Shown here in pieces: positions 1-64,000 of a stretch of DNA of 64,000 nucleotides. A model generated the notes under the pieces. That model did not search any database. It was not told the DNA's origin and worked only from the letters and a program-made list of their open reading frames with translations. Origin of the DNA: an uncultured Rhodospirillaceae bacterium (GTDB lineage: Bacteria; Pseudomonadota; Alphaproteobacteria; UBA8366). The first letter of the stretch is position 1; each line of letters begins with the position of its first letter. A program made the position numbers and the translations under genes. The stretch is from positions 1 to 64,000 of the forward strand of contig CAJWLM010000009.1 of NCBI GenBank assembly GCA_913043025.1. Direction: 5' to 3'.

Positions 1-2
1 TA

Positions 3-221
3 AAAGACTTAAAAAAACAATTACCTTGCGCTGCTTTCCTGAATGGAGAATATGGTATAAAAGATATATATGCGGGAGTTCCAGTTATTATTGGATCAAG
101 TGGCGTAGAAAAAATTATTGAATTAGAACTATCTTCACAAGAAAGAAAAAACTTTGAAAAGTCTATAGAAGCAGTGAGAGATTTGTTTAATGCAGCTAAA
201 AAAATTGACTCCTCATTATAA
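3..221 (+). CDS. mdh: Malate dehydrogenase, C-terminal fragment (5' truncated by window edge)
   Basis: Frame 3 reads KDLKKQLPCAAFLNGEYGIKDIYAGVPVIIGSSGVEKIIELELSSQERKNFEKSIEAVRDLFNAAKKIDSSL*, matching the MDH/LDH C-terminal pattern; very AT-rich codon usage. Confidence 0.85.
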   Translation, partial: KDLKKQLPCAAFLNGEYGIKDIYAGVPVIIGSSGVEKIIELELSSQERKNFEKSIEAVRDLFNAAKKIDSSL

Positions 222-244
222 ATAAAGCAAGTTCAATTTATTTA

Positions 245-655
245 ATGTGCTTAAAAAATTTTTGGTTTTCATACAAAAACATTTTAACAAACGAGTTAAA
301 TAGAAAAAATTATTTTTCTTTTATAAGAAAAATTTTTGGAGTTTTTTATAAATTTATTTTAAAACTAATAAGAAATAATTTTTCCAAAAAAATAATTGAT
401 CTAGACAAAATTGACCACAAAAAATATTCAGAATTAGATTTAGATGAATTATTTATAAATTTTAATTGCGACAAAGGTTCTAAATGCATTTTTGAAGAAA
501 AAAGAATTACTTCTCATCATTATTCTAACTTCTACCAAAAATATTTTTCTTCAATAAAAAATGATAAAATGAATATATTAGAATTAGGGTCCCATGAAGG
601 TAAAGGAATAGCAAGTTTTTATTTTTATTTTCCTAATTCAAGTTTTTTCTCGTTA
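245..655 (+). pseudogene. N-terminal fragment of a SAM-dependent methyltransferase-like protein, cut at the composition junction
   Basis: AT-rich ORF with MNILELGSHEGKGIASFYF (class I MTase motif I-like); the ORF reads into unrelated sequence at ~655. Confidence 0.5.
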
Positions 656-1158
656 TCTAATCGTGCGTAAGCAGTACGCATATCTGCAAAAAGCGTCTCA
701 CCACCTGCCGGTGGGGCGATCCTGCAATGGAATACAGATCCTATGGGTGGAAATTCTCTAAAAGTAGAGTCGGTGTGCCAAACGGGTCGCCTCGTTTTAG
801 GATTATAACGAATATCGCTATCATCCTTAAGTTGCGGTACGATGGCGAATTGAGCTCGAGGCTTACCCGCATTATCTTTTATATTCCCAATTCTAAGAAT
901 AGGAAAACCCGGCACCGTTTTGTCCTCTCTTGCAGTCTGAGTTTTGTTTTCAACAATTCCAAAAACATTGGACCATGCGACTAATTCGGCCGGTGTAATG
1001 TCTCTCAAGTCTTCCCCACGGACAGCAACGAGACCACCGCAACTGAGCCAAATATCGTATGCTTCTGTTTGGAAGGTTTTATCACTCAGGTCCTGTCTCG
1101 TAACGCCGTTTACAAGAATGCCAAAGCTTCCATTAAGGGGTGAAGTTTCGTGATCCAT
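655..1158 (-). pseudogene. TauD/TfdA-family 2OG-Fe(II) dioxygenase, N-terminal part only
   Basis: WHTDSTFREFPPIGSVFHCRIAPPAGGETLFADMRTAYARLDNE is typical TauD (HxD motif); C-terminal half missing, frame runs out in AT-rich DNA. Confidence 0.8.
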
Positions 1159-1370
1159 TTCTCCTCACTTATTCGATATATAGAGTTCAAGACAGATATT
1201 AGCAGAGATCAAAAGAATATTTCGACCTTTGTCGGTCAAAAAATTAGATTGTTTTTTAAGAACGAAACTAGTCTTTTTTTATCATTCATTTTTATACCTT
1301 GAAAAGATCTGAATGGGATACGGGAACGTTATAAAGGTATTATATCAGTTAGTAGCGGCGAATATGCATT

Positions 1371-1988
1371 ATGGTCGATAGAGGTACGGCGAACCAACCT
1401 AAAAGAAATTTGTCTGGAACTGCACAAGACTGTCCGTCTCCCGCTTTCTCGGCCTACTCAGCCGCGCGTTCTTCTTTGCCTTCCTGGTTAATACGCGATT
1501 TACGATCAGATCACGCTGGAGAAGCAGGTGCTGTAGCAATGTATAAAGGCATTTTAAATGTCTCCCGGTGCGGAAGCGTGCGTACTTTTGCGTCAGAACA
1601 TCTTGAAACCGAAAGCAATCACCTAAAATTGCTTGAAACCATTCTTCCGCTAGCAGATCGCAGCACATCATTACCGCTTTGGACATGTGCTGGCTATATT
1701 ACGGGGGGCCTGCCCGCATTATTTGGGGCCGAAGCAGTGTTCCAAACCATCGATGCAGTTGAGACTTTTGTCGACGAACATTACCGAAAACAAATTGTTA
1801 GGTTAAATCATACACATCGTCATAAGCGCATTTCTAACATTTTAGAACATTGTCGCTTTGATGAGGTGCAGCACAGAGATGAAGCACGGAAGAAAGCGTT
1901 AGGAGCTAACAATATTTTTTTGAAAACTTGGTGCAAGCTAGTAACTTTTGGATCGTTGGTGGCAGTCACCATCGCTCGTTCGATTTAA
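1371..1988 (+). CDS. coq7: Demethoxyubiquinone hydroxylase (COQ7 family)
   Basis: LRSDHAGEAGAVAMYKGIL, E..H, ALFGAEAVFQTIDAVETFVDEHYRKQI, RFDEVQHRDEA: di-iron COQ7 motifs. Confidence 0.85.
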   Translation: MVDRGTANQPKRNLSGTAQDCPSPAFSAYSAARSSLPSWLIRDLRSDHAGEAGAVAMYKGILNVSRCGSVRTFASEHLETESNHLKLLETILPLADRSTSLPLWTCAGYITGGLPALFGAEAVFQTIDAVETFVDEHYRKQIVRLNHTHRHKRISNILEHCRFDEVQHRDEARKKALGANNIFLKTWCKLVTFGSLVAVTIARSI

Positions 1989-2008
1989 TTTTCCGGTAAA
2001 TTTTATCT

Positions 2009-3226
2009 ATGTGGAATCCCAAGCGTGAAAATGGATTAAAGCAGCTAGAGCGTTTCGTGGCACGTTCTGGAAGAGAATACGCGGCGCAGCGAAATTTTGA
2101 CTTGGGCATGAACAGACATGAGCATGTGTCCAAATTGTCCCCGTGGGTTAGGCACCGTATAATTTCTGAAGAGGAGGTAGTCACTGCGGTTCTAGAGAAG
2201 CATACTCTCAGCGGAGCAGAAAAATTTGTGCAAGAGGTGTTTTGGCGGACCTATTGGAAAGGTTGGCTGGAAACACACCCTAGTGTTTGGAAAGATTACA
2301 CAGTCCGTACGTCTAAACTAGCCAAAGAGTTGGAGATTAATACTTCATTGCGAGAGCAGTTTGTGAATGCAACAACTGGAAAAACTGGCATTGCATGCTT
2401 CGATGATTGGACACACGAGCTTATTGAGAGTGGATACCTCCACAATCACGCACGGATGTGGTTTGCCAGCATATGGGTTTTCACTTTGAAACTACCTTGG
2501 GAACTTGGAGCAGATTTTTTTCTTCGGCACCTATTAGATGGTGACCCGGCTTCAAATACCCTGTCGTGGAGATGGGTTGCTGGTCTTCATACAAAAGGAA
2601 AAACATACCTCGCAAGATCAGATAATATTTCGAAATTCACTAAAGGTCGTTACACTAATATTACTCAGCTTTCAAAAGAGGCATTACCAGCTAACTTTGT
2701 AGCGGAAGCGCCCTCTCTACTGCCCTTACCCGTCCACGAACCATTTAAGAGTGGAGTGCCAACGGGATTATTGCTAACAGACGAAGATTTAAATCCTACC
2801 GAGCTCGTCCGGAAAATCGGACCACTAGCGGCTGTCGCCAACTTTAGCAGCGTAGAACAGCGTTCGTCATTTCCGATATCGTCAAATGTTTCAGATTTTG
2901 TCTGCGGCGCACATAAAGATGCCGGTCTTCGTTTAAGGCAGACGAAATGCTTAAATGACTCTTTAATTTCTGAATGCAAATCGGTTAAATCAATTTGTGA
3001 GTGGGCACTTCGCAATAATCTTAATCAAGTTGTTACCCCACACATCTCAGTTGGCCCCACTCAGGATGCCTTGGGAGGTTTATCAGAGGAATTACAATCG
3101 AAAGGGATCAATTTTTGTCAGGTTATAGCCCGTTGGGATTTGATGTCTTGGCCCCATTCATCGCGTGGCTTTTTTAAGCTTCGCAAAAAAATACCAACAA
3201 TACTTTCAGAGGTGCCTCTTATTTGA
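2009..3226 (+). CDS. Cryptochrome/photolyase-related FAD-binding protein with the FAD domain at the N-terminus
   Basis: SKLSPWVRHRIISEEEVV...FVQEVFWRTYWKGWLE...HNHARMWFASIWVFTLKLPWELGADFFLRHLLDGDPASNTLSWRWVAGLHTKGKTYLA: photolyase FAD-domain signatures. Confidence 0.8.
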   Translation: MWNPKRENGLKQLERFVARSGREYAAQRNFDLGMNRHEHVSKLSPWVRHRIISEEEVVTAVLEKHTLSGAEKFVQEVFWRTYWKGWLETHPSVWKDYTVRTSKLAKELEINTSLREQFVNATTGKTGIACFDDWTHELIESGYLHNHARMWFASIWVFTLKLPWELGADFFLRHLLDGDPASNTLSWRWVAGLHTKGKTYLARSDNISKFTKGRYTNITQLSKEALPANFVAEAPSLLPLPVHEPFKSGVPTGLLLTDEDLNPTELVRKIGPLAAVANFSSVEQRSSFPISSNVSDFVCGAHKDAGLRLRQTKCLNDSLISECKSVKSICEWALRNNLNQVVTPHISVGPTQDALGGLSEELQSKGINFCQVIARWDLMSWPHSSRGFFKLRKKIPTILSEVPLI

Positions 3227-3292
3227 TGCAAGCGGCCGAGGTTCTCTGCGCAAACCGGCACCTCCTCGCCATAATTCACACCAGACCGTGGG

Positions 3293-3745
3293 TTAGGATA
3301 TAAGCAGTCTATGATAATTCCCATAGCCTAATAAAATCACTACAGAAATCGAACCAATTAATTGAAGCACATTAATCCAAACGGAAATACCATGCAGTAT
3401 TTTGAACGATCGCTCGGCCTTAGTATTATCAGCGGACATGCTATCACGGCATCTGTTTATCCATGGCATCAATATTTGTCGTCCACATATAGAACCGGCC
3501 GAGATAAATGCTAGAATAGACGCTTCTAAATGATATCCGCGAAATAAACTCACTGCAGAAATGGCTGCAAGACTGGCTGTAAAAAGATAATACCAAGGGA
3601 AAATGCTACGTACAAAATAACCAGCAGTGTCTCCATCTAATTTTATGAAGATCAACGGTGCAACTACGCACGAAAAAAACGCCAATGAACCAGCTAGTAT
3701 AGCTGCCATCGTAAGACCAAAAATATATAAAACTAATTCCCACAT
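3293..3745 (-). CDS. DUF4149/TMEM205-like integral membrane protein
   Basis: Four hydrophobic segments; AGSLAFFSCVVAPLIFIKLDGDTAGYFVRSIFPWYYLF. Confidence 0.6.
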   Translation of the reverse strand: MWELVLYIFGLTMAAILAGSLAFFSCVVAPLIFIKLDGDTAGYFVRSIFPWYYLFTASLAAISAVSLFRGYHLEASILAFISAGSICGRQILMPWINRCRDSMSADNTKAERSFKILHGISVWINVLQLIGSISVVILLGYGNYHRLLIS

Positions 3746-3869
3746 TTGAATAAATACTTGTACAGTTAAATGAGCTTGATGTTCACTTTTAAGTTTTTTC
3801 GAAAAACCTAATTTTTACGGTTATCTCTTTAACACTATATCGATTGAGTTACAGAAGGAACCATCTTTT

Positions 3870-4478
3870 GTGAGAAACAATAGACGACGTGTTGTGAATG
3901 GATTAATGGGCATAGGGTTATTTGGCGTTATACTTTCCTGGCCTTTGGAATTATCAGCACAGGACAACCGAATGCTAATAGATGATTTTAGTAAAGAAAA
4001 TTTCATTTCAGCCTTGGGAACATCTTGGGTTGGGGTAAGTGATAAAGTGATGGGCGGAATATCTGAGGCAAGAATAGAAACAACAACAATAAGCTTGCGT
4101 CGCTGCTTACATCTCACGGGCGATGTGCGCGTTGAAAATAATGGTGGTTTTATTCAAGCCGCACTGAACTTATCAGAAGACAACAAAATATTTGATGCAT
4201 CACGGTTTTCTGGCGTTCGTCTAACAGTATACGGAAATAATGAGAATTACTCGATCCACCTGCGCACGCTCGACAACAATCGACCATGGCAATCATATCG
4301 CGCACATTTTATCGCAAAATCAATGTGGCACGTTATTGAGCTGCCATTTAAGAACTTCAAACCTTACAGGCTGGACACAAAACTCAACATAACACGTCTT
4401 AAGCGTATCGGTTTGGTGGCTATAGGTCGTCCCTTTAGCGCCGATCTCGCCATTTCAAATATTGAATTTTACAAATAG
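3870..4478 (+). CDS. CIA30-like (complex I intermediate-associated protein 30) domain protein
   Basis: LIDDFS...WVGVSDKVMGGISEAR...GDVRVENNGGFIQAALNL...FSGVRLTVYGNNENYSIHLRT...WQSYRAHF. Confidence 0.75.
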   Translation: MRNNRRRVVNGLMGIGLFGVILSWPLELSAQDNRMLIDDFSKENFISALGTSWVGVSDKVMGGISEARIETTTISLRRCLHLTGDVRVENNGGFIQAALNLSEDNKIFDASRFSGVRLTVYGNNENYSIHLRTLDNNRPWQSYRAHFIAKSMWHVIELPFKNFKPYRLDTKLNITRLKRIGLVAIGRPFSADLAISNIEFYK

Positions 4479-4482
4479 GTTA

Positions 4483-4866
4483 TCACCACCGAGCTTTATT
4501 CCCTGACGGATGATTGTGGATATCTTGTGAATGCCCGCGACCGTATATGTTTAACCAACAATCGTTAAGATGAAGCCTTTTTTCTCTATAATGGTAACGC
4601 ATTATTTCGCCGTAATGAATTGCGCACGCCGTAACAGATTTAGCAAAACTTTTTAAACAGGAGCGTAAATGCAAACGACCCTCGGTTGTCATTGTTGTAT
4701 AATGGTCATATGACCAATTACTTGGTTTCCCATTGGGTACTTCATCACGGATAACTAAAATTTCCTTCATCAAAGCAGCATCAAAAATATCAGCACTAGG
4801 ATGCTGTGTAACCTGATAGAGAGTTGGAAACAGGTATTCAGTTATGCGATTTTCCTCTGATGTCAT
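4483..4866 (-). pseudogene. Truncated 2OG-Fe(II) oxygenase-like protein (ends at the HxHP motif)
   Basis: LFPTLYQV...WSYDHYTTMTTEGRLHLRSCL...LNDCWLNIYGRGHSQDIHNHPSGNKARW*; looks like the N-terminal part of the family with the catalytic second half absent. Confidence 0.5.
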
Positions 4867-5016
4867 GACCCTTGGGTTATCGAAAATTGGTTATGTTGGC
4901 CATGCTAATTTCCACATTATATTTCTTGCGCCATTTAAAGACTTTCAGTGTTACCACTAAATGTGACATAACCAATCGAGAGTTTTTGTTGAGCAAAACA
5001 AGTGGGAGTATGGAAC

Positions 5017-6048
5017 ATGAGAAAGTTTTTGATGGCGGCTGCCTTAGTGGCATTTGCCAGTAACACTATCATTGGTGCAGAGCCAGCGCATGCCGCTGAT
5101 GGCCCAACACTCACTGCAGTTAAAAAACGTGGTGAATTAATATGCGGTGTCCATCAGGGTCGCTATGGCTTTGCTATTGCTGATAAAAAGGGCAAGTGGA
5201 AAGGGCTTGATGTTGATGTCTGCAAAGCGGTAGCAGCAGCGGTTCTTGGTGATGGTAATAAGGTAAAATATATTCCACTTGGAAGCGTGCAACGCTTCCC
5301 TGCCCTGCAATCGGGGCAAGTTGACATGCTTTCACGCACTACAACTATCACGCTTACCCGGGACTCAGCTCTCGGTCTTAACTTTGGCCCCCCAACGTTT
5401 TACACCGGAACGGGTTTTATGGTTCGCAAGAAACTGGGCATTACAAAGGTTGACCAACTGGGTGGAGCAGCAATTTGCGTCTTTCCAGGCAGCACAACAG
5501 AGAAGAATATTGCCGCATTATTCAAGTCAAAAGGAATGAAGATGACACCCGTTGTTATCGAGAATTCAAAAGAACTTGTCAGTGCATACATGGCAGGTCG
5601 TTGCGATGTACTTGCAATGGATCAGGCAGGTCTTCCGGGTCACCAACAGTACGATGCTAAAACCCCCTCCGATCATGTGATTCTGGATGGAGTTTATTCC
5701 AAAGAACCACTAGCCGCTGGCGTACGAGCCGATGATGACCAGTGGTTTGATATTACAAAATGGGTTGTGCATGCGCTATTCAACGCAGAAGAATGGGGAA
5801 TTACCCAGGCGAACGTTGATAAAATGAAGGCGTCAAAAGATCCGAATGTCACGCGACTGCTTGGTGCCACTGGTAATCTTGGCAAAAAGATAGGACTTGG
5901 TAAATCTTGGGCGTATGACGCAATCAAAGCGGTCGGCAACTATGGTGAAGTATACGATAGAAACTGGGGCCCGCCGTTGAACCTTGCGCGAGGGGTTAAT
6001 GAACTTTGGACAAAAGGGGGCCTGATGTACGGCTTCCCGATGAAGTAA
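5017..6048 (+). CDS. aapJ: General L-amino acid ABC transporter substrate-binding protein
   Basis: Signal peptide MRKFLMAAALVAFASNTIIGAEPAHA; PTLTAVKKRGELICGVHQGRYGFAIADKKGKWKGLDVDVCKAVAAAVLGD; GGGAG start context. Confidence 0.9.
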   Translation: MRKFLMAAALVAFASNTIIGAEPAHAADGPTLTAVKKRGELICGVHQGRYGFAIADKKGKWKGLDVDVCKAVAAAVLGDGNKVKYIPLGSVQRFPALQSGQVDMLSRTTTITLTRDSALGLNFGPPTFYTGTGFMVRKKLGITKVDQLGGAAICVFPGSTTEKNIAALFKSKGMKMTPVVIENSKELVSAYMAGRCDVLAMDQAGLPGHQQYDAKTPSDHVILDGVYSKEPLAAGVRADDDQWFDITKWVVHALFNAEEWGITQANVDKMKASKDPNVTRLLGATGNLGKKIGLGKSWAYDAIKAVGNYGEVYDRNWGPPLNLARGVNELWTKGGLMYGFPMK

Positions 6049-6057
6049 GACTTTTTT

Positions 6058-6103
6058 AGATGTGCCGTCCGGCCTTTGAGGGGCGGCGCATCTAATTTTT
6101 TTT
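6058..6103 (+). terminator. Hairpin plus T-tract between aapJ and aapQ (intra-operon terminator/attenuator)
   Basis: AGATGTGCCGTCC GGCCTTTGA GGGGCGGCGCATCT AATTTTTTTT; stem with G-U pairs, then 8 T. Confidence 0.75.
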
Positions 6104-6125
6104 CACCGAATTTGCGAAATAGGTT

Positions 6126-7304
6126 ATGGCCGAACAGGCACACCCGCCAAAAAACAATCGTTCGATACTCCACAGTATCGCGTTTCGGAATATTGCATAT
6201 CAACTGCTACTTGTTGCAGCGCTGGCCTTTCTAGGCTGGTATCTTTATGACAATATAAATGAAAACCTCGATCGCCAGAATATAGCAACGGGTTGGGGTT
6301 TTCTTAATGAGCCGGCAGGTTTTGACATAAGCGAGTCAATTATCCCTTTTGACTCAAGTCAGACCTTCGCCCGGATCTTTGCGGCAGGCGTACTTAATAC
6401 GCTTCATGTAGCTTTTGTTGGTATTTTTCTTGCTACCTTACTGGGTATTACGATGGGAATAGCCCGGGTATCTCGTAACTGGCTAGTATCAAAGGTAGCA
6501 TCTGCTTACGTAGAAATCTGTCGGAACGTACCAGTTGTTCTACATGTTATCTTTTGGTCTTCCATTATCCGACTCTTACCCCACCCGCGCCAAGCGCTGG
6601 AACCATTTAATGGCGCATTTATATCCAATCGTGGCCTAATGCTGCCCTTTCCTGTTGATAACATACTTTATCCTTGGGTGGCTTTTGCGTTAGTTTTAGG
6701 AATTGGTGGGGCATTAATTTTTGCTCGGTGGGCGCGTTTCCGCCGAGAACACACCGGACAATACATTTCTGTATTTTGGCCCGGCACCTCCATAATCGTT
6801 GGATTGCCATTATTGGTATGGGTATTAGGCGGCGCTCCGTTGACGTGGGATTATCCAGCATTGAAAGGGTTTAATTATCAGGGAGGGATATCCTTATCTC
6901 CAGAATATATAGCTCTACTAATCGGTATAACAGTATACACAGGGGCTTTTATCGCTGAAATAGTTCGTTCCGGTATTGAGTCTATTCATCGTGGACAGAT
7001 TGAAGCTTCGCGTGCCCTGGGGCTACGTCATGGCTTTATCATGCGCTTCATTATAATTCCGCAGGCCCTTAGGGTAATAGTACCGCCGACAGCAAGCCAA
7101 TTTCTAAGTCTTACCAAAAATAGTTCTTTAGGCGTTTTAATCGGCTACCCTGATCTAGTTAACATCGGAAACACCTCACTAAACCAGACAGGCCAGGCGG
7201 TAGAAGCTATTGCAATCATGATGCTAGTGTACCTAACCATAAGCCTTACGATCTCAATTTTCATGAATTTTTACAATAAACTTGTAGCTATTAGGGAGCG
7301 CTGA
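6126..7304 (+). CDS. aapQ: Amino acid ABC transporter permease
   Basis: Hydrophobic; GAFIAEIVRSGIESIHRGQIEASRALGLRHGFIMRFIIIPQALRVIVPPTASQFLSLTKNSSL. Confidence 0.9.
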   Translation: MAEQAHPPKNNRSILHSIAFRNIAYQLLLVAALAFLGWYLYDNINENLDRQNIATGWGFLNEPAGFDISESIIPFDSSQTFARIFAAGVLNTLHVAFVGIFLATLLGITMGIARVSRNWLVSKVASAYVEICRNVPVVLHVIFWSSIIRLLPHPRQALEPFNGAFISNRGLMLPFPVDNILYPWVAFALVLGIGGALIFARWARFRREHTGQYISVFWPGTSIIVGLPLLVWVLGGAPLTWDYPALKGFNYQGGISLSPEYIALLIGITVYTGAFIAEIVRSGIESIHRGQIEASRALGLRHGFIMRFIIIPQALRVIVPPTASQFLSLTKNSSLGVLIGYPDLVNIGNTSLNQTGQAVEAIAIMMLVYLTISLTISIFMNFYNKLVAIRER

Positions 7305-7306
7305 CA

Positions 7307-8404
7307 TTGGTTGACATTCAATCAAAGCGCACACCTCCGCCCGTAGCAGAGAGAGTGCCTGCAATTCGATGGGTGCGTGATAATTTTTTCAGTTCTGCTT
7401 GGAACACACTGCTTACCATTCTCATCGTGTTTGTACTCTTTGAAGCGGTGCCGGCTTTTTTTGAGTGGGGAGTGCTAAACGCGGTATGGGGAGCACAGGA
7501 CCATACCTCTTGCAGGTCAGAAGAAGCAGGCGCATGTTGGGCGGTCATTGCCGAGAAGCATAGGCCGATGTTGTTTGGTTTATTTCCCTATGAAGAACAC
7601 TGGCGGTTGCTAGTTGCATTAATAATCTTTATTAGCGTGATCTGTATAACTCTCTCGAGACGCTTCTGGAATGTGAAAATTTTGGCCCCTCTATGGATTG
7701 CCAATCTCGGTATTTGCTCTTTGCTGATGTGGGGTGGTCTTTTCGGATTGCCGTACGTGGACACTCAACAGTGGGGAGGACTGCCCCTAACAATGGTGTT
7801 ATTTACAGGAACAGTTGTGTTTGGCATGCCGGTTGCTGTGTTGTTAGCACTCGGACGTCGATCTCATATGCCGGGAATTAAAGCAACCTGTGTTACCTTT
7901 ATCGAATGCATGCGGGGCGTGCCGCTTATTACTATTCTTTTCGTCGCTGTTAATGTTTTTCCATTATTTCTACCACAAGGTTTAGAATTTGATGTGATGG
8001 TAAGAGTAATGGTCGGAATGGCGATATTTTTTGCGTGTTACCAAGCAGAGGTTATTCGCGGCGGCTTGCAGGCCATCACTCGCGGTCAGTATGAGGCAGC
8101 TGAGGCTCTTGGCCTCGGGTACTGGCAGATGATGATCCGGATCATTCTCCCCCAAGCTTTAAGAGTATGTTTGCCCGGAATTGTTAATCACATTATCGCT
8201 GCATTTAAAAATACCTCATACGTCTTAATCATCGGTCTATTTGATATTCTTAGTGCAACGACCGCTGTGATGCAGGATCCACTCTGGCGTCTTTTTACCA
8301 TAGAGGCGTACCTATTCGTTGCACTTGTATATTTTATTTTTTGTTTTGCGCTTTCCAAGTACAGTCAAAATGTTGAGCGTTGGCTGGATGAGGGGCGTCG
8401 GTAG
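7307..8404 (+). CDS. aapM: Amino acid ABC transporter permease
   Basis: ACYQAEVIRGGLQAITRGQYEAAEALGLGYWQMMIRIILPQALRVCLPGIVNHIIAAFKNTS; TTG start. Confidence 0.9.
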   Translation: MVDIQSKRTPPPVAERVPAIRWVRDNFFSSAWNTLLTILIVFVLFEAVPAFFEWGVLNAVWGAQDHTSCRSEEAGACWAVIAEKHRPMLFGLFPYEEHWRLLVALIIFISVICITLSRRFWNVKILAPLWIANLGICSLLMWGGLFGLPYVDTQQWGGLPLTMVLFTGTVVFGMPVAVLLALGRRSHMPGIKATCVTFIECMRGVPLITILFVAVNVFPLFLPQGLEFDVMVRVMVGMAIFFACYQAEVIRGGLQAITRGQYEAAEALGLGYWQMMIRIILPQALRVCLPGIVNHIIAAFKNTSYVLIIGLFDILSATTAVMQDPLWRLFTIEAYLFVALVYFIFCFALSKYSQNVERWLDEGRR

Positions 8405-8423
8405 ATTGTCACGGAGAAATTAG

Positions 8424-9200
8424 TTGGAAAACTTGAAAAGTTCTGCCTCAAGTCAAAAGCATGAAAGACTTGTCATAGAGTTAACAGGTGTTAACAAGTG
8501 GTACGGCGACTTCCAAGCACTTGTTGACATTAACATGTCGGTGCGACGCAGTGAGCGGGTCGTGGTTTGCGGTCCCTCTGGGTCCGGAAAATCAACAATG
8601 ATACGCTGTATTAATAGATTAGAAGTGCATCAGCGTGGAAGAATAGTTGTCGACGGCATTGAACTTACAGACAATCTTAAGAACATTGAAGCCATTCGGA
8701 GCGAAGTGGGTATGGTTTTTCAATCATTTAATTTGTTCCCCCATATGCCCGTAATCGACAACCTTACCTTAGCACCTATGCTAGTACGGAAAATGCCAAA
8801 AAAAGATGCCGAAGAATTGGCTATGCAATATCTTGAGCGTGTTCAAATACCGGAACAAGCATTCAAATACCCTGGCCAGCTTTCCGGAGGTCAACAGCAA
8901 AGAGTCGCTATTGCGAGATCTCTTTGTATGCAGCCAAAAATCATGCTTTTTGATGAGCCAACATCAGCGCTTGACCCAGAAATGATTAAAGAGGTTCTTG
9001 ACGTTATGATCGAGTTAGCTGAAGACGGCATGACAATGATAGTAGTAACTCATGAGATGGGATTTGCAAAAACTGTCGCTGATACTATGGTCTTCATGGA
9101 CGCAGGGGAGATAGTAGAGTCAGCTGACCCGAGTAAGTTTTTTACTGCGCCAGATAATCCTCGGACCAAGCTTTTTTTAAGTCAAATCTTAACTCACTGA
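8424..9200 (+). CDS. aapP: Amino acid ABC transporter ATP-binding protein
   Basis: Walker [10 protein letters not shown], signature [13 protein letters not shown], Walker [16 protein letters not shown]. Confidence 0.92.
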
Positions 9201-9622
9201 CCACTGCTACTCTTTGTAATTTTCGATAGAAAATTTGATCAATGAGAACTCGTATTCCATATAAAACTAAATATTAACGTATTTTTTGCTACCCCACTTT
9301 TGATTGCGAGTCGTGACCACGCATTTCTCAGGTTCTGCGGAACACCGAACGGAAGAAATAATTGTCTTCAATTCGGGTTCAGGTGAACGCATGAACTTTG
9401 GTGTATTGCGCTCGAAAGTTATAAGTTATTATTCTTCTACAGATTAGCTACCATAGTTACCCTTCTGGGTAGCCAATGTGCTACGTGGAGCTCATTTATG
9501 TTGGCTAGATAACCGGCAGTACATTTTTCGAACCACGTTGTGTTTTGCAAAAATAAGCTTGCGCAAGCGCGTACTGTCACCCATTCTCTCATGGAGGTTG
9601 AATGACACATAGGGAGGAGTTT

Positions 9623-10879
9623 ATGTCCATTGAAGATGAAGACCTTGAGGGTGAATTCATTATGGGGTGGCCTGACCGCAAACGGCTTAGGCATGCGGAG
9701 AGCCCTGACGCAGAAGGAAGAGTAATCTACGCCCGAACTCCAGTGCTTGAACAGGAGGGCTTAATAACGCCAACAGAAGCATTCTTCGTAAATGCCCAAG
9801 TACAGATGCCAGAGCCTGTTCATCCAGATGATTGGCAGGTCGAAATCTGTGGCGAAGTAGACAACCCATTCACCCTAACTCTTGAGGAGCTTAAAAAACT
9901 TCCAGCGCGCACCGTTCGTGCTGTGACAGAGTGCGCTGGTAATGATGGAGATTACTTTGACTGGCTTGCTGGCACCACAAACGTTAAACCACAAATTGCC
10001 CGGGCAAATGATGCTGTAGATCCAAATGTAGACAAATTCAAAAACAATAATATGACGTTTGAAGAGATGCTGGAGCGTCCCCATGCTACTAACTTGTGCA
10101 GTGGGGGCGAATGGACCGGTACTCCGTTGAAAGAAATTCTCGATCGAGCTGGTGTAAAATCCGATGCAGTTAGCGTGCGATTAGTAGGATTTGATGTTGG
10201 CACACCTAATGAGATGAAACTTTATCGTGCCGCGGGCTCTTTGGATGCAGAGATAGCCAAACCAGGCGCCATAAATTTTGACAAAGCACTACCTATGGAT
10301 AAAGCATTTCATGAAGACACAATAATTGCATGGGCGCATAATGGTGATGCACTATTACACGTTCATGGAGCTCCAGCACGAGCTATTGTGCCTGGCTGGG
10401 CTGGAAATTGGTGGGTAAAATGGCTAGAGAAGATTGAAGTCCATGACCACATGGTGCCCTGTTATCATCAGACAGAGTACTTTGTTCTTGGAAAGTCGTA
10501 TGAAGATCCAAACAAAACCATGTGCATGGAGTTAGGCTGCAAAAGCATTATCACATGGCCTAGAGATAACCATTCACCGATAAAAACAGGTGAACATTTG
10601 GTACGCGGTTTAGCGTGGTCAGGCGGTGGCGCAATTGAAAAAGTCGAAGTTAGTCTTGATAGTGGCGAGACTTGGGTCGACGCTCATGTTGAATATTCGC
10701 CGGATAAATGGCTCTGGAAACGTTGGTCCTATCTGTGGGATGTTAGCAAACCGGGCAATTATGCAATCATGGCTCGTGCTTACGATGAAGCTGGGCGTAT
10801 GCAGCCGGTAACAGAATGGAATTATTTAGCTAAACATTTTGACGGTGTTATTCCGTCGGAAATTTCAGTCGTTGAGTAA
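9623..10879 (+). CDS. Sulfite oxidase-like molybdopterin enzyme (SorA/SorT/SoxC-related), no visible signal peptide
   Basis: WQVEICGEVDNPFTLTLEELKKLPARTVRAVTECAGND...CSGGEWTGTPLKEILDRAGV...HGAPARAIVPGWAGNWWVKWLEKIEV; Mo-co dimerisation-type C-terminus. Confidence 0.85.
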   Translation: MSIEDEDLEGEFIMGWPDRKRLRHAESPDAEGRVIYARTPVLEQEGLITPTEAFFVNAQVQMPEPVHPDDWQVEICGEVDNPFTLTLEELKKLPARTVRAVTECAGNDGDYFDWLAGTTNVKPQIARANDAVDPNVDKFKNNNMTFEEMLERPHATNLCSGGEWTGTPLKEILDRAGVKSDAVSVRLVGFDVGTPNEMKLYRAAGSLDAEIAKPGAINFDKALPMDKAFHEDTIIAWAHNGDALLHVHGAPARAIVPGWAGNWWVKWLEKIEVHDHMVPCYHQTEYFVLGKSYEDPNKTMCMELGCKSIITWPRDNHSPIKTGEHLVRGLAWSGGGAIEKVEVSLDSGETWVDAHVEYSPDKWLWKRWSYLWDVSKPGNYAIMARAYDEAGRMQPVTEWNYLAKHFDGVIPSEISVVE

Positions 10880-10885
10880 ACTAAC

Positions 10886-11704
10886 ATGCATATCGTTGTT
10901 TTAGTTAAGCAGATCTTTGATCCGGATGTAGCAACCACTGTTTTTCGAATAGACGAAGAAGCATGCGCTATAGTTCCTTTGCCTGGTGTTTCTCCTGTAA
11001 TAAGCCCATTCGATGAGCAGGCGGTTGAGGCGGCCATGCGAATAAAAGATGCACATGGACAAAAGTTGGAGAGTGAAAAAAATGACGTAAAGGTAACTGT
11101 TGTCACAATGGCAGAAGAAACAGCCCGTGTTGCTATCAAAGGAGAACTCGCTAAGGGCGCAGATGAAGGGTTACTCCTGGCAGATCCGTTGTTTGAAAAT
11201 GCCGATGCTGTTTTAACAGCAAATATTCTTGCTACGGCAATACGGAAGTTAGGTGACGTAGATCTTATAATTGCCGGACGTCAAGCGGCGGATAAAGATC
11301 TCGGTGTTGTTGGTCTCGGTGTAGCCCAATTGCTGGATATACCTGCCATTACATATGCCTGTGACATAGAGATTGATAATAAAACAATTTCAGTGGAGCG
11401 GGTTCTTGAGGACGGTACCGAGAAAGTTCAAACGCAGCTTCCTGCATTGGTTACGATTTCTCATGAGTTAGGGAAGCCACGTTACGCTGGATTACGGGAA
11501 ACTATGCGTGCAGCACGGAAACCGATTAATACGTGGAACGGCAGTGATCTCGGAATCAATACTGAGATTGCATACGGCAGACAGCATATCGAAAAGCTGT
11601 TCATCCCAGATAATAAGGTGAATTGTGAAATCATTCAGGGTGACACGCCCGACGATGTAGCCTTTCAGTTGGCTACTCGACTCAAAGAAGCTGACCTGAT
11701 TTAG
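10886..11704 (+). CDS. etfB: Electron transfer flavoprotein beta subunit
   Basis: MHIVVLVKQIFDPD...VSPFDEQAVEAAMRIKD-type start; DLIIAGRQAADKDLGVVGLGVAQLLDIPAITYA. Confidence 0.88.
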   Translation: MHIVVLVKQIFDPDVATTVFRIDEEACAIVPLPGVSPVISPFDEQAVEAAMRIKDAHGQKLESEKNDVKVTVVTMAEETARVAIKGELAKGADEGLLLADPLFENADAVLTANILATAIRKLGDVDLIIAGRQAADKDLGVVGLGVAQLLDIPAITYACDIEIDNKTISVERVLEDGTEKVQTQLPALVTISHELGKPRYAGLRETMRAARKPINTWNGSDLGINTEIAYGRQHIEKLFIPDNKVNCEIIQGDTPDDVAFQLATRLKEADLI

Positions 11705-11727
11705 CCCACTGACAGGGAGAGCACCAA

Positions 11728-12723
11728 GTGACTGATAAGATTAACATTTTGGTTTTAGTAGAAATGGATCAGGACAAGGCAAGCGATCTTTCTCTGGAAA
11801 TGCTAGGATGCGCGCGGCAACTTGCTGATAAAGATGATGAAAGTGATGTTGTTGCAGTAGTATTTGGTGACGATTTTGGGACACTTGGGGAAGACTTGAT
11901 ATCCTTTGGTGCGGACGAGGTTATCTTATTGGAAAGTACATTGTGCCATCCTTATCAAGCGGATACATGGTTACCCGACATGGCAGCGATGGCCAAGGAG
12001 ACTAAAGCCAGCCTAATACTCATGAGCCATAATAGTACAGGTGGAGACCTCGCACCGCGCCTCGCATTTAAATTGAAATGTGGCGTCGCTACCAGCTGTG
12101 AAAAGATTACAATTGAAGGAGCAAAAACCTTCCTTACCCGGACATGTTATGGCGGAAAGGCACGGGAAGTTTTGTCGTTTGACAACGAAGTTGCAATAGC
12201 AACTATCAGACCCAAATCACAAACTCCAATTGCTCGAGACATCAAGCGCTGCGGGGACGTTAAAACCAAACCCCTGTCCGTAAACAAAAACGATGTCCGT
12301 GTGAATGTAATCGAGCGAAAACGTATCGAAAGTGATGGGCCTAAAATTGAAAATGCCTCCGTTATTGTTGCAGGCGGTGGTGGCCTCGGTGGACCAGAAG
12401 GGTTTGAGATTGCCACTGAACTCGCAGATGTGCTAGGTGGCGCTGTTGGAGCGAGTCGGGTTGCATGTGACCAGGGGTGGTGCCCACCGGGGTATCAAAT
12501 TGGCCTTTCTGGTAAAACCGTCGCGCCAGAGCTTTACATCGCTATTGGAATATCGGGGGCCAGCCATCATATGGCAGGCTGCGCAAATGCGAAAAATATT
12601 GTGGCAATTAATAACGATGCTGATGCACCAATGTTTAATTTCTCAAGATATGGCGCTATCGGCGACTATGAAGCGCTGCTGCCCGCCTTAACAAAACAAA
12701 TTGCAAAGCTTAAAGGACAATAA
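11728..12723 (+). CDS. etfA: Electron transfer flavoprotein alpha subunit
   Basis: VIVAGGGGLGGPEGFE...GGAVGASRVACDQGWCPPGYQIGLSGKTVAPELYIAIGISGASHHMAG...IVAINNDADAPMF; GTG start. Confidence 0.88.
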   Translation: MTDKINILVLVEMDQDKASDLSLEMLGCARQLADKDDESDVVAVVFGDDFGTLGEDLISFGADEVILLESTLCHPYQADTWLPDMAAMAKETKASLILMSHNSTGGDLAPRLAFKLKCGVATSCEKITIEGAKTFLTRTCYGGKAREVLSFDNEVAIATIRPKSQTPIARDIKRCGDVKTKPLSVNKNDVRVNVIERKRIESDGPKIENASVIVAGGGGLGGPEGFEIATELADVLGGAVGASRVACDQGWCPPGYQIGLSGKTVAPELYIAIGISGASHHMAGCANAKNIVAINNDADAPMFNFSRYGAIGDYEALLPALTKQIAKLKGQ

Positions 12724-12736
12724 TTTCATAAGTGTA

Positions 12737-13048
12737 TTACCTGCAATAGGCACTCCAAACGACTGCCAGTTCGCGCAATCTATCTTCTAAAACTTGCATC
12801 TCGGTATTTAAGCGTTGTGCTCTTTGTCTCAATTCTTTTGCCCCGAGTTTTTCTATATTGCCCTTACTTAAACGTTTTTGGTTAAGATGATTGAGCCAGA
12901 ATAAGTTCATTTTAGGTTCAATTCTGCCATCAAAAAGTGCCCGACAGAATCTTATGCTGGATTCATATGTTTTGTGATCATCTGCCCTCACAGCAGTAGT
13001 CACAAAAAGCAATAGCATAATGAGGACTTTATTATTTTTAAAAATCAT
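12737..13048 (-). CDS. Small secreted hypothetical protein
   Basis: Signal peptide MIFKNNKVLIMLLLFVTTAVRADD, then a charged helical mature part. Confidence 0.45.
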   Translation of the reverse strand: MIFKNNKVLIMLLLFVTTAVRADDHKTYESSIRFCRALFDGRIEPKMNLFWLNHLNQKRLSKGNIEKLGAKELRQRAQRLNTEMQVLEDRLRELAVVWSAYCR

Positions 13049-13306
13049 CTGATCCTCACGTTTATCTCTGCGCTAACTTCGTTAGCCTTAACAATGCACC
13101 CAGCTGTAGGAGCGAAAAAAACACACGCACGAGACAATACTAGCAGTTATTCAGATCACTTGGATTACGTAAAAAACACTATTTTTACATTGACCCACCC
13201 TGCAAAGGTTAAGGCTAAATTTAGTCGCCCTCTCAGACAATATGCTAAGTAACTAATAAACCTGCGTTCGCCCCCTGCAATCTCATATTTTACAGAGTAC
13301 CTGAGC

Positions 13307-14098
13307 TTAAATTCCACGAAAATCAGGTTTCCTCTTTTCACTAAATGCTTTCTGGCCTTCTATGCAGTCTGCACTCTCGTAACAAGCGTCTACCAATGCT
13401 CTGCAATAGTTTTGGTCACGCTCTTCAGGAGGTTTCAGAATCTCTTTGATCATAAGCTTTGCTGCCATTATTGTTAACGGTGCATTAGCGGCTATTGTGT
13501 CTGCAAGACTGAACACCTCATTTTCCAACTCATCTGCGGCTACTACGCTTCTTACCCAACCCAAATTAAGAGCTTCAGTCGCGGAATAGAGTTTCCCAGT
13601 AGCTAAAATTTCTAATGCAGCTTTCGCACCAAGGTGTTTCACCAGTCGATCCACATCCATTTCGTTGTAGCCAATACCTAGTTTTGCTGGGGTGATTCCA
13701 AAGCGAGAACGTTCTGATGCCACCAGAATATCGCACTCCATAGCTATCTCTGCTCCGCCGCCAATGGTAACGCCATCAATCATTGCAATCGTTATTTGCG
13801 GGATGTCTCTAAGTGAATTAAAAGCATTCTGTACAGCGACATCATAGTTGTCGCGATCTTTTGGCGTTGCGCGAACCGTGGTAAACTCAGAAATATCTGC
13901 CCCTGCCGAAAATGCTTTATCACCGGCGCCGGAAATAATCACAACGCGTATTCTTGAATCATCTGCAAAAGCTCTGAACTTTTCGTGCAATTCATGCCAC
14001 ATCTCGAGATTAACAGCATTTCTTTTCCCTGGATTATCGATCACTAAATGGACGCGGTGACCCGATATCTTCGTCTGCAGAAATTCAGTCATTGTCAA
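13307..14098 (-). CDS. Enoyl-CoA hydratase/isomerase family protein
   Basis: VVIISGAGDKAFSAGADISEF; AMIDGVTIGGGAEIAMECDILVASERSRFGITPAKLGI. Confidence 0.9.
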   Translation of the reverse strand: MTMTEFLQTKISGHRVHLVIDNPGKRNAVNLEMWHELHEKFRAFADDSRIRVVIISGAGDKAFSAGADISEFTTVRATPKDRDNYDVAVQNAFNSLRDIPQITIAMIDGVTIGGGAEIAMECDILVASERSRFGITPAKLGIGYNEMDVDRLVKHLGAKAALEILATGKLYSATEALNLGWVRSVVAADELENEVFSLADTIAANAPLTIMAAKLMIKEILKPPEERDQNYCRALVDACYESADCIEGQKAFSEKRKPDFRGI

Positions 14099-14368
14099 GT
14101 CCTATGATGTACCCGATCGCTAAGGATTAACCCAGCTTCATGCCAACAGACAATAGAAATAGGAACGCTGCTTTCGGGCAATTATAGACAATGTAAGAAG
14201 CAGCTCCAAGTTACTGTAATTTTTCATAAATAATTTTGGTTTTTCTATTGAAACAAAAACAAAAAAATCCAAATCTATAAATTCAGTCACCCATATTTTT
14301 CATGGCAAGGAGTACTTTTTCACTGTTTTTCTGAAAAAATTGTCCTTGGTAGAATATTTTTTAAAACT

Positions 14369-14389
14369 GCGAATGATAATCATTTCTAT
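14369..14389 (+). promoter_or_regulatory. Candidate Fur-type box upstream of soeA
   Basis: GCGAATGATAATCATTTCT contains the 13-nt dyad AATGATAATCATT, close to the classical Fur consensus GATAATGATAATCATTATC. Confidence 0.4.
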
Positions 14390-14467
14390 TGCGAATAGGA
14401 ATTATTCTCTTTAAGAATCAGGAAGTCATAACCCCAGTAGGTTGGGAGATAGCACCCGAATGTTGGT

Positions 14468-17347
14468 ATGGTAACGCCAAATCTAGATAGGCCTCTTGAA
14501 ACTAGCCCGGTTGTATCGGACGAAATTCGATATACGACGTGCTACATGTGTGCGTGCCGTTGTGGAATACGGGTCCATATGAAAGACGGTACTGTTCGTT
14601 ACATCGATGGAAATCCAAACCACCCGGTAAATAAAGGGGTTCTCTGCGGGAAAGGATCCGCTGGAATAATGACCCTAAATTCACCGGCGCGCTTAACCAA
14701 TCCTCTTCGCCGCGTTGGGCCACGTGGAAGTGGCGAATTTGAAGAAGTGAGTTGGGAAGAGGCGATAGAAACTGCAAAAAAGTGGCTTCAAAATATTCGC
14801 TCAACAGATCCCCGAAAGCTCGCTTTTTTCACTGGTCGAGACCAAAGCCAGGGTTTAACAAGTTGGTGGGCTCAGCAATTCGGCACACCAAATTATGCTG
14901 CACACGGCGGCTTCTGCTCAGTAAACATGGCCGCAGCCGGACTCTACACAATCGGAAGCGCCTTTTGGGAATTTGGAGAGCCTGATTGGGAGTTAACCAG
15001 GTTTTTCATGATGTTTGGTGTTGCTGAAGACCATGATAGTAATCCAATCAAAATGGGACTGGGTCATCTCAAAACGCACGGTGGAAAATTTGTTTCAGTT
15101 AACCCTGTACGAACAGGTTATTCGGCAATTGCTGATGAATGGATTGGCATCACCCCTGGAACAGATGGGCTATTTGTCTTTGCGTTAATTCACGAACTAC
15201 TTCGTGCTGGGAAAGTAGATGCTAATTACTTATCACGGTATACCAATGCTTCATGGTTAGTCTACGATGAGCCTGGTACGGTCGATCACGGTCTGTTTGT
15301 CCGTGATCCTGATGGAAACCCACAATGTTGGGATCGAGAAACCGGCGAACTTACCAATCCCCTTTTAAATGGTTCTAAACCTGCTTTAAAGGGAAACTAC
15401 ATGACTCCCGACAACCGTACCACAAAACCCGCTTTTGTGTTACTTGCCGAACGATATCTCGACGCACAGTACTCTCCGGATGCGGTTGCCGAAAGAACCG
15501 GCGTTCCCGCTGTCACAATAAAACGACTTGCCGTCGAAATTGCCGAGGTTGCCTTTGAACAAGAAATTGAGATCGATGTACCATGGGTTGATTGGGTTGG
15601 ACGACATCATTCTAAAATGATAGGTCGTCCGGTTAGCATGCATGCCATGCGTGGTATATCGGCACATTCCAATGGGTTCCATACATGCCGAGCTATCCAT
15701 GTCTTACAAATTTTGCTTGGCAGTATAGATGTTCCGGGCGGCATGCGATATAAAGCGCCTTACCCAAAGGGCTTAGATTCGTTACCCAAGCCCACAGGGA
15801 AACGTGAGGACGTGCGCCCAAACACACCTCTGCCCGGTCCGCATTTAGGTTTTGTTCGTTCTCCGGAGGACCTCTTAGTCGACGCCGAAGGTAATCCACA
15901 ACGCATTGACAAGGCATTTAGCTGGGATGCCCCGATGTCGGCCCACGGTCTCATGCATATGGTAACGACCAATGCCTGGCAAGGAGACCCATTCAAAATA
16001 GACACCCTGTTCTACTACATGGCCAACATGGCATGGAATTCAGCCATGAATACAACTGACACTATCAACATGTTCACCGACAAAGACGACGAAGGTGAAT
16101 ACAAAATTCCTCACATCATTTATTCGGATGCGTTTTATTCTGAAATGGTTCCCTACGCAGATTTAATTTTGCCTGACACAACATACCTCGAACGATACGA
16201 TTGTATCTCACTACTGGACAGACCTATTTGTGATGCAGATGGAGCAGCGGACTCCATTCGTCACCCGGTTGTGCAACCAGATAGAAATGTTCGACCCTTT
16301 CAGGATGTTCTTATCGACCTTGGGGCTCGACTTGGGTTGGAGGGTCTTGTAAACGAGGATGGTACTGCTAAATACCCCAATGGGTATAAAGAATATATGG
16401 TTTTGCATGAACGGAAACCAGGGATCGGTCCACTTGCAGGTTGGCGCGGGGCAGATGGATCAAAGATCGGCTGTGGAGAACCAAACCTGGATCAATTGAA
16501 TAAGTATATCGACAATCAATGTTTTTGGCGCCATGAGCTAGACCCAGATCAACGTTACTTCAAAAATGTTAATGCTAATTACCTCAACTTTGCAAAAAAC
16601 ATGGGTTTTGTTGCTAGCAGTAAACCGATAATTTTACAGGTTTATGCAGAAGAACTGCAGACTTTTCGTTTAGCTGCCGATGGACACGGATCTATCAAGG
16701 TGCCTGAAAAAAATCGAGATCGAATTAAAAATTATTTTGATCCGCTTCCCATCTGGTACCCGCCATTCGAGGACATTATCGAGGGTGTTGATGAATATCC
16801 AATGCATGCCATTACCCAACGGCCAATGGCTATGTACCACTCCTGGGGATCACAAAATGCCTGGTTGAGGCAAATCCATGGCGAAAATCGTCTTTACATC
16901 TCTCGTGAAAGGGCAGGATCTTTGGGCCTGTCAGATGATGAGTGGGCTTGGGTTAGCAGCCGGAACGGGCGCATCAAAGTGCAGGTCCGTTTGATGGATG
17001 GTGTGAACCCCAATACTGTTTGGACCTGGAATGCCATTGGCAAGAGATCAGGCGCATGGAATTTAAAAGAAGGTGGGAGAGAAGCAAAGTCTAGTTTTTT
17101 AATGAACCACTTGATTGACGAATTATTGCCTGAGCAGCCATGCGGCTATCGATTTACTAACTCGGATCCGGTTACAGGGCAGGCTGCATGGTACGACCTT
17201 CGTGTTCGTGTCGAAAGGGCCGATCAAACTGGGCCGAAAGAGACGTTTCCGCAATTTCCTCCTTTAGCCCCAAAGACAAAGGTTAGCGAGCGGGTAGATA
17301 TTTCACGGTTTGGGGAGAGTTTCCGCGCTGGGCAAGGGAACGACTGA
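14468..17347 (+). CDS. soeA: Molybdopterin oxidoreductase of the DMSO reductase family, SoeA-like cytoplasmic sulfite dehydrogenase subunit
   Basis: N-terminal [4Fe-4S] motif CYMCACRCG...VLCGKGSAGIM; three-gene set with a ferredoxin-like and a DmsC-like subunit. Confidence 0.8.
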   Translation: MVTPNLDRPLETSPVVSDEIRYTTCYMCACRCGIRVHMKDGTVRYIDGNPNHPVNKGVLCGKGSAGIMTLNSPARLTNPLRRVGPRGSGEFEEVSWEEAIETAKKWLQNIRSTDPRKLAFFTGRDQSQGLTSWWAQQFGTPNYAAHGGFCSVNMAAAGLYTIGSAFWEFGEPDWELTRFFMMFGVAEDHDSNPIKMGLGHLKTHGGKFVSVNPVRTGYSAIADEWIGITPGTDGLFVFALIHELLRAGKVDANYLSRYTNASWLVYDEPGTVDHGLFVRDPDGNPQCWDRETGELTNPLLNGSKPALKGNYMTPDNRTTKPAFVLLAERYLDAQYSPDAVAERTGVPAVTIKRLAVEIAEVAFEQEIEIDVPWVDWVGRHHSKMIGRPVSMHAMRGISAHSNGFHTCRAIHVLQILLGSIDVPGGMRYKAPYPKGLDSLPKPTGKREDVRPNTPLPGPHLGFVRSPEDLLVDAEGNPQRIDKAFSWDAPMSAHGLMHMVTTNAWQGDPFKIDTLFYYMANMAWNSAMNTTDTINMFTDKDDEGEYKIPHIIYSDAFYSEMVPYADLILPDTTYLERYDCISLLDRPICDADGAADSIRHPVVQPDRNVRPFQDVLIDLGARLGLEGLVNEDGTAKYPNGYKEYMVLHERKPGIGPLAGWRGADGSKIGCGEPNLDQLNKYIDNQCFWRHELDPDQRYFKNVNANYLNFAKNMGFVASSKPIILQVYAEELQTFRLAADGHGSIKVPEKNRDRIKNYFDPLPIWYPPFEDIIEGVDEYPMHAITQRPMAMYHSWGSQNAWLRQIHGENRLYISRERAGSLGLSDDEWAWVSSRNGRIKVQVRLMDGVNPNTVWTWNAIGKRSGAWNLKEGGREAKSSFLMNHLIDELLPEQPCGYRFTNSDPVTGQAAWYDLRVRVERADQTGPKETFPQFPPLAPKTKVSERVDISRFGESFRAGQGND

Positions 17348-18090
17348 TGACTTCTTTACCCGAAGAACAGTCCAAGACTAGATTGGGTCTCGTCATTGAT
17401 TTGGATATCTGTGTGGGATGTCATGCATGTGCGGTGAATTGTAAAGAGTGGAACTCGAGCGGCTATCATGCCCCTATGACTGACAAAGATCCGTACGGTC
17501 ACGACCCACTAGGCGTTTGGTTTAATCGCATCCACACGTTTGAAGAAACGTCAGAAGCAGGGCAAAGAACCGTACACTTCCCTAAATCGTGCCTTCACTG
17601 TGAAGATGCACCGTGTGTAACAGTATGCCCTACAGGGGCGTCGTACAAGCGCTCAGAAGATGGGATTGTGCTTGTTGATGAGTCTAAATGTATCGGATGT
17701 AAGTTATGCTCATGGGCTTGCCCTTACGGGGCGCGAGAATTTGATGACGATGCTGGTGTAATGAAGAAGTGCACACTTTGTGTTGACCGTATCTATAACG
17801 AAAATTTAGATAGTGAGACACGTTTACCAGCATGCGTATCAACCTGCCCTGCAAGTGCCCGACATTTTGGTGATTTCGCCGACCCAAACTCAAATGTTTC
17901 TAAATTAGTGAAGGAACGCGGCGGATACGATCTAATGCCGGAAATGAAGTGCTCTCCGACAAACAAATATTTGCCACCAAGACCAAGGCGGGATGAGCAA
18001 GCCGCCGTCGGCTCTTCCCCCCGGCGCCTCGAAGAAGCTAAGCCAGAAGGAGGTTTTCTTGGGTGGATTGATGACTTGTTGTCAGAATAA
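17347..18090 (+). CDS. soeB: 4Fe-4S electron-transfer subunit, SoeB-like
   Basis: CVGCHACAVNCKEWN, CLHCEDAPCVTVCPTGA, CIGCKLCSWACPYGA, CTLC: multiple cluster motifs; overlaps the soeA stop. Confidence 0.82.
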   Translation: MTSLPEEQSKTRLGLVIDLDICVGCHACAVNCKEWNSSGYHAPMTDKDPYGHDPLGVWFNRIHTFEETSEAGQRTVHFPKSCLHCEDAPCVTVCPTGASYKRSEDGIVLVDESKCIGCKLCSWACPYGAREFDDDAGVMKKCTLCVDRIYNENLDSETRLPACVSTCPASARHFGDFADPNSNVSKLVKERGGYDLMPEMKCSPTNKYLPPRPRRDEQAAVGSSPRRLEEAKPEGGFLGWIDDLLSE

Positions 18091-19044
18091 ATGCATCCTG
18101 CAGCGTCTATAATATTATTCACAACTGCATCGGGTCTGGGTTACGGGCTCTTGTTTGTGTTGGGAATAGCAGCAGCATGCGGATTGCTTCCACCCAACAC
18201 TTTGTTTGGCGTGCTAACTATAGCGCTCGCTCTCGGCACTGTATCAATTGGCTTACTATCCTCCACCTTTCACCTCGGTCATCCAGAACGAGCGTGGAGA
18301 GCAGTCACGCAATGGCGTTCTTCTTGGCTCTCTCGCGAGGGCGTATTGGCAATTTTAGTGTACGGACCTGCTTTTTACTTTGGTGCTGGTTGGATCCTTT
18401 TTGATCAGGAACTTTATGCATGGCGGGCTATTTCTTTTACCCTCGCAGTTGGCGCCATTGCGACTGTATTTTGTACTGCAATGATATATGCGTCCCTAAA
18501 GTCCATACCACGGTGGAATAATCAATGGGTATCCGCCGTCTATTTGAGCTTATCCCTGATGACCGGTGCTCTGTGGTTCGTTGCCATCTGGGCGTTCTTT
18601 TTTCCTGTTCCGACTGCGCTGACGACTATTTTGTTAGTTTTGATCATAGTCGCATACGCATGTAAGTATTGTTATTGGCGATACATAGAAAACGCTCCAG
18701 TTGTATCGACAGCGGAAAGCGCAACTGGCCTTGGGTCTAAGGGTAAAACTCGACTACTTGAACCGCCTCACACTGGTCGAAATTATCTGTTAGAAGAAAT
18801 GGGCTATAAAGTAGCTCGTAAGCACGCGAATAAGTTGCGGGTTATCTGCATGTTTTCTGCTTTTGGCGTTCCGATCGCTTGTTATGTATTTATATATTTT
18901 GCAGATGGCTACTACGTTACTGTTTTGGCAGTCACAGCTGCAGTGTTGGGTCAAGTTGGCGTTACGATCGAGCGTTGGTTATTTTTTGCCGAAGCTGAAC
19001 ATGTAGTGATGCTCTATTATGGCAAAGACCAAATTCACGGCTAA
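18091..19044 (+). CDS. soeC: DmsC/SoeC-like membrane anchor subunit
   Basis: Multi-TM; STFHLGHPERAWRAVTQWRSSWLSREGVLAILVYGPAF is typical of DmsC-like anchors; adjacent to soeB. Confidence 0.8.
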   Translation: MHPAASIILFTTASGLGYGLLFVLGIAAACGLLPPNTLFGVLTIALALGTVSIGLLSSTFHLGHPERAWRAVTQWRSSWLSREGVLAILVYGPAFYFGAGWILFDQELYAWRAISFTLAVGAIATVFCTAMIYASLKSIPRWNNQWVSAVYLSLSLMTGALWFVAIWAFFFPVPTALTTILLVLIIVAYACKYCYWRYIENAPVVSTAESATGLGSKGKTRLLEPPHTGRNYLLEEMGYKVARKHANKLRVICMFSAFGVPIACYVFIYFADGYYVTVLAVTAAVLGQVGVTIERWLFFAEAEHVVMLYYGKDQIHG

Positions 19045-19289
19045 ATTTTTAAGCTTTCGATGATATAATAAATTTGTTGATATGGTTAGTCTGATTTAAT
19101 CTTAGTTTTTTCTTAACAACCAGACACCTATGTCTTGGAGTCGTATCGATTCCTCTGCACAGTTTTTGTTCAGAATCCAGAATTGGGTATTCCTCTCCCA
19201 CGGGGTTATGGCAATATAGGTTAATGCACGGGAAGCTTAGCAGCCTGAAACCACATGTCTTCTCATTCAATGTCAGAAAAATACGATAT

Positions 19290-19670
19290 GGGTGGTGCCC
19301 GTCCTCTTCCCTCTATACTGAAGTTGAGTTGGAATACCGGGAACCTTGTACATCCTCCAACAGAAAAAACCATCATGGCCGCCACAAACAAATGGAAGCT
19401 TGTAACTTACATATTTGTTACATAATTTGCCATCAGCTGTAATCTTCCATGTACCATCGCTCTCTAGCCAATCAATGCTGCATCGGGCGTGAAGCGTACC
19501 GTCAGAAAAAAAGTTCGCGTCCAACCATTGCTGAAAGTAGCAAGTTTGCCTGACACCGTAGATAACAACTCTATTCGAGATATTTTACTCCCTATGTCAA
19601 AGTCATCAGCCCGCACCGTTGAACATACGAACATGAAAATACTGAAAATTAGAAGTTTTCTCTGTAACAT
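19290..19670 (-). pseudogene. Frameshifted small secreted protein (two overlapping ORFs)
   Basis: ORF 19464..19688 (signal peptide, ...GKLATFSNGWTRTFF) continues as ORF 19273..19524 (FSDGTLHARCSIDWLESDGTWKITADGKLCNKY...) across a 7-nt homopolymer at 19506-19512. Confidence 0.55.
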
Positions 19671-19721
19671 TTTCCCCCATTGCTCCATAGATTGAATGGC
19701 GTTGAATTATTAAGTGGTTTT

Positions 19722-20165
19722 ATGAAAAATCAAAAAAGTAACTGGTTGTTTGGAAACGTATCAGCAGCCAAAATGGCATCATATTTTACCATAGGTTACC
19801 CGTTCGCAGTTCCACTAGCACTTACTGCATTTTGGAGCTATCCATTGTACTCCGGGTTTTATGCGAGTCTTTTCACAAATATTTCCATACATCTCCTATG
19901 CTGTATCTTTGCATTTGCTATAGTGACCTTTCCGCTTTCTTATTTCAAAAATAAGTGGCGTCAAAACATTATGATGTGGTTTTTAGTTGTGCCTTTACAG
20001 TTAGCAGGGCCGTTCCTATTTTTTCTTCTTTTTTATGATCAGATCAATCCATTGTCGCAGCCAGATGAGCCTTTGGATTTTCTAATAATATTGGGGGCAT
20101 CATCCCATATGTATGCTTTGGTCATTTTTTTTATTTCACATAAAAGTCCACAGTCAAATAGCTGA
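19722..20165 (+). CDS. Small integral membrane protein of unknown function
   Basis: MKNQKSNWLFGNVSAAKMASYFTIGYPFAVPLALTAFWSYPLYSGFYASLF..., about four hydrophobic segments. Confidence 0.5.
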   Translation: MKNQKSNWLFGNVSAAKMASYFTIGYPFAVPLALTAFWSYPLYSGFYASLFTNISIHLLCCIFAFAIVTFPLSYFKNKWRQNIMMWFLVVPLQLAGPFLFFLLFYDQINPLSQPDEPLDFLIILGASSHMYALVIFFISHKSPQSNS

Positions 20166-20235
20166 CGGCATGCAACGTTCCTGTGATGAATTTATGCGGA
20201 CACCATATCAACAAGAGCTATAAATAGGATTTACG

Positions 20236-20823
20236 ATGCAGGTTTTTTTTAGTTGGCAACGATCAGTGTCCGGATATTTTATTGCCGATGGAGATGGGAA
20301 CCCAATAACAGACAATTTTCGAATGTCTATAAGTGAATTCTCTGACCTCGACCGAGCCTTATGGCTATTACCAAAGGGTCAAAAACAAGTGACCGTAAGC
20401 CCTTTTGCTCCCAAAGATAACGACCCGTGTCGTGAATTGGCTCTTACGATAGAAAAGCAAGACTGGCTTGCTGCAATCCTAAAGTTTGCAAACGCCAACG
20501 GTTTGGCGAGTGAGTTTAAAGTCGGGCGTGGTGAACCAGTGAACACATTGGTTCGATTAGCAACTGACTTAGCTCAAATGTTGAATTGGTTTGATGAAGT
20601 AAAAGAGTCATCAAATAGTACAGAGCGGAAAAAATGCCTCGACAAAATTTGCAAACTTTATAATCGAGTAAATTGGGCGGACACACGTGCATATCTCTAC
20701 GCCGGAGAGGATTTCTCTCCGATATTGACAGTTATGCCCACCTCGCTCGGTCATGCTCTCTGGCTTGAATTCGGCGATATGCTTCAGTCGCATAAAACTG
20801 GCGCATCGCAGATTGTTCGATAG
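20236..20823 (+). CDS. Hypothetical protein
   Basis: 195-aa ORF with no recognised motif. Confidence 0.45.
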   Translation: MQVFFSWQRSVSGYFIADGDGNPITDNFRMSISEFSDLDRALWLLPKGQKQVTVSPFAPKDNDPCRELALTIEKQDWLAAILKFANANGLASEFKVGRGEPVNTLVRLATDLAQMLNWFDEVKESSNSTERKKCLDKICKLYNRVNWADTRAYLYAGEDFSPILTVMPTSLGHALWLEFGDMLQSHKTGASQIVR

Positions 20824-21059
20824 CGGATTTTTTAACAATGGAATTTTTATTTCGTTTCCCGCGCGCTAAAATAATTGACATTCAAGGCATTTACAAAAAT
20901 TAGAAAGAACTACCTTGGGGGATCAACAAAAATGATTTCTTGTACCGTGGCTTGGTTTTTGTAAAATATTTTAAACGTATTACAACACCGAAACTAAATA
21001 TACCAAGGAAGTCCTCAATCACCTTTTTTGGCAAAACACAGTTGCATCTTAATTTGCAC

Positions 21060-21968
21060 ATGCAAAGCCTGGCATGGGTGAAAGTTTGGCAACAAGCACC
21101 ATTGCTACAATTTAAGATAATAGTCTTGGTTATATTGACGTTACCTCTGTTGTCTTGCCAGACATATTACAATATAGCGCCAACACCAATGCCCGCTCAC
21201 GGCGCAACACGGGATAGAGTTAATGAATTAACTTTATTAACCTACAACATAAGGACGGGTATCGGCATCGCTTCACCAGGAACAAGCCCCTACGACACCC
21301 AAACATGGAAAAAATATCTGCCGCTTATAGCAGAGGCTATTCGTTCTACTGGTGCAGATGTGGTCGCAATCCAGGAGTTACTCGAAGGCCAAGAAAAAGA
21401 ATTAGGTAAACTTCTTGACATGAATTACGCCTATGCTCGTCACGGCGTCGTTGGTCCAGGTGACTGGTGGGGCGTCGGGATATTGTCGAAATTTCCGATT
21501 ACTTCTGCGTTTCGTGATGTTCTTAGCACCGGCAGTGGCAACACTAGGTCCAACGCAGTAGTCACTTTGGAGATCAACGGTCAATCACACGTCTTTATAA
21601 GCATCCACAAAGATAAGGATCTTGGTGACGGGGTCTCAATTGAGCGTACAGCCGACACTGCTAATCAATTCACGGGCGCAGTATCGGTTATGGGTGATTT
21701 CAACCTTTGGCCGGACGATCCAATAATGCGGAAGATGCCGCTTAAGCTTGTTGATAGCGCCGACCAAGTTAACACGCCCGGCAGTAGATTTTTAAAACGG
21801 GTCGGAACATTAAACGGCTCTCACCATCCCGATCATGGTGGACGAATTGATGGAATTTGGATTGATCCAAAATTTTACCAAGTCATAGATACTTATTTAA
21901 TGAATAAAAAGTATTGGGATGCATCGGACCACTATGGTGTTGTCACTCGAGTGCTGCTCAAAAAATAA
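21060..21968 (+). CDS. Endonuclease/exonuclease/phosphatase-family lipoprotein
   Basis: Lipobox-like LLSCQT; LTLLTYNIRTG, DVVAIQELLEG, VMGDFNLWPDDP, SDHYGVVTRV: EEP motifs; start ambiguous (20940 or 21060). Confidence 0.75.
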   Translation: MQSLAWVKVWQQAPLLQFKIIVLVILTLPLLSCQTYYNIAPTPMPAHGATRDRVNELTLLTYNIRTGIGIASPGTSPYDTQTWKKYLPLIAEAIRSTGADVVAIQELLEGQEKELGKLLDMNYAYARHGVVGPGDWWGVGILSKFPITSAFRDVLSTGSGNTRSNAVVTLEINGQSHVFISIHKDKDLGDGVSIERTADTANQFTGAVSVMGDFNLWPDDPIMRKMPLKLVDSADQVNTPGSRFLKRVGTLNGSHHPDHGGRIDGIWIDPKFYQVIDTYLMNKKYWDASDHYGVVTRVLLKK

Positions 21969-22151
21969 AATACAGGAACTACTCTGTAAAAATCGCATTG
22001 ACGTGACCATGTCCCTGCAATAGCAACTGTTAAAACTATGATCAGGGTTAGTAAAGAAATTAGCTACGAATGTTTCTAATTTACCATTTTAGTTCTATTT
22101 TCGGCACTAAAAAGTACGTTACCGTGCACTAACATTTAGTTATGAGACAAA

Positions 22152-22907
22152 ATGGATCGGAATAAAGAACTTGATGGGAAAGTGGCGATTGTGACCGGCA
22201 GTGCTCGCAATATCGGCAGAGCAGTAGCAGAAGAACTCGCTCGTGCCGGAGCAGCAGTAACAATCAACGCAGTAGACGATCAAAAAGCATGCAAGGAGGT
22301 AGCCCAGGATATAGTTAACTCTGGCGGGAGGGCTATACCAGTCATGGCCGACATTACCGAACAGGCAGATGTTGATAATTTAATATATCAGACTACAAAA
22401 TCTTTTGGCGGGGTGGACATCTTGATTCTCAATGCGGCGATCCGCATTGATACTCCGTTTTTGGAACGAAGTTTTAATGACTGGCGACGTGCCATGGCAG
22501 TTGCAGTGGATGGTAGTTTTCGTCTCTCGACCGCATGTGTTCCCTCAATGATTGATCGCGGCGGCGGCGCAATAGTTGGGATACATGGTGTGCAGGCTTA
22601 CACAGCTGCCTATGGCAAGAATCCAGCATCTAAAGACGCGCAAGCCGGAATGCTACGCGGTATGGCGCGTGACCTAGGAAAATATAACATTACTTGTAAT
22701 ATCGCCGTCGTGGGTTCTTTTGACACTGATAGAATTGGTAGTTCCGGTGAATTGGACACGCCCGACCTATCCGATAGTATTCCGCTTAGGCGACGCGGTG
22801 TGCCGCAAGATATGGCAAACTGTATTCGCTTTTTAGTTGGCCCATATGCGACATACGTAAGTGGTCAAAGCATCCATTTAAACGGTGCTTATTTCATGCC
22901 TCACTAA
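22152..22907 (+). CDS. SDR-family oxidoreductase
   Basis: GKVAIVTGSARNIGRAVAEELARAGA; LILNAAIR; PSMIDRGGGAIVGIHGVQAYTAAYGKNPASK. Confidence 0.88.
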   Translation: MDRNKELDGKVAIVTGSARNIGRAVAEELARAGAAVTINAVDDQKACKEVAQDIVNSGGRAIPVMADITEQADVDNLIYQTTKSFGGVDILILNAAIRIDTPFLERSFNDWRRAMAVAVDGSFRLSTACVPSMIDRGGGAIVGIHGVQAYTAAYGKNPASKDAQAGMLRGMARDLGKYNITCNIAVVGSFDTDRIGSSGELDTPDLSDSIPLRRRGVPQDMANCIRFLVGPYATYVSGQSIHLNGAYFMPH

Positions 22908-22967
22908 TCTTGCATCGTCAGCCAGCAGGCTTTTCGCTGTTCTTTAGCTGCAGGAAAGCGAAAAAAA

Positions 22968-22992
22968 TGGTGACCCCAGCGGGATTTGAACC
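22968..22992 (-). repeat. att-like duplication: 3' 25 nt (T-arm, acceptor strand, CCA) of tRNA-Glu
   Basis: TGGTGACCCCAGCGGGATTTGAACC, identical to 30988..31012 inside the intact tRNA-Glu. Confidence 0.9.
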
Positions 22993-23115
22993 GATGCTTA
23001 TGAGTTCAAGCTGATACCACCGAGACGCAATTATACGAACTTCTTACTAGAAATCCGGTCTTTTTTTATCCTCAAACCACAACCATAACAAGTTAGTACC
23101 ATCTAGTTTGCGGTA

Positions 23116-23139
23116 TTTTGAGGGCACTTTTGAGGGCAC
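23116..23139. repeat. Two perfect tandem 12-bp repeats TTTTGAGGGCAC, possible recombinase arm sites
   Basis: TTTTGAGGGCACTTTTGAGGGCAC; degenerate same-orientation counterpart at 30905-30928. Confidence 0.6.
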
Positions 23140-23448
23140 ATTTACGCCCTAGCCCCAGACGCTTAGATTACAGAAACAAAAAGCTTTTCAGTATTTCTAG
23201 AAATAGATCCATAGCTAGAGCCCTCTTGGCTTATCTTAATTTTATTTCAGAAATAACATTGCCACTGCTATCCCTACTTTTAGCAAATAGAACTTGATTG
23301 ATTGAAGCTTTGTACTTCTCCTCACCTTCTAACTCACTCATATTTGCCCTCCCCTACAAGAATCGACCGGCATCTGATAATATCACACGTACCAGACACA
23401 ACGAAAGAATCTGGTGGCAGATATTTAGAAAGAAATGAAAACAGCAAT

Positions 23449-26109
23449 ATGAAAAACTTTTTTGCGGTAATCCTACTGGCTACTTGTATCCTCTTCCAAG
23501 GCAACGGGGTTGGTGCCAGCGACAGCGATTGGAATAAAGGCCAAAACGCATACGATAATGAAGACTTTAGCACTGCTCTAAGTATATGGGAGTCCCTAGC
23601 CGCACAAGGAAATCTAAGGGCCCAATATTCATTGGGTGGGATGTACGAATACGGAAAAGGTGTTCCGAAGAACATTGCGACAGCTCTGAAGTGGTACAGA
23701 CTTGCTGCAGAACAGGGGGATGACATTGCCCAGAACAGGCTCGGTGAGATGTACGAATACGGAGAAGGCGTTCCAAAGAACATTGCGACAGCTCTGAAGT
23801 GGTTCAGACTTGCTGCTAAACAGGGACATCCTGATGCTCAGGTCACTCTGGGTTTGATGTACGAAAACGGAGAAGGTGTTCCGAAGAACAACAAGACCGC
23901 AGTGAAGTGGTTCAGACTTGCCGCTAAACAGGGGGATGCTGATGCTCAGGTTTTATTGGGTACAATGTACCGCCTTGGAAAGGGTGTTCCGAAGAACGAC
24001 AAGACTGCAGTGAAGTGGTTCAGACTTGCTGCAAAAAAGGGGTCTAAGAATGGCCAGTTCTCAATGGGTTATATGTACGAACAGGGAGACGGTGTTCCCC
24101 AAAACCTGAAAACTGCGGTTAAGTTGTACACACTTGCTGCTGAACAGGGGCTTGATGTAGCCGAGTACGCATTGGCGCAGATGTACGAAGGCGGACAAGG
24201 TGTTCCCCAAAACCTGAAAACTGCGATGAAGTGGTTCAAACGTGCAGCCGACCAGAATTATTCTCAGGCTAAGGAGAAAATTAATACTCTATACCTTGAG
24301 GGAAAGACCGCTTTTGAAAATGGTGATTACGCGGCCGCTCTAAGCAAATGGATTATTTTAGGCACCAACAATAACGCCAAAAGCGCATATGGTCTCGGCA
24401 TAATGTACGAACAAGGGAAAGGAGTTCCGCAAAACAATAAGACTGCAGCAAAATGGTACAAATCTGCTGCCGAACAAGGGCATGACAAGGCCCAGAGAAA
24501 ATTGGGTTTATTTTACTACTCAGGAAAGGGTGTTCCAAAAGATTTAAAGGTTTCTGCAAAATGGTACACGCTTGCTGCTAAACAGGGAGATCCCGTCGCT
24601 CAATTATTCCTAGGTGAATATTACAAAAAGGGAAAAGGAGTTCCAAAGAACCAAAAAATTGCGATGAAATGGCTTAAGCTATCTGCTGAACAAGGAAATA
24701 AATACGCGCAACAAAGCCTCGGGCAGCTGATCCTCAATGAAACAGGGGAAAAACAAGCATTAAAATGGTTCCGGCTTGCTGCTGAACAAGGCCTCAACCT
24801 TTCTCAAATGCTGATGGGGGTAATGTATACACAGGGGAAGGTAGTTCCAAAGGATTACATAACTGCGCTTAAATGGCACAAGCTAGCCGCCAAAGATGGA
24901 TACGCACCTTCGGAATACCACCTGGGTTTGATGTATGCAGACGGTAACGGTGTTGCCCAGAACCATAAAACCGCAATGAAGTGGTTCAAACGTGCTGCCG
25001 CAAAAGGTCTTGATAATGCTCAATTTCAAGCTGCCCGTTTGTACCGAATGGGGAAAGGTGTTCCGCAGAATTATAAAAAGGCAATCAAGTGGTATAAGCT
25101 TGCAGCCGCACAAGGGTACGGATTAGCCCAGGCTCATTTAGGAGCGATGTACGCTGCAGGGCATGGCATGCCACAAAACCTCATATACGCATACATGTGG
25201 ATCAATATTGCTGCGGGTACTACAGGGAAAAAAGGATTAGTGGATTTTCGGGAGCAAGTACTCAAAAAGCTGTCACCTAAGCAAATAGAACAAGCCCAGA
25301 AACTCTCGGATAATTGTGTAAGAAAAAAATATAAGAATTGCGAAGACCCGAAATTCGCAAAGAAAGGTGGTGGTAAAACAGCAACTAAACCATCTGCAAA
25401 ACAAAAAAAGAAAGCAGATAAAGATATCGTTTCTGCATCATCTGGTACTGGATTTGCTGTATCAGGCAAGGGGCATGTAGTCACGAATTATCATGTAATT
25501 GAGGGCTGTCGAAGAGTGATGATACATCATAATGGGAAAATGATTGCAGCCAAGGTTTTAACCTTCGACCCTCAAAACGATTTGGCTTTGCTTAAAGGAA
25601 ACTTTAAACCTCTTTCGGTTTTCCCTTTAAGCAATAATAGACCGCAGTTACTGCAGGAGATATTTGTTGCAGGGTATCCATTTGGAAAGAAAATAAGCAC
25701 ATCAGTTAAAGTCACAAAAGGTATCGTAAGTTCACTTACAGGCATGGGGAATAATTCCTCTAATATTCAAATCGATGCGGCGCTACAGCCAGGAAATAGT
25801 GGTGGCCCCATACTGAATGATAAAGGGAATGTTGTAGGAGTTGCCGTCGCAAAATTAGACGTCAAAAAAGTTTTAAAGGCTTATGGCACCATACCCGAAA
25901 ATACAAATTTTGGCGTAAAAACAAGCGTTCTTCGAAATGTTGTCGATAGTTTAGGAATATCCCTACCCCGACCAAACAGACTCTCAATGTCGAAATCTAC
26001 GCTAGGTAAAGTAATTTCCGAAGGGACTTACTACCTTTCATGCTGGATGACGATGGCCAAAATTCAGCAGATGAAATCCAGAAAAGTCGTATTCCAAAAC
26101 CTTGAGTAA
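23449..26109 (+). CDS. Secreted Sel1-repeat protein fused to a trypsin-like/HtrA-type serine protease domain
   Basis: Signal peptide MKNFFAVILLATCILFQGNGVGAS; ~14 Sel1 repeats (AQ..LG.MY..G.GVPKN..TA.KW..LAA.QG); protease motifs VVTNYHVIEG, NDLALL, LQPGNSGGPI. Confidence 0.9.
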   Translation: MKNFFAVILLATCILFQGNGVGASDSDWNKGQNAYDNEDFSTALSIWESLAAQGNLRAQYSLGGMYEYGKGVPKNIATALKWYRLAAEQGDDIAQNRLGEMYEYGEGVPKNIATALKWFRLAAKQGHPDAQVTLGLMYENGEGVPKNNKTAVKWFRLAAKQGDADAQVLLGTMYRLGKGVPKNDKTAVKWFRLAAKKGSKNGQFSMGYMYEQGDGVPQNLKTAVKLYTLAAEQGLDVAEYALAQMYEGGQGVPQNLKTAMKWFKRAADQNYSQAKEKINTLYLEGKTAFENGDYAAALSKWIILGTNNNAKSAYGLGIMYEQGKGVPQNNKTAAKWYKSAAEQGHDKAQRKLGLFYYSGKGVPKDLKVSAKWYTLAAKQGDPVAQLFLGEYYKKGKGVPKNQKIAMKWLKLSAEQGNKYAQQSLGQLILNETGEKQALKWFRLAAEQGLNLSQMLMGVMYTQGKVVPKDYITALKWHKLAAKDGYAPSEYHLGLMYADGNGVAQNHKTAMKWFKRAAAKGLDNAQFQAARLYRMGKGVPQNYKKAIKWYKLAAAQGYGLAQAHLGAMYAAGHGMPQNLIYAYMWINIAAGTTGKKGLVDFREQVLKKLSPKQIEQAQKLSDNCVRKKYKNCEDPKFAKKGGGKTATKPSAKQKKKADKDIVSASSGTGFAVSGKGHVVTNYHVIEGCRRVMIHHNGKMIAAKVLTFDPQNDLALLKGNFKPLSVFPLSNNRPQLLQEIFVAGYPFGKKISTSVKVTKGIVSSLTGMGNNSSNIQIDAALQPGNSGGPILNDKGNVVGVAVAKLDVKKVLKAYGTIPENTNFGVKTSVLRNVVDSLGISLPRPNRLSMSKSTLGKVISEGTYYLSCWMTMAKIQQMKSRKVVFQNLE

Positions 26110-26114
26110 TTTTT

Positions 26115-26765
26115 ATGAAAAGCCTGACCACAACACTCTGCCTAACGATTGCCGTGCTTCTCAAAGGTGCAGCCGCGAGTGGGAGCAGTGATTTGGGAGA
26201 ATGGAGAAGTAAAGGTAATATTATTTCTCCAGAGTGTTTTCCTTACGAATTGCCGTCTAATGATAACTTTGAGGCAATTGCAGAACATCACGGGTTCAAA
26301 TACACAGAAGATTTTTCTGACGATCCTGGAAAATATTTTGGCAGGGAAATCAAAAACTTTGATGGCGTTCCTGAACCATGGACAGGTGGAAAGTACAAAC
26401 TCCATGCGATAAGAGATTTAAAAACATGCCCCGACCGGAAGCAACAATTACACTATAAGAACGGGTTTGTTATTTTTCGGCTCAATGAAGGCGGGCATCA
26501 AATAAAGTACCGAAAAGGAAAAGATATACCCCTCAAAATTTGTAATAAGCTCGCACCTAATTTGAACGCTAATTGCATAAGATCCTCAATTTTTCTTATA
26601 GGCTGGTGGGAAGGAGGCAGTCGGGGGTTTTATTGGAACACCTATATATATGGTCTCTTCCAGACCGACGGTAATAAAGAATATATTGTACCACTCAAGG
26701 GTTGGTATGGACGTTCAGAAGATGAAGCACTTAAGTTTTACGAGAAAATCGGAGCGGCAAAATGA
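26115..26765 (+). CDS. Secreted hypothetical protein of the Sel1 cluster
   Basis: MKSLTTTLCLTIAVLLKGAAAS leader resembling the neighbouring Sel1 proteins; mature part has no Sel1 repeats. Confidence 0.65.
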   Translation: MKSLTTTLCLTIAVLLKGAAASGSSDLGEWRSKGNIISPECFPYELPSNDNFEAIAEHHGFKYTEDFSDDPGKYFGREIKNFDGVPEPWTGGKYKLHAIRDLKTCPDRKQQLHYKNGFVIFRLNEGGHQIKYRKGKDIPLKICNKLAPNLNANCIRSSIFLIGWWEGGSRGFYWNTYIYGLFQTDGNKEYIVPLKGWYGRSEDEALKFYEKIGAAK

Positions 26766-27352
26766 AAAACCTGACCGCAACACTCTGTCTAGCGATTGCC
26801 ATGCTTCTTGGAAGTGTGAGGATAGGTGTGAGTGATGATGGTCTAACCGCATACCAGAGTGGTGACTACGCAACTGCTTTGCGTATATGGAAACCTCTTG
26901 CGAAACAGGGGTATGCTGATGCCCAGGCCCTTCTGGGTTTATTGTATCACGAAGGACAAGGTGTTACGGAGAACTATAAGACTGCGGTGAAGTGGTATAG
27001 ACTTGCTGCGAAACAGGGGTATGCCTTTGCCCAGTCCAAACTGGGTGATATGTACCGAGACGGACAAGGTGTTCCACAGGATTATAAGACTGCGGTGAAA
27101 TGGTACAGACTTGCTGCGGAACAGGGGATTGCCCTTGCCCAGTCAAATCTGGCTGTGATGTATGCCTTGGGTAAGGGAGTGCTAAAGGACTATGTCTATG
27201 CCCATATGTGGGATAATCTTGGCGCCTTTAATGGGAATAAGGATGGTGGTAGGATACGAGATTTAGTTGTTAAACAAATGACCCCCGCCGACATCTCCAA
27301 AGCACAGAAACTTGCCCGTGAATGTGTCCGTAAGAAATACAAAGGGTGTTGA
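26762..27352 (+). CDS. Secreted Sel1-repeat protein
   Basis: MKNLTATLCLAIAMLLGSV leader; SGDYATALRIWKPLAKQGYADAQALLGLLYHEGQGVTENYKTAVKWYRLAAKQG repeats; overlaps the upstream stop codon. Confidence 0.88.
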   Translation: MKNLTATLCLAIAMLLGSVRIGVSDDGLTAYQSGDYATALRIWKPLAKQGYADAQALLGLLYHEGQGVTENYKTAVKWYRLAAKQGYAFAQSKLGDMYRDGQGVPQDYKTAVKWYRLAAEQGIALAQSNLAVMYALGKGVLKDYVYAHMWDNLGAFNGNKDGGRIRDLVVKQMTPADISKAQKLARECVRKKYKGC

Positions 27353-27422
27353 GTTGGGAATCCTTAAGTCCTCTCATCCTTCTCTCTTACTCAAAAATCT
27401 AAAATCCACTAAACTCATTCCT

Positions 27423-28130
27423 ATGAAAAAACTGACCGCCACCATCTGCCTGACCCTCGCCATCCTTCTTGGAAGTGTGGGGATGAGTGCGAGTGCTGAT
27501 TTACGAAAGGGTGCTGTCGCATACAAGAGTGGTGATTACGCAACTGCTCTGCGTGAATGGACCCCACTTGCCGAACAGGGGGATGCCGGTGCCCAGTCCT
27601 TTCTGGGTATGATGTACGCCAAAGGAGAAGGTGTTTCAAAGAACTATAAGACTGCGGTGAAGTGGTACAGACTTGCTGCCGAACAGGGACACGCAAGGTC
27701 CCAATTCATTCTGGGTTTGATGTACGAAGAGGGGAAAGGTGTTCCACAGGACTATAAGACTGCGGTGAAGTGGTACAAACTTGCTGCTGAACAGGGGAAT
27801 GCCGATGCCCAGTCCAAACTGGGTTATATGTACGACACAGGAAAAGGTGTTCCAAAAAAACCTAAGACTGCGTTGAAGTGGTGGAAACTTGCTGCCGAAC
27901 AGGGGAATGCCACTGCCCAGACCAATATGGGTGCGATGTACGGATTGGGAAAAGGGGTCATACAGGATTGGGTCTATGCCCATATGTGGGGAAACCTTGG
28001 TGCCTCTAATGGTAGTGAGGAAGGTGCCAAAATGCGAGACCTCGCTGCTAAACAAATGACCCCATCTCAACTTGAAACCGCACAGAAACTTGCCCGTGAA
28101 TGTGTCCGTAAAAACTATAAAGGGTGTTGA
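27423..28130 (+). CDS. Secreted Sel1-repeat protein
   Basis: MKKLTATICLTLAILLGSVGMSAS leader; SGDYATALREWTPLAEQGDAGAQSFLGMMYAKGEGVSKNYKTAVKWYRLAAEQG repeats. Confidence 0.9.
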   Translation: MKKLTATICLTLAILLGSVGMSASADLRKGAVAYKSGDYATALREWTPLAEQGDAGAQSFLGMMYAKGEGVSKNYKTAVKWYRLAAEQGHARSQFILGLMYEEGKGVPQDYKTAVKWYKLAAEQGNADAQSKLGYMYDTGKGVPKKPKTALKWWKLAAEQGNATAQTNMGAMYGLGKGVIQDWVYAHMWGNLGASNGSEEGAKMRDLAAKQMTPSQLETAQKLARECVRKNYKGC

Positions 28131-28233
28131 GAGACACTGCCGCAAAAAACTGGACAAAAAATAATTGGATTGTTTATTACGAAAGTACGGTTGAGTTGAT
28201 CCGGTGTTTGCACTTCCAGACTATTCACAAATA

Positions 28234-29205
28234 CTACTTCCTCAATGCTTTGTAGATACCCTTACCAAAGGGTGACAGATACGGATCTATCTCTGACCAC
28301 TTCAACGGTAATTCCTGAATTCCTTCCGCAAAAGAGGCCACTTCGTAAACTTGAAACATCAGAGTTGTGCCCTCCTTTTTAAATCGCCATCTATCTGGTT
28401 TCTGCATCACCTGGGATATCTTATTACCCGCCCTCTTTATCCATTCAGGAGCAAACTTTTTGCTGGCTTTGTTCTGTATCAATTTTTCAAATTCAGCATA
28501 TTTGCTGGAACCTTTTTCAACGAAAAAATCCGAACCAGTTGCTTTTCTGTTTTCGTCCAATCGGTAATGGCGATATGTCGTTTGATAAATGCCGTGCGCC
28601 GCGCCGTGTAACGTTATTGCTTCATCAATTTTTAGCGTAGCGAGATTATCGAGAGCTATTTCTATAGTCAGTGACATTTCTTTATTAGCCTTGGGATCAA
28701 CCACATCAAATTCGCTCTTTAGCTCCTCTATAATTTTACTCAGCCTGGCCAAGGGAATACTGTTCATGTGATTAGTTTTGCGATACGGCATCTCCCATAA
28801 AAGGTACGATCGCCCATAAAACCCCCAAGCTGAATATGTCCCGCCGGTGCCTCGCAACCAATCTTCAATCTCTGCTTTTGAATATGGAACAATCTGCTCT
28901 TGCTCATAGAAAACGCTTAAAAAATTCCCATGGCTTATGGGCTGCCGTTTGTAAAAAGCTATACGTGCTTCCAAGGCGTCTTTTTCACAGGTTTTTTTAC
29001 AGTTTGCCTGCCTCCACATATGATGCTGGTACAGAATTCGATTGTGGATTGCTCTTGGTAACTTCGCATAAAGCTGATTAAACGCTTCCGTAAGTTTGGG
29101 GTACGCTTTCCAGTAGTCCCGATCAACATCAGCCGATGCCGGTAGAGGGAGGGTAACTGAAAATATCAAGCCTAAAAGTACCAAGATAGAGTTTCTCAGC
29201 TGCAT
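28234..29205 (-). CDS. Secreted protein with DUF3298 (RsiV-like)-type C-terminus
   Basis: Signal peptide MQLRNSILVLLGLIFSVTLPLPASA; C-terminal MFQVYEVASFAEGIQELPLKWSEIDPYLSPFG. Confidence 0.55.
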   Translation of the reverse strand: MQLRNSILVLLGLIFSVTLPLPASADVDRDYWKAYPKLTEAFNQLYAKLPRAIHNRILYQHHMWRQANCKKTCEKDALEARIAFYKRQPISHGNFLSVFYEQEQIVPYSKAEIEDWLRGTGGTYSAWGFYGRSYLLWEMPYRKTNHMNSIPLARLSKIIEELKSEFDVVDPKANKEMSLTIEIALDNLATLKIDEAITLHGAAHGIYQTTYRHYRLDENRKATGSDFFVEKGSSKYAEFEKLIQNKASKKFAPEWIKRAGNKISQVMQKPDRWRFKKEGTTLMFQVYEVASFAEGIQELPLKWSEIDPYLSPFGKGIYKALRK

Positions 29206-29282
29206 ATGGGTTCCTCCGGTGTATTCGTTTCACAACTGCCATCATAGAATGTTAAGTACCCTTAATTCAGTCACGTCACTTA

Positions 29283-29687
29283 TTAATCTTTGGGGCCAAA
29301 GAAAAGTCTGAGGATCAACAAAAACCAACAAAAAAAGCACCCAGAGATACCCATGTAACCAGCAGGTTGCCATCCGACTGGAAACATAGAAGATTCCTCT
29401 ACAATGACTTGGTATAAAAACAATAGAGGACTCCCAGCAACTATCCACATCACAGGCGATGCAAGATATTTTTTTCCGATCTCAACAAACAGCCCAGCGG
29501 CACCAATACCAACTCCGCAAGCGATAATGTGAAAAATTAAACCAATGAAAGATTGGGTAAAAAAACCATCGTAACTAGGGTAGGCCCAGTAGGCCGCTAG
29601 CCCAATCGGGACACCTAGAATGTAAATAATCATTAACCATTCCATAAAACCCAAGTCGTTTTCCCCATATTCTCCCCAAAGTTTCAT
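29283..29687 (-). CDS. Small membrane protein
   Basis: MKLWGEYGENDLGFMEWLMIIYILGVPIGLAAYWAYPSYDGFFTQSFIGLIFHIIACG...; GGGAGGGGG ribosome-binding site before this ATG. Confidence 0.6.
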   Translation of the reverse strand: MKLWGEYGENDLGFMEWLMIIYILGVPIGLAAYWAYPSYDGFFTQSFIGLIFHIIACGVGIGAAGLFVEIGKKYLASPVMWIVAGSPLLFLYQVIVEESSMFPVGWQPAGYMGISGCFFCWFLLILRLFFGPKD

Positions 29688-29706
29688 CTCGCCCCCTCCC
29701 ACGGGA

Positions 29707-29967
29707 TCATCTACCAAATTTAAATCGGCTCCCCTCGATAGACACCCACGGCCAACAACCGGTGTTCCGCCTACTACTTTCGTCATAGAAGCACTGCTTA
29801 ACATTGTTTCCCTTTTTTACGAAAAAAGTTGAATCGTTCCCACTGATGACTTCAAGCCCACCACCAAAGGCCTGAGCTTGTTTTACCGGCTGCGTATCAA
29901 TAGCAATGAACACCAATGCAACCGCGATTACAGTCAATATGCCTTTGGTGAATAGATCAATTTTCAT
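29707..29967 (-). CDS. Small secreted/anchored hypothetical protein
   Basis: MKIDLFTKGILTVIAVALVFIAIDTQPVKQAQAFGGG leader, 86 aa. Confidence 0.5.
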   Translation of the reverse strand: MKIDLFTKGILTVIAVALVFIAIDTQPVKQAQAFGGGLEVISGNDSTFFVKKGNNVKQCFYDESSRRNTGCWPWVSIEGSRFKFGR

Positions 29968-29993
29968 TAGTAACCCCCATCAGTTTATGAGGG

Positions 29994-30161
29994 CTAAGAC
30001 TTAGCCCCCTCTTGAAGCACCGACTGTTCGAACTTCCGCAATGCCTTCCACACGTCGTTGTGATCGAACCCGTCGGGTACAGTTAAAGTTATCTTGGTCA
30101 GATCAGTTGAAACTGTACTGACTGTTACGTCATCATATTCCCGTTCGTATTTCTTAGCCAT
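29994..30161 (-). CDS. Small hypothetical protein (55 aa)
   Basis: Direct translation MAKKYEREYDDVTVSTVSTDLTKITLTVPDGFDHNDVWKALRKFEQSVLQEGAKS*; below the cutoff of the ORF track. Confidence 0.45.
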   Translation of the reverse strand: MAKKYEREYDDVTVSTVSTDLTKITLTVPDGFDHNDVWKALRKFEQSVLQEGAKS

Positions 30162-30173
30162 AGTGGCCTCCTA

Positions 30174-30644
30174 TCATCGCCTAGCTTCACCGCCCTTTGG
30201 CTCGTCGCTCAAAGGGAAGTCATCCGTCGGGGTGGCAGTAGGCGTTTCCTGCCAGCCGACTACAAACGGGCCACTGCCCGAAATTTCAGTTTTACTCTGC
30301 ACTGCGTAGCGTTTGTCTAATCGTGTCTGAGCCGCCATGATCTGGTGGCTGCGGTCGCGTGTAATAGTCGCCATCGCGTTTATATGCTTGGGGTCATAGT
30401 TTGTAGGATTATCAAGTAACCGCTGTTGGTCGTCATAGTTCATGTCAAAGCAGGTCTGCAGTCCCCTCACCCATGCTGCGTGAATCCTTCCCTCCAACTC
30501 TGCCACATGCTCGCGCCATAGCTGCACGGCCCGTAACGTTGGCATATCAGCTCCCCGACAGATATTTGTAAGGGTAGCGCCACAGGATAACTTTGAGATT
30601 ATTGAGGCAATAATCTTTTCTGTTTTCTTAACTGGCTTCTTCAT
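30174..30644 (-). CDS. Phage terminase small subunit-like protein
   Basis: IASIISKLSCGATLTNICRGADMPTLRAVQLWREHVAELEGRIHAAWVRGLQTCFDMNYDDQQRLLDNP...HINAMATITRDRSHQIMAAQTRLDKRYAVQSKTEISG, Sf6-type pattern; GGAGG before the ATG. Confidence 0.6.
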   Translation of the reverse strand: MKKPVKKTEKIIASIISKLSCGATLTNICRGADMPTLRAVQLWREHVAELEGRIHAAWVRGLQTCFDMNYDDQQRLLDNPTNYDPKHINAMATITRDRSHQIMAAQTRLDKRYAVQSKTEISGSGPFVVGWQETPTATPTDDFPLSDEPKGGEARR

Positions 30645-30805
30645 GAACTTCGTCCTCCGAATAGTGATCGTATAAGCTGGGCAACAACTCGGACAATGTT
30701 TTGTCGCTTGGTTGTTACTGCGTTGTCGTGTAATTGCCTGCAATCTGAGCGAAAGCACCAGTAGATTACATTGACTTCAGCAGAATTTTTGCAATCTTCA
30801 CTCAT
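30641..30805 (-). CDS. Small hypothetical protein (54 aa), translationally coupled to the terminase-like gene
   Basis: MSEDCKNSAEVNVIYWCFRSDCRQLHDNAVTTKRQNIVRVVAQLIRSLFGGRSS*; GGAGG upstream; ATGA overlap with the next start. Confidence 0.4.
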   Translation of the reverse strand: MSEDCKNSAEVNVIYWCFRSDCRQLHDNAVTTKRQNIVRVVAQLIRSLFGGRSS

Positions 30806-30987
30806 AAAAACCTCCTCACGATTGATTTGACTATGGGACCAGATGTACAGAGCAACGCATTGGGGATGCTCCCCGTCCGGAAATATCCCCTGCCCCTAAG
30901 GGACTATTTGAGGGTATTTTTAAGGGCATAACTAGATTTGCGCGTACAAATAAAACGCCTAAAGTACCGGATTTCTGGGAAAAAGAG

Positions 30988-31063
30988 TGGTGACCCCAGC
31001 GGGATTTGAACCCGCGTTGCCGGCGTGAAAGGCCGGTGTCCTAGGCCTCTAGACGATGGGGTC
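30988..31063 (-). tRNA. tRNA-Glu (anticodon TTC), CCA encoded
   Basis: GACCCCATCGTCTAGAGGCCTAGGACACCGGCCTTTCACGCCGGCAACGCGGGTTCAAATCCCGCTGGGGTCACCA folds as a cloverleaf. Confidence 0.95.
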
Positions 31064-31347
31064 ATCTGGACAAAGTTACTTAGTCTCAAGCAGCTTCTAA
31101 CGTCAAGTATGGATTTAGAGATATTTACCTAAAACTGGTTTATGTAGGCAAAAAATACCCTCAGGGCAAATTTTGCCGGCTTTTTTTACCGACCGCCCTA
31201 AAATGGCCTAAGGTTTGAGTAGCACACATTTAATAATCGTATATTGTGAGCGTATAAAAGTGGCACAACAATTGCTGCTTAGCTCTTTGAAAAAATGAAT
31301 CCACGCTAGAAAGAATTTCTTGTGGTGTTAAAATTAAGGCATCCCAA

Positions 31348-32595
31348 ATGACTTTGCTTGGCAATTTTTCCCCATCAATTTCGGCAATTCGCTCTAATGC
31401 GAAATCATATGACGTTATAGGCGAAAATATAGCCAATTCACGGACGCCAGGTTATAAAGCTGGTAGCACACGATTCGCTGAGCAAATTGCGGGCAAGAGT
31501 GATGGCGCCCGTGGTTCATTTGGGGGCGTGAAACCTATATTACAGCGGTTTATAGATCAAGCCGGACAAGTCAGCAGTTCAAACGGGCCACTTGATATCG
31601 CAATTCAAGGAAAAGGCTTCTTTGTTACAAATGCTGACATATCAGGCGGAGACGAATTTCAATTCACTCGTAGCGGGCAATTTGGTTTAACAATGCTCGA
31701 TACGAGCGGCACTGAAGAAACCTACATAACTGACATATCAGGTCAATTTGTCTTTGGGTGGCCTGCTGATAGTGACGGTGCCTCATTTACAACCGGCTCA
31801 GGCGTGGAGTCACTAGTTGCAATGCAGATTGACGAGACAGCAAACGTCTATGAACCGGATGCCACCACCACTGCCTTGTATGATGCTAATCTTGCCGCCG
31901 ACGCCGCGACCGGGTCAACTTTTGCGAGTAAAATTGGAGTTTTTGACGAAGCAGGCAATGAAAATGCGATGAAGCTGACATTTACTAAGGCTGGTACCAA
32001 CACATGGGATCTCGATATAGAAGTAGCAAATAGTGATCTCACCACAGGTGTAGTGCCAACGACGGCACTTACCTTTGATGCCTCAGGGAACCTAACTTCT
32101 GACACTACTACAGATATAACTCCCACATTCACCGATCCCGATGGCGGGTCAAGCACAATTACATTGGACATATCGGGCTTAACCCAGTACGCGGGTAACA
32201 ACACAGTGCGTCGAATAACCCGTAATGGCAATGTAGAGGGCTCTCTTCAAAGCATAAGTTTTAACCAAGATGGCATCATTTCGGGTAACTTCAGTAATGG
32301 TGAGAGTAAGAGCCTCTATAAATTACCGGTGACAGTAGTGACGAGCCCGAACCTTATGGACGTACGAACCCACACCCATTATGCCCTTTCAACAAATTCA
32401 GGCGACGCGGAACTGTATGAGGCTGACGCAACTGACCAGGGTAGTTTCATTCCTGGATCACTAGAAGAGTCAACTACAAGTATGGAACTTGAATTCAGTC
32501 GATTAATTGAAAACCAGCATGCCTATTCATCCAATGTTCGGGCATTTACTGTAGCCGAAGAGATGACACGAACAGCTACTAACCTTAAACAATAG
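31348..32595 (+). CDS. flgE: Flagellar hook-type protein (FlgE/FlgF/FlgG family, FlgE-like)
   Basis: YDVIGENIANSRTPGYKAGSTRF; GPLDIAIQGKGFFVT; C-terminal SMELEFSRLIENQHAYSSNVRAFTVAEEM. Confidence 0.85.
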   Translation: MTLLGNFSPSISAIRSNAKSYDVIGENIANSRTPGYKAGSTRFAEQIAGKSDGARGSFGGVKPILQRFIDQAGQVSSSNGPLDIAIQGKGFFVTNADISGGDEFQFTRSGQFGLTMLDTSGTEETYITDISGQFVFGWPADSDGASFTTGSGVESLVAMQIDETANVYEPDATTTALYDANLAADAATGSTFASKIGVFDEAGNENAMKLTFTKAGTNTWDLDIEVANSDLTTGVVPTTALTFDASGNLTSDTTTDITPTFTDPDGGSSTITLDISGLTQYAGNNTVRRITRNGNVEGSLQSISFNQDGIISGNFSNGESKSLYKLPVTVVTSPNLMDVRTHTHYALSTNSGDAELYEADATDQGSFIPGSLEESTTSMELEFSRLIENQHAYSSNVRAFTVAEEMTRTATNLKQ

Positions 32596-32611
32596 TATCG
32601 TCATGATTTGA

Positions 32612-34375
32612 CTAAAATATAGTAGCAGCATCATCAATTGTTAGTTGAGGCGTTTCACGCCCTTGCCAATGATCTAATTTTAGGGTGCCACAAAGATGGA
32701 CCGGACTGCCGCCACTTTGGAGTAATGCCTGACCCAAAGGTTGACCAAGACTACGAAAAGATATTGCTTTTAATCGACCACCGTTTTCTCCAGTCACAAT
32801 GCAACTCACATGATCTGCTCCAACTTGCTGAGCTTTGATGATTCGAACTCTAGGAAAGACAAACCTCGGCTGAGGATTCCCAGCCCCAAAGGGCGCCAAA
32901 CGCTCAATGGCAGTCAAAAATTCATTATTTGCACCTATAGGCTGAATAGCGCCATCTATTCGATAAACTGGGGTAAGTTCTCTTTGCGTTTTTCCAATAC
33001 GCTCTGTCATAAAACTACAGAATGACTGTTCATTATTGCGCTGGATTGTAAACCCAGCAGCCATTGCATGCCCACCACCTGAACTTAACAATCCGGCCTG
33101 CCGTGCTGCCACAATGGCTGCCCCCAGATCAAAGCCTTTCACCGACCTTCCTGAGCCTTTGCCCTGATCTCCATCATACGCTACAACACAAGCAGGACGA
33201 TTAAATCGCTCACGAAGACGGCCTGCGACTATTCCAATTACACCTGGGTGCCATTCCGTAGAACCAACATAGGCAAAATTTCCGTTATTATTATTTTCTA
33301 CAATATCGGTTGCGGATTGAAGACAAACGGCCTCTATTGAACGGCGCTCCTGATTATAAACATCCAACCGTTTAGCTAATTCAACAGCTTTGCCTTCATC
33401 ATCTGTGGAGAGTAAAGCAGCTCCAAGCCATGATTCGCCAACCCTTCCGCCAGCATTCACCCTAGGGCCAAGCATGAATCCTGCATGATAGGCAGCTGGC
33501 TGCTCAGTAAGATGCACTATATCAGCAAGAGCTCTCAAACCCGCATTTCTCCGGGCACCCATCACCTTAAGCCCCTGTTTGACTAAAGCCCTGTTTACGC
33601 CTGTGAGTGACACGACGTCACAAACAGTGCCGAGAGCAACTAAGTCCAGCCACTGTAATAAGTTCGGCTCAACCCGGCAATTATACCATCCGCGTTGGCG
33701 AAGGACCCTATTTAAGGCTACCACTAATAAAAAAGTTACACCAACGGCCGCAAGATGACCTTCCGAAGATGTATCATCAAGACGGTTTGGATTAACTATA
33801 GCAACTGCATCAGGTAGCCGCGGTTCAGCTTGGTGATGGTCTACCACAACTACTTCGATTCCAGCTTTGCGCGCACCTGCAAGAGCTTCAAACGCAACAA
33901 TGCCACAATCGACTGTAATGACCAACTCTATGCCCTGTTTCTTCATCCTTTGTAGTGCTGGTAAATTCGGGCCATAGCCCTCTGTAAGTCGATCTGGAAT
34001 GTAAACGTCTAAGTCTCGGCCGACGGCTCTCCAAAATCTTTTAAGAACTGCTGAAGAAGTAGCACCATCAACATCATAGTCACCAAACACGGCAACCTTT
34101 TGCCCTTTTTGTATTGCGTCTGCCAACCGCTTAGCGGCAAGATCCATATCAACCAAAGAACTGGGGTTAGGCAGTAATCGTCTAATTTGCGGATCCAAAA
34201 AATCATCCACCTGATCCACACCCACCCCCCTAGCCGCTAGCAGCCGGCCGACGATTTCAGGTAGCCCATGTCTTTGGGAAAGGGCCAAACCTGAGCGTTC
34301 ATCCGAGTCGACGGCTTCCCATCTTTTGCCGCCAATCGATTGATCAACACCCAAGTAAGCTGGGCCGGCACTCAT
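32612..34375 (-). CDS. recJ: Single-stranded-DNA-specific exonuclease RecJ
   Basis: VAVFGDYDVDGATSSAVLKRF; VVVDHHQAEPRLPDAVAIVNPNR; GSGRSVKGFDLGAAI; SGGGHAMAAGFT. Confidence 0.93.
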   Translation of the reverse strand: MSAGPAYLGVDQSIGGKRWEAVDSDERSGLALSQRHGLPEIVGRLLAARGVGVDQVDDFLDPQIRRLLPNPSSLVDMDLAAKRLADAIQKGQKVAVFGDYDVDGATSSAVLKRFWRAVGRDLDVYIPDRLTEGYGPNLPALQRMKKQGIELVITVDCGIVAFEALAGARKAGIEVVVVDHHQAEPRLPDAVAIVNPNRLDDTSSEGHLAAVGVTFLLVVALNRVLRQRGWYNCRVEPNLLQWLDLVALGTVCDVVSLTGVNRALVKQGLKVMGARRNAGLRALADIVHLTEQPAAYHAGFMLGPRVNAGGRVGESWLGAALLSTDDEGKAVELAKRLDVYNQERRSIEAVCLQSATDIVENNNNGNFAYVGSTEWHPGVIGIVAGRLRERFNRPACVVAYDGDQGKGSGRSVKGFDLGAAIVAARQAGLLSSGGGHAMAAGFTIQRNNEQSFCSFMTERIGKTQRELTPVYRIDGAIQPIGANNEFLTAIERLAPFGAGNPQPRFVFPRVRIIKAQQVGADHVSCIVTGENGGRLKAISFRSLGQPLGQALLQSGGSPVHLCGTLKLDHWQGRETPQLTIDDAATIF

Positions 34376-35364
34376 TTGCTAATTGCAAACCCCATAGGCT
34401 TGCGATGAAGATTGTGCTGCGCTGAAACGATACGCACAGTGCCTGTTTTAGATCGCATTATTATAGATTCAGTTTGAGCGCTTCCCGCCTTCAAACGAAC
34501 ACCACGCAGTATTGTACCATCAGTAACGCCCGTAGCTGCAAACATCACATCCCCGCTTGCTAACTCTTCTAAATCGTACTTTCGGTCAAGGTCTTCAATA
34601 CCCCATTTTGCTGCCCGCAAGCGTTCATCATCATTGCGAAACATAAGTCTTCCCTGAAACTGACCGCCTATGCATCGTAAAGCAGCGCATGCAAGCACCC
34701 CTTCAGGAGCACCGCCGCTGCCAAGGTAAATATCTATGCCACTATTAGGATCTGATGTTGCCATCACCCCGGACACATCACCATCAGAAATCAAAAGTAT
34801 TCGAGCGCCAGCATCACGAACCGACTTAATAAGATCAGCATGCCTGGGACGGTCTAAAATACACGCAACAACGTCGTTGATATCCTTTCCAAGACCATCC
34901 GCGACAATCTGTAAATTCTCAGCCGGTGAATTGTCTAAATCTACAATCCCGGCGGGCAACCCGGCTCCAACTGCAACTTTATCCATATAAACATCAGGTG
35001 CATTAAGGAAACCACCCTTTTCAGCCATGGCAACAACAGCTAATGCATTAGTACCACCCTTGGCCGTAATTGTAGTGCCCTCAAGCGGATCTAAAGCAAT
35101 ATCAAGCTCAGGACCCTCGCCGTTACCTACAGTTTCGCCAATATATAGCATTGGCGCTTCATCCCGCTCACCTTCACCGATAACCACAGTTCCTTTTATG
35201 GACAAACCATTCAAAGCCTCGCGCATAGCATCAACAGCAGCTTGGTCGGCTTGTTTTTCATCTCCTCTGCCCATCCACCGTGAAGCCGCAAGTGCAGCTG
35301 CCTCGGTAACCCGTACTGCCTCTAACGCAAGGTTTCGTTCCATATTTACGGATATATCGCTCAT
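34372..35364 (-). CDS. glpX: Class II fructose-1,6-bisphosphatase
   Basis: VVIGEGERDEAPMLYIGETVGNGEGPELDIALDPLEGTTITAKGGTNALAVVAMAEKGGFLNAPDVYMDKVAVG. Confidence 0.93.
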   Translation of the reverse strand: MSDISVNMERNLALEAVRVTEAAALAASRWMGRGDEKQADQAAVDAMREALNGLSIKGTVVIGEGERDEAPMLYIGETVGNGEGPELDIALDPLEGTTITAKGGTNALAVVAMAEKGGFLNAPDVYMDKVAVGAGLPAGIVDLDNSPAENLQIVADGLGKDINDVVACILDRPRHADLIKSVRDAGARILLISDGDVSGVMATSDPNSGIDIYLGSGGAPEGVLACAALRCIGGQFQGRLMFRNDDERLRAAKWGIEDLDRKYDLEELASGDVMFAATGVTDGTILRGVRLKAGSAQTESIIMRSKTGTVRIVSAQHNLHRKPMGFAISK

Positions 35365-35404
35365 TTCCCCCTCCCTACAATACCATCTTTTATACGCATG
35401 TTCT

Positions 35405-36697
35405 CTAGCTTCGTTCAATCCTTATAGCCTGTATTGGCGACTGTATCGCCTCTATCCCAGCAATTTTTTTCATCGCAGCATTCATTGAGCGCTCGAGTGT
35501 CTCATGAACAGTTACTACAACAGGCACAGCCTCGGTGGCAGACCTTGTCCGCTGAATAACACCTTCAATTGAAATATCATGATCTCTCAATGTAGCAGAT
35601 ATGTCCGCTAATACTCCTGGTCTATCATAAACCATCATACGGATAAAATATGCACCTTTGTGATCCTCCATCGGGTTTATAGATGGCCGAGTAAGATAAC
35701 TTGAAGAAACCCCCAAAAGGGGTAAAATACGACCGCAAGCAATATCAACTAAGTCGGCTACAACAGCCGATGCTGTTGGCCCACCACCGGCACCAGCACC
35801 TTCAAGCATAACTGGCCCGACGAAATCACCCTCGATGGAAACGCCGTTAAGCACGCCTTCAATTGCTGAGATCGGAGCAGAAATAGGCACCATTGCAGGA
35901 TGCACACGTTGCCGAATTCCCTCCGGTGTTTTCTCTGCAATACCTAGAAGCTTGATACGAAATCCAAGTTCATCGGCAAAGGCTATATCTTCAGCACTTA
36001 TTGACCTAATCCCTTCAACATGCACTCCCTCAAAATCGAGTTCAGTACCAAAGGCGATACTTGAAAGAATCGCTAATTTATGGGCTGCGTCAACACCATC
36101 TATATCCAAACTTGGATCTGATTCAGCGTAACCAAGTTTTTGGGCCTCCGCAAGAACCTCCCCAAAAGCACTCCCAGATGAGCGCATTGAGCTTAAGATG
36201 AAGTTACAAGTTCCATTCAGAATGCCCTGAATACGGCTTACGCTGTTGCCAGATAAGCTTTCGCGCAGTGTTTTTATAACTGGGATGCCACCAGCTACGG
36301 CAGCCTCGTAACAAAATGCAACACCGGCGCTCTCGGAAGCTCTTGCCAGCTCAGTCCCATGCAATGCTAACAGTGCCTTATTCGCGGTCACTATGTGACG
36401 GCCCTTGGCAATCGCGTTTTCGCAAACACTCTTTGCTATACCCCCACCGCCGCCTATTAGCTCAAGTACAACATCACAATCAACTTCAGTGGCCATCTTA
36501 ACTGGATCATCGTACCAACAGAAATTGGAAATATCAGCTCCTCTATCACGGCCCCGATCCCGTGCAGAAACTGCAACGACTTCAAACGGGCGCTGTGCTC
36601 TTCGTTTCAAAGTTTGACTATTTGCCCGCAAAATTTCAATGGTTCCCATACCGACTGTACCGAGGCCAGCTATGGCAATCTTGAGCGGTGTAGTCAT
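35405..36697 (-). CDS. hom: Homoserine dehydrogenase
   Basis: IAIAGLGTVGMGTIEIL; IVTANKALLALHG; ILNGTCNFILSSM; LGYAESDPSLDIDGVDAAHKLAIL; ACT domain. Confidence 0.93.
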   Translation of the reverse strand: MTTPLKIAIAGLGTVGMGTIEILRANSQTLKRRAQRPFEVVAVSARDRGRDRGADISNFCWYDDPVKMATEVDCDVVLELIGGGGGIAKSVCENAIAKGRHIVTANKALLALHGTELARASESAGVAFCYEAAVAGGIPVIKTLRESLSGNSVSRIQGILNGTCNFILSSMRSSGSAFGEVLAEAQKLGYAESDPSLDIDGVDAAHKLAILSSIAFGTELDFEGVHVEGIRSISAEDIAFADELGFRIKLLGIAEKTPEGIRQRVHPAMVPISAPISAIEGVLNGVSIEGDFVGPVMLEGAGAGGGPTASAVVADLVDIACGRILPLLGVSSSYLTRPSINPMEDHKGAYFIRMMVYDRPGVLADISATLRDHDISIEGVIQRTRSATEAVPVVVTVHETLERSMNAAMKKIAGIEAIQSPIQAIRIERS

Positions 36698-37929
36698 TCT
36701 GCAACAACCTTACTCTGAACAGCTTCTAAATATTTATCACTGTTGGCAAGAAACACCTTTATGTTGCGAATTGCTTGTCGGATACGCTGAGTGTTTTCTA
36801 CAAGGGCTAATCTGCAATACCCCTCTCCATACTCACCAAAGCCAACACCGGGCGAAACGGCAACGTTTGCCTCTGAAAGGAGTAACTTAGAAAATTCTAA
36901 TGAACCTAAATTCGCGAATGATGCAGGTAACGGGGCCCAAGCAAACATCGTAGCCTTAGGACTTGGCACAGTCCAACCTGCGTTGGCAAGCCCATCAATA
37001 AGCACGTCACGACGTTTACAATAGAGTTCTCGCATAGATTCAACGCAGTCTTGTGGACCATTTAGAGCAGCTGCTGCTGCAACTTGGATCGGTGTAAATG
37101 CACCATAATCTACATAAGACTTGACCCGAGCTAATGCAGCGATGAGTTTTTTGTTGCCTGCAGCAAATCCTAAACGCCAACCAGGCATTGAATAGGTTTT
37201 ACTCAACGAAGAAAATTCTACCGCAATTTCTCTCGCACCTTTAATCTGAAGTATCGAGGGTGGTGGCCCATGTTCAAAATACACTTCTGAATACGCCAAA
37301 TCAGAAAGTATCCAAATTTCATGTCGTTTGCAAAAATCAACAATTTCTCCAAAAAAGTCTAAAGATACAACCTCAGCTGTTGGATTAGACGGGAAATTTA
37401 TGACAACAGCGAGAGGCTTTGGAATTGAACGAGCAACAGCTTTCTCCAGCGCATCCATAAACTCAGTGCGCGCCTCCGGAGTTGAGACGTAAGCTGGCAG
37501 GTGACGCACTGAGCCACCGGCGATTATGAACCCAAAAGCATGTATCGGATAGGATGGATTTGGCGCCAAGATCATATCGCCGGGGCTCGTAATGGCTTGA
37601 GCGAGGTTCGCAAGTCCCTCTTTCGACCCTAACGTCGCGATAATTTCACTTTCTGGATCAAGGTCCACATTAAAACGGCGCTGATAATAAGCGGCCATTG
37701 CTTTTCTTAATCCCGGAATCCCGCGGCTGTTAGAATAACGATGTGTCTTAGGGTCTTGAACGCTTTCTACTAACTTATCGACAATATGCTGCGGGGTTGC
37801 ACTATCTGGATTTCCCATACCAAAATCAATTATATCTTCGCCTCGCGCGCGTGCCTCTGCCTTCATTTGATTAACCGCAGTAAAGACGTAAGGCGGTAAC
37901 CTTTTTATCCGATAAAAATTATCGTCCAT
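36694..37929 (-). CDS. Class I/II PLP aminotransferase (AlaC/AspC-like)
   Basis: IIDFGMGNPDSATPQHIVDKL; VVINFPSNPTAEVVSLDFF; SLSKTYSMPGWRLGFAAG. Confidence 0.9.
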   Translation of the reverse strand: MDDNFYRIKRLPPYVFTAVNQMKAEARARGEDIIDFGMGNPDSATPQHIVDKLVESVQDPKTHRYSNSRGIPGLRKAMAAYYQRRFNVDLDPESEIIATLGSKEGLANLAQAITSPGDMILAPNPSYPIHAFGFIIAGGSVRHLPAYVSTPEARTEFMDALEKAVARSIPKPLAVVINFPSNPTAEVVSLDFFGEIVDFCKRHEIWILSDLAYSEVYFEHGPPPSILQIKGAREIAVEFSSLSKTYSMPGWRLGFAAGNKKLIAALARVKSYVDYGAFTPIQVAAAAALNGPQDCVESMRELYCKRRDVLIDGLANAGWTVPSPKATMFAWAPLPASFANLGSLEFSKLLLSEANVAVSPGVGFGEYGEGYCRLALVENTQRIRQAIRNIKVFLANSDKYLEAVQSKVVAE

Positions 37930-38025
37930 CAGTTATTCCAGTAACTAGAATGTTAAAATAGGGACAGCCAGCCATTTATTTAAACATGAAATTTAGCTTC
38001 GTCGAGTTACAATTAGCCCACAGAG

Positions 38026-39480
38026 CTACAAGCCACTGACATATTCTAAATAAACCTCCGCGCGGCGATTTCCAGCTGCACCATTTGAAGAATATTCAGC
38101 ATAGACCGGACTATCTGCACCATGAGCTACCACGTCAATATACCTCGCTGGAACTCCATTTCTAACTAGCTCAGCTGCTACTGAATTAGCACGATCGAGC
38201 GATACTTTGAAATTAACTAATTTGCCGCGCCCTGGGTCGTGACTTGCCGTTGTTCCACTCGAATGACCTATTATCCTTATGGCGCCGCCGGTTTCCTCGA
38301 ACATTTCTACAACATCATGCACGACTGCACGATCTCTAGCTTGAAGCCGAGATGATCCATTACCAAAATAGATTGTTGCAACCTGGACAGTTTGCGGCGT
38401 CCGGCTCAAGGGCAATCTCGTCTCATCCACCCCCGAACTTGCATCTCCAATTTCCTGAGCTGTGCCCTTTGAGTAAGCTTGAACAGCAGCGGGGCGTTTG
38501 TTCAGAGCGGGTGGGGATGGCGGTGGATCAGATTTTCGCCGCGCCACTTTTGGCACGGCAGCGACAGTACGCGGAATGCCTACAGGAGTGGCAAACCGTT
38601 TGTTATCATCACGTTGATAAGCAACCGGAGGCGGAGGTGGCGGCACTATCCCCGGCACCGGGGTTTGGGATTTTTCCGAACCCAATGATGCGTTAAGAGG
38701 CCTTTTTTTATCAGCAAACACGGGTACCGATTTCATGCCATTTGATGTGCTACTTTTCATTACTGCAGGTGACGCTAGGAGTTGCGGCGCCGGAACAGTA
38801 GCTGTTTTGGTTGTTGGAGTGTTTGTGCCGCCTGAGCTGCTCAATACCTTTTGAGACGGGGCGAGGTTGGACTTTTTTGCACTACTTGGAACACCGCTCA
38901 ATTTCGGAGCCATCACTCTCTGAGCCTCAACCGCTGATACTGGCGCCGCACTTGGAGGAGGTGGAGTAATAGCCGAACTAGCTCTGAGCACCTTATCAGT
39001 GTACTGAGCATTTTTACTGTCGGCAACCAAGGTATCTGCAAGTTTTTTATGCTCAATGCGGCGCGCTAAAGCCGCCTCATTCGCGGGCCGGTCCGGAATA
39101 TTACCAAGCTTTGGATATCTTTTGTCCAGCCTATTATCACCATACAACATACTCGAAGGGGTTTTTGCAGACCTCGATTTACGTTTTGACCCAACCTCCT
39201 CGTCTGGATTAGCATCCTCTGTTTCTGTCTTTTTCGAGCCTTTTCCTTCAGCTCGATTGATTCCATTTGTTTGAGAGGTTTTACTTGAAGCCTTCTCATC
39301 TTCATCATCAATCCAGTTCAAGGGATTAACTATTTTAGCCGCATCTACAACGCTATCACTGACGGCATCCATGGTACTACAGGCCCCCAGCAATGAACCG
39401 ATTGCAATAGCAACACAGATCCGAAGGTGACGAAGTAGCTGATTGAGGCAGAAGGCACTATTATTCATTAATTTGATCAC
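38026..39480 (-). CDS. OmpA-domain lipoprotein
   Basis: Lipobox LLGAC; Pro-rich linker; C-terminal IYFGNGSSRLQARDRAVVHDVV...IRIIGHSSG...NRRAEVYLEY. Confidence 0.8.
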   Translation of the reverse strand: MIKLMNNSAFCLNQLLRHLRICVAIAIGSLLGACSTMDAVSDSVVDAAKIVNPLNWIDDEDEKASSKTSQTNGINRAEGKGSKKTETEDANPDEEVGSKRKSRSAKTPSSMLYGDNRLDKRYPKLGNIPDRPANEAALARRIEHKKLADTLVADSKNAQYTDKVLRASSAITPPPPSAAPVSAVEAQRVMAPKLSGVPSSAKKSNLAPSQKVLSSSGGTNTPTTKTATVPAPQLLASPAVMKSSTSNGMKSVPVFADKKRPLNASLGSEKSQTPVPGIVPPPPPPVAYQRDDNKRFATPVGIPRTVAAVPKVARRKSDPPPSPPALNKRPAAVQAYSKGTAQEIGDASSGVDETRLPLSRTPQTVQVATIYFGNGSSRLQARDRAVVHDVVEMFEETGGAIRIIGHSSGTTASHDPGRGKLVNFKVSLDRANSVAAELVRNGVPARYIDVVAHGADSPVYAEYSSNGAAGNRRAEVYLEYVSGL

Positions 39481-39657
39481 CCGCTTTAACCTTCCTAGTC
39501 TTTTCGCATAAATAACATATCAGTGCATGACCTTACGAATTCAATAGTGTAAAATCGATATTGGAAAGAAAACAATTTTTTTTTATAAGTAAAAATCAGC
39601 GTAATGCTAATTATTTGCATTTCATGCAAAATGTAGACCAAGTATAGGCAAAAAATC

Positions 39658-41466
39658 ATGGGTGATCAATCACGCAACGAACGAAAGGCACCAGACCCGA
39701 TCGAATACTCACGAGTTTGGATAGATATAGCCTCCAAAAGTCAAAAAATCGTATCAGAGTTCGTGCGGCGTCAGCAAGCCAAGTGTCACAAAGAGCAGTT
39801 TGCAGATCCACTCAATGTCAGCCATGCTTTCATAGAATTCACCCGCCAAATTATGAGCGATCCAACTAAATTGGCTCAAAACCAGCTCGCACTCTGGCAA
39901 GATTATATGGCCCTTTGGCAAAATACCGCCGACAAAATCGCTGGAAAAAATACTGACCCAGTGATTTCACCATCTCAGAGTGACTTTCGCTTCCGTGACA
40001 AGGATTGGCATGAAAATACTATTTTTGACTTCATAAAGCAGTCGTATTTGCTCACTACGCGTTGGATGCAAAGCACTGTCAAAAATACGGAAGGCCTAGA
40101 TGATAAAACAATGCAGAAATTGGATTTTTATACACGTCAATTTGCTGATGCAATGGCTCCAACAAATTTTGTTATGACCAACCCTAAGGTGCTAAAAGAA
40201 ACAATCGAGCGCGGCGGTCAGAACTTAGTCCAAGGGCTAGATAATTTATTAGAAGACTTAGAGAATAGTGAAGATCAACTGCGAATTAAAATGGTTGAGG
40301 AAGACGCATTTGAGCTCGGCAAGGACATAGCGGTCACTCCCGGGAAAATAGTCTATCAAAATGATCTGTTGCAACTCATCCAGTATAATCCAACAACGCC
40401 TACAGTTAGCAAAACCCCGCTCCTGATAATACCTCCATGGATTAACAAATATTACATATTAGACCTACAAGAAAAGAATTCATTCGTAAAATGGGCAATA
40501 GACCAGGGAATCACAATTTTTATGGTTTCGTGGGTCAACCCAGACGAAAAATTGTCTGAAAAAACTTTCGAGGATTATATTATAGAGGGCCCGTTAGCTT
40601 GCTTAGAAGCTATACAAGCAGCCACTGGGGAAGCAGCTATCAATGTGATCGGTTATTGCCTCGGAGGAACGTTACTCGCCGCAACATTGGCGCTTCTGGA
40701 GAGAAAAAGCGAAAAATTGAAACCATCCATAAAATCTGCAACATTTTTCACGACGATGGTTGATTTTGAACGAGCTGGAGAGTTGGGCGTCTTTATTGAT
40801 GAGGAACAGCTTACTCAGCTTGAGGCAAAAATGAATAATCAGGGCTATCTAAAAGGAACAGAGATGGCAGCTACATTCAATATGCTTCGCGCTAACGATT
40901 TAATATGGTCTTTCGTTATTAACAACTACCTAATGGGACGCGATCCATTCCCATTTGATCTGCTTTTTTGGAACTCGGACAGCACTCGTATGCCTGCAGC
41001 AATGCATAGTTTTTATCTACGCAAAATGTATCTTGAAAACAAATTGATTCAAAAGGATGCACTCAATTTTTGCGGTACACCGATTGATCTGTCACGAATT
41101 AGGACTCCCTCCTTTATTCTATCTGCCCGTGATGATCATATTGCACCATGGAAATCTACATATGCGGCTATGCAAATCTTCAAAGGTCCGGTGAGGTTCT
41201 GCCTCGCAACTTCTGGGCATATCGCGGGAGTTATTAATCCCCCGTGTGCAACTAAATATTCGTATTGGTCAAACTCTAAAAATCCAGTAACTCCTGAGGT
41301 TTGGCTTGAAGATGCTACTGAGTGCCCTGGCTCTTGGTGGCCAGAGTGGGCTGAATGGTTAAAAAAATATAGCGGCGCCGAGATTAAGGCGCGTATCCCC
41401 GGGGAAAGAGCTCTTGATGTAATAGAGGATGCGCCCGGCTCTTATGTGCTAACGAGGGTTGACTGA
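39658..41466 (+). CDS. phaC: Class I poly(3-hydroxyalkanoate) synthase
   Basis: LLIIPPWINKYYILDLQEKNSFVKWAIDQGITIFMVSWVNPDE; lipase-like box GYCLGGTLLAATLAL. Confidence 0.92.
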   Translation: MGDQSRNERKAPDPIEYSRVWIDIASKSQKIVSEFVRRQQAKCHKEQFADPLNVSHAFIEFTRQIMSDPTKLAQNQLALWQDYMALWQNTADKIAGKNTDPVISPSQSDFRFRDKDWHENTIFDFIKQSYLLTTRWMQSTVKNTEGLDDKTMQKLDFYTRQFADAMAPTNFVMTNPKVLKETIERGGQNLVQGLDNLLEDLENSEDQLRIKMVEEDAFELGKDIAVTPGKIVYQNDLLQLIQYNPTTPTVSKTPLLIIPPWINKYYILDLQEKNSFVKWAIDQGITIFMVSWVNPDEKLSEKTFEDYIIEGPLACLEAIQAATGEAAINVIGYCLGGTLLAATLALLERKSEKLKPSIKSATFFTTMVDFERAGELGVFIDEEQLTQLEAKMNNQGYLKGTEMAATFNMLRANDLIWSFVINNYLMGRDPFPFDLLFWNSDSTRMPAAMHSFYLRKMYLENKLIQKDALNFCGTPIDLSRIRTPSFILSARDDHIAPWKSTYAAMQIFKGPVRFCLATSGHIAGVINPPCATKYSYWSNSKNPVTPEVWLEDATECPGSWWPEWAEWLKKYSGAEIKARIPGERALDVIEDAPGSYVLTRVD

Positions 41467-41477
41467 AGGCCACGTTC

Positions 41478-42560
41478 TTAAGGAAATAAAGTTAATTGGT
41501 CGAGCCCCATTGTTTCAGGCAAGCCGCACATTAAATTCATGTTTTGTATAGCCTGCCCTGCTGCACCCTTCACTAGGTTATCAGTCGCTGACACTATTAT
41601 TGCACGACCAGGCAAACGGTCACTACTGACACTCATGTGACATTGATTAGAACCCCGAACATCGCGTGTTGAAGGGGCACCATCCTGAAGGACGTGCACA
41701 AACGGTTCTTCAGCGTAACGGTTTTTTAAACATGCACGAAGATCTTTCTCTGTTGTTTTACCTGTGAGCCGAACATAGGTGGTAGAAAGTATTCCTCTAT
41801 TCATTGGCATGAGGTGGGGCGTGAAAGATACTAAGACTTGACTATTAGCAGCTCTGCTGAGTTCTTGATCAATCTCAGGTGCGTGACGGTGAGCACCTAT
41901 GCCATAGGCATGCGTTCCCTCACTCACCTCCGCATGCAAATTAGCCTGTTTCTGAGAGCGCCCTGCGCCGCTGACGCCTGATTTTGCATCTATAATAATG
42001 TCATCCTTGGCTATGAGACCTTCTTCAAGTAGCGGAATAAGCGGCAACTCTGCAGTAGTTGTATAGCACCCTGGGTTGGCACAAAGCCGAGTATTACGAA
42101 TGGAAGCACGATAGATTTCAGTTAGCCCGTATACTGCTTCACTTTGAAGATCAGGCGCCTGATGGGGATGCCCGTACCATTTAGCGTAAACATCAACGTC
42201 TCTGAATCGAAAATCAGCTGACAGGTCGACAATTTTTTTCTTTGGGTGATTTTTGAAAATTGCACTTATTACCTTCTGTGTTGTGCCATGGGGTAAGGCG
42301 CAGAAAATCGCATCAGCTTTATCAGCATCCATCTCATCGAGAGAAACCAGATCTGGCAATGAGAGATGTGCAAGGTGCGGGAATACCGCCGCTATCGTTT
42401 TACCCGAATGCCGATCCGCAGTAACAAACTTAATTTCCATTTCATAATGGTTATGTAACAAACGTATCAGCTCGGCGCCCGTATAACCTGATGCACCCAA
42501 TATACCAACTGAGATGGGAGACGTTGAACCGACCTTATTGACTTTTGTTGTGTATGCCAT
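41478..42560 (-). CDS. argC: N-acetyl-gamma-glutamyl-phosphate reductase
   Basis: VGILGASGYTGAELIRLLHNH; ANPGCYTTTAELPLIPLL; DAKSGVSGAGRSQK. Confidence 0.93.
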   Translation of the reverse strand: MAYTTKVNKVGSTSPISVGILGASGYTGAELIRLLHNHYEMEIKFVTADRHSGKTIAAVFPHLAHLSLPDLVSLDEMDADKADAIFCALPHGTTQKVISAIFKNHPKKKIVDLSADFRFRDVDVYAKWYGHPHQAPDLQSEAVYGLTEIYRASIRNTRLCANPGCYTTTAELPLIPLLEEGLIAKDDIIIDAKSGVSGAGRSQKQANLHAEVSEGTHAYGIGAHRHAPEIDQELSRAANSQVLVSFTPHLMPMNRGILSTTYVRLTGKTTEKDLRACLKNRYAEEPFVHVLQDGAPSTRDVRGSNQCHMSVSSDRLPGRAIIVSATDNLVKGAAGQAIQNMNLMCGLPETMGLDQLTLFP

Positions 42561-42730
42561 GCTCTATAAACCCTATCCAGCAAGTCGATGTTCGGTCTTT
42601 TTACGTAATATTTAATGGAATGAAAGGCAAGAAGGTGTTGCGCAAGCACGACACATGGGGCGATACCAATATTCATGACCACGTAAAACTAAACTTTTGT
42701 CCGAAGATACCATGTGATTTCTCTTTGCCT

Positions 42731-43030
42731 CTATGAATTTTTTGAAGCTCGGGGAACAGGCATCCAGTCGGCTGCCGCAATTGTTTCCCTGAAATCATCG
42801 TTATTAAAACATACCTCAGATCCTATGCCGATGGTCTCTAGGGTATACCATTCCCCTGCTTTCACCAGTGCACCGGCACCACCATTTTCCAAATGAGTGG
42901 ACTGCGCATCATGACCATTTGGCGAGACGGTCAAAACAACATTATCACCACTAGTAACCTTTAGTTCTAAGTCACGGTCTGCCGATCGCCATGACAGATA
43001 TCTATCCAAATCAAGCACGACTTTTTTCAT
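42731..43030 (-). CDS. Hypothetical protein
   Basis: 99-aa ORF, no recognised motif. Confidence 0.4.
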   Translation of the reverse strand: MKKVVLDLDRYLSWRSADRDLELKVTSGDNVVLTVSPNGHDAQSTHLENGGAGALVKAGEWYTLETIGIGSEVCFNNDDFRETIAAADWMPVPRASKNS

Positions 43031-43133
43031 AACTCAGAGATAGCCTACTTGATAGATGTGCACCGACCACATGTCTCGGCAACACGATAGACTGTGCGGC
43101 ACATTTTTTCGATTTCTTCCCAGGTAATGGCTT

Positions 43134-43715
43134 TTACCGTTTCGAGAACTGGAAAGACCGCCTTGCCTTACGTTTCCCATATTTTTTCCGCTCCACAACC
43201 CGGGAGTCGCGAGTTAGAAAGCCGCCTTGTTTCAAGGCTGGGCGTAGTGTGGGTTCGAAATTCACGAGGGCCTTAGAAATCCCATGACGCACAGCGCCTG
43301 CTTGCCCCGAGAGACCACCGCCAGTCACTGTGCACGTCACGTCATACTGTTTATGCCGAGCAGCCGCCTGGAAAGGCTGATCAATAACCATTCTTAATAC
43401 TGGGCGAGCGAAATAACGCTCGATTTCACGACCGTTCACCTTTACCGTCCCACTACCAGGCTTTATCCATACCCGTGCTACAGCATTTTTCCGCTTACCT
43501 GTCGCATAAGCACGCCCTTGCTTGTCGAGCTGAGGTGCTACAGGCCCACTAGGGTCGACTAGTTCCTCATTTCTCATTGCATCACCAAGAGCAGAGAGAT
43601 CGCCAATTTTGGTACCAGCTTCTGTCCCTGTCTCGACCGGTATCGAACCAGTGTTGTCGTCTACAACAGGTGTATCCAAGGCTGATGTTTCCTGCTTTTC
43701 CAAATCATCGGCCAT
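43134..43715 (-). CDS. rpsI: 30S ribosomal protein S9 (with N-terminal extension)
   Basis: [33 protein letters not shown]...[27 protein letters not shown]. Confidence 0.95.
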
Positions 43716-43717
43716 GC

Positions 43718-44182
43718 CTAAGAACTCCGTTTGTTTTTATTATTCATAGAAGCAATATTGAGCTCCTGCGGCTTTTGCGCGTCGTGGGGATGTTCTGCAC
43801 CAGCATAAACTTTAAGATTTGAAAGTTGTGTTCTACCCAAGGAACCGCTCGGGACCATCCGCTGTACCGCTTTTTGCACTACTTTTCCGGGATTTTTACC
43901 CGCAAAAATTTCTTCCGGTGTTTCTGACTTAATACCACCTGGATAACCTGTGTGACGAAAATACACCTTATCGCTCTTTTTCTTGCCAGTCAGGGCCACT
44001 TTTTCGGCATTAATGACAATTACGTTATCTCCGCAATCCACGTGTGGCGTATAACTCGGTTTGTGTTTTCCACGCAAAATATTTGCTATAATAGATGCCA
44101 TTCTGCCAAGAACTAATCCATCAGCATCGACCAGAAACCATTTTTTTTCAACCTCGGCAGGCTTCATCGAGTATGTTTTCAT
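43718..44182 (-). CDS. rplM: 50S ribosomal protein L13
   Basis: [56 protein letters not shown]. Confidence 0.95.
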
Positions 44183-44828
44183 TATTTGAGCTCCGACGGG
44201 TTAAATCCAGAAATTTTAATCAGTACATATGACAAAAAAAGACCCGGTGTCAATAAACCTTATATCAACTTTATTCAATAAAATCATATGAATGTACGGC
44301 GGTATTCAGATACCTCTACTTAATTGTAATGTTTTTTTTAAAAAATGAGCGTGATTGTCAGATATGCGTTGTAGGAAAAAGTGAGTAACGTTCCATGACC
44401 GACAATCATAATACAAGTCATTAATCGCGAAATTTCTAAAGAATTACATGACTGACAATTTGGCGCAATTGAGTTTCACATTAAGATCATTTATGTACAG
44501 TGCTTTTCAAGCCACAAAAAATTGAGGATCGACAACTTACTTTTTTATTGTCGCGCAGCTTAATCGCGCCCTCAAGCATAGACTTGTCTGAACAATGGGA
44601 TAGCTTTTGGCGCTAATTGAGCCAAACATCGTATTGGACTAATTATTTGGGAAGTTACTATGAGGGTTTTAATTTGGATCGTAACTTAAATCAAATGCGC
44701 CAACTTGAAGACGAGCAAGCTATATTTGTACCATTCCATGATAATGCAGACGTGATACAAGTATTCTCTAGATTATCGCGGACAGTAAATGCAGCTACAC
44801 AAGGTTGGGCGAGACCGAAATATTTGAC

Positions 44829-45281
44829 ATGATGACTTTGTTAACATCGGCTTATACCTCGGATGCGGTTATAAAAGAAATTCTTGAGACAACACGTGTA
44901 ATTGCGTTGATCGGAGCTAGCGACAAGCCAAATAGACCGAGCTATTCCGTGATGAAATATTTAAAAATAATGGGTTATCAGGTAATTCCGGTAAATCCAT
45001 TTAAAGCCGGCAAAGAAATTTTGGGAGAGCCCGTTTTTGGATCTCTTTCTGAAATTAACACGCCGATTGATATGGTCGATATCTTTCGCAAACCTAGTGA
45101 AACGGTACAAATAATCGATGCGGCGATTGCCGCAAATGCAAAAGCGATATGGATGCAGATTGGGGTCGTAAACCAAGAGGCAGCAAAACGCGCCACGGCT
45201 GCCGGTCTACAGGTCATAATGAACCGTTGTCCAAAAATTGAAATACCTCGCTTAAAAATTAGATCGGCGAACAAAGAGTGA
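44829..45281 (+). CDS. CoA-binding domain protein (YccU-like)
   Basis: VIALIGASDKPNRPSYSVMKYLKIMGYQVIPVNPFKAGKEILGEPVFGSL; IWMQIGVVNQEAAKRATAAGLQVIMNRCPKIE. Confidence 0.88.
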   Translation: MMTLLTSAYTSDAVIKEILETTRVIALIGASDKPNRPSYSVMKYLKIMGYQVIPVNPFKAGKEILGEPVFGSLSEINTPIDMVDIFRKPSETVQIIDAAIAANAKAIWMQIGVVNQEAAKRATAAGLQVIMNRCPKIEIPRLKIRSANKE

Positions 45282-45288
45282 TTGTTGT

Positions 45289-46257
45289 ATGGCAGCTTTG
45301 GACATAAACATCGGACTTAATGCTGTGATTATGGCCGTTACCGAGGGTGCACCGAGGGTATTAACGGTTCATAAAGGTATATTATCCGAATATGCGCCCG
45401 CCGAGGATCGCCCTACCGCACTTCCGTTCGGTCCATTCGAACCAAATAGACACAGAACACTGGAGTTAGGCCTTCGCGAGTGGGTAGAAGAGCAAACCGG
45501 TCTGAGCCTGGGATACGTAGAACAACTTTATACTTTCGGTGATCGTAACCGTGATCCCCGCGAGCGAGCTGATGGATCGAGGGTAGTCTCGATTGGTTAC
45601 CTTGCATTGGTAAGAGAAAACTCACCCTTTAGAACAAAGGATGCTGAGTGGGTAAATTGTTACGACTTTTTGCCTTGGGAAGATTGGCGAAAAGGCCGAC
45701 CACCACTACTGGATCAATTTATTTTTCCCGCTCTCGACAGATGGATTGTGGCCGAACCAGAAGAGCAAATACAACGAGCTGAGCGCGCCTCTATAGCATT
45801 TGCGACAACTGACTCACGTTGGGATGTTGAAAGAGTTTTAGACCGGTATGAACTTCTGTATGAGGCCGGACTGGTAGTGGAAGCCAAACGTGATGCGGTG
45901 CTCAAAAAAAACGAAGTTAGTGTTGGGCGTTCTTTTGCTCTTGATCACCGGCGTATGCTTGCAACAGCGCTCGCACGTGTCCGGGGAAAAATAAAATATA
46001 GGCCATTAGTCTTCGAATTATTGGCGCCAACATTCACACTACTAAAGCTTCAAAACGTGGTTGAAGCTTTATCTGGAGTTGGACTACACAAGCAAAATTT
46101 TCGCCGCCTTGTGACAAATAATCGGTTAGTTGAACAAACCGGTAACATGGATACGGAGAGTAGAGGTCGACCTGCTGCCTTATTTCAATTTCGACGAGAT
46201 GCCGTTCGTGAACGTTCTCAACCAGGTGTCGGACTTCCAGTTAGGCAATCACCATAA
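45289..46257 (+). CDS. Nudix-fold NAD-biosynthesis transcriptional regulator (NadQ/NrtR-like)
   Basis: Nudix-like LREWVEEQTG; C-terminal winged-helix-like region (LLKLQNVVEALSGVGLHKQNFRRLV); directly upstream of nadA-nadC. Confidence 0.75.
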   Translation: MAALDINIGLNAVIMAVTEGAPRVLTVHKGILSEYAPAEDRPTALPFGPFEPNRHRTLELGLREWVEEQTGLSLGYVEQLYTFGDRNRDPRERADGSRVVSIGYLALVRENSPFRTKDAEWVNCYDFLPWEDWRKGRPPLLDQFIFPALDRWIVAEPEEQIQRAERASIAFATTDSRWDVERVLDRYELLYEAGLVVEAKRDAVLKKNEVSVGRSFALDHRRMLATALARVRGKIKYRPLVFELLAPTFTLLKLQNVVEALSGVGLHKQNFRRLVTNNRLVEQTGNMDTESRGRPAALFQFRRDAVRERSQPGVGLPVRQSP

Positions 46258-46339
46258 GCCAAAGCGCTTTTTATCAAAAACGCAAGCATACCCATAGCAT
46301 GATTTCGCCTATTGCTAATTGGGGCCGAGCAATATATAA

Positions 46340-46362
46340 TATATACTCAATTTGACTATATA
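46340..46362. promoter_or_regulatory. Candidate regulator operator upstream of nadA
   Basis: 23-nt imperfect palindrome TATATAC-TCAATTTGA-CTATATA in the promoter region of nadA. Confidence 0.5.
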
Positions 46363-46391
46363 TACAAGTTTTTTTGAGAAAAATACTAGGT

Positions 46392-47393
46392 ATGAGCGCA
46401 GTGTTAGACTATACGCCCGAAGTCGCCTCGGCGACAGCAGGAATATATGATCGAGTAAAGACGGTCATACCTGAAATCGAATGGCCATTTCACGCCCCAT
46501 ACATAGAGGCGATAAACGAACTCAAAAAACAGCGTAATGCCGTAATACTGGCACATAATTACCAAACTCCAGAGATATTTCACGGTGTAGGAGATATTGT
46601 TGGAGACTCTCTCGCTCTTGCGAGGGAAGCGGTCAATGTGGAGGCTGACGTTATTGTTTTGTGCGGTGTCCATTTTATGGCTGAAACGGCAAAGCTATTA
46701 AATCCAACCAAGACAGTATTATTGCCTGATATGCTCTCTGGCTGCTCGCTAGCGGATTCAATCACTGGTGCTGATGTACGCCTTTTAAAACAGAAATACC
46801 CCGACATCCCAATTGTTACCTACGTAAACACATCAGCTGAAGTGAAAGCAGAGTCTGATGTTTGTTGCACATCTGGAAATGCAGTGAAGGTGGTCGAAGG
46901 ATTGGGTGTAGACAAAGTTATTTGTATACCGGATGAATATCTTGCCAAATACATTGCGGGCCAAACAGACAAGGTAGAGATAATTGCATGGAAAGGGCAT
47001 TGCGAAGTTCACGAACGTTTTACCGCCGAAGAAATTAATGGATACCGTAAAAATTTCGAAGGTTTAGTCGTTATCGCACATCCAGAGTGTCCACCGGACG
47101 TGCTAGGCGCAGCAGACTTTGTGGGTTCCACTGCAGGTATGATTGATTACGTTGGCCAACAGAGACCACCCAAGGTGATGATGGTTACCGAATGTTCTAT
47201 GAGCGATAACGTAGCAGCAGAATATCCAGATGTAGAGTTCATACGGCCATGTAATTTATGCCCACACATGAAACGCATAACTCTTCCAGGAATTTTAGAA
47301 TCGCTTAAGACATTGTCGCCTGAGATAGAGGTTGATCCAGGTGTTGCCGCTGACGCTCGACGTTCTGTGGAACGTATGCTTGAGCTTAGTTGA
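46392..47393 (+). CDS. nadA: Quinolinate synthase
   Basis: [74 protein letters not shown]. Confidence 0.95.
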
Positions 47394-48283
47394 AATCAGA
47401 GACTACGGGAATGCTGATGGATAGCCGCCCTCCTCCACTTCCACCTCTAATATTTGAGCACTTAGTTCGGTGCGCATTAGAGGAAGATTTGGGACGTGCA
47501 GGCGATATTACAACAGATGCCATTATTGACATTGGGGCAGTTAGCGAAGCCGCTTTTATTGCCCGTGAGAAAGGAGTTATTGCGGGTCTCGGGGTTGTAA
47601 AATCGGTATTCCAACTACTTGACGATAAAGCTCAGTTTAACGAGCTTATGGAAGATGGGACAACCGTGGTGCCGGGTGACAAAATTGCTACGGTTGCTGG
47701 CCTTACTCGTACATTGCTAATGGGAGAGAGAACTGCTCTGAATTTTTTGTGCCGGCTATCAGGTATTGCAACGGCCACAGCCGAAATGGTGAGGGCGGTA
47801 AAAGACTATCGTGCAAGCATTGTATGCACACGAAAAACCACCCCTGGGCATCGCGTCATTGAGAAATATGCAATACGAGTCGGCGGTGGCGCAAATCATA
47901 GATTTGGTTTGGACGATGCCATGTTGATAAAAGATAACCACGTTTTATCTGCAGGCGGGGTGCTTAATGCCATTAAGAAAGCTAGGGCTAATGCCGGTCA
48001 TCTTGTGAAAATTGAAGTTGAAGTAGATACCCTTGAACAGCTCGATGCAGTTTTGCAACTTCACCCTCATAGCGCTGATGTAGTGATGTTGGATAATTTC
48101 ACACCAGCGAAGATTGTTGAGGCAGTTCGGAAAATTGACAAACGTATTTTAATAGAAATTTCGGGCGGCGTAACGAAAGACAACATTGCTGATTTTGCAG
48201 CTACTGGGGTGGATCTAATTTCTTCGGGCGCACTAACACACAGCGTCACCTCACTTGACATTGGCCTAGATTTTGGAAACTGA
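47390..48283 (+). CDS. nadC: Nicotinate-nucleotide pyrophosphorylase (carboxylating)
   Basis: [76 protein letters not shown]. Confidence 0.95.
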
Positions 48284-48463
48284 TCCTTTATTCCAGTTTG
48301 GTATGATTATCGAATACATCTGAGCGACGTGGATCCGAAGAATAGAACTTCTATAACGACCATTTTGTATGGTTTTTAAGCGGCCTGTCGTAATTAAAGA
48401 ATATAATATTGTGTTTTATCACTTTTTCATCGGGGATAACCAACCTTTTCGCGACATGCGGAC

Positions 48464-49333
48464 CTAATTAGCCATTAAAACCGGAATTTGCGAATTCCAA
48501 AGAATATAGTCAGTTGCACCTCCAAATATCATTTGCCGAATACGGCTCTGAGTGTACGCACCTTTGACGAGCAAATCTGCACCTATTTCTTCCGCCTCAT
48601 CCAGAAAGACTTTGCCAGGACTTTCCTTTGACCTGTCGACATGCTTTGTGTCCGTTTCTATCTCAATACCATTCCATTCCATTTGTCGCGCCAGTTCATC
48701 GGCACTCGGACCAGGAACACCAAAGTCCTCGATAGTAATGATCGTGACGCGTTTAGCCCGGTTGATAAAAGGCATGCTAAATGCGATTGTTCGTGCTGTT
48801 TCAGTAGAGCCATTCCAAGCAATTGCTATGTTTTTACCCAGCTGGTCTGGCACATTTGGCGGTGCGATCAGGATTGGCTTACCTCCCTCAAACAGCGCTG
48901 CCTCCAATATACTCATTGCAGCAATATTCGCTCCTTTCGTAGGCCGGGCCACAGCAGTGATATCAAACACACGGCTTCGGCTTCCAACTATTTCGGAATT
49001 CGGAGAATCTTCCTCTATCCAATTCGCTTGAACTGGACTTCGCGGCGAAACTGCGGGCCCGACTGGGATACCTTTACTCTCCATGAATTCTGTAAAAAAC
49101 TGGTGAACTTTTTGGCGCCTGTCGCGATCTCGTTGCTCTACACTCTCAACCAATTCTGGTGTAGTTACCACCAACCCTTCACCCGCAACCACCATCGCGC
49201 TCGCTGCAGTTGGTTGATAATAAAGACCTTCGATATAACTGCCAAATATCCTTGCTGTTAAAAGCGCGGTTTCAAGTATTGATTCAAGTCCTTCGCTTTC
49301 CTCAATCGGTACCAACACAGTTTTCATCGTCAT
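48464..49333 (-). CDS. Universal stress protein (tandem-domain)
   Basis: MKTVLVPIEESEGLESILETALLTARIFGSYIEGL; ADLLVKGAYTQSRIRQMIFGGATDYILWNSQIPVLMAN. Confidence 0.85.
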   Translation of the reverse strand: MTMKTVLVPIEESEGLESILETALLTARIFGSYIEGLYYQPTAASAMVVAGEGLVVTTPELVESVEQRDRDRRQKVHQFFTEFMESKGIPVGPAVSPRSPVQANWIEEDSPNSEIVGSRSRVFDITAVARPTKGANIAAMSILEAALFEGGKPILIAPPNVPDQLGKNIAIAWNGSTETARTIAFSMPFINRAKRVTIITIEDFGVPGPSADELARQMEWNGIEIETDTKHVDRSKESPGKVFLDEAEEIGADLLVKGAYTQSRIRQMIFGGATDYILWNSQIPVLMAN

Positions 49334-49431
49334 CGCCCCTACCCCCCCATATTTACAACAAGCGACCGACTTATACTGTAAACTATTTCTCTTTTCTGGT
49401 CACTTAGAACTACAAACCACCGGGACTTTCC

Positions 49432-49749
49432 TTAAGCGCCTGTCTCAGTTTTGAGCCACTCTAAGAAATCGCTATTACCATACGGAATGGGCCATGCCAC
49501 CACGCATGGACAATCGTATGAATGTAAGGTAGTTATTCTTTTGGTGAGGAGGGCGACATTGCTTTCCGTAGTTTTCAATAACATTGCAACCTCTTCTTCA
49601 CGTCGCAAATCTCCTTTCCAAGAGAACATTGAAATCATTGGACCCAATATATTGGCGCAGGCGGCAAGGTTTTCCTTTATCACTGTAAATGCGATCTTCT
49701 CAGCCTCCTCCTGGCTGTATACCGTTACGTAAACCATACAAAAACTCAT
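49432..49749 (-). CDS. cutA: Divalent cation tolerance protein CutA
   Basis: VYVTVYSQEEAEKIAFTVIKENLAACANIL...MFSWKGDLRREEEVAMLLKTT. Confidence 0.9.
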   Translation of the reverse strand: MSFCMVYVTVYSQEEAEKIAFTVIKENLAACANILGPMISMFSWKGDLRREEEVAMLLKTTESNVALLTKRITTLHSYDCPCVVAWPIPYGNSDFLEWLKTETGA

Positions 49750-49823
49750 CCACTACCCTCCCTAAAGATTTTTCTTTTCTCACTGCTGTCGACGATATGG
49801 TAATATCTTATAATTACTGGGGT

Positions 49824-50117
49824 ATGGTAACGAGAATCCTAATGAAGAATCCAAAAAAGTTGGCACCAGAAAAAATAATGACAGGCCCAAAGTCGCGTAG
49901 GCCGACACCAAGTCAATTAGAATGGTTAAAGTGTGGCTTAGGGGAACCCGGCGGAAAATTACCGCTGTTTGATGGACTTGGCCAAAAAGTGAGCGAACGG
50001 ACGATAAAAAGTTGTATAGATAAGGGTTGGGCCTCACCTTGGTTCGATAATCCAATAAAACCAGATTGGTTAGTCTGCAAATTAACCGATGAAGGTCGGC
50101 AACAGGTGACTAAATAG
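49824..50117 (+). CDS. Hypothetical protein
   Basis: MVTRILMKNPKKLAPEKIMTGPKSRRPTPSQLEWLKCGLGEPGGKLPLFDGLGQKVSERTIKSCIDKGWASPW...; small wHTH-like ORF. Confidence 0.5.
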   Translation: MVTRILMKNPKKLAPEKIMTGPKSRRPTPSQLEWLKCGLGEPGGKLPLFDGLGQKVSERTIKSCIDKGWASPWFDNPIKPDWLVCKLTDEGRQQVTK

Positions 50118-50136
50118 CTACTACTAATCGGATTTT

Positions 50137-50808
50137 TCAAAGTAATTTCAATGCACCTCTAAGATCAGGACCTTCATTTTTTGGAGCAAAAGTAGGGTCT
50201 AATAACTTGTCACAGTCTCTATTTGACCAGTAACAATCTATTCCAAAACTACCAGCACCGATAACATCACTCCCGCTTCCAGCAACGTGCAAAACATCAG
50301 CTTTCACAACCCTCAGTTTTTGTTCAGGCAAGTTATAAACTTCGGGATGCGGCTTGTAGGCGCCAGCCATTTCAGCGGATAATATATGCTGCATATTGTC
50401 ACCGAATGGTTTAGCCAAAGCATTCAACATATCGCTGTCTCCATTCGACAATATCGCAGTTTTATAGCCCCGCGCCCTTATTTCCGCGACGACCTGACAA
50501 GCCTCAGGCCACGGCGTTAAAGTATCCCAAGCCATTACTAGTTCGCAATGCTGAGAAGATGGTATTGATACCTTAAAGTGCGCAAGAGTATAATCGAGTG
50601 CTAATTCGGTGCACCGGCGAAATGGTGTTCTACCGCAGCCCAATGAATTACTAATTGCGGCACACTCCATCTGTTTTGCCCGCCACGTCTGGACAAATTC
50701 ATCTGCTTTGAGCTTATTTAGACCTAACATCCCTGACACCTTTGGCACCAAGCTTCCTTTTATGTCTACCAATGCCATGTATACGTCGAAAGTAACGAGC
50801 CTAACCAT
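50137..50808 (-). CDS. HAD-superfamily hydrolase (haloacid dehalogenase type II-like)
   Basis: VTFDVYMALVDIKGSL; TAILSNGDSDMLNAL; SAEMAGAYKPHPEVYNL. Confidence 0.8.
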   Translation of the reverse strand: MVRLVTFDVYMALVDIKGSLVPKVSGMLGLNKLKADEFVQTWRAKQMECAAISNSLGCGRTPFRRCTELALDYTLAHFKVSIPSSQHCELVMAWDTLTPWPEACQVVAEIRARGYKTAILSNGDSDMLNALAKPFGDNMQHILSAEMAGAYKPHPEVYNLPEQKLRVVKADVLHVAGSGSDVIGAGSFGIDCYWSNRDCDKLLDPTFAPKNEGPDLRGALKLL

Positions 50809-50995
50809 TCATCTTCCTCCCTGCTTCGAAATGATTAATTTATGCAAAAATAAATAATTGTGATGAGTCTTTTGGCTCTGATATTTTTGATGTCGTAGCA
50901 ATACATTACCTAATTTTGTACCCCTATCCAGGTTCCAACAATGGAGAGCTTCCCCCTACAATAGATATGATGCTCAATTTTCATGATTTTCTTAT

Positions 50996-51072
50996 TGGTC
51001 GGGGCGGTAGGACTTGAACCTACGACCTTTCGACCCCCAGTCGAATGCGCTACCAGACTGCGCCACGCCCCG
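50996..51072 (-). tRNA. tRNA-Pro (anticodon GGG), CCA encoded
   Basis: CGGGGCGTGGCGCAGTCTGGTAGCGCATTCGACTGGGGGTCGAAAGGTCGTAGGTTCAAGTCCTACCGCCCCGACCA. Confidence 0.95.
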
Positions 51073-51146
51073 AATCGCAGTGGATGTAATATCACTACGT
51101 AAGCACCATATCGCTAGCTTTTCTTCACAGCAATGGATATTGGAAT

Positions 51147-51596
51147 TTATTGTCGCAATTCGCTCTCTAGAGAGCACAATTCCTTTAGTATCTCGGACAG
51201 CTCACGGTGTACGTCAGCCTTGACAATAAGGGTATCACTAGTATCGGTCTTTGTTAATGCGCTAGCCTTTGCTATGAAGTGCTCATTGTTGTCGTTCTCA
51301 TTATCGGCAATCTTTTCGCCGACCAAAAAACGTACGCCTTTTTCTCTGAGAATTTTCTGTACACCTCTAATCGTGTATCCATCATCATACAACAACGTAC
51401 GAATAGCCCCAAGGAGCACTATGTCACTAGGACGGTAATAGCGACGCCCTCCAGCCCGTTTCATCGGTTTTACCTGCGAGAATTTCGTCTCCCAAAACCT
51501 CAGCACGTGTTGAGGTATGTCTAAAGAGGTCGATACCTCACTTATAGTCTTGAAGGCATCACCCGATTTAAAGTCGGCAGCTTGATCTGTCATCAC
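51147..51596 (-). CDS. MerR-family transcriptional regulator
   Basis: [69 protein letters not shown]. Confidence 0.9.
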
Positions 51597-51982
51597 TAGC
51601 TGGAACTATCCGTGAGGCCACTTATAGGAACGCCTTTTTCCCTTGAGACACCATTATCCGACCGTTTTTCATACCCCTCGTTAATGCGCCCCTTAAGCAC
51701 ATGGCTAGGACGGAAGACGAGAACCCGTCTCGGTAGGATTGGAACCTCTTCCCCAGTCTTGGGGTTGCGGCCAATTCTCTGACCCTTCTGTCTAACAAAG
51801 AAACTACCAAATGACGATATTTTTACCATCTCTTCTCGGAGCAAAGCATCTGTGATTTCTTCTAAAACAGACTCTACGAGATCGGAAGACTCGTTCCTCG
51901 ACAACCCAACTCCCTGATAAACGGCCTCGCTTAATTGCGCTCGTGTGACAGTGTCATCTGACATCATATTCCCCCATCGCAA
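51596..51982 (-). CDS. ihfA: Integration host factor alpha subunit
   Basis: [71 protein letters not shown]. Confidence 0.92.
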
Positions 51983-52087
51983 TCCTGTTTCAATCTATAC
52001 CGTAACCAGCAGCGTACTCTCAGTCAATTGCTTAGACTATGAAGAAAAAGTTCGCTCTCAAACTGTACCAAATAACGGATACCTATT

Positions 52088-53059
52088 CTACCACCGTATC
52101 AGAGCAGAGCCCCATGTAAATCCTCCTCCCATAGCTGTAAGTGATATTAGATCCCCTGAAGAAAAGCATTGTCGAGATTGTGCATCAGCAAGCGCCATGG
52201 GAATAGTGGCCGCAGAGGTGTTAGCATGCTGATCGACAGTTACAACAACCTTTGATTTATCGATTGAAAGTTTCTTTGCAACGCTATCCATAATTCTTAT
52301 ATTTGCTTGATGTGGAACCAACCAATCAATATCGGAAATATCAAGATCGTTTTCAGCAAGTGATTCTTGAACAGTCTCTGCCATTCTCAATACCGCGTGT
52401 TTAAAAACATCAGCCCCATCCATCTCAATATAGCCCGCCTGGCCGTTGGTTGATGGCCCACCATTTGTCCACAATAATTTATAATAATCGCCATCAGAAT
52501 GAATATGAGTTGATAGCACTCCACGGTCCTCATTGCTCCCGATGTTATCTTCAGCACCTAGTACAACGGCACCAGCTCCATCACCAAACAACACGCATGT
52601 GCTGCGATCTTCCCAATCAACTATGCGGCTAAAGGTTTCGGCGCCTACAAGAAGAGCCTTATTAGCTTGACCAAGCCTTATCATATTGTCCACGGAGTTC
52701 AGTGCATAAATAAAGCCAGAACATGCCGCTTGAACATCAAATGCCGCTCCTCTCTTAACGCCCAATTTTGACTGGATATGCGTAGCGGTGGACGGAAACG
52801 TATTATCAGGTGTTACCGTCGCCAAAACGATCAGGTCAATTTCATCGAGAGTGATCCCTGCATTCGCAATTGCCACCTTAGAAGCTTCCACCCCTAGATC
52901 AGAAGTAAATTGGCCCTCGGCAGCAATATGGCGCTGCCTTATGCCCGTGCGCTTGGAGATCCACTCATCCGATGTGTCGAGATCCTTTGCCAGATCGTCA
53001 TTTGTGAGGATTTTATCTGGGAGGTACGACCCACACCCTAAAAAAACAGACCGTCGCAT
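52088..53059 (-). CDS. fabH: 3-oxoacyl-ACP synthase III
   Basis: FLGCGSYLPDKILTNDDLAKDLDTSDEWISKRTGIRQRHIA; AACSGFIYAL; GDGAGAVVLGA; PHQANIRIMDSVAKKL. Confidence 0.95.
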   Translation of the reverse strand: MRRSVFLGCGSYLPDKILTNDDLAKDLDTSDEWISKRTGIRQRHIAAEGQFTSDLGVEASKVAIANAGITLDEIDLIVLATVTPDNTFPSTATHIQSKLGVKRGAAFDVQAACSGFIYALNSVDNMIRLGQANKALLVGAETFSRIVDWEDRSTCVLFGDGAGAVVLGAEDNIGSNEDRGVLSTHIHSDGDYYKLLWTNGGPSTNGQAGYIEMDGADVFKHAVLRMAETVQESLAENDLDISDIDWLVPHQANIRIMDSVAKKLSIDKSKVVVTVDQHANTSAATIPMALADAQSRQCFSSGDLISLTAMGGGFTWGSALIRW

Positions 53060-53060
53060 T

Positions 53061-54110
53061 CTAATCAGCCGCCTTTTTAGCGCCTTGAGCGTAATCCTCG
53101 CCAAGAAGATCGATGTCATCCGTTATTTTTTGTAGGAATTGGTGTGTGGCCATATCTGCAGCAACTTCAATAGCGCTGGCAAATCCAAAACCATCGGTAC
53201 CTCCATGGCTTTTAACAACAATGCCATTTAGCCCAAGCAACATTGCTCCGTTATACCGACGAGGGTCCGTTCGTGTACGGAGATTAGTTATTTCTCGCTT
53301 CGCTAGTAAATAACCAAGCCGGGCAATTAGGCTACCTCGGAAAGCATCTTTTAAAAAACCTGCGTACAACTTGATCATACCCTCAGCTGTCTTCAGCGCT
53401 ACATTTCCCGTAAAACCGTCAGTAACCACGACGTCAACTGTGCCGGCCGCGATGTCATCACCCTCCACAAAACCAACAAATTCCCCAGGCAAATCGGTTG
53501 AGCGCAAAATTGCAGATGCCTCTCTGATTTCCTCATGTCCTTTCAATTCCTCGACGCCAACATTAAGTAGACCAATCGTGGGCGTTCCGATACCGAGCAC
53601 GGTACGAGCGAACACCTCTCCCATCACCGCAAACTGGACGAGGTTTTTGGCATCGCATTGCAGGTTGGCACCCAAGTCTAACATGCAAGCCTCACCCTTT
53701 CGGGTAGGGTAAAATGCAGTAATTGCCGGCCGATCAATGCCGGGCAAAGTCTTAAGAACGAATTTTGCAATTGCCATTAAAGCCCCAGTGTTACCCGCAG
53801 AAACAACTGACGCCGCTTCCCCGTCAGCAACAGCGTTGATTGCAAGGCGCATACTCGAGTTCCTTCCAGATCGCAGTGCTACTGCTGGCTTTTCGCCGCT
53901 AGAGATTAAATCCTCCGTGTGGCGAATTGAACTTACGGCTGCCAAATCCGGATCTTTTTCTAGTAACGGTGCTATACGAGACTCATCTCCAACCATTAAA
54001 TAATGCACTTCTGGCATGCGGACCCGTGCGATTGAGGCCCCACGAATAATCATTTCGGGAGCATTATCACCGCCCATTGCATCCAAAGAAATTACGAGAT
54101 CATTTGGCAC
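53061..54110 (-). CDS. plsX: Phosphate acyltransferase
   Basis: ISLDAMGGDNAPEMIIRGASIA; SVVSAGNTGALMAIAKFVLKTLPGIDRPAI; DGFTGNVALKTAEG. Confidence 0.95.
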   Translation of the reverse strand: MPNDLVISLDAMGGDNAPEMIIRGASIARVRMPEVHYLMVGDESRIAPLLEKDPDLAAVSSIRHTEDLISSGEKPAVALRSGRNSSMRLAINAVADGEAASVVSAGNTGALMAIAKFVLKTLPGIDRPAITAFYPTRKGEACMLDLGANLQCDAKNLVQFAVMGEVFARTVLGIGTPTIGLLNVGVEELKGHEEIREASAILRSTDLPGEFVGFVEGDDIAAGTVDVVVTDGFTGNVALKTAEGMIKLYAGFLKDAFRGSLIARLGYLLAKREITNLRTRTDPRRYNGAMLLGLNGIVVKSHGGTDGFGFASAIEVAADMATHQFLQKITDDIDLLGEDYAQGAKKAAD

Positions 54111-54140
54111 GGACTTAACAACCCAGCGTAAACCGGCTCC

Positions 54141-54338
54141 CTAAGCGTTAGCAGGCCAAGTTTCACCAGGCTCAACGACTTCTCTACCGTCGTAGTGGCC
54201 ACAAGCACCACAAACGTGATGAGGCCTCTTGAGCTCCCCACAATTGGGGCATTCATTACATGCAGCGGCTCTCAATGCGTCATGCGCACGACGCATGTTA
54301 CGTCTGGACTTCGAAATCTTACTTTTAGGAACAGCCAT
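54141..54338 (-). CDS. rpmF: 50S ribosomal protein L32
   Basis: [22 protein letters not shown]...[25 protein letters not shown]. Confidence 0.95.
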
Positions 54339-54431
54339 GCGAGTTCCCTTTCAAATGGTGATATGTTAGATCGCTTAGACTGCTCGGTTTCATACAGAAA
54401 GATTGCCCGAACAGCAAGCAAAACACCTAAC

Positions 54432-54968
54432 CTACTTTTTATGCTTTAATTGGCCAAGCACAGAAAATGGTTTGTTATCATCGATATTCCGGTCGATTTC
54501 CCCGAACCAAAGACCGTCGGCAGGGATTTCTGCACCAGGTGCACGAGGGTAAGGATCAAGCAGAATTGCAAGTTGTTGAGCTGCGAGTTCACCAAAATCT
54601 ATTTGGTTATTTTCTATTGATTCAGCCGCTTCTGGCATCTCGATATCGATATCGGCACGCTGCCCCACACTAATCTTGTCAAAGAAATTCCATAAAATTG
54701 GTTGGTCAAGCTCAAATTTCACCGGCTCTAGGGTGACTACACACTTTTGAAAGCCAACCGCGGCAAGTCGGCCAGCTGCCTCAATTATGCCGGTTGATTC
54801 CCTTCGTTTAAATTTCAATGAGAACATAATGCTTTCTAACGAAATAAGATCAAACCGCGCACCTAACGAAGTCAACTCATCTTCCTTCGCCTCGCACTCT
54901 AATGACATCAAATCGGCCCCAATTTTATCGGCAGTTACAGGGCGCGAAAATTCTAAAATGTGACTCAT
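54432..54968 (-). CDS. YceD/DUF177 family protein
   Basis: AAVGFQKCVVTLEPVKFELDQPI...NNQIDFGELAAQQLAILLDPYPRAPGA; next to rpmF. Confidence 0.85.
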   Translation of the reverse strand: MSHILEFSRPVTADKIGADLMSLECEAKEDELTSLGARFDLISLESIMFSLKFKRRESTGIIEAAGRLAAVGFQKCVVTLEPVKFELDQPILWNFFDKISVGQRADIDIEMPEAAESIENNQIDFGELAAQQLAILLDPYPRAPGAEIPADGLWFGEIDRNIDDNKPFSVLGQLKHKK

Positions 54969-54971
54969 TTC

Positions 54972-55523
54972 TCAGGTGTATTCTGATGGGGAATAAAAAT
55001 TTATAACCCCTTTGGACAAATGCTCAAAAGTGGTCCCGTCTATATTGTCAATTTGCCTCTGAAAGTAAGCTGTTAAGGCCTCGACGCCCTTTTTCGGTTT
55101 AATCTCAAGGCCAAAGTATACATTCCGCTCCAGAGCAAAGCTAAGAGCCTCGGTTTCGGCGTTTAAGGTAGCCGCATCGTAAGCATCAAGTCGTCCATAG
55201 AAACCCTCGGCTATACGCTTCACTTTCTTGCCTACAGATAGATCACCAACACCCATCTCGCGAAGGTTTCGGTCAAGATCATCTATCAAAACAGTTGCGA
55301 GCATTTGTGATAAGTTAAACCCTTCTGGCGTTTTTTTGAGCCGCCTCATGACACAGTAGCAATGAAGAACTATCATATCAAAGCGTCCATTAGCGGTATC
55401 TGGGACATCAAATTCTTCATAAAGGAAACGTTGCCGTGCTTGCTCGACGATACGATCGTATAATGCCCGCGCCGGCACCTCAAGTGTGTCAGATGCAAAT
55501 AGAGACTTTATTTTTTTTAGCAT
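54972..55523 (-). CDS. Ubiquinol-cytochrome c chaperone family protein
   Basis: ALYDRIVEQARQRFLYEEFDVPDTANGRFDMIVLHCYCVMRRLK...DDLDRNLREMGVGDLSVGKKVKRIAEGFYGRLDAYDAA. Confidence 0.88.
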   Translation of the reverse strand: MLKKIKSLFASDTLEVPARALYDRIVEQARQRFLYEEFDVPDTANGRFDMIVLHCYCVMRRLKKTPEGFNLSQMLATVLIDDLDRNLREMGVGDLSVGKKVKRIAEGFYGRLDAYDAATLNAETEALSFALERNVYFGLEIKPKKGVEALTAYFQRQIDNIDGTTFEHLSKGVINFYSPSEYT

Positions 55524-55661
55524 GAAAACACTTTCATAAAAAAACTGGTAGATTGTACCTGATATTCCAGCCTAGTTTAGTGGATAAAATCAAGTTAAAA
55601 CAACGAGCACTTATTCCGAGGTGAAAATACCACCGAGCTACAATGAATAAGGTAAAGTAAC

Positions 55662-56117
55662 ATGGATAAGACCATCAAAAAATACTCATTACTGGCAGGG
55701 CTTGTTTTAATTGTCACAGCAACCTTAGGCGCTTGTTCAACGAAAACCGCTGTGCGCGGAAACCAGCCGACCGAATCACAAATTTCTAAAATTAAAATTG
55801 GTGAAACGAGCAGAGAACAAGTTGTAAAAATTCTCGGGAATCCCTCAACTCAAGGGACGTTTGATTCGCAAGTTTGGTATTACATCAGCCGGGAAACATC
55901 CCAGTGGGCTTTTCTGCCTGAAAACATAGTTGATCAGCAAGTTATAGCTATATATTTCAATCCACGCGGTAAGGTCCAACACTTAGAACAATACCAAACC
56001 GAGGACCGGCGTGATGTAGATTTGGTCAAACGAGAGACGCGCACGACTGGTCACGAACTAGGATTTTGGGAACAAATGTTTGGAAATCTTGGTTTGGGAA
56101 TACCAATGGGTGATTAA
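55662..56117 (+). CDS. bamE: BamE/SmpA-like outer membrane assembly lipoprotein
   Basis: Lipobox LGACS; ISKIKIGETSREQVVKILGNPSTQGTFDSQVWYYIS. Confidence 0.85.
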   Translation: MDKTIKKYSLLAGLVLIVTATLGACSTKTAVRGNQPTESQISKIKIGETSREQVVKILGNPSTQGTFDSQVWYYISRETSQWAFLPENIVDQQVIAIYFNPRGKVQHLEQYQTEDRRDVDLVKRETRTTGHELGFWEQMFGNLGLGIPMGD

Positions 56118-56131
56118 AAAACAAAGGTAAA

Positions 56132-56167
56132 GAAACCCCCGGCTATTAATTCGGGGGTTTCTTTTTT
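56132..56167 (+). terminator. Rho-independent terminator
   Basis: GAAACCCCCG GCTATTAATT CGGGGGTTTC TTTTTT. Confidence 0.92.
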
Positions 56168-56183
56168 ACTCTATTTCAACAGA

Positions 56184-58280
56184 TCAATGCGCTAACATTG
56201 CCAACAGAAGAAGTGCCACTATGTTTGTAATTTTAATCATAGGATTTACAGCAGGGCCGGCAGTGTCTTTGTATGGATCACCGACAGTGTCCCCGGTAAC
56301 TGCTGCATGATGTGCATCAGACCCCTTGCCCCCATGATTGCCATCCTCAATATACTTTTTAGCGTTATCCCAAGCGCCACCTCCCGCTGTCATCGAAATG
56401 GCTACAAATAACCCAGTCACGATGACCCCAAGAAGCATCGCTCCAAGTGCAGAGAATGCAGCAGATTTACCTGCTATGGCTTGGATCACGAGAAAGAGAA
56501 TAATTGGTGATAATACCGGAAGCATGGATGGAATAATCATTTCTTTGATTGCGGCCTTGGTTAACATGTCCACGCATGCGCCATATTCCGGTTTTGCCTT
56601 CCCCTTCATAATACCTTTTATCTCTTTGAACTGACGCCGTACTTCAACAACGACGGCACCAGCTGCCCGACCTACTGCGGTCATACCGAGAGCTCCAAAC
56701 AGATAAGGAAGGAGCCCACCTACAAAAAGGCCGACGACCACATAAGGGTTTGACAGAGAAAAGTCTACGTTCACTCCAGCAAAATATTTAAATTGATCTG
56801 GGTTAGACGTGAAGTGCTGGAGATCTTGAGTGTAAGCAGCAAATAAAACCAGTGCACCCAGTCCTGCGGATCCTATAGCATATCCCTTTGTTACCGCTTT
56901 AGTGGTATTGCCCACCGCATCCAATGCATCGGTGGTTTTCCGAACTTTCTCATTAAGATCGGCCATTTCTGCAATCCCGCCAGCATTATCAGTTACAGGT
57001 CCATACGCGTCGAGAGCAACCACGATGCCTGCAAGTGCAAGCATAGTTGTAACCGCTATAGCAATCCCGAAGAGACCGGCTAATAAAAAGGTCCCTATTA
57101 TCGCTGCACAGATAATTATTGCCGGTATCGCTGTTGCCTCCATCGAGATTGCTAGTCCTTGGATAACATTTGTGCCATGGCCGGTAGTAGATGCCTGAGC
57201 AACTGAACGGACCGGGCGGTATTCTGTGCCAGTATAGTACTCGGTAATCCAAACAATAAGACCAGTGGTGACTAATCCTATAATTCCGCAATAGAAAAGA
57301 TCTAGGCCGGAAGCAGATTGGCCCGAAATAACGAAGCTGCTATCTAAACCTATTACCTCATCAGTAACAAAATATAGAGCCACTGCCGAGAGAACTGTAC
57401 ATGCAATAAAGCCTTTGTACAGAGCGCCCATTATACTCTGGTTAGCGCCCAGTTTTACGAAAAAATTCCCAATTATTGTAGTAATGATACATGTTGCACC
57501 AATGACCAATGGGTAAACCATCATCTGTCCTTCGGTCGTGCCCGAGAAAAAGATCTGAGCTAACACCATAGTAGCGACTACGCTTACCACATACGTCTCG
57601 AATAAATCAGCGGCCATACCTGCGCAATCACCAACATTATCACCCACGTTGTCCGCAATAACTGCTGGATTACGAGGATCATCCTCAGGAATACCAGCCT
57701 CAACTTTACCAACGAGATCGGCTCCCACGTCCGCACCCTTCGTAAAAATTCCGCCCCCAAGCCGTGCAAATATGGATATTAATGAGGCGCCGAACCCCAA
57801 GGCTACTAATGGATCGACTATACCACGCTCACTAGCTCCACTTTCGATAAGAAATTTATAATAGCCTGTAACAGAAAGTAACGCTAAGCCGGCCACCAAC
57901 ATGCCTGTAACCGATCCCGCTTGGTAAGAAACCTTTAATCCCTCTGCAAGCCCCTTACTTGCGGCCTGAGTGGTTCGAACATTAGCTCGAACTGAAATAT
58001 GCATACCGATGTAGCCTGCAGCTCCTGACAAGACAGCACCGATTACGAATCCTATACCCACATGCCAGTTAAATAAATATACAAGGATTAATGCTATGGC
58101 GGCGCCAACCAATCCGATAGTGGTGTATTGTCGGTTTAGATAGGCAGCTGCCCCCTCTTGAATACCTGAGGCAATTTCCTGCATACGCTTGCTGCCTGCA
58201 TCCGCATTCAGCACCTGACGGCTTATAAAAACACCATAAAGAACGGCAAGGATACCGCACCCGATGACAATGTTTAGCAT
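56184..58280 (-). CDS. hppA: Membrane-bound proton-translocating pyrophosphatase (probably K+-insensitive type)
   Basis: [69 protein letters not shown] (Lys at the K+-dependence position). Confidence 0.95.
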
Positions 58281-58422
58281 CGTTCAAACCTACTTTCGTT
58301 TTTTTGATAACTTCGTTTTAAAATAAATATTGCGACGTAGTGCTTTCCTAGACTTACACTGTACCTAGTAAGACCATGCCAGAAGCACATAGCGAAGGCA
58401 ACCACGCGAAACATTTAGTTGT

Positions 58423-59622
58423 TCAAACAGCACTGGCCCGTTTTTGACGCAACCAAATTACAGCTGCAACAACGAGAAATGCGGGCAAGATTAGCGCTGC
58501 ATTTACCGCAGTCCAGCCGATCAAATGTTGGATGGTGCCGGAGAAAAAAGCCGTCAAGACGACCGTGCCAAATACAAGCAAGTCATTGCAGCCTTGGACT
58601 TTTTCCTTTTCTTCTGGCTTATAAGCCTCAGTCAAAAGAGTTGTACCTCCGATGAATAGAAAGTTCCATCCAAGACCAAGGACAGTTAAGGCTAAAGCAA
58701 AATGACCAATAGTTTCCCCTGACATTGCTATTGTAGCTGCAATCATCATCAGGACTGCTCCCGCAATTAAAATATTATAAATACCGAATCGTTTTATGAG
58801 ATTTCCAGTAAAGAAACTAGGCAAATACATTCCTAGGATATGTGCCTGAATTATCCATTTCGTATCCTGAACCACAAAGCCACACACCTTCATTGCTAGT
58901 GGAGTTGAGGTCATAGACAAATTCATCAGTCCATAACCAAGCATTGAAGAAAGAACCGCCACAATAAAAACTGGTTGACGAATTATATCACCTAGCGGCC
59001 TGCCAGCTCGCCCTTTGCGTGCCTGTGGCTTTGGGATGTCTATGGCAAACAGAAGAATAGAAGTTACAACGGTGATACAACAAATTGTGAAGTATCCCCC
59101 GGCAAATAACACGGGTTCGAAAAGTCCATGTGTCTGACTTGCAAGCTCGGGCCCTGCGATGGCAGCAAATACGCCGCCTGCCATTACATAAGATATAGCA
59201 CGCCCCTTAAAAGCCTCGCTAGCCGTATCTGCAGCAGCAAAACGGTAATATTGCCAGCAAGCATTGTGGATACCCATTATGGCGCTGCCTAGCGCGAAAA
59301 AATAGAAATTCTCATTGAAGATTGCAAATGCGGCAATCGCAGCTCCACCGCAACCGACCAATTGGCCGCAAATGAAAACCGGCCGACGTCCAAAACGGCG
59401 CATCAGAAGTGATAAGGGTACGGTGCTTGATACGGTCATAACCCATTGCAATCCAAAAGGTACCGTTGCAAGAGCGGGATCGGGAGCCAACGTAATACCA
59501 ACTAATGCCGATATGGTCAGTACAATGGAGGTACCAGTCATTGACATGCCAAGGCATATTGAAAGCACAAGAACATTTTTCTTTGTTGGGTCGTAGACCG
59601 GAGAATTATTCGATGCAATCAT
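58423..59622 (-). CDS. MFS transporter
   Basis: About twelve hydrophobic segments; SLLMRRFGRRPVFICGQLVG; FFTGNLIKRFGIYNILIAGA. Confidence 0.85.
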   Translation of the reverse strand: MIASNNSPVYDPTKKNVLVLSICLGMSMTGTSIVLTISALVGITLAPDPALATVPFGLQWVMTVSSTVPLSLLMRRFGRRPVFICGQLVGCGGAAIAAFAIFNENFYFFALGSAIMGIHNACWQYYRFAAADTASEAFKGRAISYVMAGGVFAAIAGPELASQTHGLFEPVLFAGGYFTICCITVVTSILLFAIDIPKPQARKGRAGRPLGDIIRQPVFIVAVLSSMLGYGLMNLSMTSTPLAMKVCGFVVQDTKWIIQAHILGMYLPSFFTGNLIKRFGIYNILIAGAVLMMIAATIAMSGETIGHFALALTVLGLGWNFLFIGGTTLLTEAYKPEEKEKVQGCNDLLVFGTVVLTAFFSGTIQHLIGWTAVNAALILPAFLVVAAVIWLRQKRASAV

Positions 59623-59770
59623 TATACCGCTACCACCTAACTGATTAATTGAATGAGATTGATATCAGCGATAGCATGCTCTGAGTCGTACAGGAATTTA
59701 ATTTAGACAAACAGCATGCAATGTACGTTACGTGATAGCCACAAAAAAAGTTAAAAAGAGGTGTTACATT

Positions 59771-60016
59771 ATGCAATTTTACAAACCAGATTTGGGAACA
59801 AATCCAGATGACCCATTTGCAAGAGATGCTGCAGATAAACTGATCCGCCGTGCTTATTGGCTTGATATGACTGATCAATCTATAGTGTTGGCCCTTACAC
59901 AAGGGATAGGCGCAGCACTCAATAATGAGGAAAAACGTGTCCACCTTGTCGACATTGGGCGCGGTCATTTAGAAGAAAAAGTTTGCGTACAAGAATTAAT
60001 TCCGCCAGAAAATTAG
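59771..60016 (+). CDS. Hypothetical protein
   Basis: MQFYKPDLGTNPDDPFARDAADKLIRRAYWLDMTDQSIVLALTQGIGAALNNEEKRVHLVDIGRGHLEEKVCVQELIPPEN. Confidence 0.45.
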   Translation: MQFYKPDLGTNPDDPFARDAADKLIRRAYWLDMTDQSIVLALTQGIGAALNNEEKRVHLVDIGRGHLEEKVCVQELIPPEN

Positions 60017-60019
60017 GAA

Positions 60020-60469
60020 TCACTGACTTTTTTTTGCATCAGTTGCCCGAATATCAGCATCCTGCTCGAACGCATTTTGTATTAAAACTGCCTTAATCTT
60101 ATTTTCACCTATTGCACGTTTCCCAGCGTTCATTAGGCGCGCCTTGACCGAGCGGATATTCACCCCGAGTGTTCCAGGACGCAGAGACCCAAAGTAGTCA
60201 AATAAGGACCTAAAGAACGCATCCTTAATTCGAGGGATGTAAAGTTCCGCCACATCTTTTGCATCAGAATCAATCATTTCCAAGGTTACTGTTAAGAAAA
60301 CATATTTTTCTACACGCCCCTCCCGTATAATAGGAACAGCAAGACTGGGAATAGGCACAAACTCTGGGTTATCTTCGACCAAATTCTGAGTTTTTTCAAC
60401 AGCGTACACACGCGGTAATATTGAAAAAACTAATAGAATTGTCAGAACCCAAACACGGTATAAGCTCAT
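60020..60469 (-). CDS. FliL-like secreted/anchored protein
   Basis: VPIPSLAVPIIREGRVEKYVFLTVTLEMIDSDAKDVAELYIPRIKDAFFRSLFDYFGS resembles the FliL periplasmic region. Confidence 0.5.
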   Translation of the reverse strand: MSLYRVWVLTILLVFSILPRVYAVEKTQNLVEDNPEFVPIPSLAVPIIREGRVEKYVFLTVTLEMIDSDAKDVAELYIPRIKDAFFRSLFDYFGSLRPGTLGVNIRSVKARLMNAGKRAIGENKIKAVLIQNAFEQDADIRATDAKKSQ

Positions 60470-60608
60470 AATCTTCTCATTATCCGAACTACTTGTGAGT
60501 GTCTCAAGCAAGTTATAGATGTTTAATAAACCATATTTGCCGTGGTATTTTTCTCAGAGCTACTCAAGATCTAATTTTTTACCTGATAAAACAATACAAC
60601 AATATTGA

Positions 60609-61571
60609 TCAGGAGTGACAATATCCTTCTTTATTCACTTGCATTATATTTCCATCGGCACCGATAAGATTCACGCCTGGTTCTGCGGTTATTTTTCCGA
60701 TTGCTGTAATATTAACCCCGACATTGAGGAGTGAATCTGCTAAGTCTGGCTCACCTGTAAATACAAGTTCGTAATCATCGCCTCCACCTACAATAACCTG
60801 CCAAAGTTCACCGTTTTTAGCTATAGCGTTACGGGCTCCGCATGAGAGCGGGATTTCCGACATTTTAATTTCCGCTCCTAAACCTGCTATTTCAGTCAAA
60901 TGTCGGATATCTGCAAGCAATCCATCAGATATATCAGCCGCTGCGCTGGCTCTTCCTCGAAGCGCTATACCCAGGCGAATGCGAGGTTCCGGAATACGAT
61001 AACAGCCAATCAATTTCTGGATCAATACCTCGTCAAGATCCGCAAGCATTCCCTGCGCGGCTAGAAGTCCCAGCGCACCGTCACCAATGGTACCACTCAC
61101 AAAAATTGTTTCGCCCGACTTTGCCCCTGCCCGACGAAGGAGCTGCCCACGGGGTACATGTCCGAATAATGTTGCAGTCAGACAGGCTGGCCCAGGTGTC
61201 GACGTACTGTCGCCACCCAACAAATAAATATCAAACATTTCTTGTTGGACTTTGAGACCGGCACAGAAGGAAATAACCCACTCATCACTATAGCTTGACG
61301 GTAACGACCAATTCAGGGTGTAGCAAATTGGTTTGGTTCCCATAGCAGCGAGATCAGAAAGATTTACTCGTAATAATTTAGCCGCTACTTCTTCGGGAGA
61401 CTCACTGCCTAAAAAATGCACTCCAGCAACTATGGTATCAGTCGTAACCACGATTTCGTGACCTAATATTCCAGATATCACTCCAGCGTCATCTTTTAGA
61501 TCAAAAGCTCCGCTCCCCGATAAAGGAGCAAGTAAGTCACGAATGCGGCCAAATTCACCCTTGCCCAACAT
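60609..61571 (-). CDS. thiL: Thiamine-monophosphate kinase
   Basis: GEFGRIRDLLAPL...DDAGVI; TTDTIVAGVHFLG; LRVNLSDLAAMGTKPICYTLNWSLP; AAADISDGLLADI; GGGDDYELVFT. Confidence 0.93.
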   Translation of the reverse strand: MLGKGEFGRIRDLLAPLSGSGAFDLKDDAGVISGILGHEIVVTTDTIVAGVHFLGSESPEEVAAKLLRVNLSDLAAMGTKPICYTLNWSLPSSYSDEWVISFCAGLKVQQEMFDIYLLGGDSTSTPGPACLTATLFGHVPRGQLLRRAGAKSGETIFVSGTIGDGALGLLAAQGMLADLDEVLIQKLIGCYRIPEPRIRLGIALRGRASAAADISDGLLADIRHLTEIAGLGAEIKMSEIPLSCGARNAIAKNGELWQVIVGGGDDYELVFTGEPDLADSLLNVGVNITAIGKITAEPGVNLIGADGNIMQVNKEGYCHS

Positions 61572-62076
61572 CAGAGTGCGTCCCTATCATTTCATCCGGA
61601 CGCAGGTCACGCGCAATCCGGTCCAAAAGCCCATTAACTAAAGCAGGCTCCCGTTCAGAAAAAAACCGTTCTGCTAACCCTACAAATTCGCTTATCGTGA
61701 CAGGTGGATCGATATCAAGCCTTTGACCAAGCTCATAGGTACCCACGCGCAGAATAGTCCTCAAAATAGTTTCTAACTGCCGAGGGGCTCTACCGGCAGC
61801 CATTGCGCCTCTTATTAAAACGTCAATATCATCGTAATTTGCATTAACGCCCCTGACTAAGTCACTACAAAATGCCATGTCGGTCTCGGCTGGCGGCCAA
61901 GCCAGTTGGTCCTCCGTTTCGCAATTTTCGTAGTTATTGTAATCTCGTCGACGAGCAACTTCATTCAGCACTTGGTCAGCAGGTTTTCCGCTTAGTTCCA
62001 TTTCATATAGGGATTGTACCGCAACGAGACGCGCCGCTCTCCTTGCGGGAGCCATATAAAATTTGGCAATACTCAT
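61555..62076 (-). CDS. nusB: Transcription antitermination factor NusB
   Basis: ARRAARLVAVQSLYEMELSG; LETILRTILRVGTYELGQRLDIDPPVTISEFVGLAERFFSEREPALVNGLLDRIAR. Confidence 0.93.
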   Translation of the reverse strand: MSIAKFYMAPARRAARLVAVQSLYEMELSGKPADQVLNEVARRRDYNNYENCETEDQLAWPPAETDMAFCSDLVRGVNANYDDIDVLIRGAMAAGRAPRQLETILRTILRVGTYELGQRLDIDPPVTISEFVGLAERFFSEREPALVNGLLDRIARDLRPDEMIGTHSDVGQG

Positions 62077-62546
62077 GAGCCCATTTGAAAAAAACGTTTG
62101 TGTTCAAGCATTTTAATACATGTACGAGCTGCACCACCGCCCTTATCACCTCCACTCACTGAAGCACGCACTACGGCCTGCTCGCGATTTTCACATGTCA
62201 GCAGGCCAAAGCCAATAGCAAGCGAATGGCCAAGAGAGAGGTCCATAAGTCCTCGGGAAACTTCCTGACAGATATGGTCGTAATGGGATGTCTCACCACG
62301 AATTACGCATCCTAAAGCAATAAATCCATCGTATTGGTGCCCACTTGCGGTAACGCCTTCCGGTTTTGCCGCGAAGGCGATGGCCGCCGGAATTTCAAAA
62401 GCACCAGGAACACTAAACAATTCATAAGACGCTCCCAACTCGCCCAACGTTTTCACCGCGCCCTCGAGCAAGTGATCTTGAATTTTCTCGTAGTAGCGAC
62501 CCTCTACTATCATTATATGTGGTTGAATTTTCTCTGCCACCTTCAT
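62073..62546 (-). CDS. ribH: 6,7-dimethyl-8-ribityllumazine synthase
   Basis: SVPGAFEIPAAIAFA; YDGFIALGCVIRGETSHYDHICQEVSRGLMDLSL; GFGLLTCENREQA. Confidence 0.93.
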   Translation of the reverse strand: MKVAEKIQPHIMIVEGRYYEKIQDHLLEGAVKTLGELGASYELFSVPGAFEIPAAIAFAAKPEGVTASGHQYDGFIALGCVIRGETSHYDHICQEVSRGLMDLSLGHSLAIGFGLLTCENREQAVVRASVSGGDKGGGAARTCIKMLEHKRFFQMGS

Positions 62547-62557
62547 GCACTCAAAAG

Positions 62558-63736
62558 TTACGTGATTGGCTTCTGGCCGACGATTTTCAAGCCATAACCA
62601 TCTAAGCCGACCACCGAGCGTTTCGTATTTGATAACAAGACCATATCGCTTACCCCCAGATCTAAAAGTATCTGTGCCCCTACACCATAATCTCTAAGAG
62701 GCGGTTTTGTCGAACCTGCAGGAACACTACCGTCTGCAGGTTGGGCAAGTTGATCGGAAAGCTGAGTCGGGTACGGTTCACGCAAAATAACAATAATCCC
62801 ACTTTCTGCCTCAGCAATCAATTCCATTGCACGGTGCAAATCGCCCGCACGTTCACCCTTAAGGTTACCCATTACATCATCAAGGAAATTAATAGCGTGC
62901 ATGCGCACAAGTGTAGGTTTTCCGGCTGTAATTTCTCCTTTAACAAGCGCGATGTGTTCCGCATAAGCAGCCCTGTTGACATAAACAACTAATCTAAACT
63001 CCCCCCCATAAGCACTCGAAAAATTACTTTCCGCTAACTTTTCAACAATGCGATCGTATTTCCTACGATAAGCGATCAGGTCTGCTATAGCTCCAATTTT
63101 TAAGTTATGAAATTGTGCATATGATACCAAGTCACCGAGCCGAGCCATGGTGCCATCTTCATTCATAATTTCGCAGATCACCCCAGATGGATTGAGACCC
63201 GCGAGCCTAGCAATATCGACGGAAGCCTCAGTGTGGCCAGCACGCACAAGCACACCACCCTTTCGTGCCATAAGTGGAAAAACGTGTCCGGGAGTGCCAA
63301 TATCTACCATACCCTTAGTTGGATCAATAGCAACCGAAATGGTTCGAGCACGGTCAGGCGCGGAAATACCCGTGGTCACTCCCTCACGTGCTTCAATTGA
63401 TGTGGTAAAGGCTGTTTGATGACGACTCTGATTTTTCTGGCTCATCAAGTCGAGGCCTAGATGCTCACAGCGAGATTGTGTTAGAGCAAGGCAAATGAGA
63501 CCACGGCCGTGTGTTGCCATGAAATTAATAGCGTCCGGTGTTGCCATCTGCCCCGGTATAACCAGATCTCCCTCGTTCTCTCGTTCCTCATCGTCAACAA
63601 GGATAAACATTCGCCCATTACGGGCATCCTCTATGATATCCTCAATTGGTGAAAGGCAATCATGCTCTCCTGCTTTTCGTTTCTTTGATTTGGTAATGTT
63701 CTCTATGTTTTCCATCTCTTCGCTCACGTCTTGCAT
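62558..63736 (-). CDS. ribB: 3,4-dihydroxy-2-butanone-4-phosphate synthase with degenerate GTP cyclohydrolase II-like domain (RibBX-type)
   Basis: [77 protein letters not shown]-terminal [22 protein letters not shown] without the zinc-site cysteines. Confidence 0.9.
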
Positions 63737-64000
63737 TCGTCAATATCTGGCAGAAGCCGAGCAACATATCGAGCCAACATATCAACCTCAAGGTTTACCT
63801 TATCTCCGGGCGTCGTTTGCCCAAAACCTGTGTGTTCAAGCGTGTGAGGGATTATATTAACACCAAAAATCGTCTTATTTGCAGATACCTCAACTTCATT
63901 AACAGTGAGTGAAACTCCATCTATGGTAATGCACCCTTTGGGCGCGATAAATTTTGCTAAATCGCGAGGTGGTAGAATTTGGAAACGGGTACTATCACCA
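63724..64000 (-). CDS. ribE: Riboflavin synthase alpha subunit, C-terminal part (truncated by window edge)
   Basis: Reverse strand reads [91 protein letters not shown]. Confidence 0.9.
   Translation of the reverse strand, partial: GDSTRFQILPPRDLAKFIAPKGCITIDGVSLTVNEVEVSANKTIFGVNIIPHTLEHTGFGQTTPGDKVNLEVDMLARYVARLLPDIDECKT

Follow-up and report, generated by a model that had tools for sequence, protein, structure and literature searches.

The tRNA-Glu locus and its direct repeat

In the draft genome of an uncultured alphaproteobacterium (G000; 3.08 Mb, 97%-complete assembly), about 8 kb of DNA lies between a short piece of the tRNA-Glu gene and the intact gene. How did this DNA come to lie there, and is it still able to move? 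The window analyzed here is a stretch of 64,000 nucleotides that is part of contig C9 of this genome. Among named sequences, it is most similar to marine Rhodospirillaceae MAGs. TGGTGACCCCAGCGGGATTTGAACC is found in it as an exact 25-mer on the plus strand at 22968-22992 and 30988-31012, with 0 mismatches between the two copies, while it is expected by chance 0.00 times (100 shuffles). No further copies are found at up to 3 or at up to 7 mismatches. The right copy spans the 3' end of tRNA-Glu, reaching from the encoded CCA to within the T-arm. The left copy is not followed by a longer decayed tRNA body past its 25 bp, and the left flank of the island ends with ..GCGAAAAAAA. The initial annotation had reported this repeat and read it as the attL and attR of an island. 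Both the repeat and the layout are real. The island proper is 22993-30987; the previously given interval, 22968-31063, includes the repeats and the tRNA 5' end. A direct repeat of the tRNA 3' end that flanks an insert next to an intact tRNA gene is the mark of a tRNA-targeted tyrosine-recombinase island, and this arrangement is found here. The GC content (44.7% in the island, 44.7 and 46.6% in the flanks) offers no contrast. The features of the two ends are as follows (G002 is a congener described below).

22968..22992 (no strand): attL, displaced 25-bp tRNA-Glu 3' end; exact repeat of 30988-31012; G002 left-flank homology ends about 17 bp outside
23118..23139 (+): putative left arm-type pair, two copies of TTGAGGGCAC 12 bp apart
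23143..23212 (no strand): left-end sequence also present in the G002 island (L033 13605-13674), where 70 bp match at 88.6%
30907..30929 (+): putative right arm-type pair in eroded form (TTGAGGGTAT, TTAAGGGCAT); 19 of 22 positions agree with the left pair
30988..31063 (-): intact tRNA-Glu(TTC), Rfam RF00005, 64.6 bits; its 3' 25 bp (30988-31012) are attR

The left arm pair is perfect, and the right arm repeats have two mismatches each. Against the 19/22 match of 30908-30929 to the left pair, the best among 59 random pairs of stretches is 16/22. With up to 2 mismatches allowed, GAGGGCACTTTNGAGGGCAC occurs once in the 3.08-Mb genome. The arm motif is also present near attR and near the second att of G002, and it has 0 exact matches in IMG/VR. 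These paired repeats look like arm-type sites of a lost integrase.

Genes of the island

Accessory genes and a phage-like gene had been claimed for the interval. Genes for Sel1-repeat and DUF3298 proteins and for small proteins of secreted or membrane-bound appearance are indeed found there, together with a terminase small subunit-like gene (terS).

23302..26109 (+): Sel1-repeat protein of 935 aa that ends in a trypsin-like serine protease domain (Pfam Sel1 1.9e-132, Trypsin_2 1.2e-28)
26115..26765 (+): protein of 216 aa whose start resembles a signal peptide; no match to a family (Pfam, PHROG)
26762..27352 (+): 196-aa Sel1-repeat protein, C-terminus ..RECVRKKYKGC (family match and translation)
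27312..28130 (+): 272-aa Sel1-repeat protein; a shorter form beginning with the ATG at about 27424 would also fit
28234..29205 (-): 323-aa DUF3298-domain protein, signal-peptide-like start (Pfam 1.5e-8)
29283..29804 (-): protein of 173 aa, probably in the membrane; a weakly similar paralogue lies at 19797-19985
29707..29967 (-): small protein of 86 aa; no match to a family (Pfam, PHROG)
29997..30161 (-): 55-aa ORF adjoining terS; 65% identical homologues beside terS relics in G005 and G009
30174..30644 (-): terS, encoding an Sf6-type protein like terminase small subunits; 156 aa when started at ATG, and the open frame reaches a GTG at 30758

Functions of the cargo are given by family matches only. 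By eye, the translation of the 935-aa protein has the H/D/S motifs TNYHVIE, DPQNDLALL, and GNSGGP, and what follows an inner Met (about 23449) resembles a signal peptide. The Sel1-repeat proteins of the island match PHROG 8741, and the 272-aa protein has a 73% identical C-terminus in the tRNA-Glu island of G002. A specific tie between Sel1 genes and tRNA att sites was considered and rejected, because such Sel1 genes are found at many places without tRNA repeats. Just outside the island, at 19680-20165, there is a membrane protein that is weakly similar (about 28%) to the 173-aa protein and conserved in G002.

The ORF of terS (30174-30758, minus strand) matches Pfam Sf6_terminase at 3.1e-7, above the cut-off, and PHROG 1482 (terminase small subunit) at 9.4e-9. 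Among 43 genomes of the order searched, relatives of it exist in only two others, G005 and G009, both of genus g4 in the same family. Two of these relatives are relics near tRNA-Gly, each adjoined by a homologous 55-aa partner ORF. Another (G009 C18) is at the end of its contig and is preceded by two small ORFs; of these, one matches PHROG 3742 (1.6e-8), a PHROG with no function assigned. A search of IMG/VR, phage records, and PDB gave no match to terS, and the Pfam and PHROG scan of the 8-kb island gave no other recognizable phage gene (e.g., primase, capsid, or large terminase). A 110-aa protein, encoded directly inward of the second att in G002, has relatives beside the tRNA-Gly terS relics as well. 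The relatives of terS, of the 55-aa ORF, and of the 110-aa protein suggest that small elements, perhaps derived from phages, form a common pool. Together with the Sel1 proteins, these genes are common to different tRNA sites.

The locus in related genomes

G002 has the same flanks as the window: an SDR gene on the left, and tRNA-Glu, a flgE-like gene, and recJ on the right. On the left, an 86% alignment covers 19758-22951, and the homology breaks off beside attL at about 22951. On the right, it picks up again at 30945 (88%), some 40 bp to the inside of attR. Between these flanks, G002 has an insert of 13.7 kb with aconitase-like, cytochrome c, carbamoyltransferase, and sulfatase genes and one Sel1 gene. 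The 23-31 kb block is therefore not a syntenic core: in G002, which is the only informative relative, different DNA has taken its place between the same flanks. A comparison with relatives had also been proposed as a way to find an empty site. It revealed the variable content of G002, but no clean empty site of about 25 bp was found. The comparison covered three species of the genus, of which G001 is without the locus. The tRNA-Glu/flgE end is present in G003 and G007, where 10.6 and 11.3 kb show no repeat and the left flank differs.

Two more tRNA-Glu fragments exist in tandem in G002, one at L033 13086 (about 23 bp) and the other at 5390 (20 bp, 2 mismatches). All the fragments in the window and in G002 are anchored at the CCA end, are 20-25 bp long, and have unrelated sequence beyond. 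Among nine other tRNA genes in seven stretches, taken as a control, only the tRNA-Gly of G005 has such a 3'-end repeat. The variable content and the tandem fragments in G002 make the tRNA-Glu site look like a site of tandem accretion.

Integrase: absence and remnants

The interval had been described as having no integrase ORF, and a search of contig C9 for Phage_integrase (PF00589) agrees, giving no match in the island or elsewhere on the contig. A genome search for an orphan integrase, also proposed earlier, found four tyrosine recombinases in G000 and no others. None of them is at the tRNA-Glu locus or near any tRNA, and none is similar to the tRNA-Glu remnant (below) at E <= 1e-6. The XerC/XerD-type genes (C12 and C5) and a 102-aa fragment (C34) were rejected as candidates since they are not near a tRNA and are unlike the remnant. 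A 413-aa phage-type integrase (C48) was rejected too; it reads as another type, and its 7.7-kb contig has no tRNA. By eye, the 102-aa fragment (L066, 8080-8388) resembles the C-terminus of an integron integrase. On the short contig C48 (L067, 13-6891), a 1493-aa subtilisin-like protein with repeated domains adjoins the phage-type integrase, and this region may be another island.

Remnants of an integrase do exist at the same tRNA in relatives. In G002 (contig C12, 111582-111839), a tyrosine-recombinase C-terminus (RFHDLRHIHASALLQQGKASQTVAGRLGHSSANITHQIYGHLMPN.., PF00589 2.2e-9) is found about 73 bp from tRNA-Glu; it is broken, with two stops in its upstream part. In G009, which represents a second genus, a contig begins with a 64% identical recombinase C-terminus beside tRNA-Glu. 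In G016, which belongs to a different family of the order, an integrase runs for 257 aa from the contig end and stops 69 bp from tRNA-Glu. In IMG/VR, 11 loci are related to the integrase remnant at 42-57% identity, and one of these adjoins tRNA genes.

The window island has no integrase of its own, and only C-terminal remnants are found in the relatives; for these reasons it is classified as a relic rather than an autonomous island. Since the window island itself holds no trace of an integrase, we infer the loss from the relatives. Note that G002 and the window share only the island ends and Sel1 genes, so that the claim of the same integrase rests on about 70 bp on the left, about 40 bp on the right, and the arm motifs.

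Origin and present state of the island

Taken together, 22993-30987 is most likely a decayed island resembling the cis-mobilizable elements (CIMEs), which integrated at the 3' end of tRNA-Glu, lost its integrase, and belongs to an accretion hotspot. The element would have entered the tRNA-Glu 3' end by site-specific integration with a tyrosine recombinase. The incoming attP would have brought a copy of the last ~25 bp of the tRNA, which is why the gene stayed intact, and the original end would have been displaced to 22968-22992. The lost integrase gene was probably at the tRNA end, with its 3' end near the tRNA and beside the putative arm-type GAGGGCAC sites, as in the remnants of G002 and G009. 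It may have been deleted in this lineage or replaced by other sequence including the terS-like gene. What is left would be a CIME-like relic with att sites and cargo but no genes for integration or transfer. Several related islands appear to have inserted and decayed at the same tRNA-Glu hotspot.

The left fragment might instead be a leftover of a duplication or rearrangement of tRNA-Glu. Partial tRNA copies can arise by duplication, but the common CCA anchor and length of the fragments in the window and G002, the unrelated sequence beyond them, the island-end motifs common to both, and the different content between the same flanks leave this reading hardly any credit. A remnant of a prophage or phage satellite in tRNA-Glu is a possible, less probable reading, with terS as the only phage gene left and the genes for Sel1 and protease proteins as cargo or later arrivals. 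The Sf6-type terS, its homologues confined to genus g4 (two being relics near tRNA-Gly and one following the small ORF that matches PHROG 3742), and the PHROG 8741 matches of the Sel1 proteins are consistent with it, whereas an 8-kb segment lacking primase, capsid, large terminase, and any other recognizable phage gene, and a terS without match in IMG/VR or phage records, speak against it. Such an origin is compatible with the decayed CIME-like island and is not its opposite. Going further, terS and the 55-aa ORF with arm sites and an att core could represent a family of minimal integrase-free elements that use the integrases of others, are packaged by the large terminase of a helper phage, and carry Sel1 cargo; this is very improbable.

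The initial annotation left the island as either defective or mobilized in trans. If still mobile, it would be excised and integrated by the integrase of a related tRNA-Glu element acting on the att cores and arm sites, which would be all the mobility parts it has. The identical att cores, the perfect left arm pair, the related C-termini of integrases that G002 and G009 have at this tRNA, and the presence of one phage-type integrase in G000 would suit this. However, the C48 integrase reads as another type and its contig has no tRNA. Continued mobility is unlikely. The defective state is better supported, because the right arm is eroded, no recombinase of the tRNA-Glu type was detected in the 97%-complete assembly, and the relatives have only integrase C-termini; mobilization in trans is conceivable but unsupported. 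The decayed CIME-like island is probably fixed now.

Comparison with known elements

PICI-like phage satellites, which are small islands in the chromosome, can include a gene for a small terminase subunit. By homology, the window island shares this gene with them. Unlike them, it has no integrase, regulator, primase, or packaging-interference module, and no family match to a PICI-like integrase, regulator, or replication module is found among the island ORFs scanned.

CIMEs and tandem accretion have been reviewed for ICEs and IMEs (PMC5704250). Like CIMEs, the window island keeps attL and attR while genes for integration and transfer are absent, and the G002 elements are in tandem at the same tRNA. 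No conjugation or mobilization gene is found in the interval by the Pfam and PHROG scan. Unlike the case of CIMEs, no conjugative or mobilizable parent is identified here, and the only mobility-type gene left is the phage-like terS. Another similar layout is that of the Dehalococcoides ssrA islands, which are variable, lie in tandem behind one RNA gene, are bounded by ~20-bp 3'-end repeats, and in many cases have no integration module (PMC3146451). Those islands use a serine recombinase (DsiB) and tmRNA (PMC3146451), whereas tyrosine-recombinase remnants and tRNA-Glu are found here. The locus is a new example of an already known kind of island and implies no new mechanism. It puts on record a hotspot of integration at tRNA-Glu in an uncultured family of marine alphaproteobacteria, and relatives show stages of integrase decay.

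Observations at other tRNA genes

In G005 (contig C11, L103), a partial 3'-end repeat of tRNA-Gly(CCC), with 1 mismatch in 20, is found at 8830 and 10321 around a terS relic. Ahead of this tRNA-Gly, CCCCAAGAGCCGCAGAAAACC resembles the sequence ahead of tRNA-Glu in the same genus. In G002 (contig C14, L071, 5322-8911), tRNA-Asp is adjoined by a degraded recombinase-like C-terminus, and the next genes encode a DNA methyltransferase, a Vsr-like endonuclease, and a 440-aa protein. This region is likely a restriction-modification island at a second tRNA.
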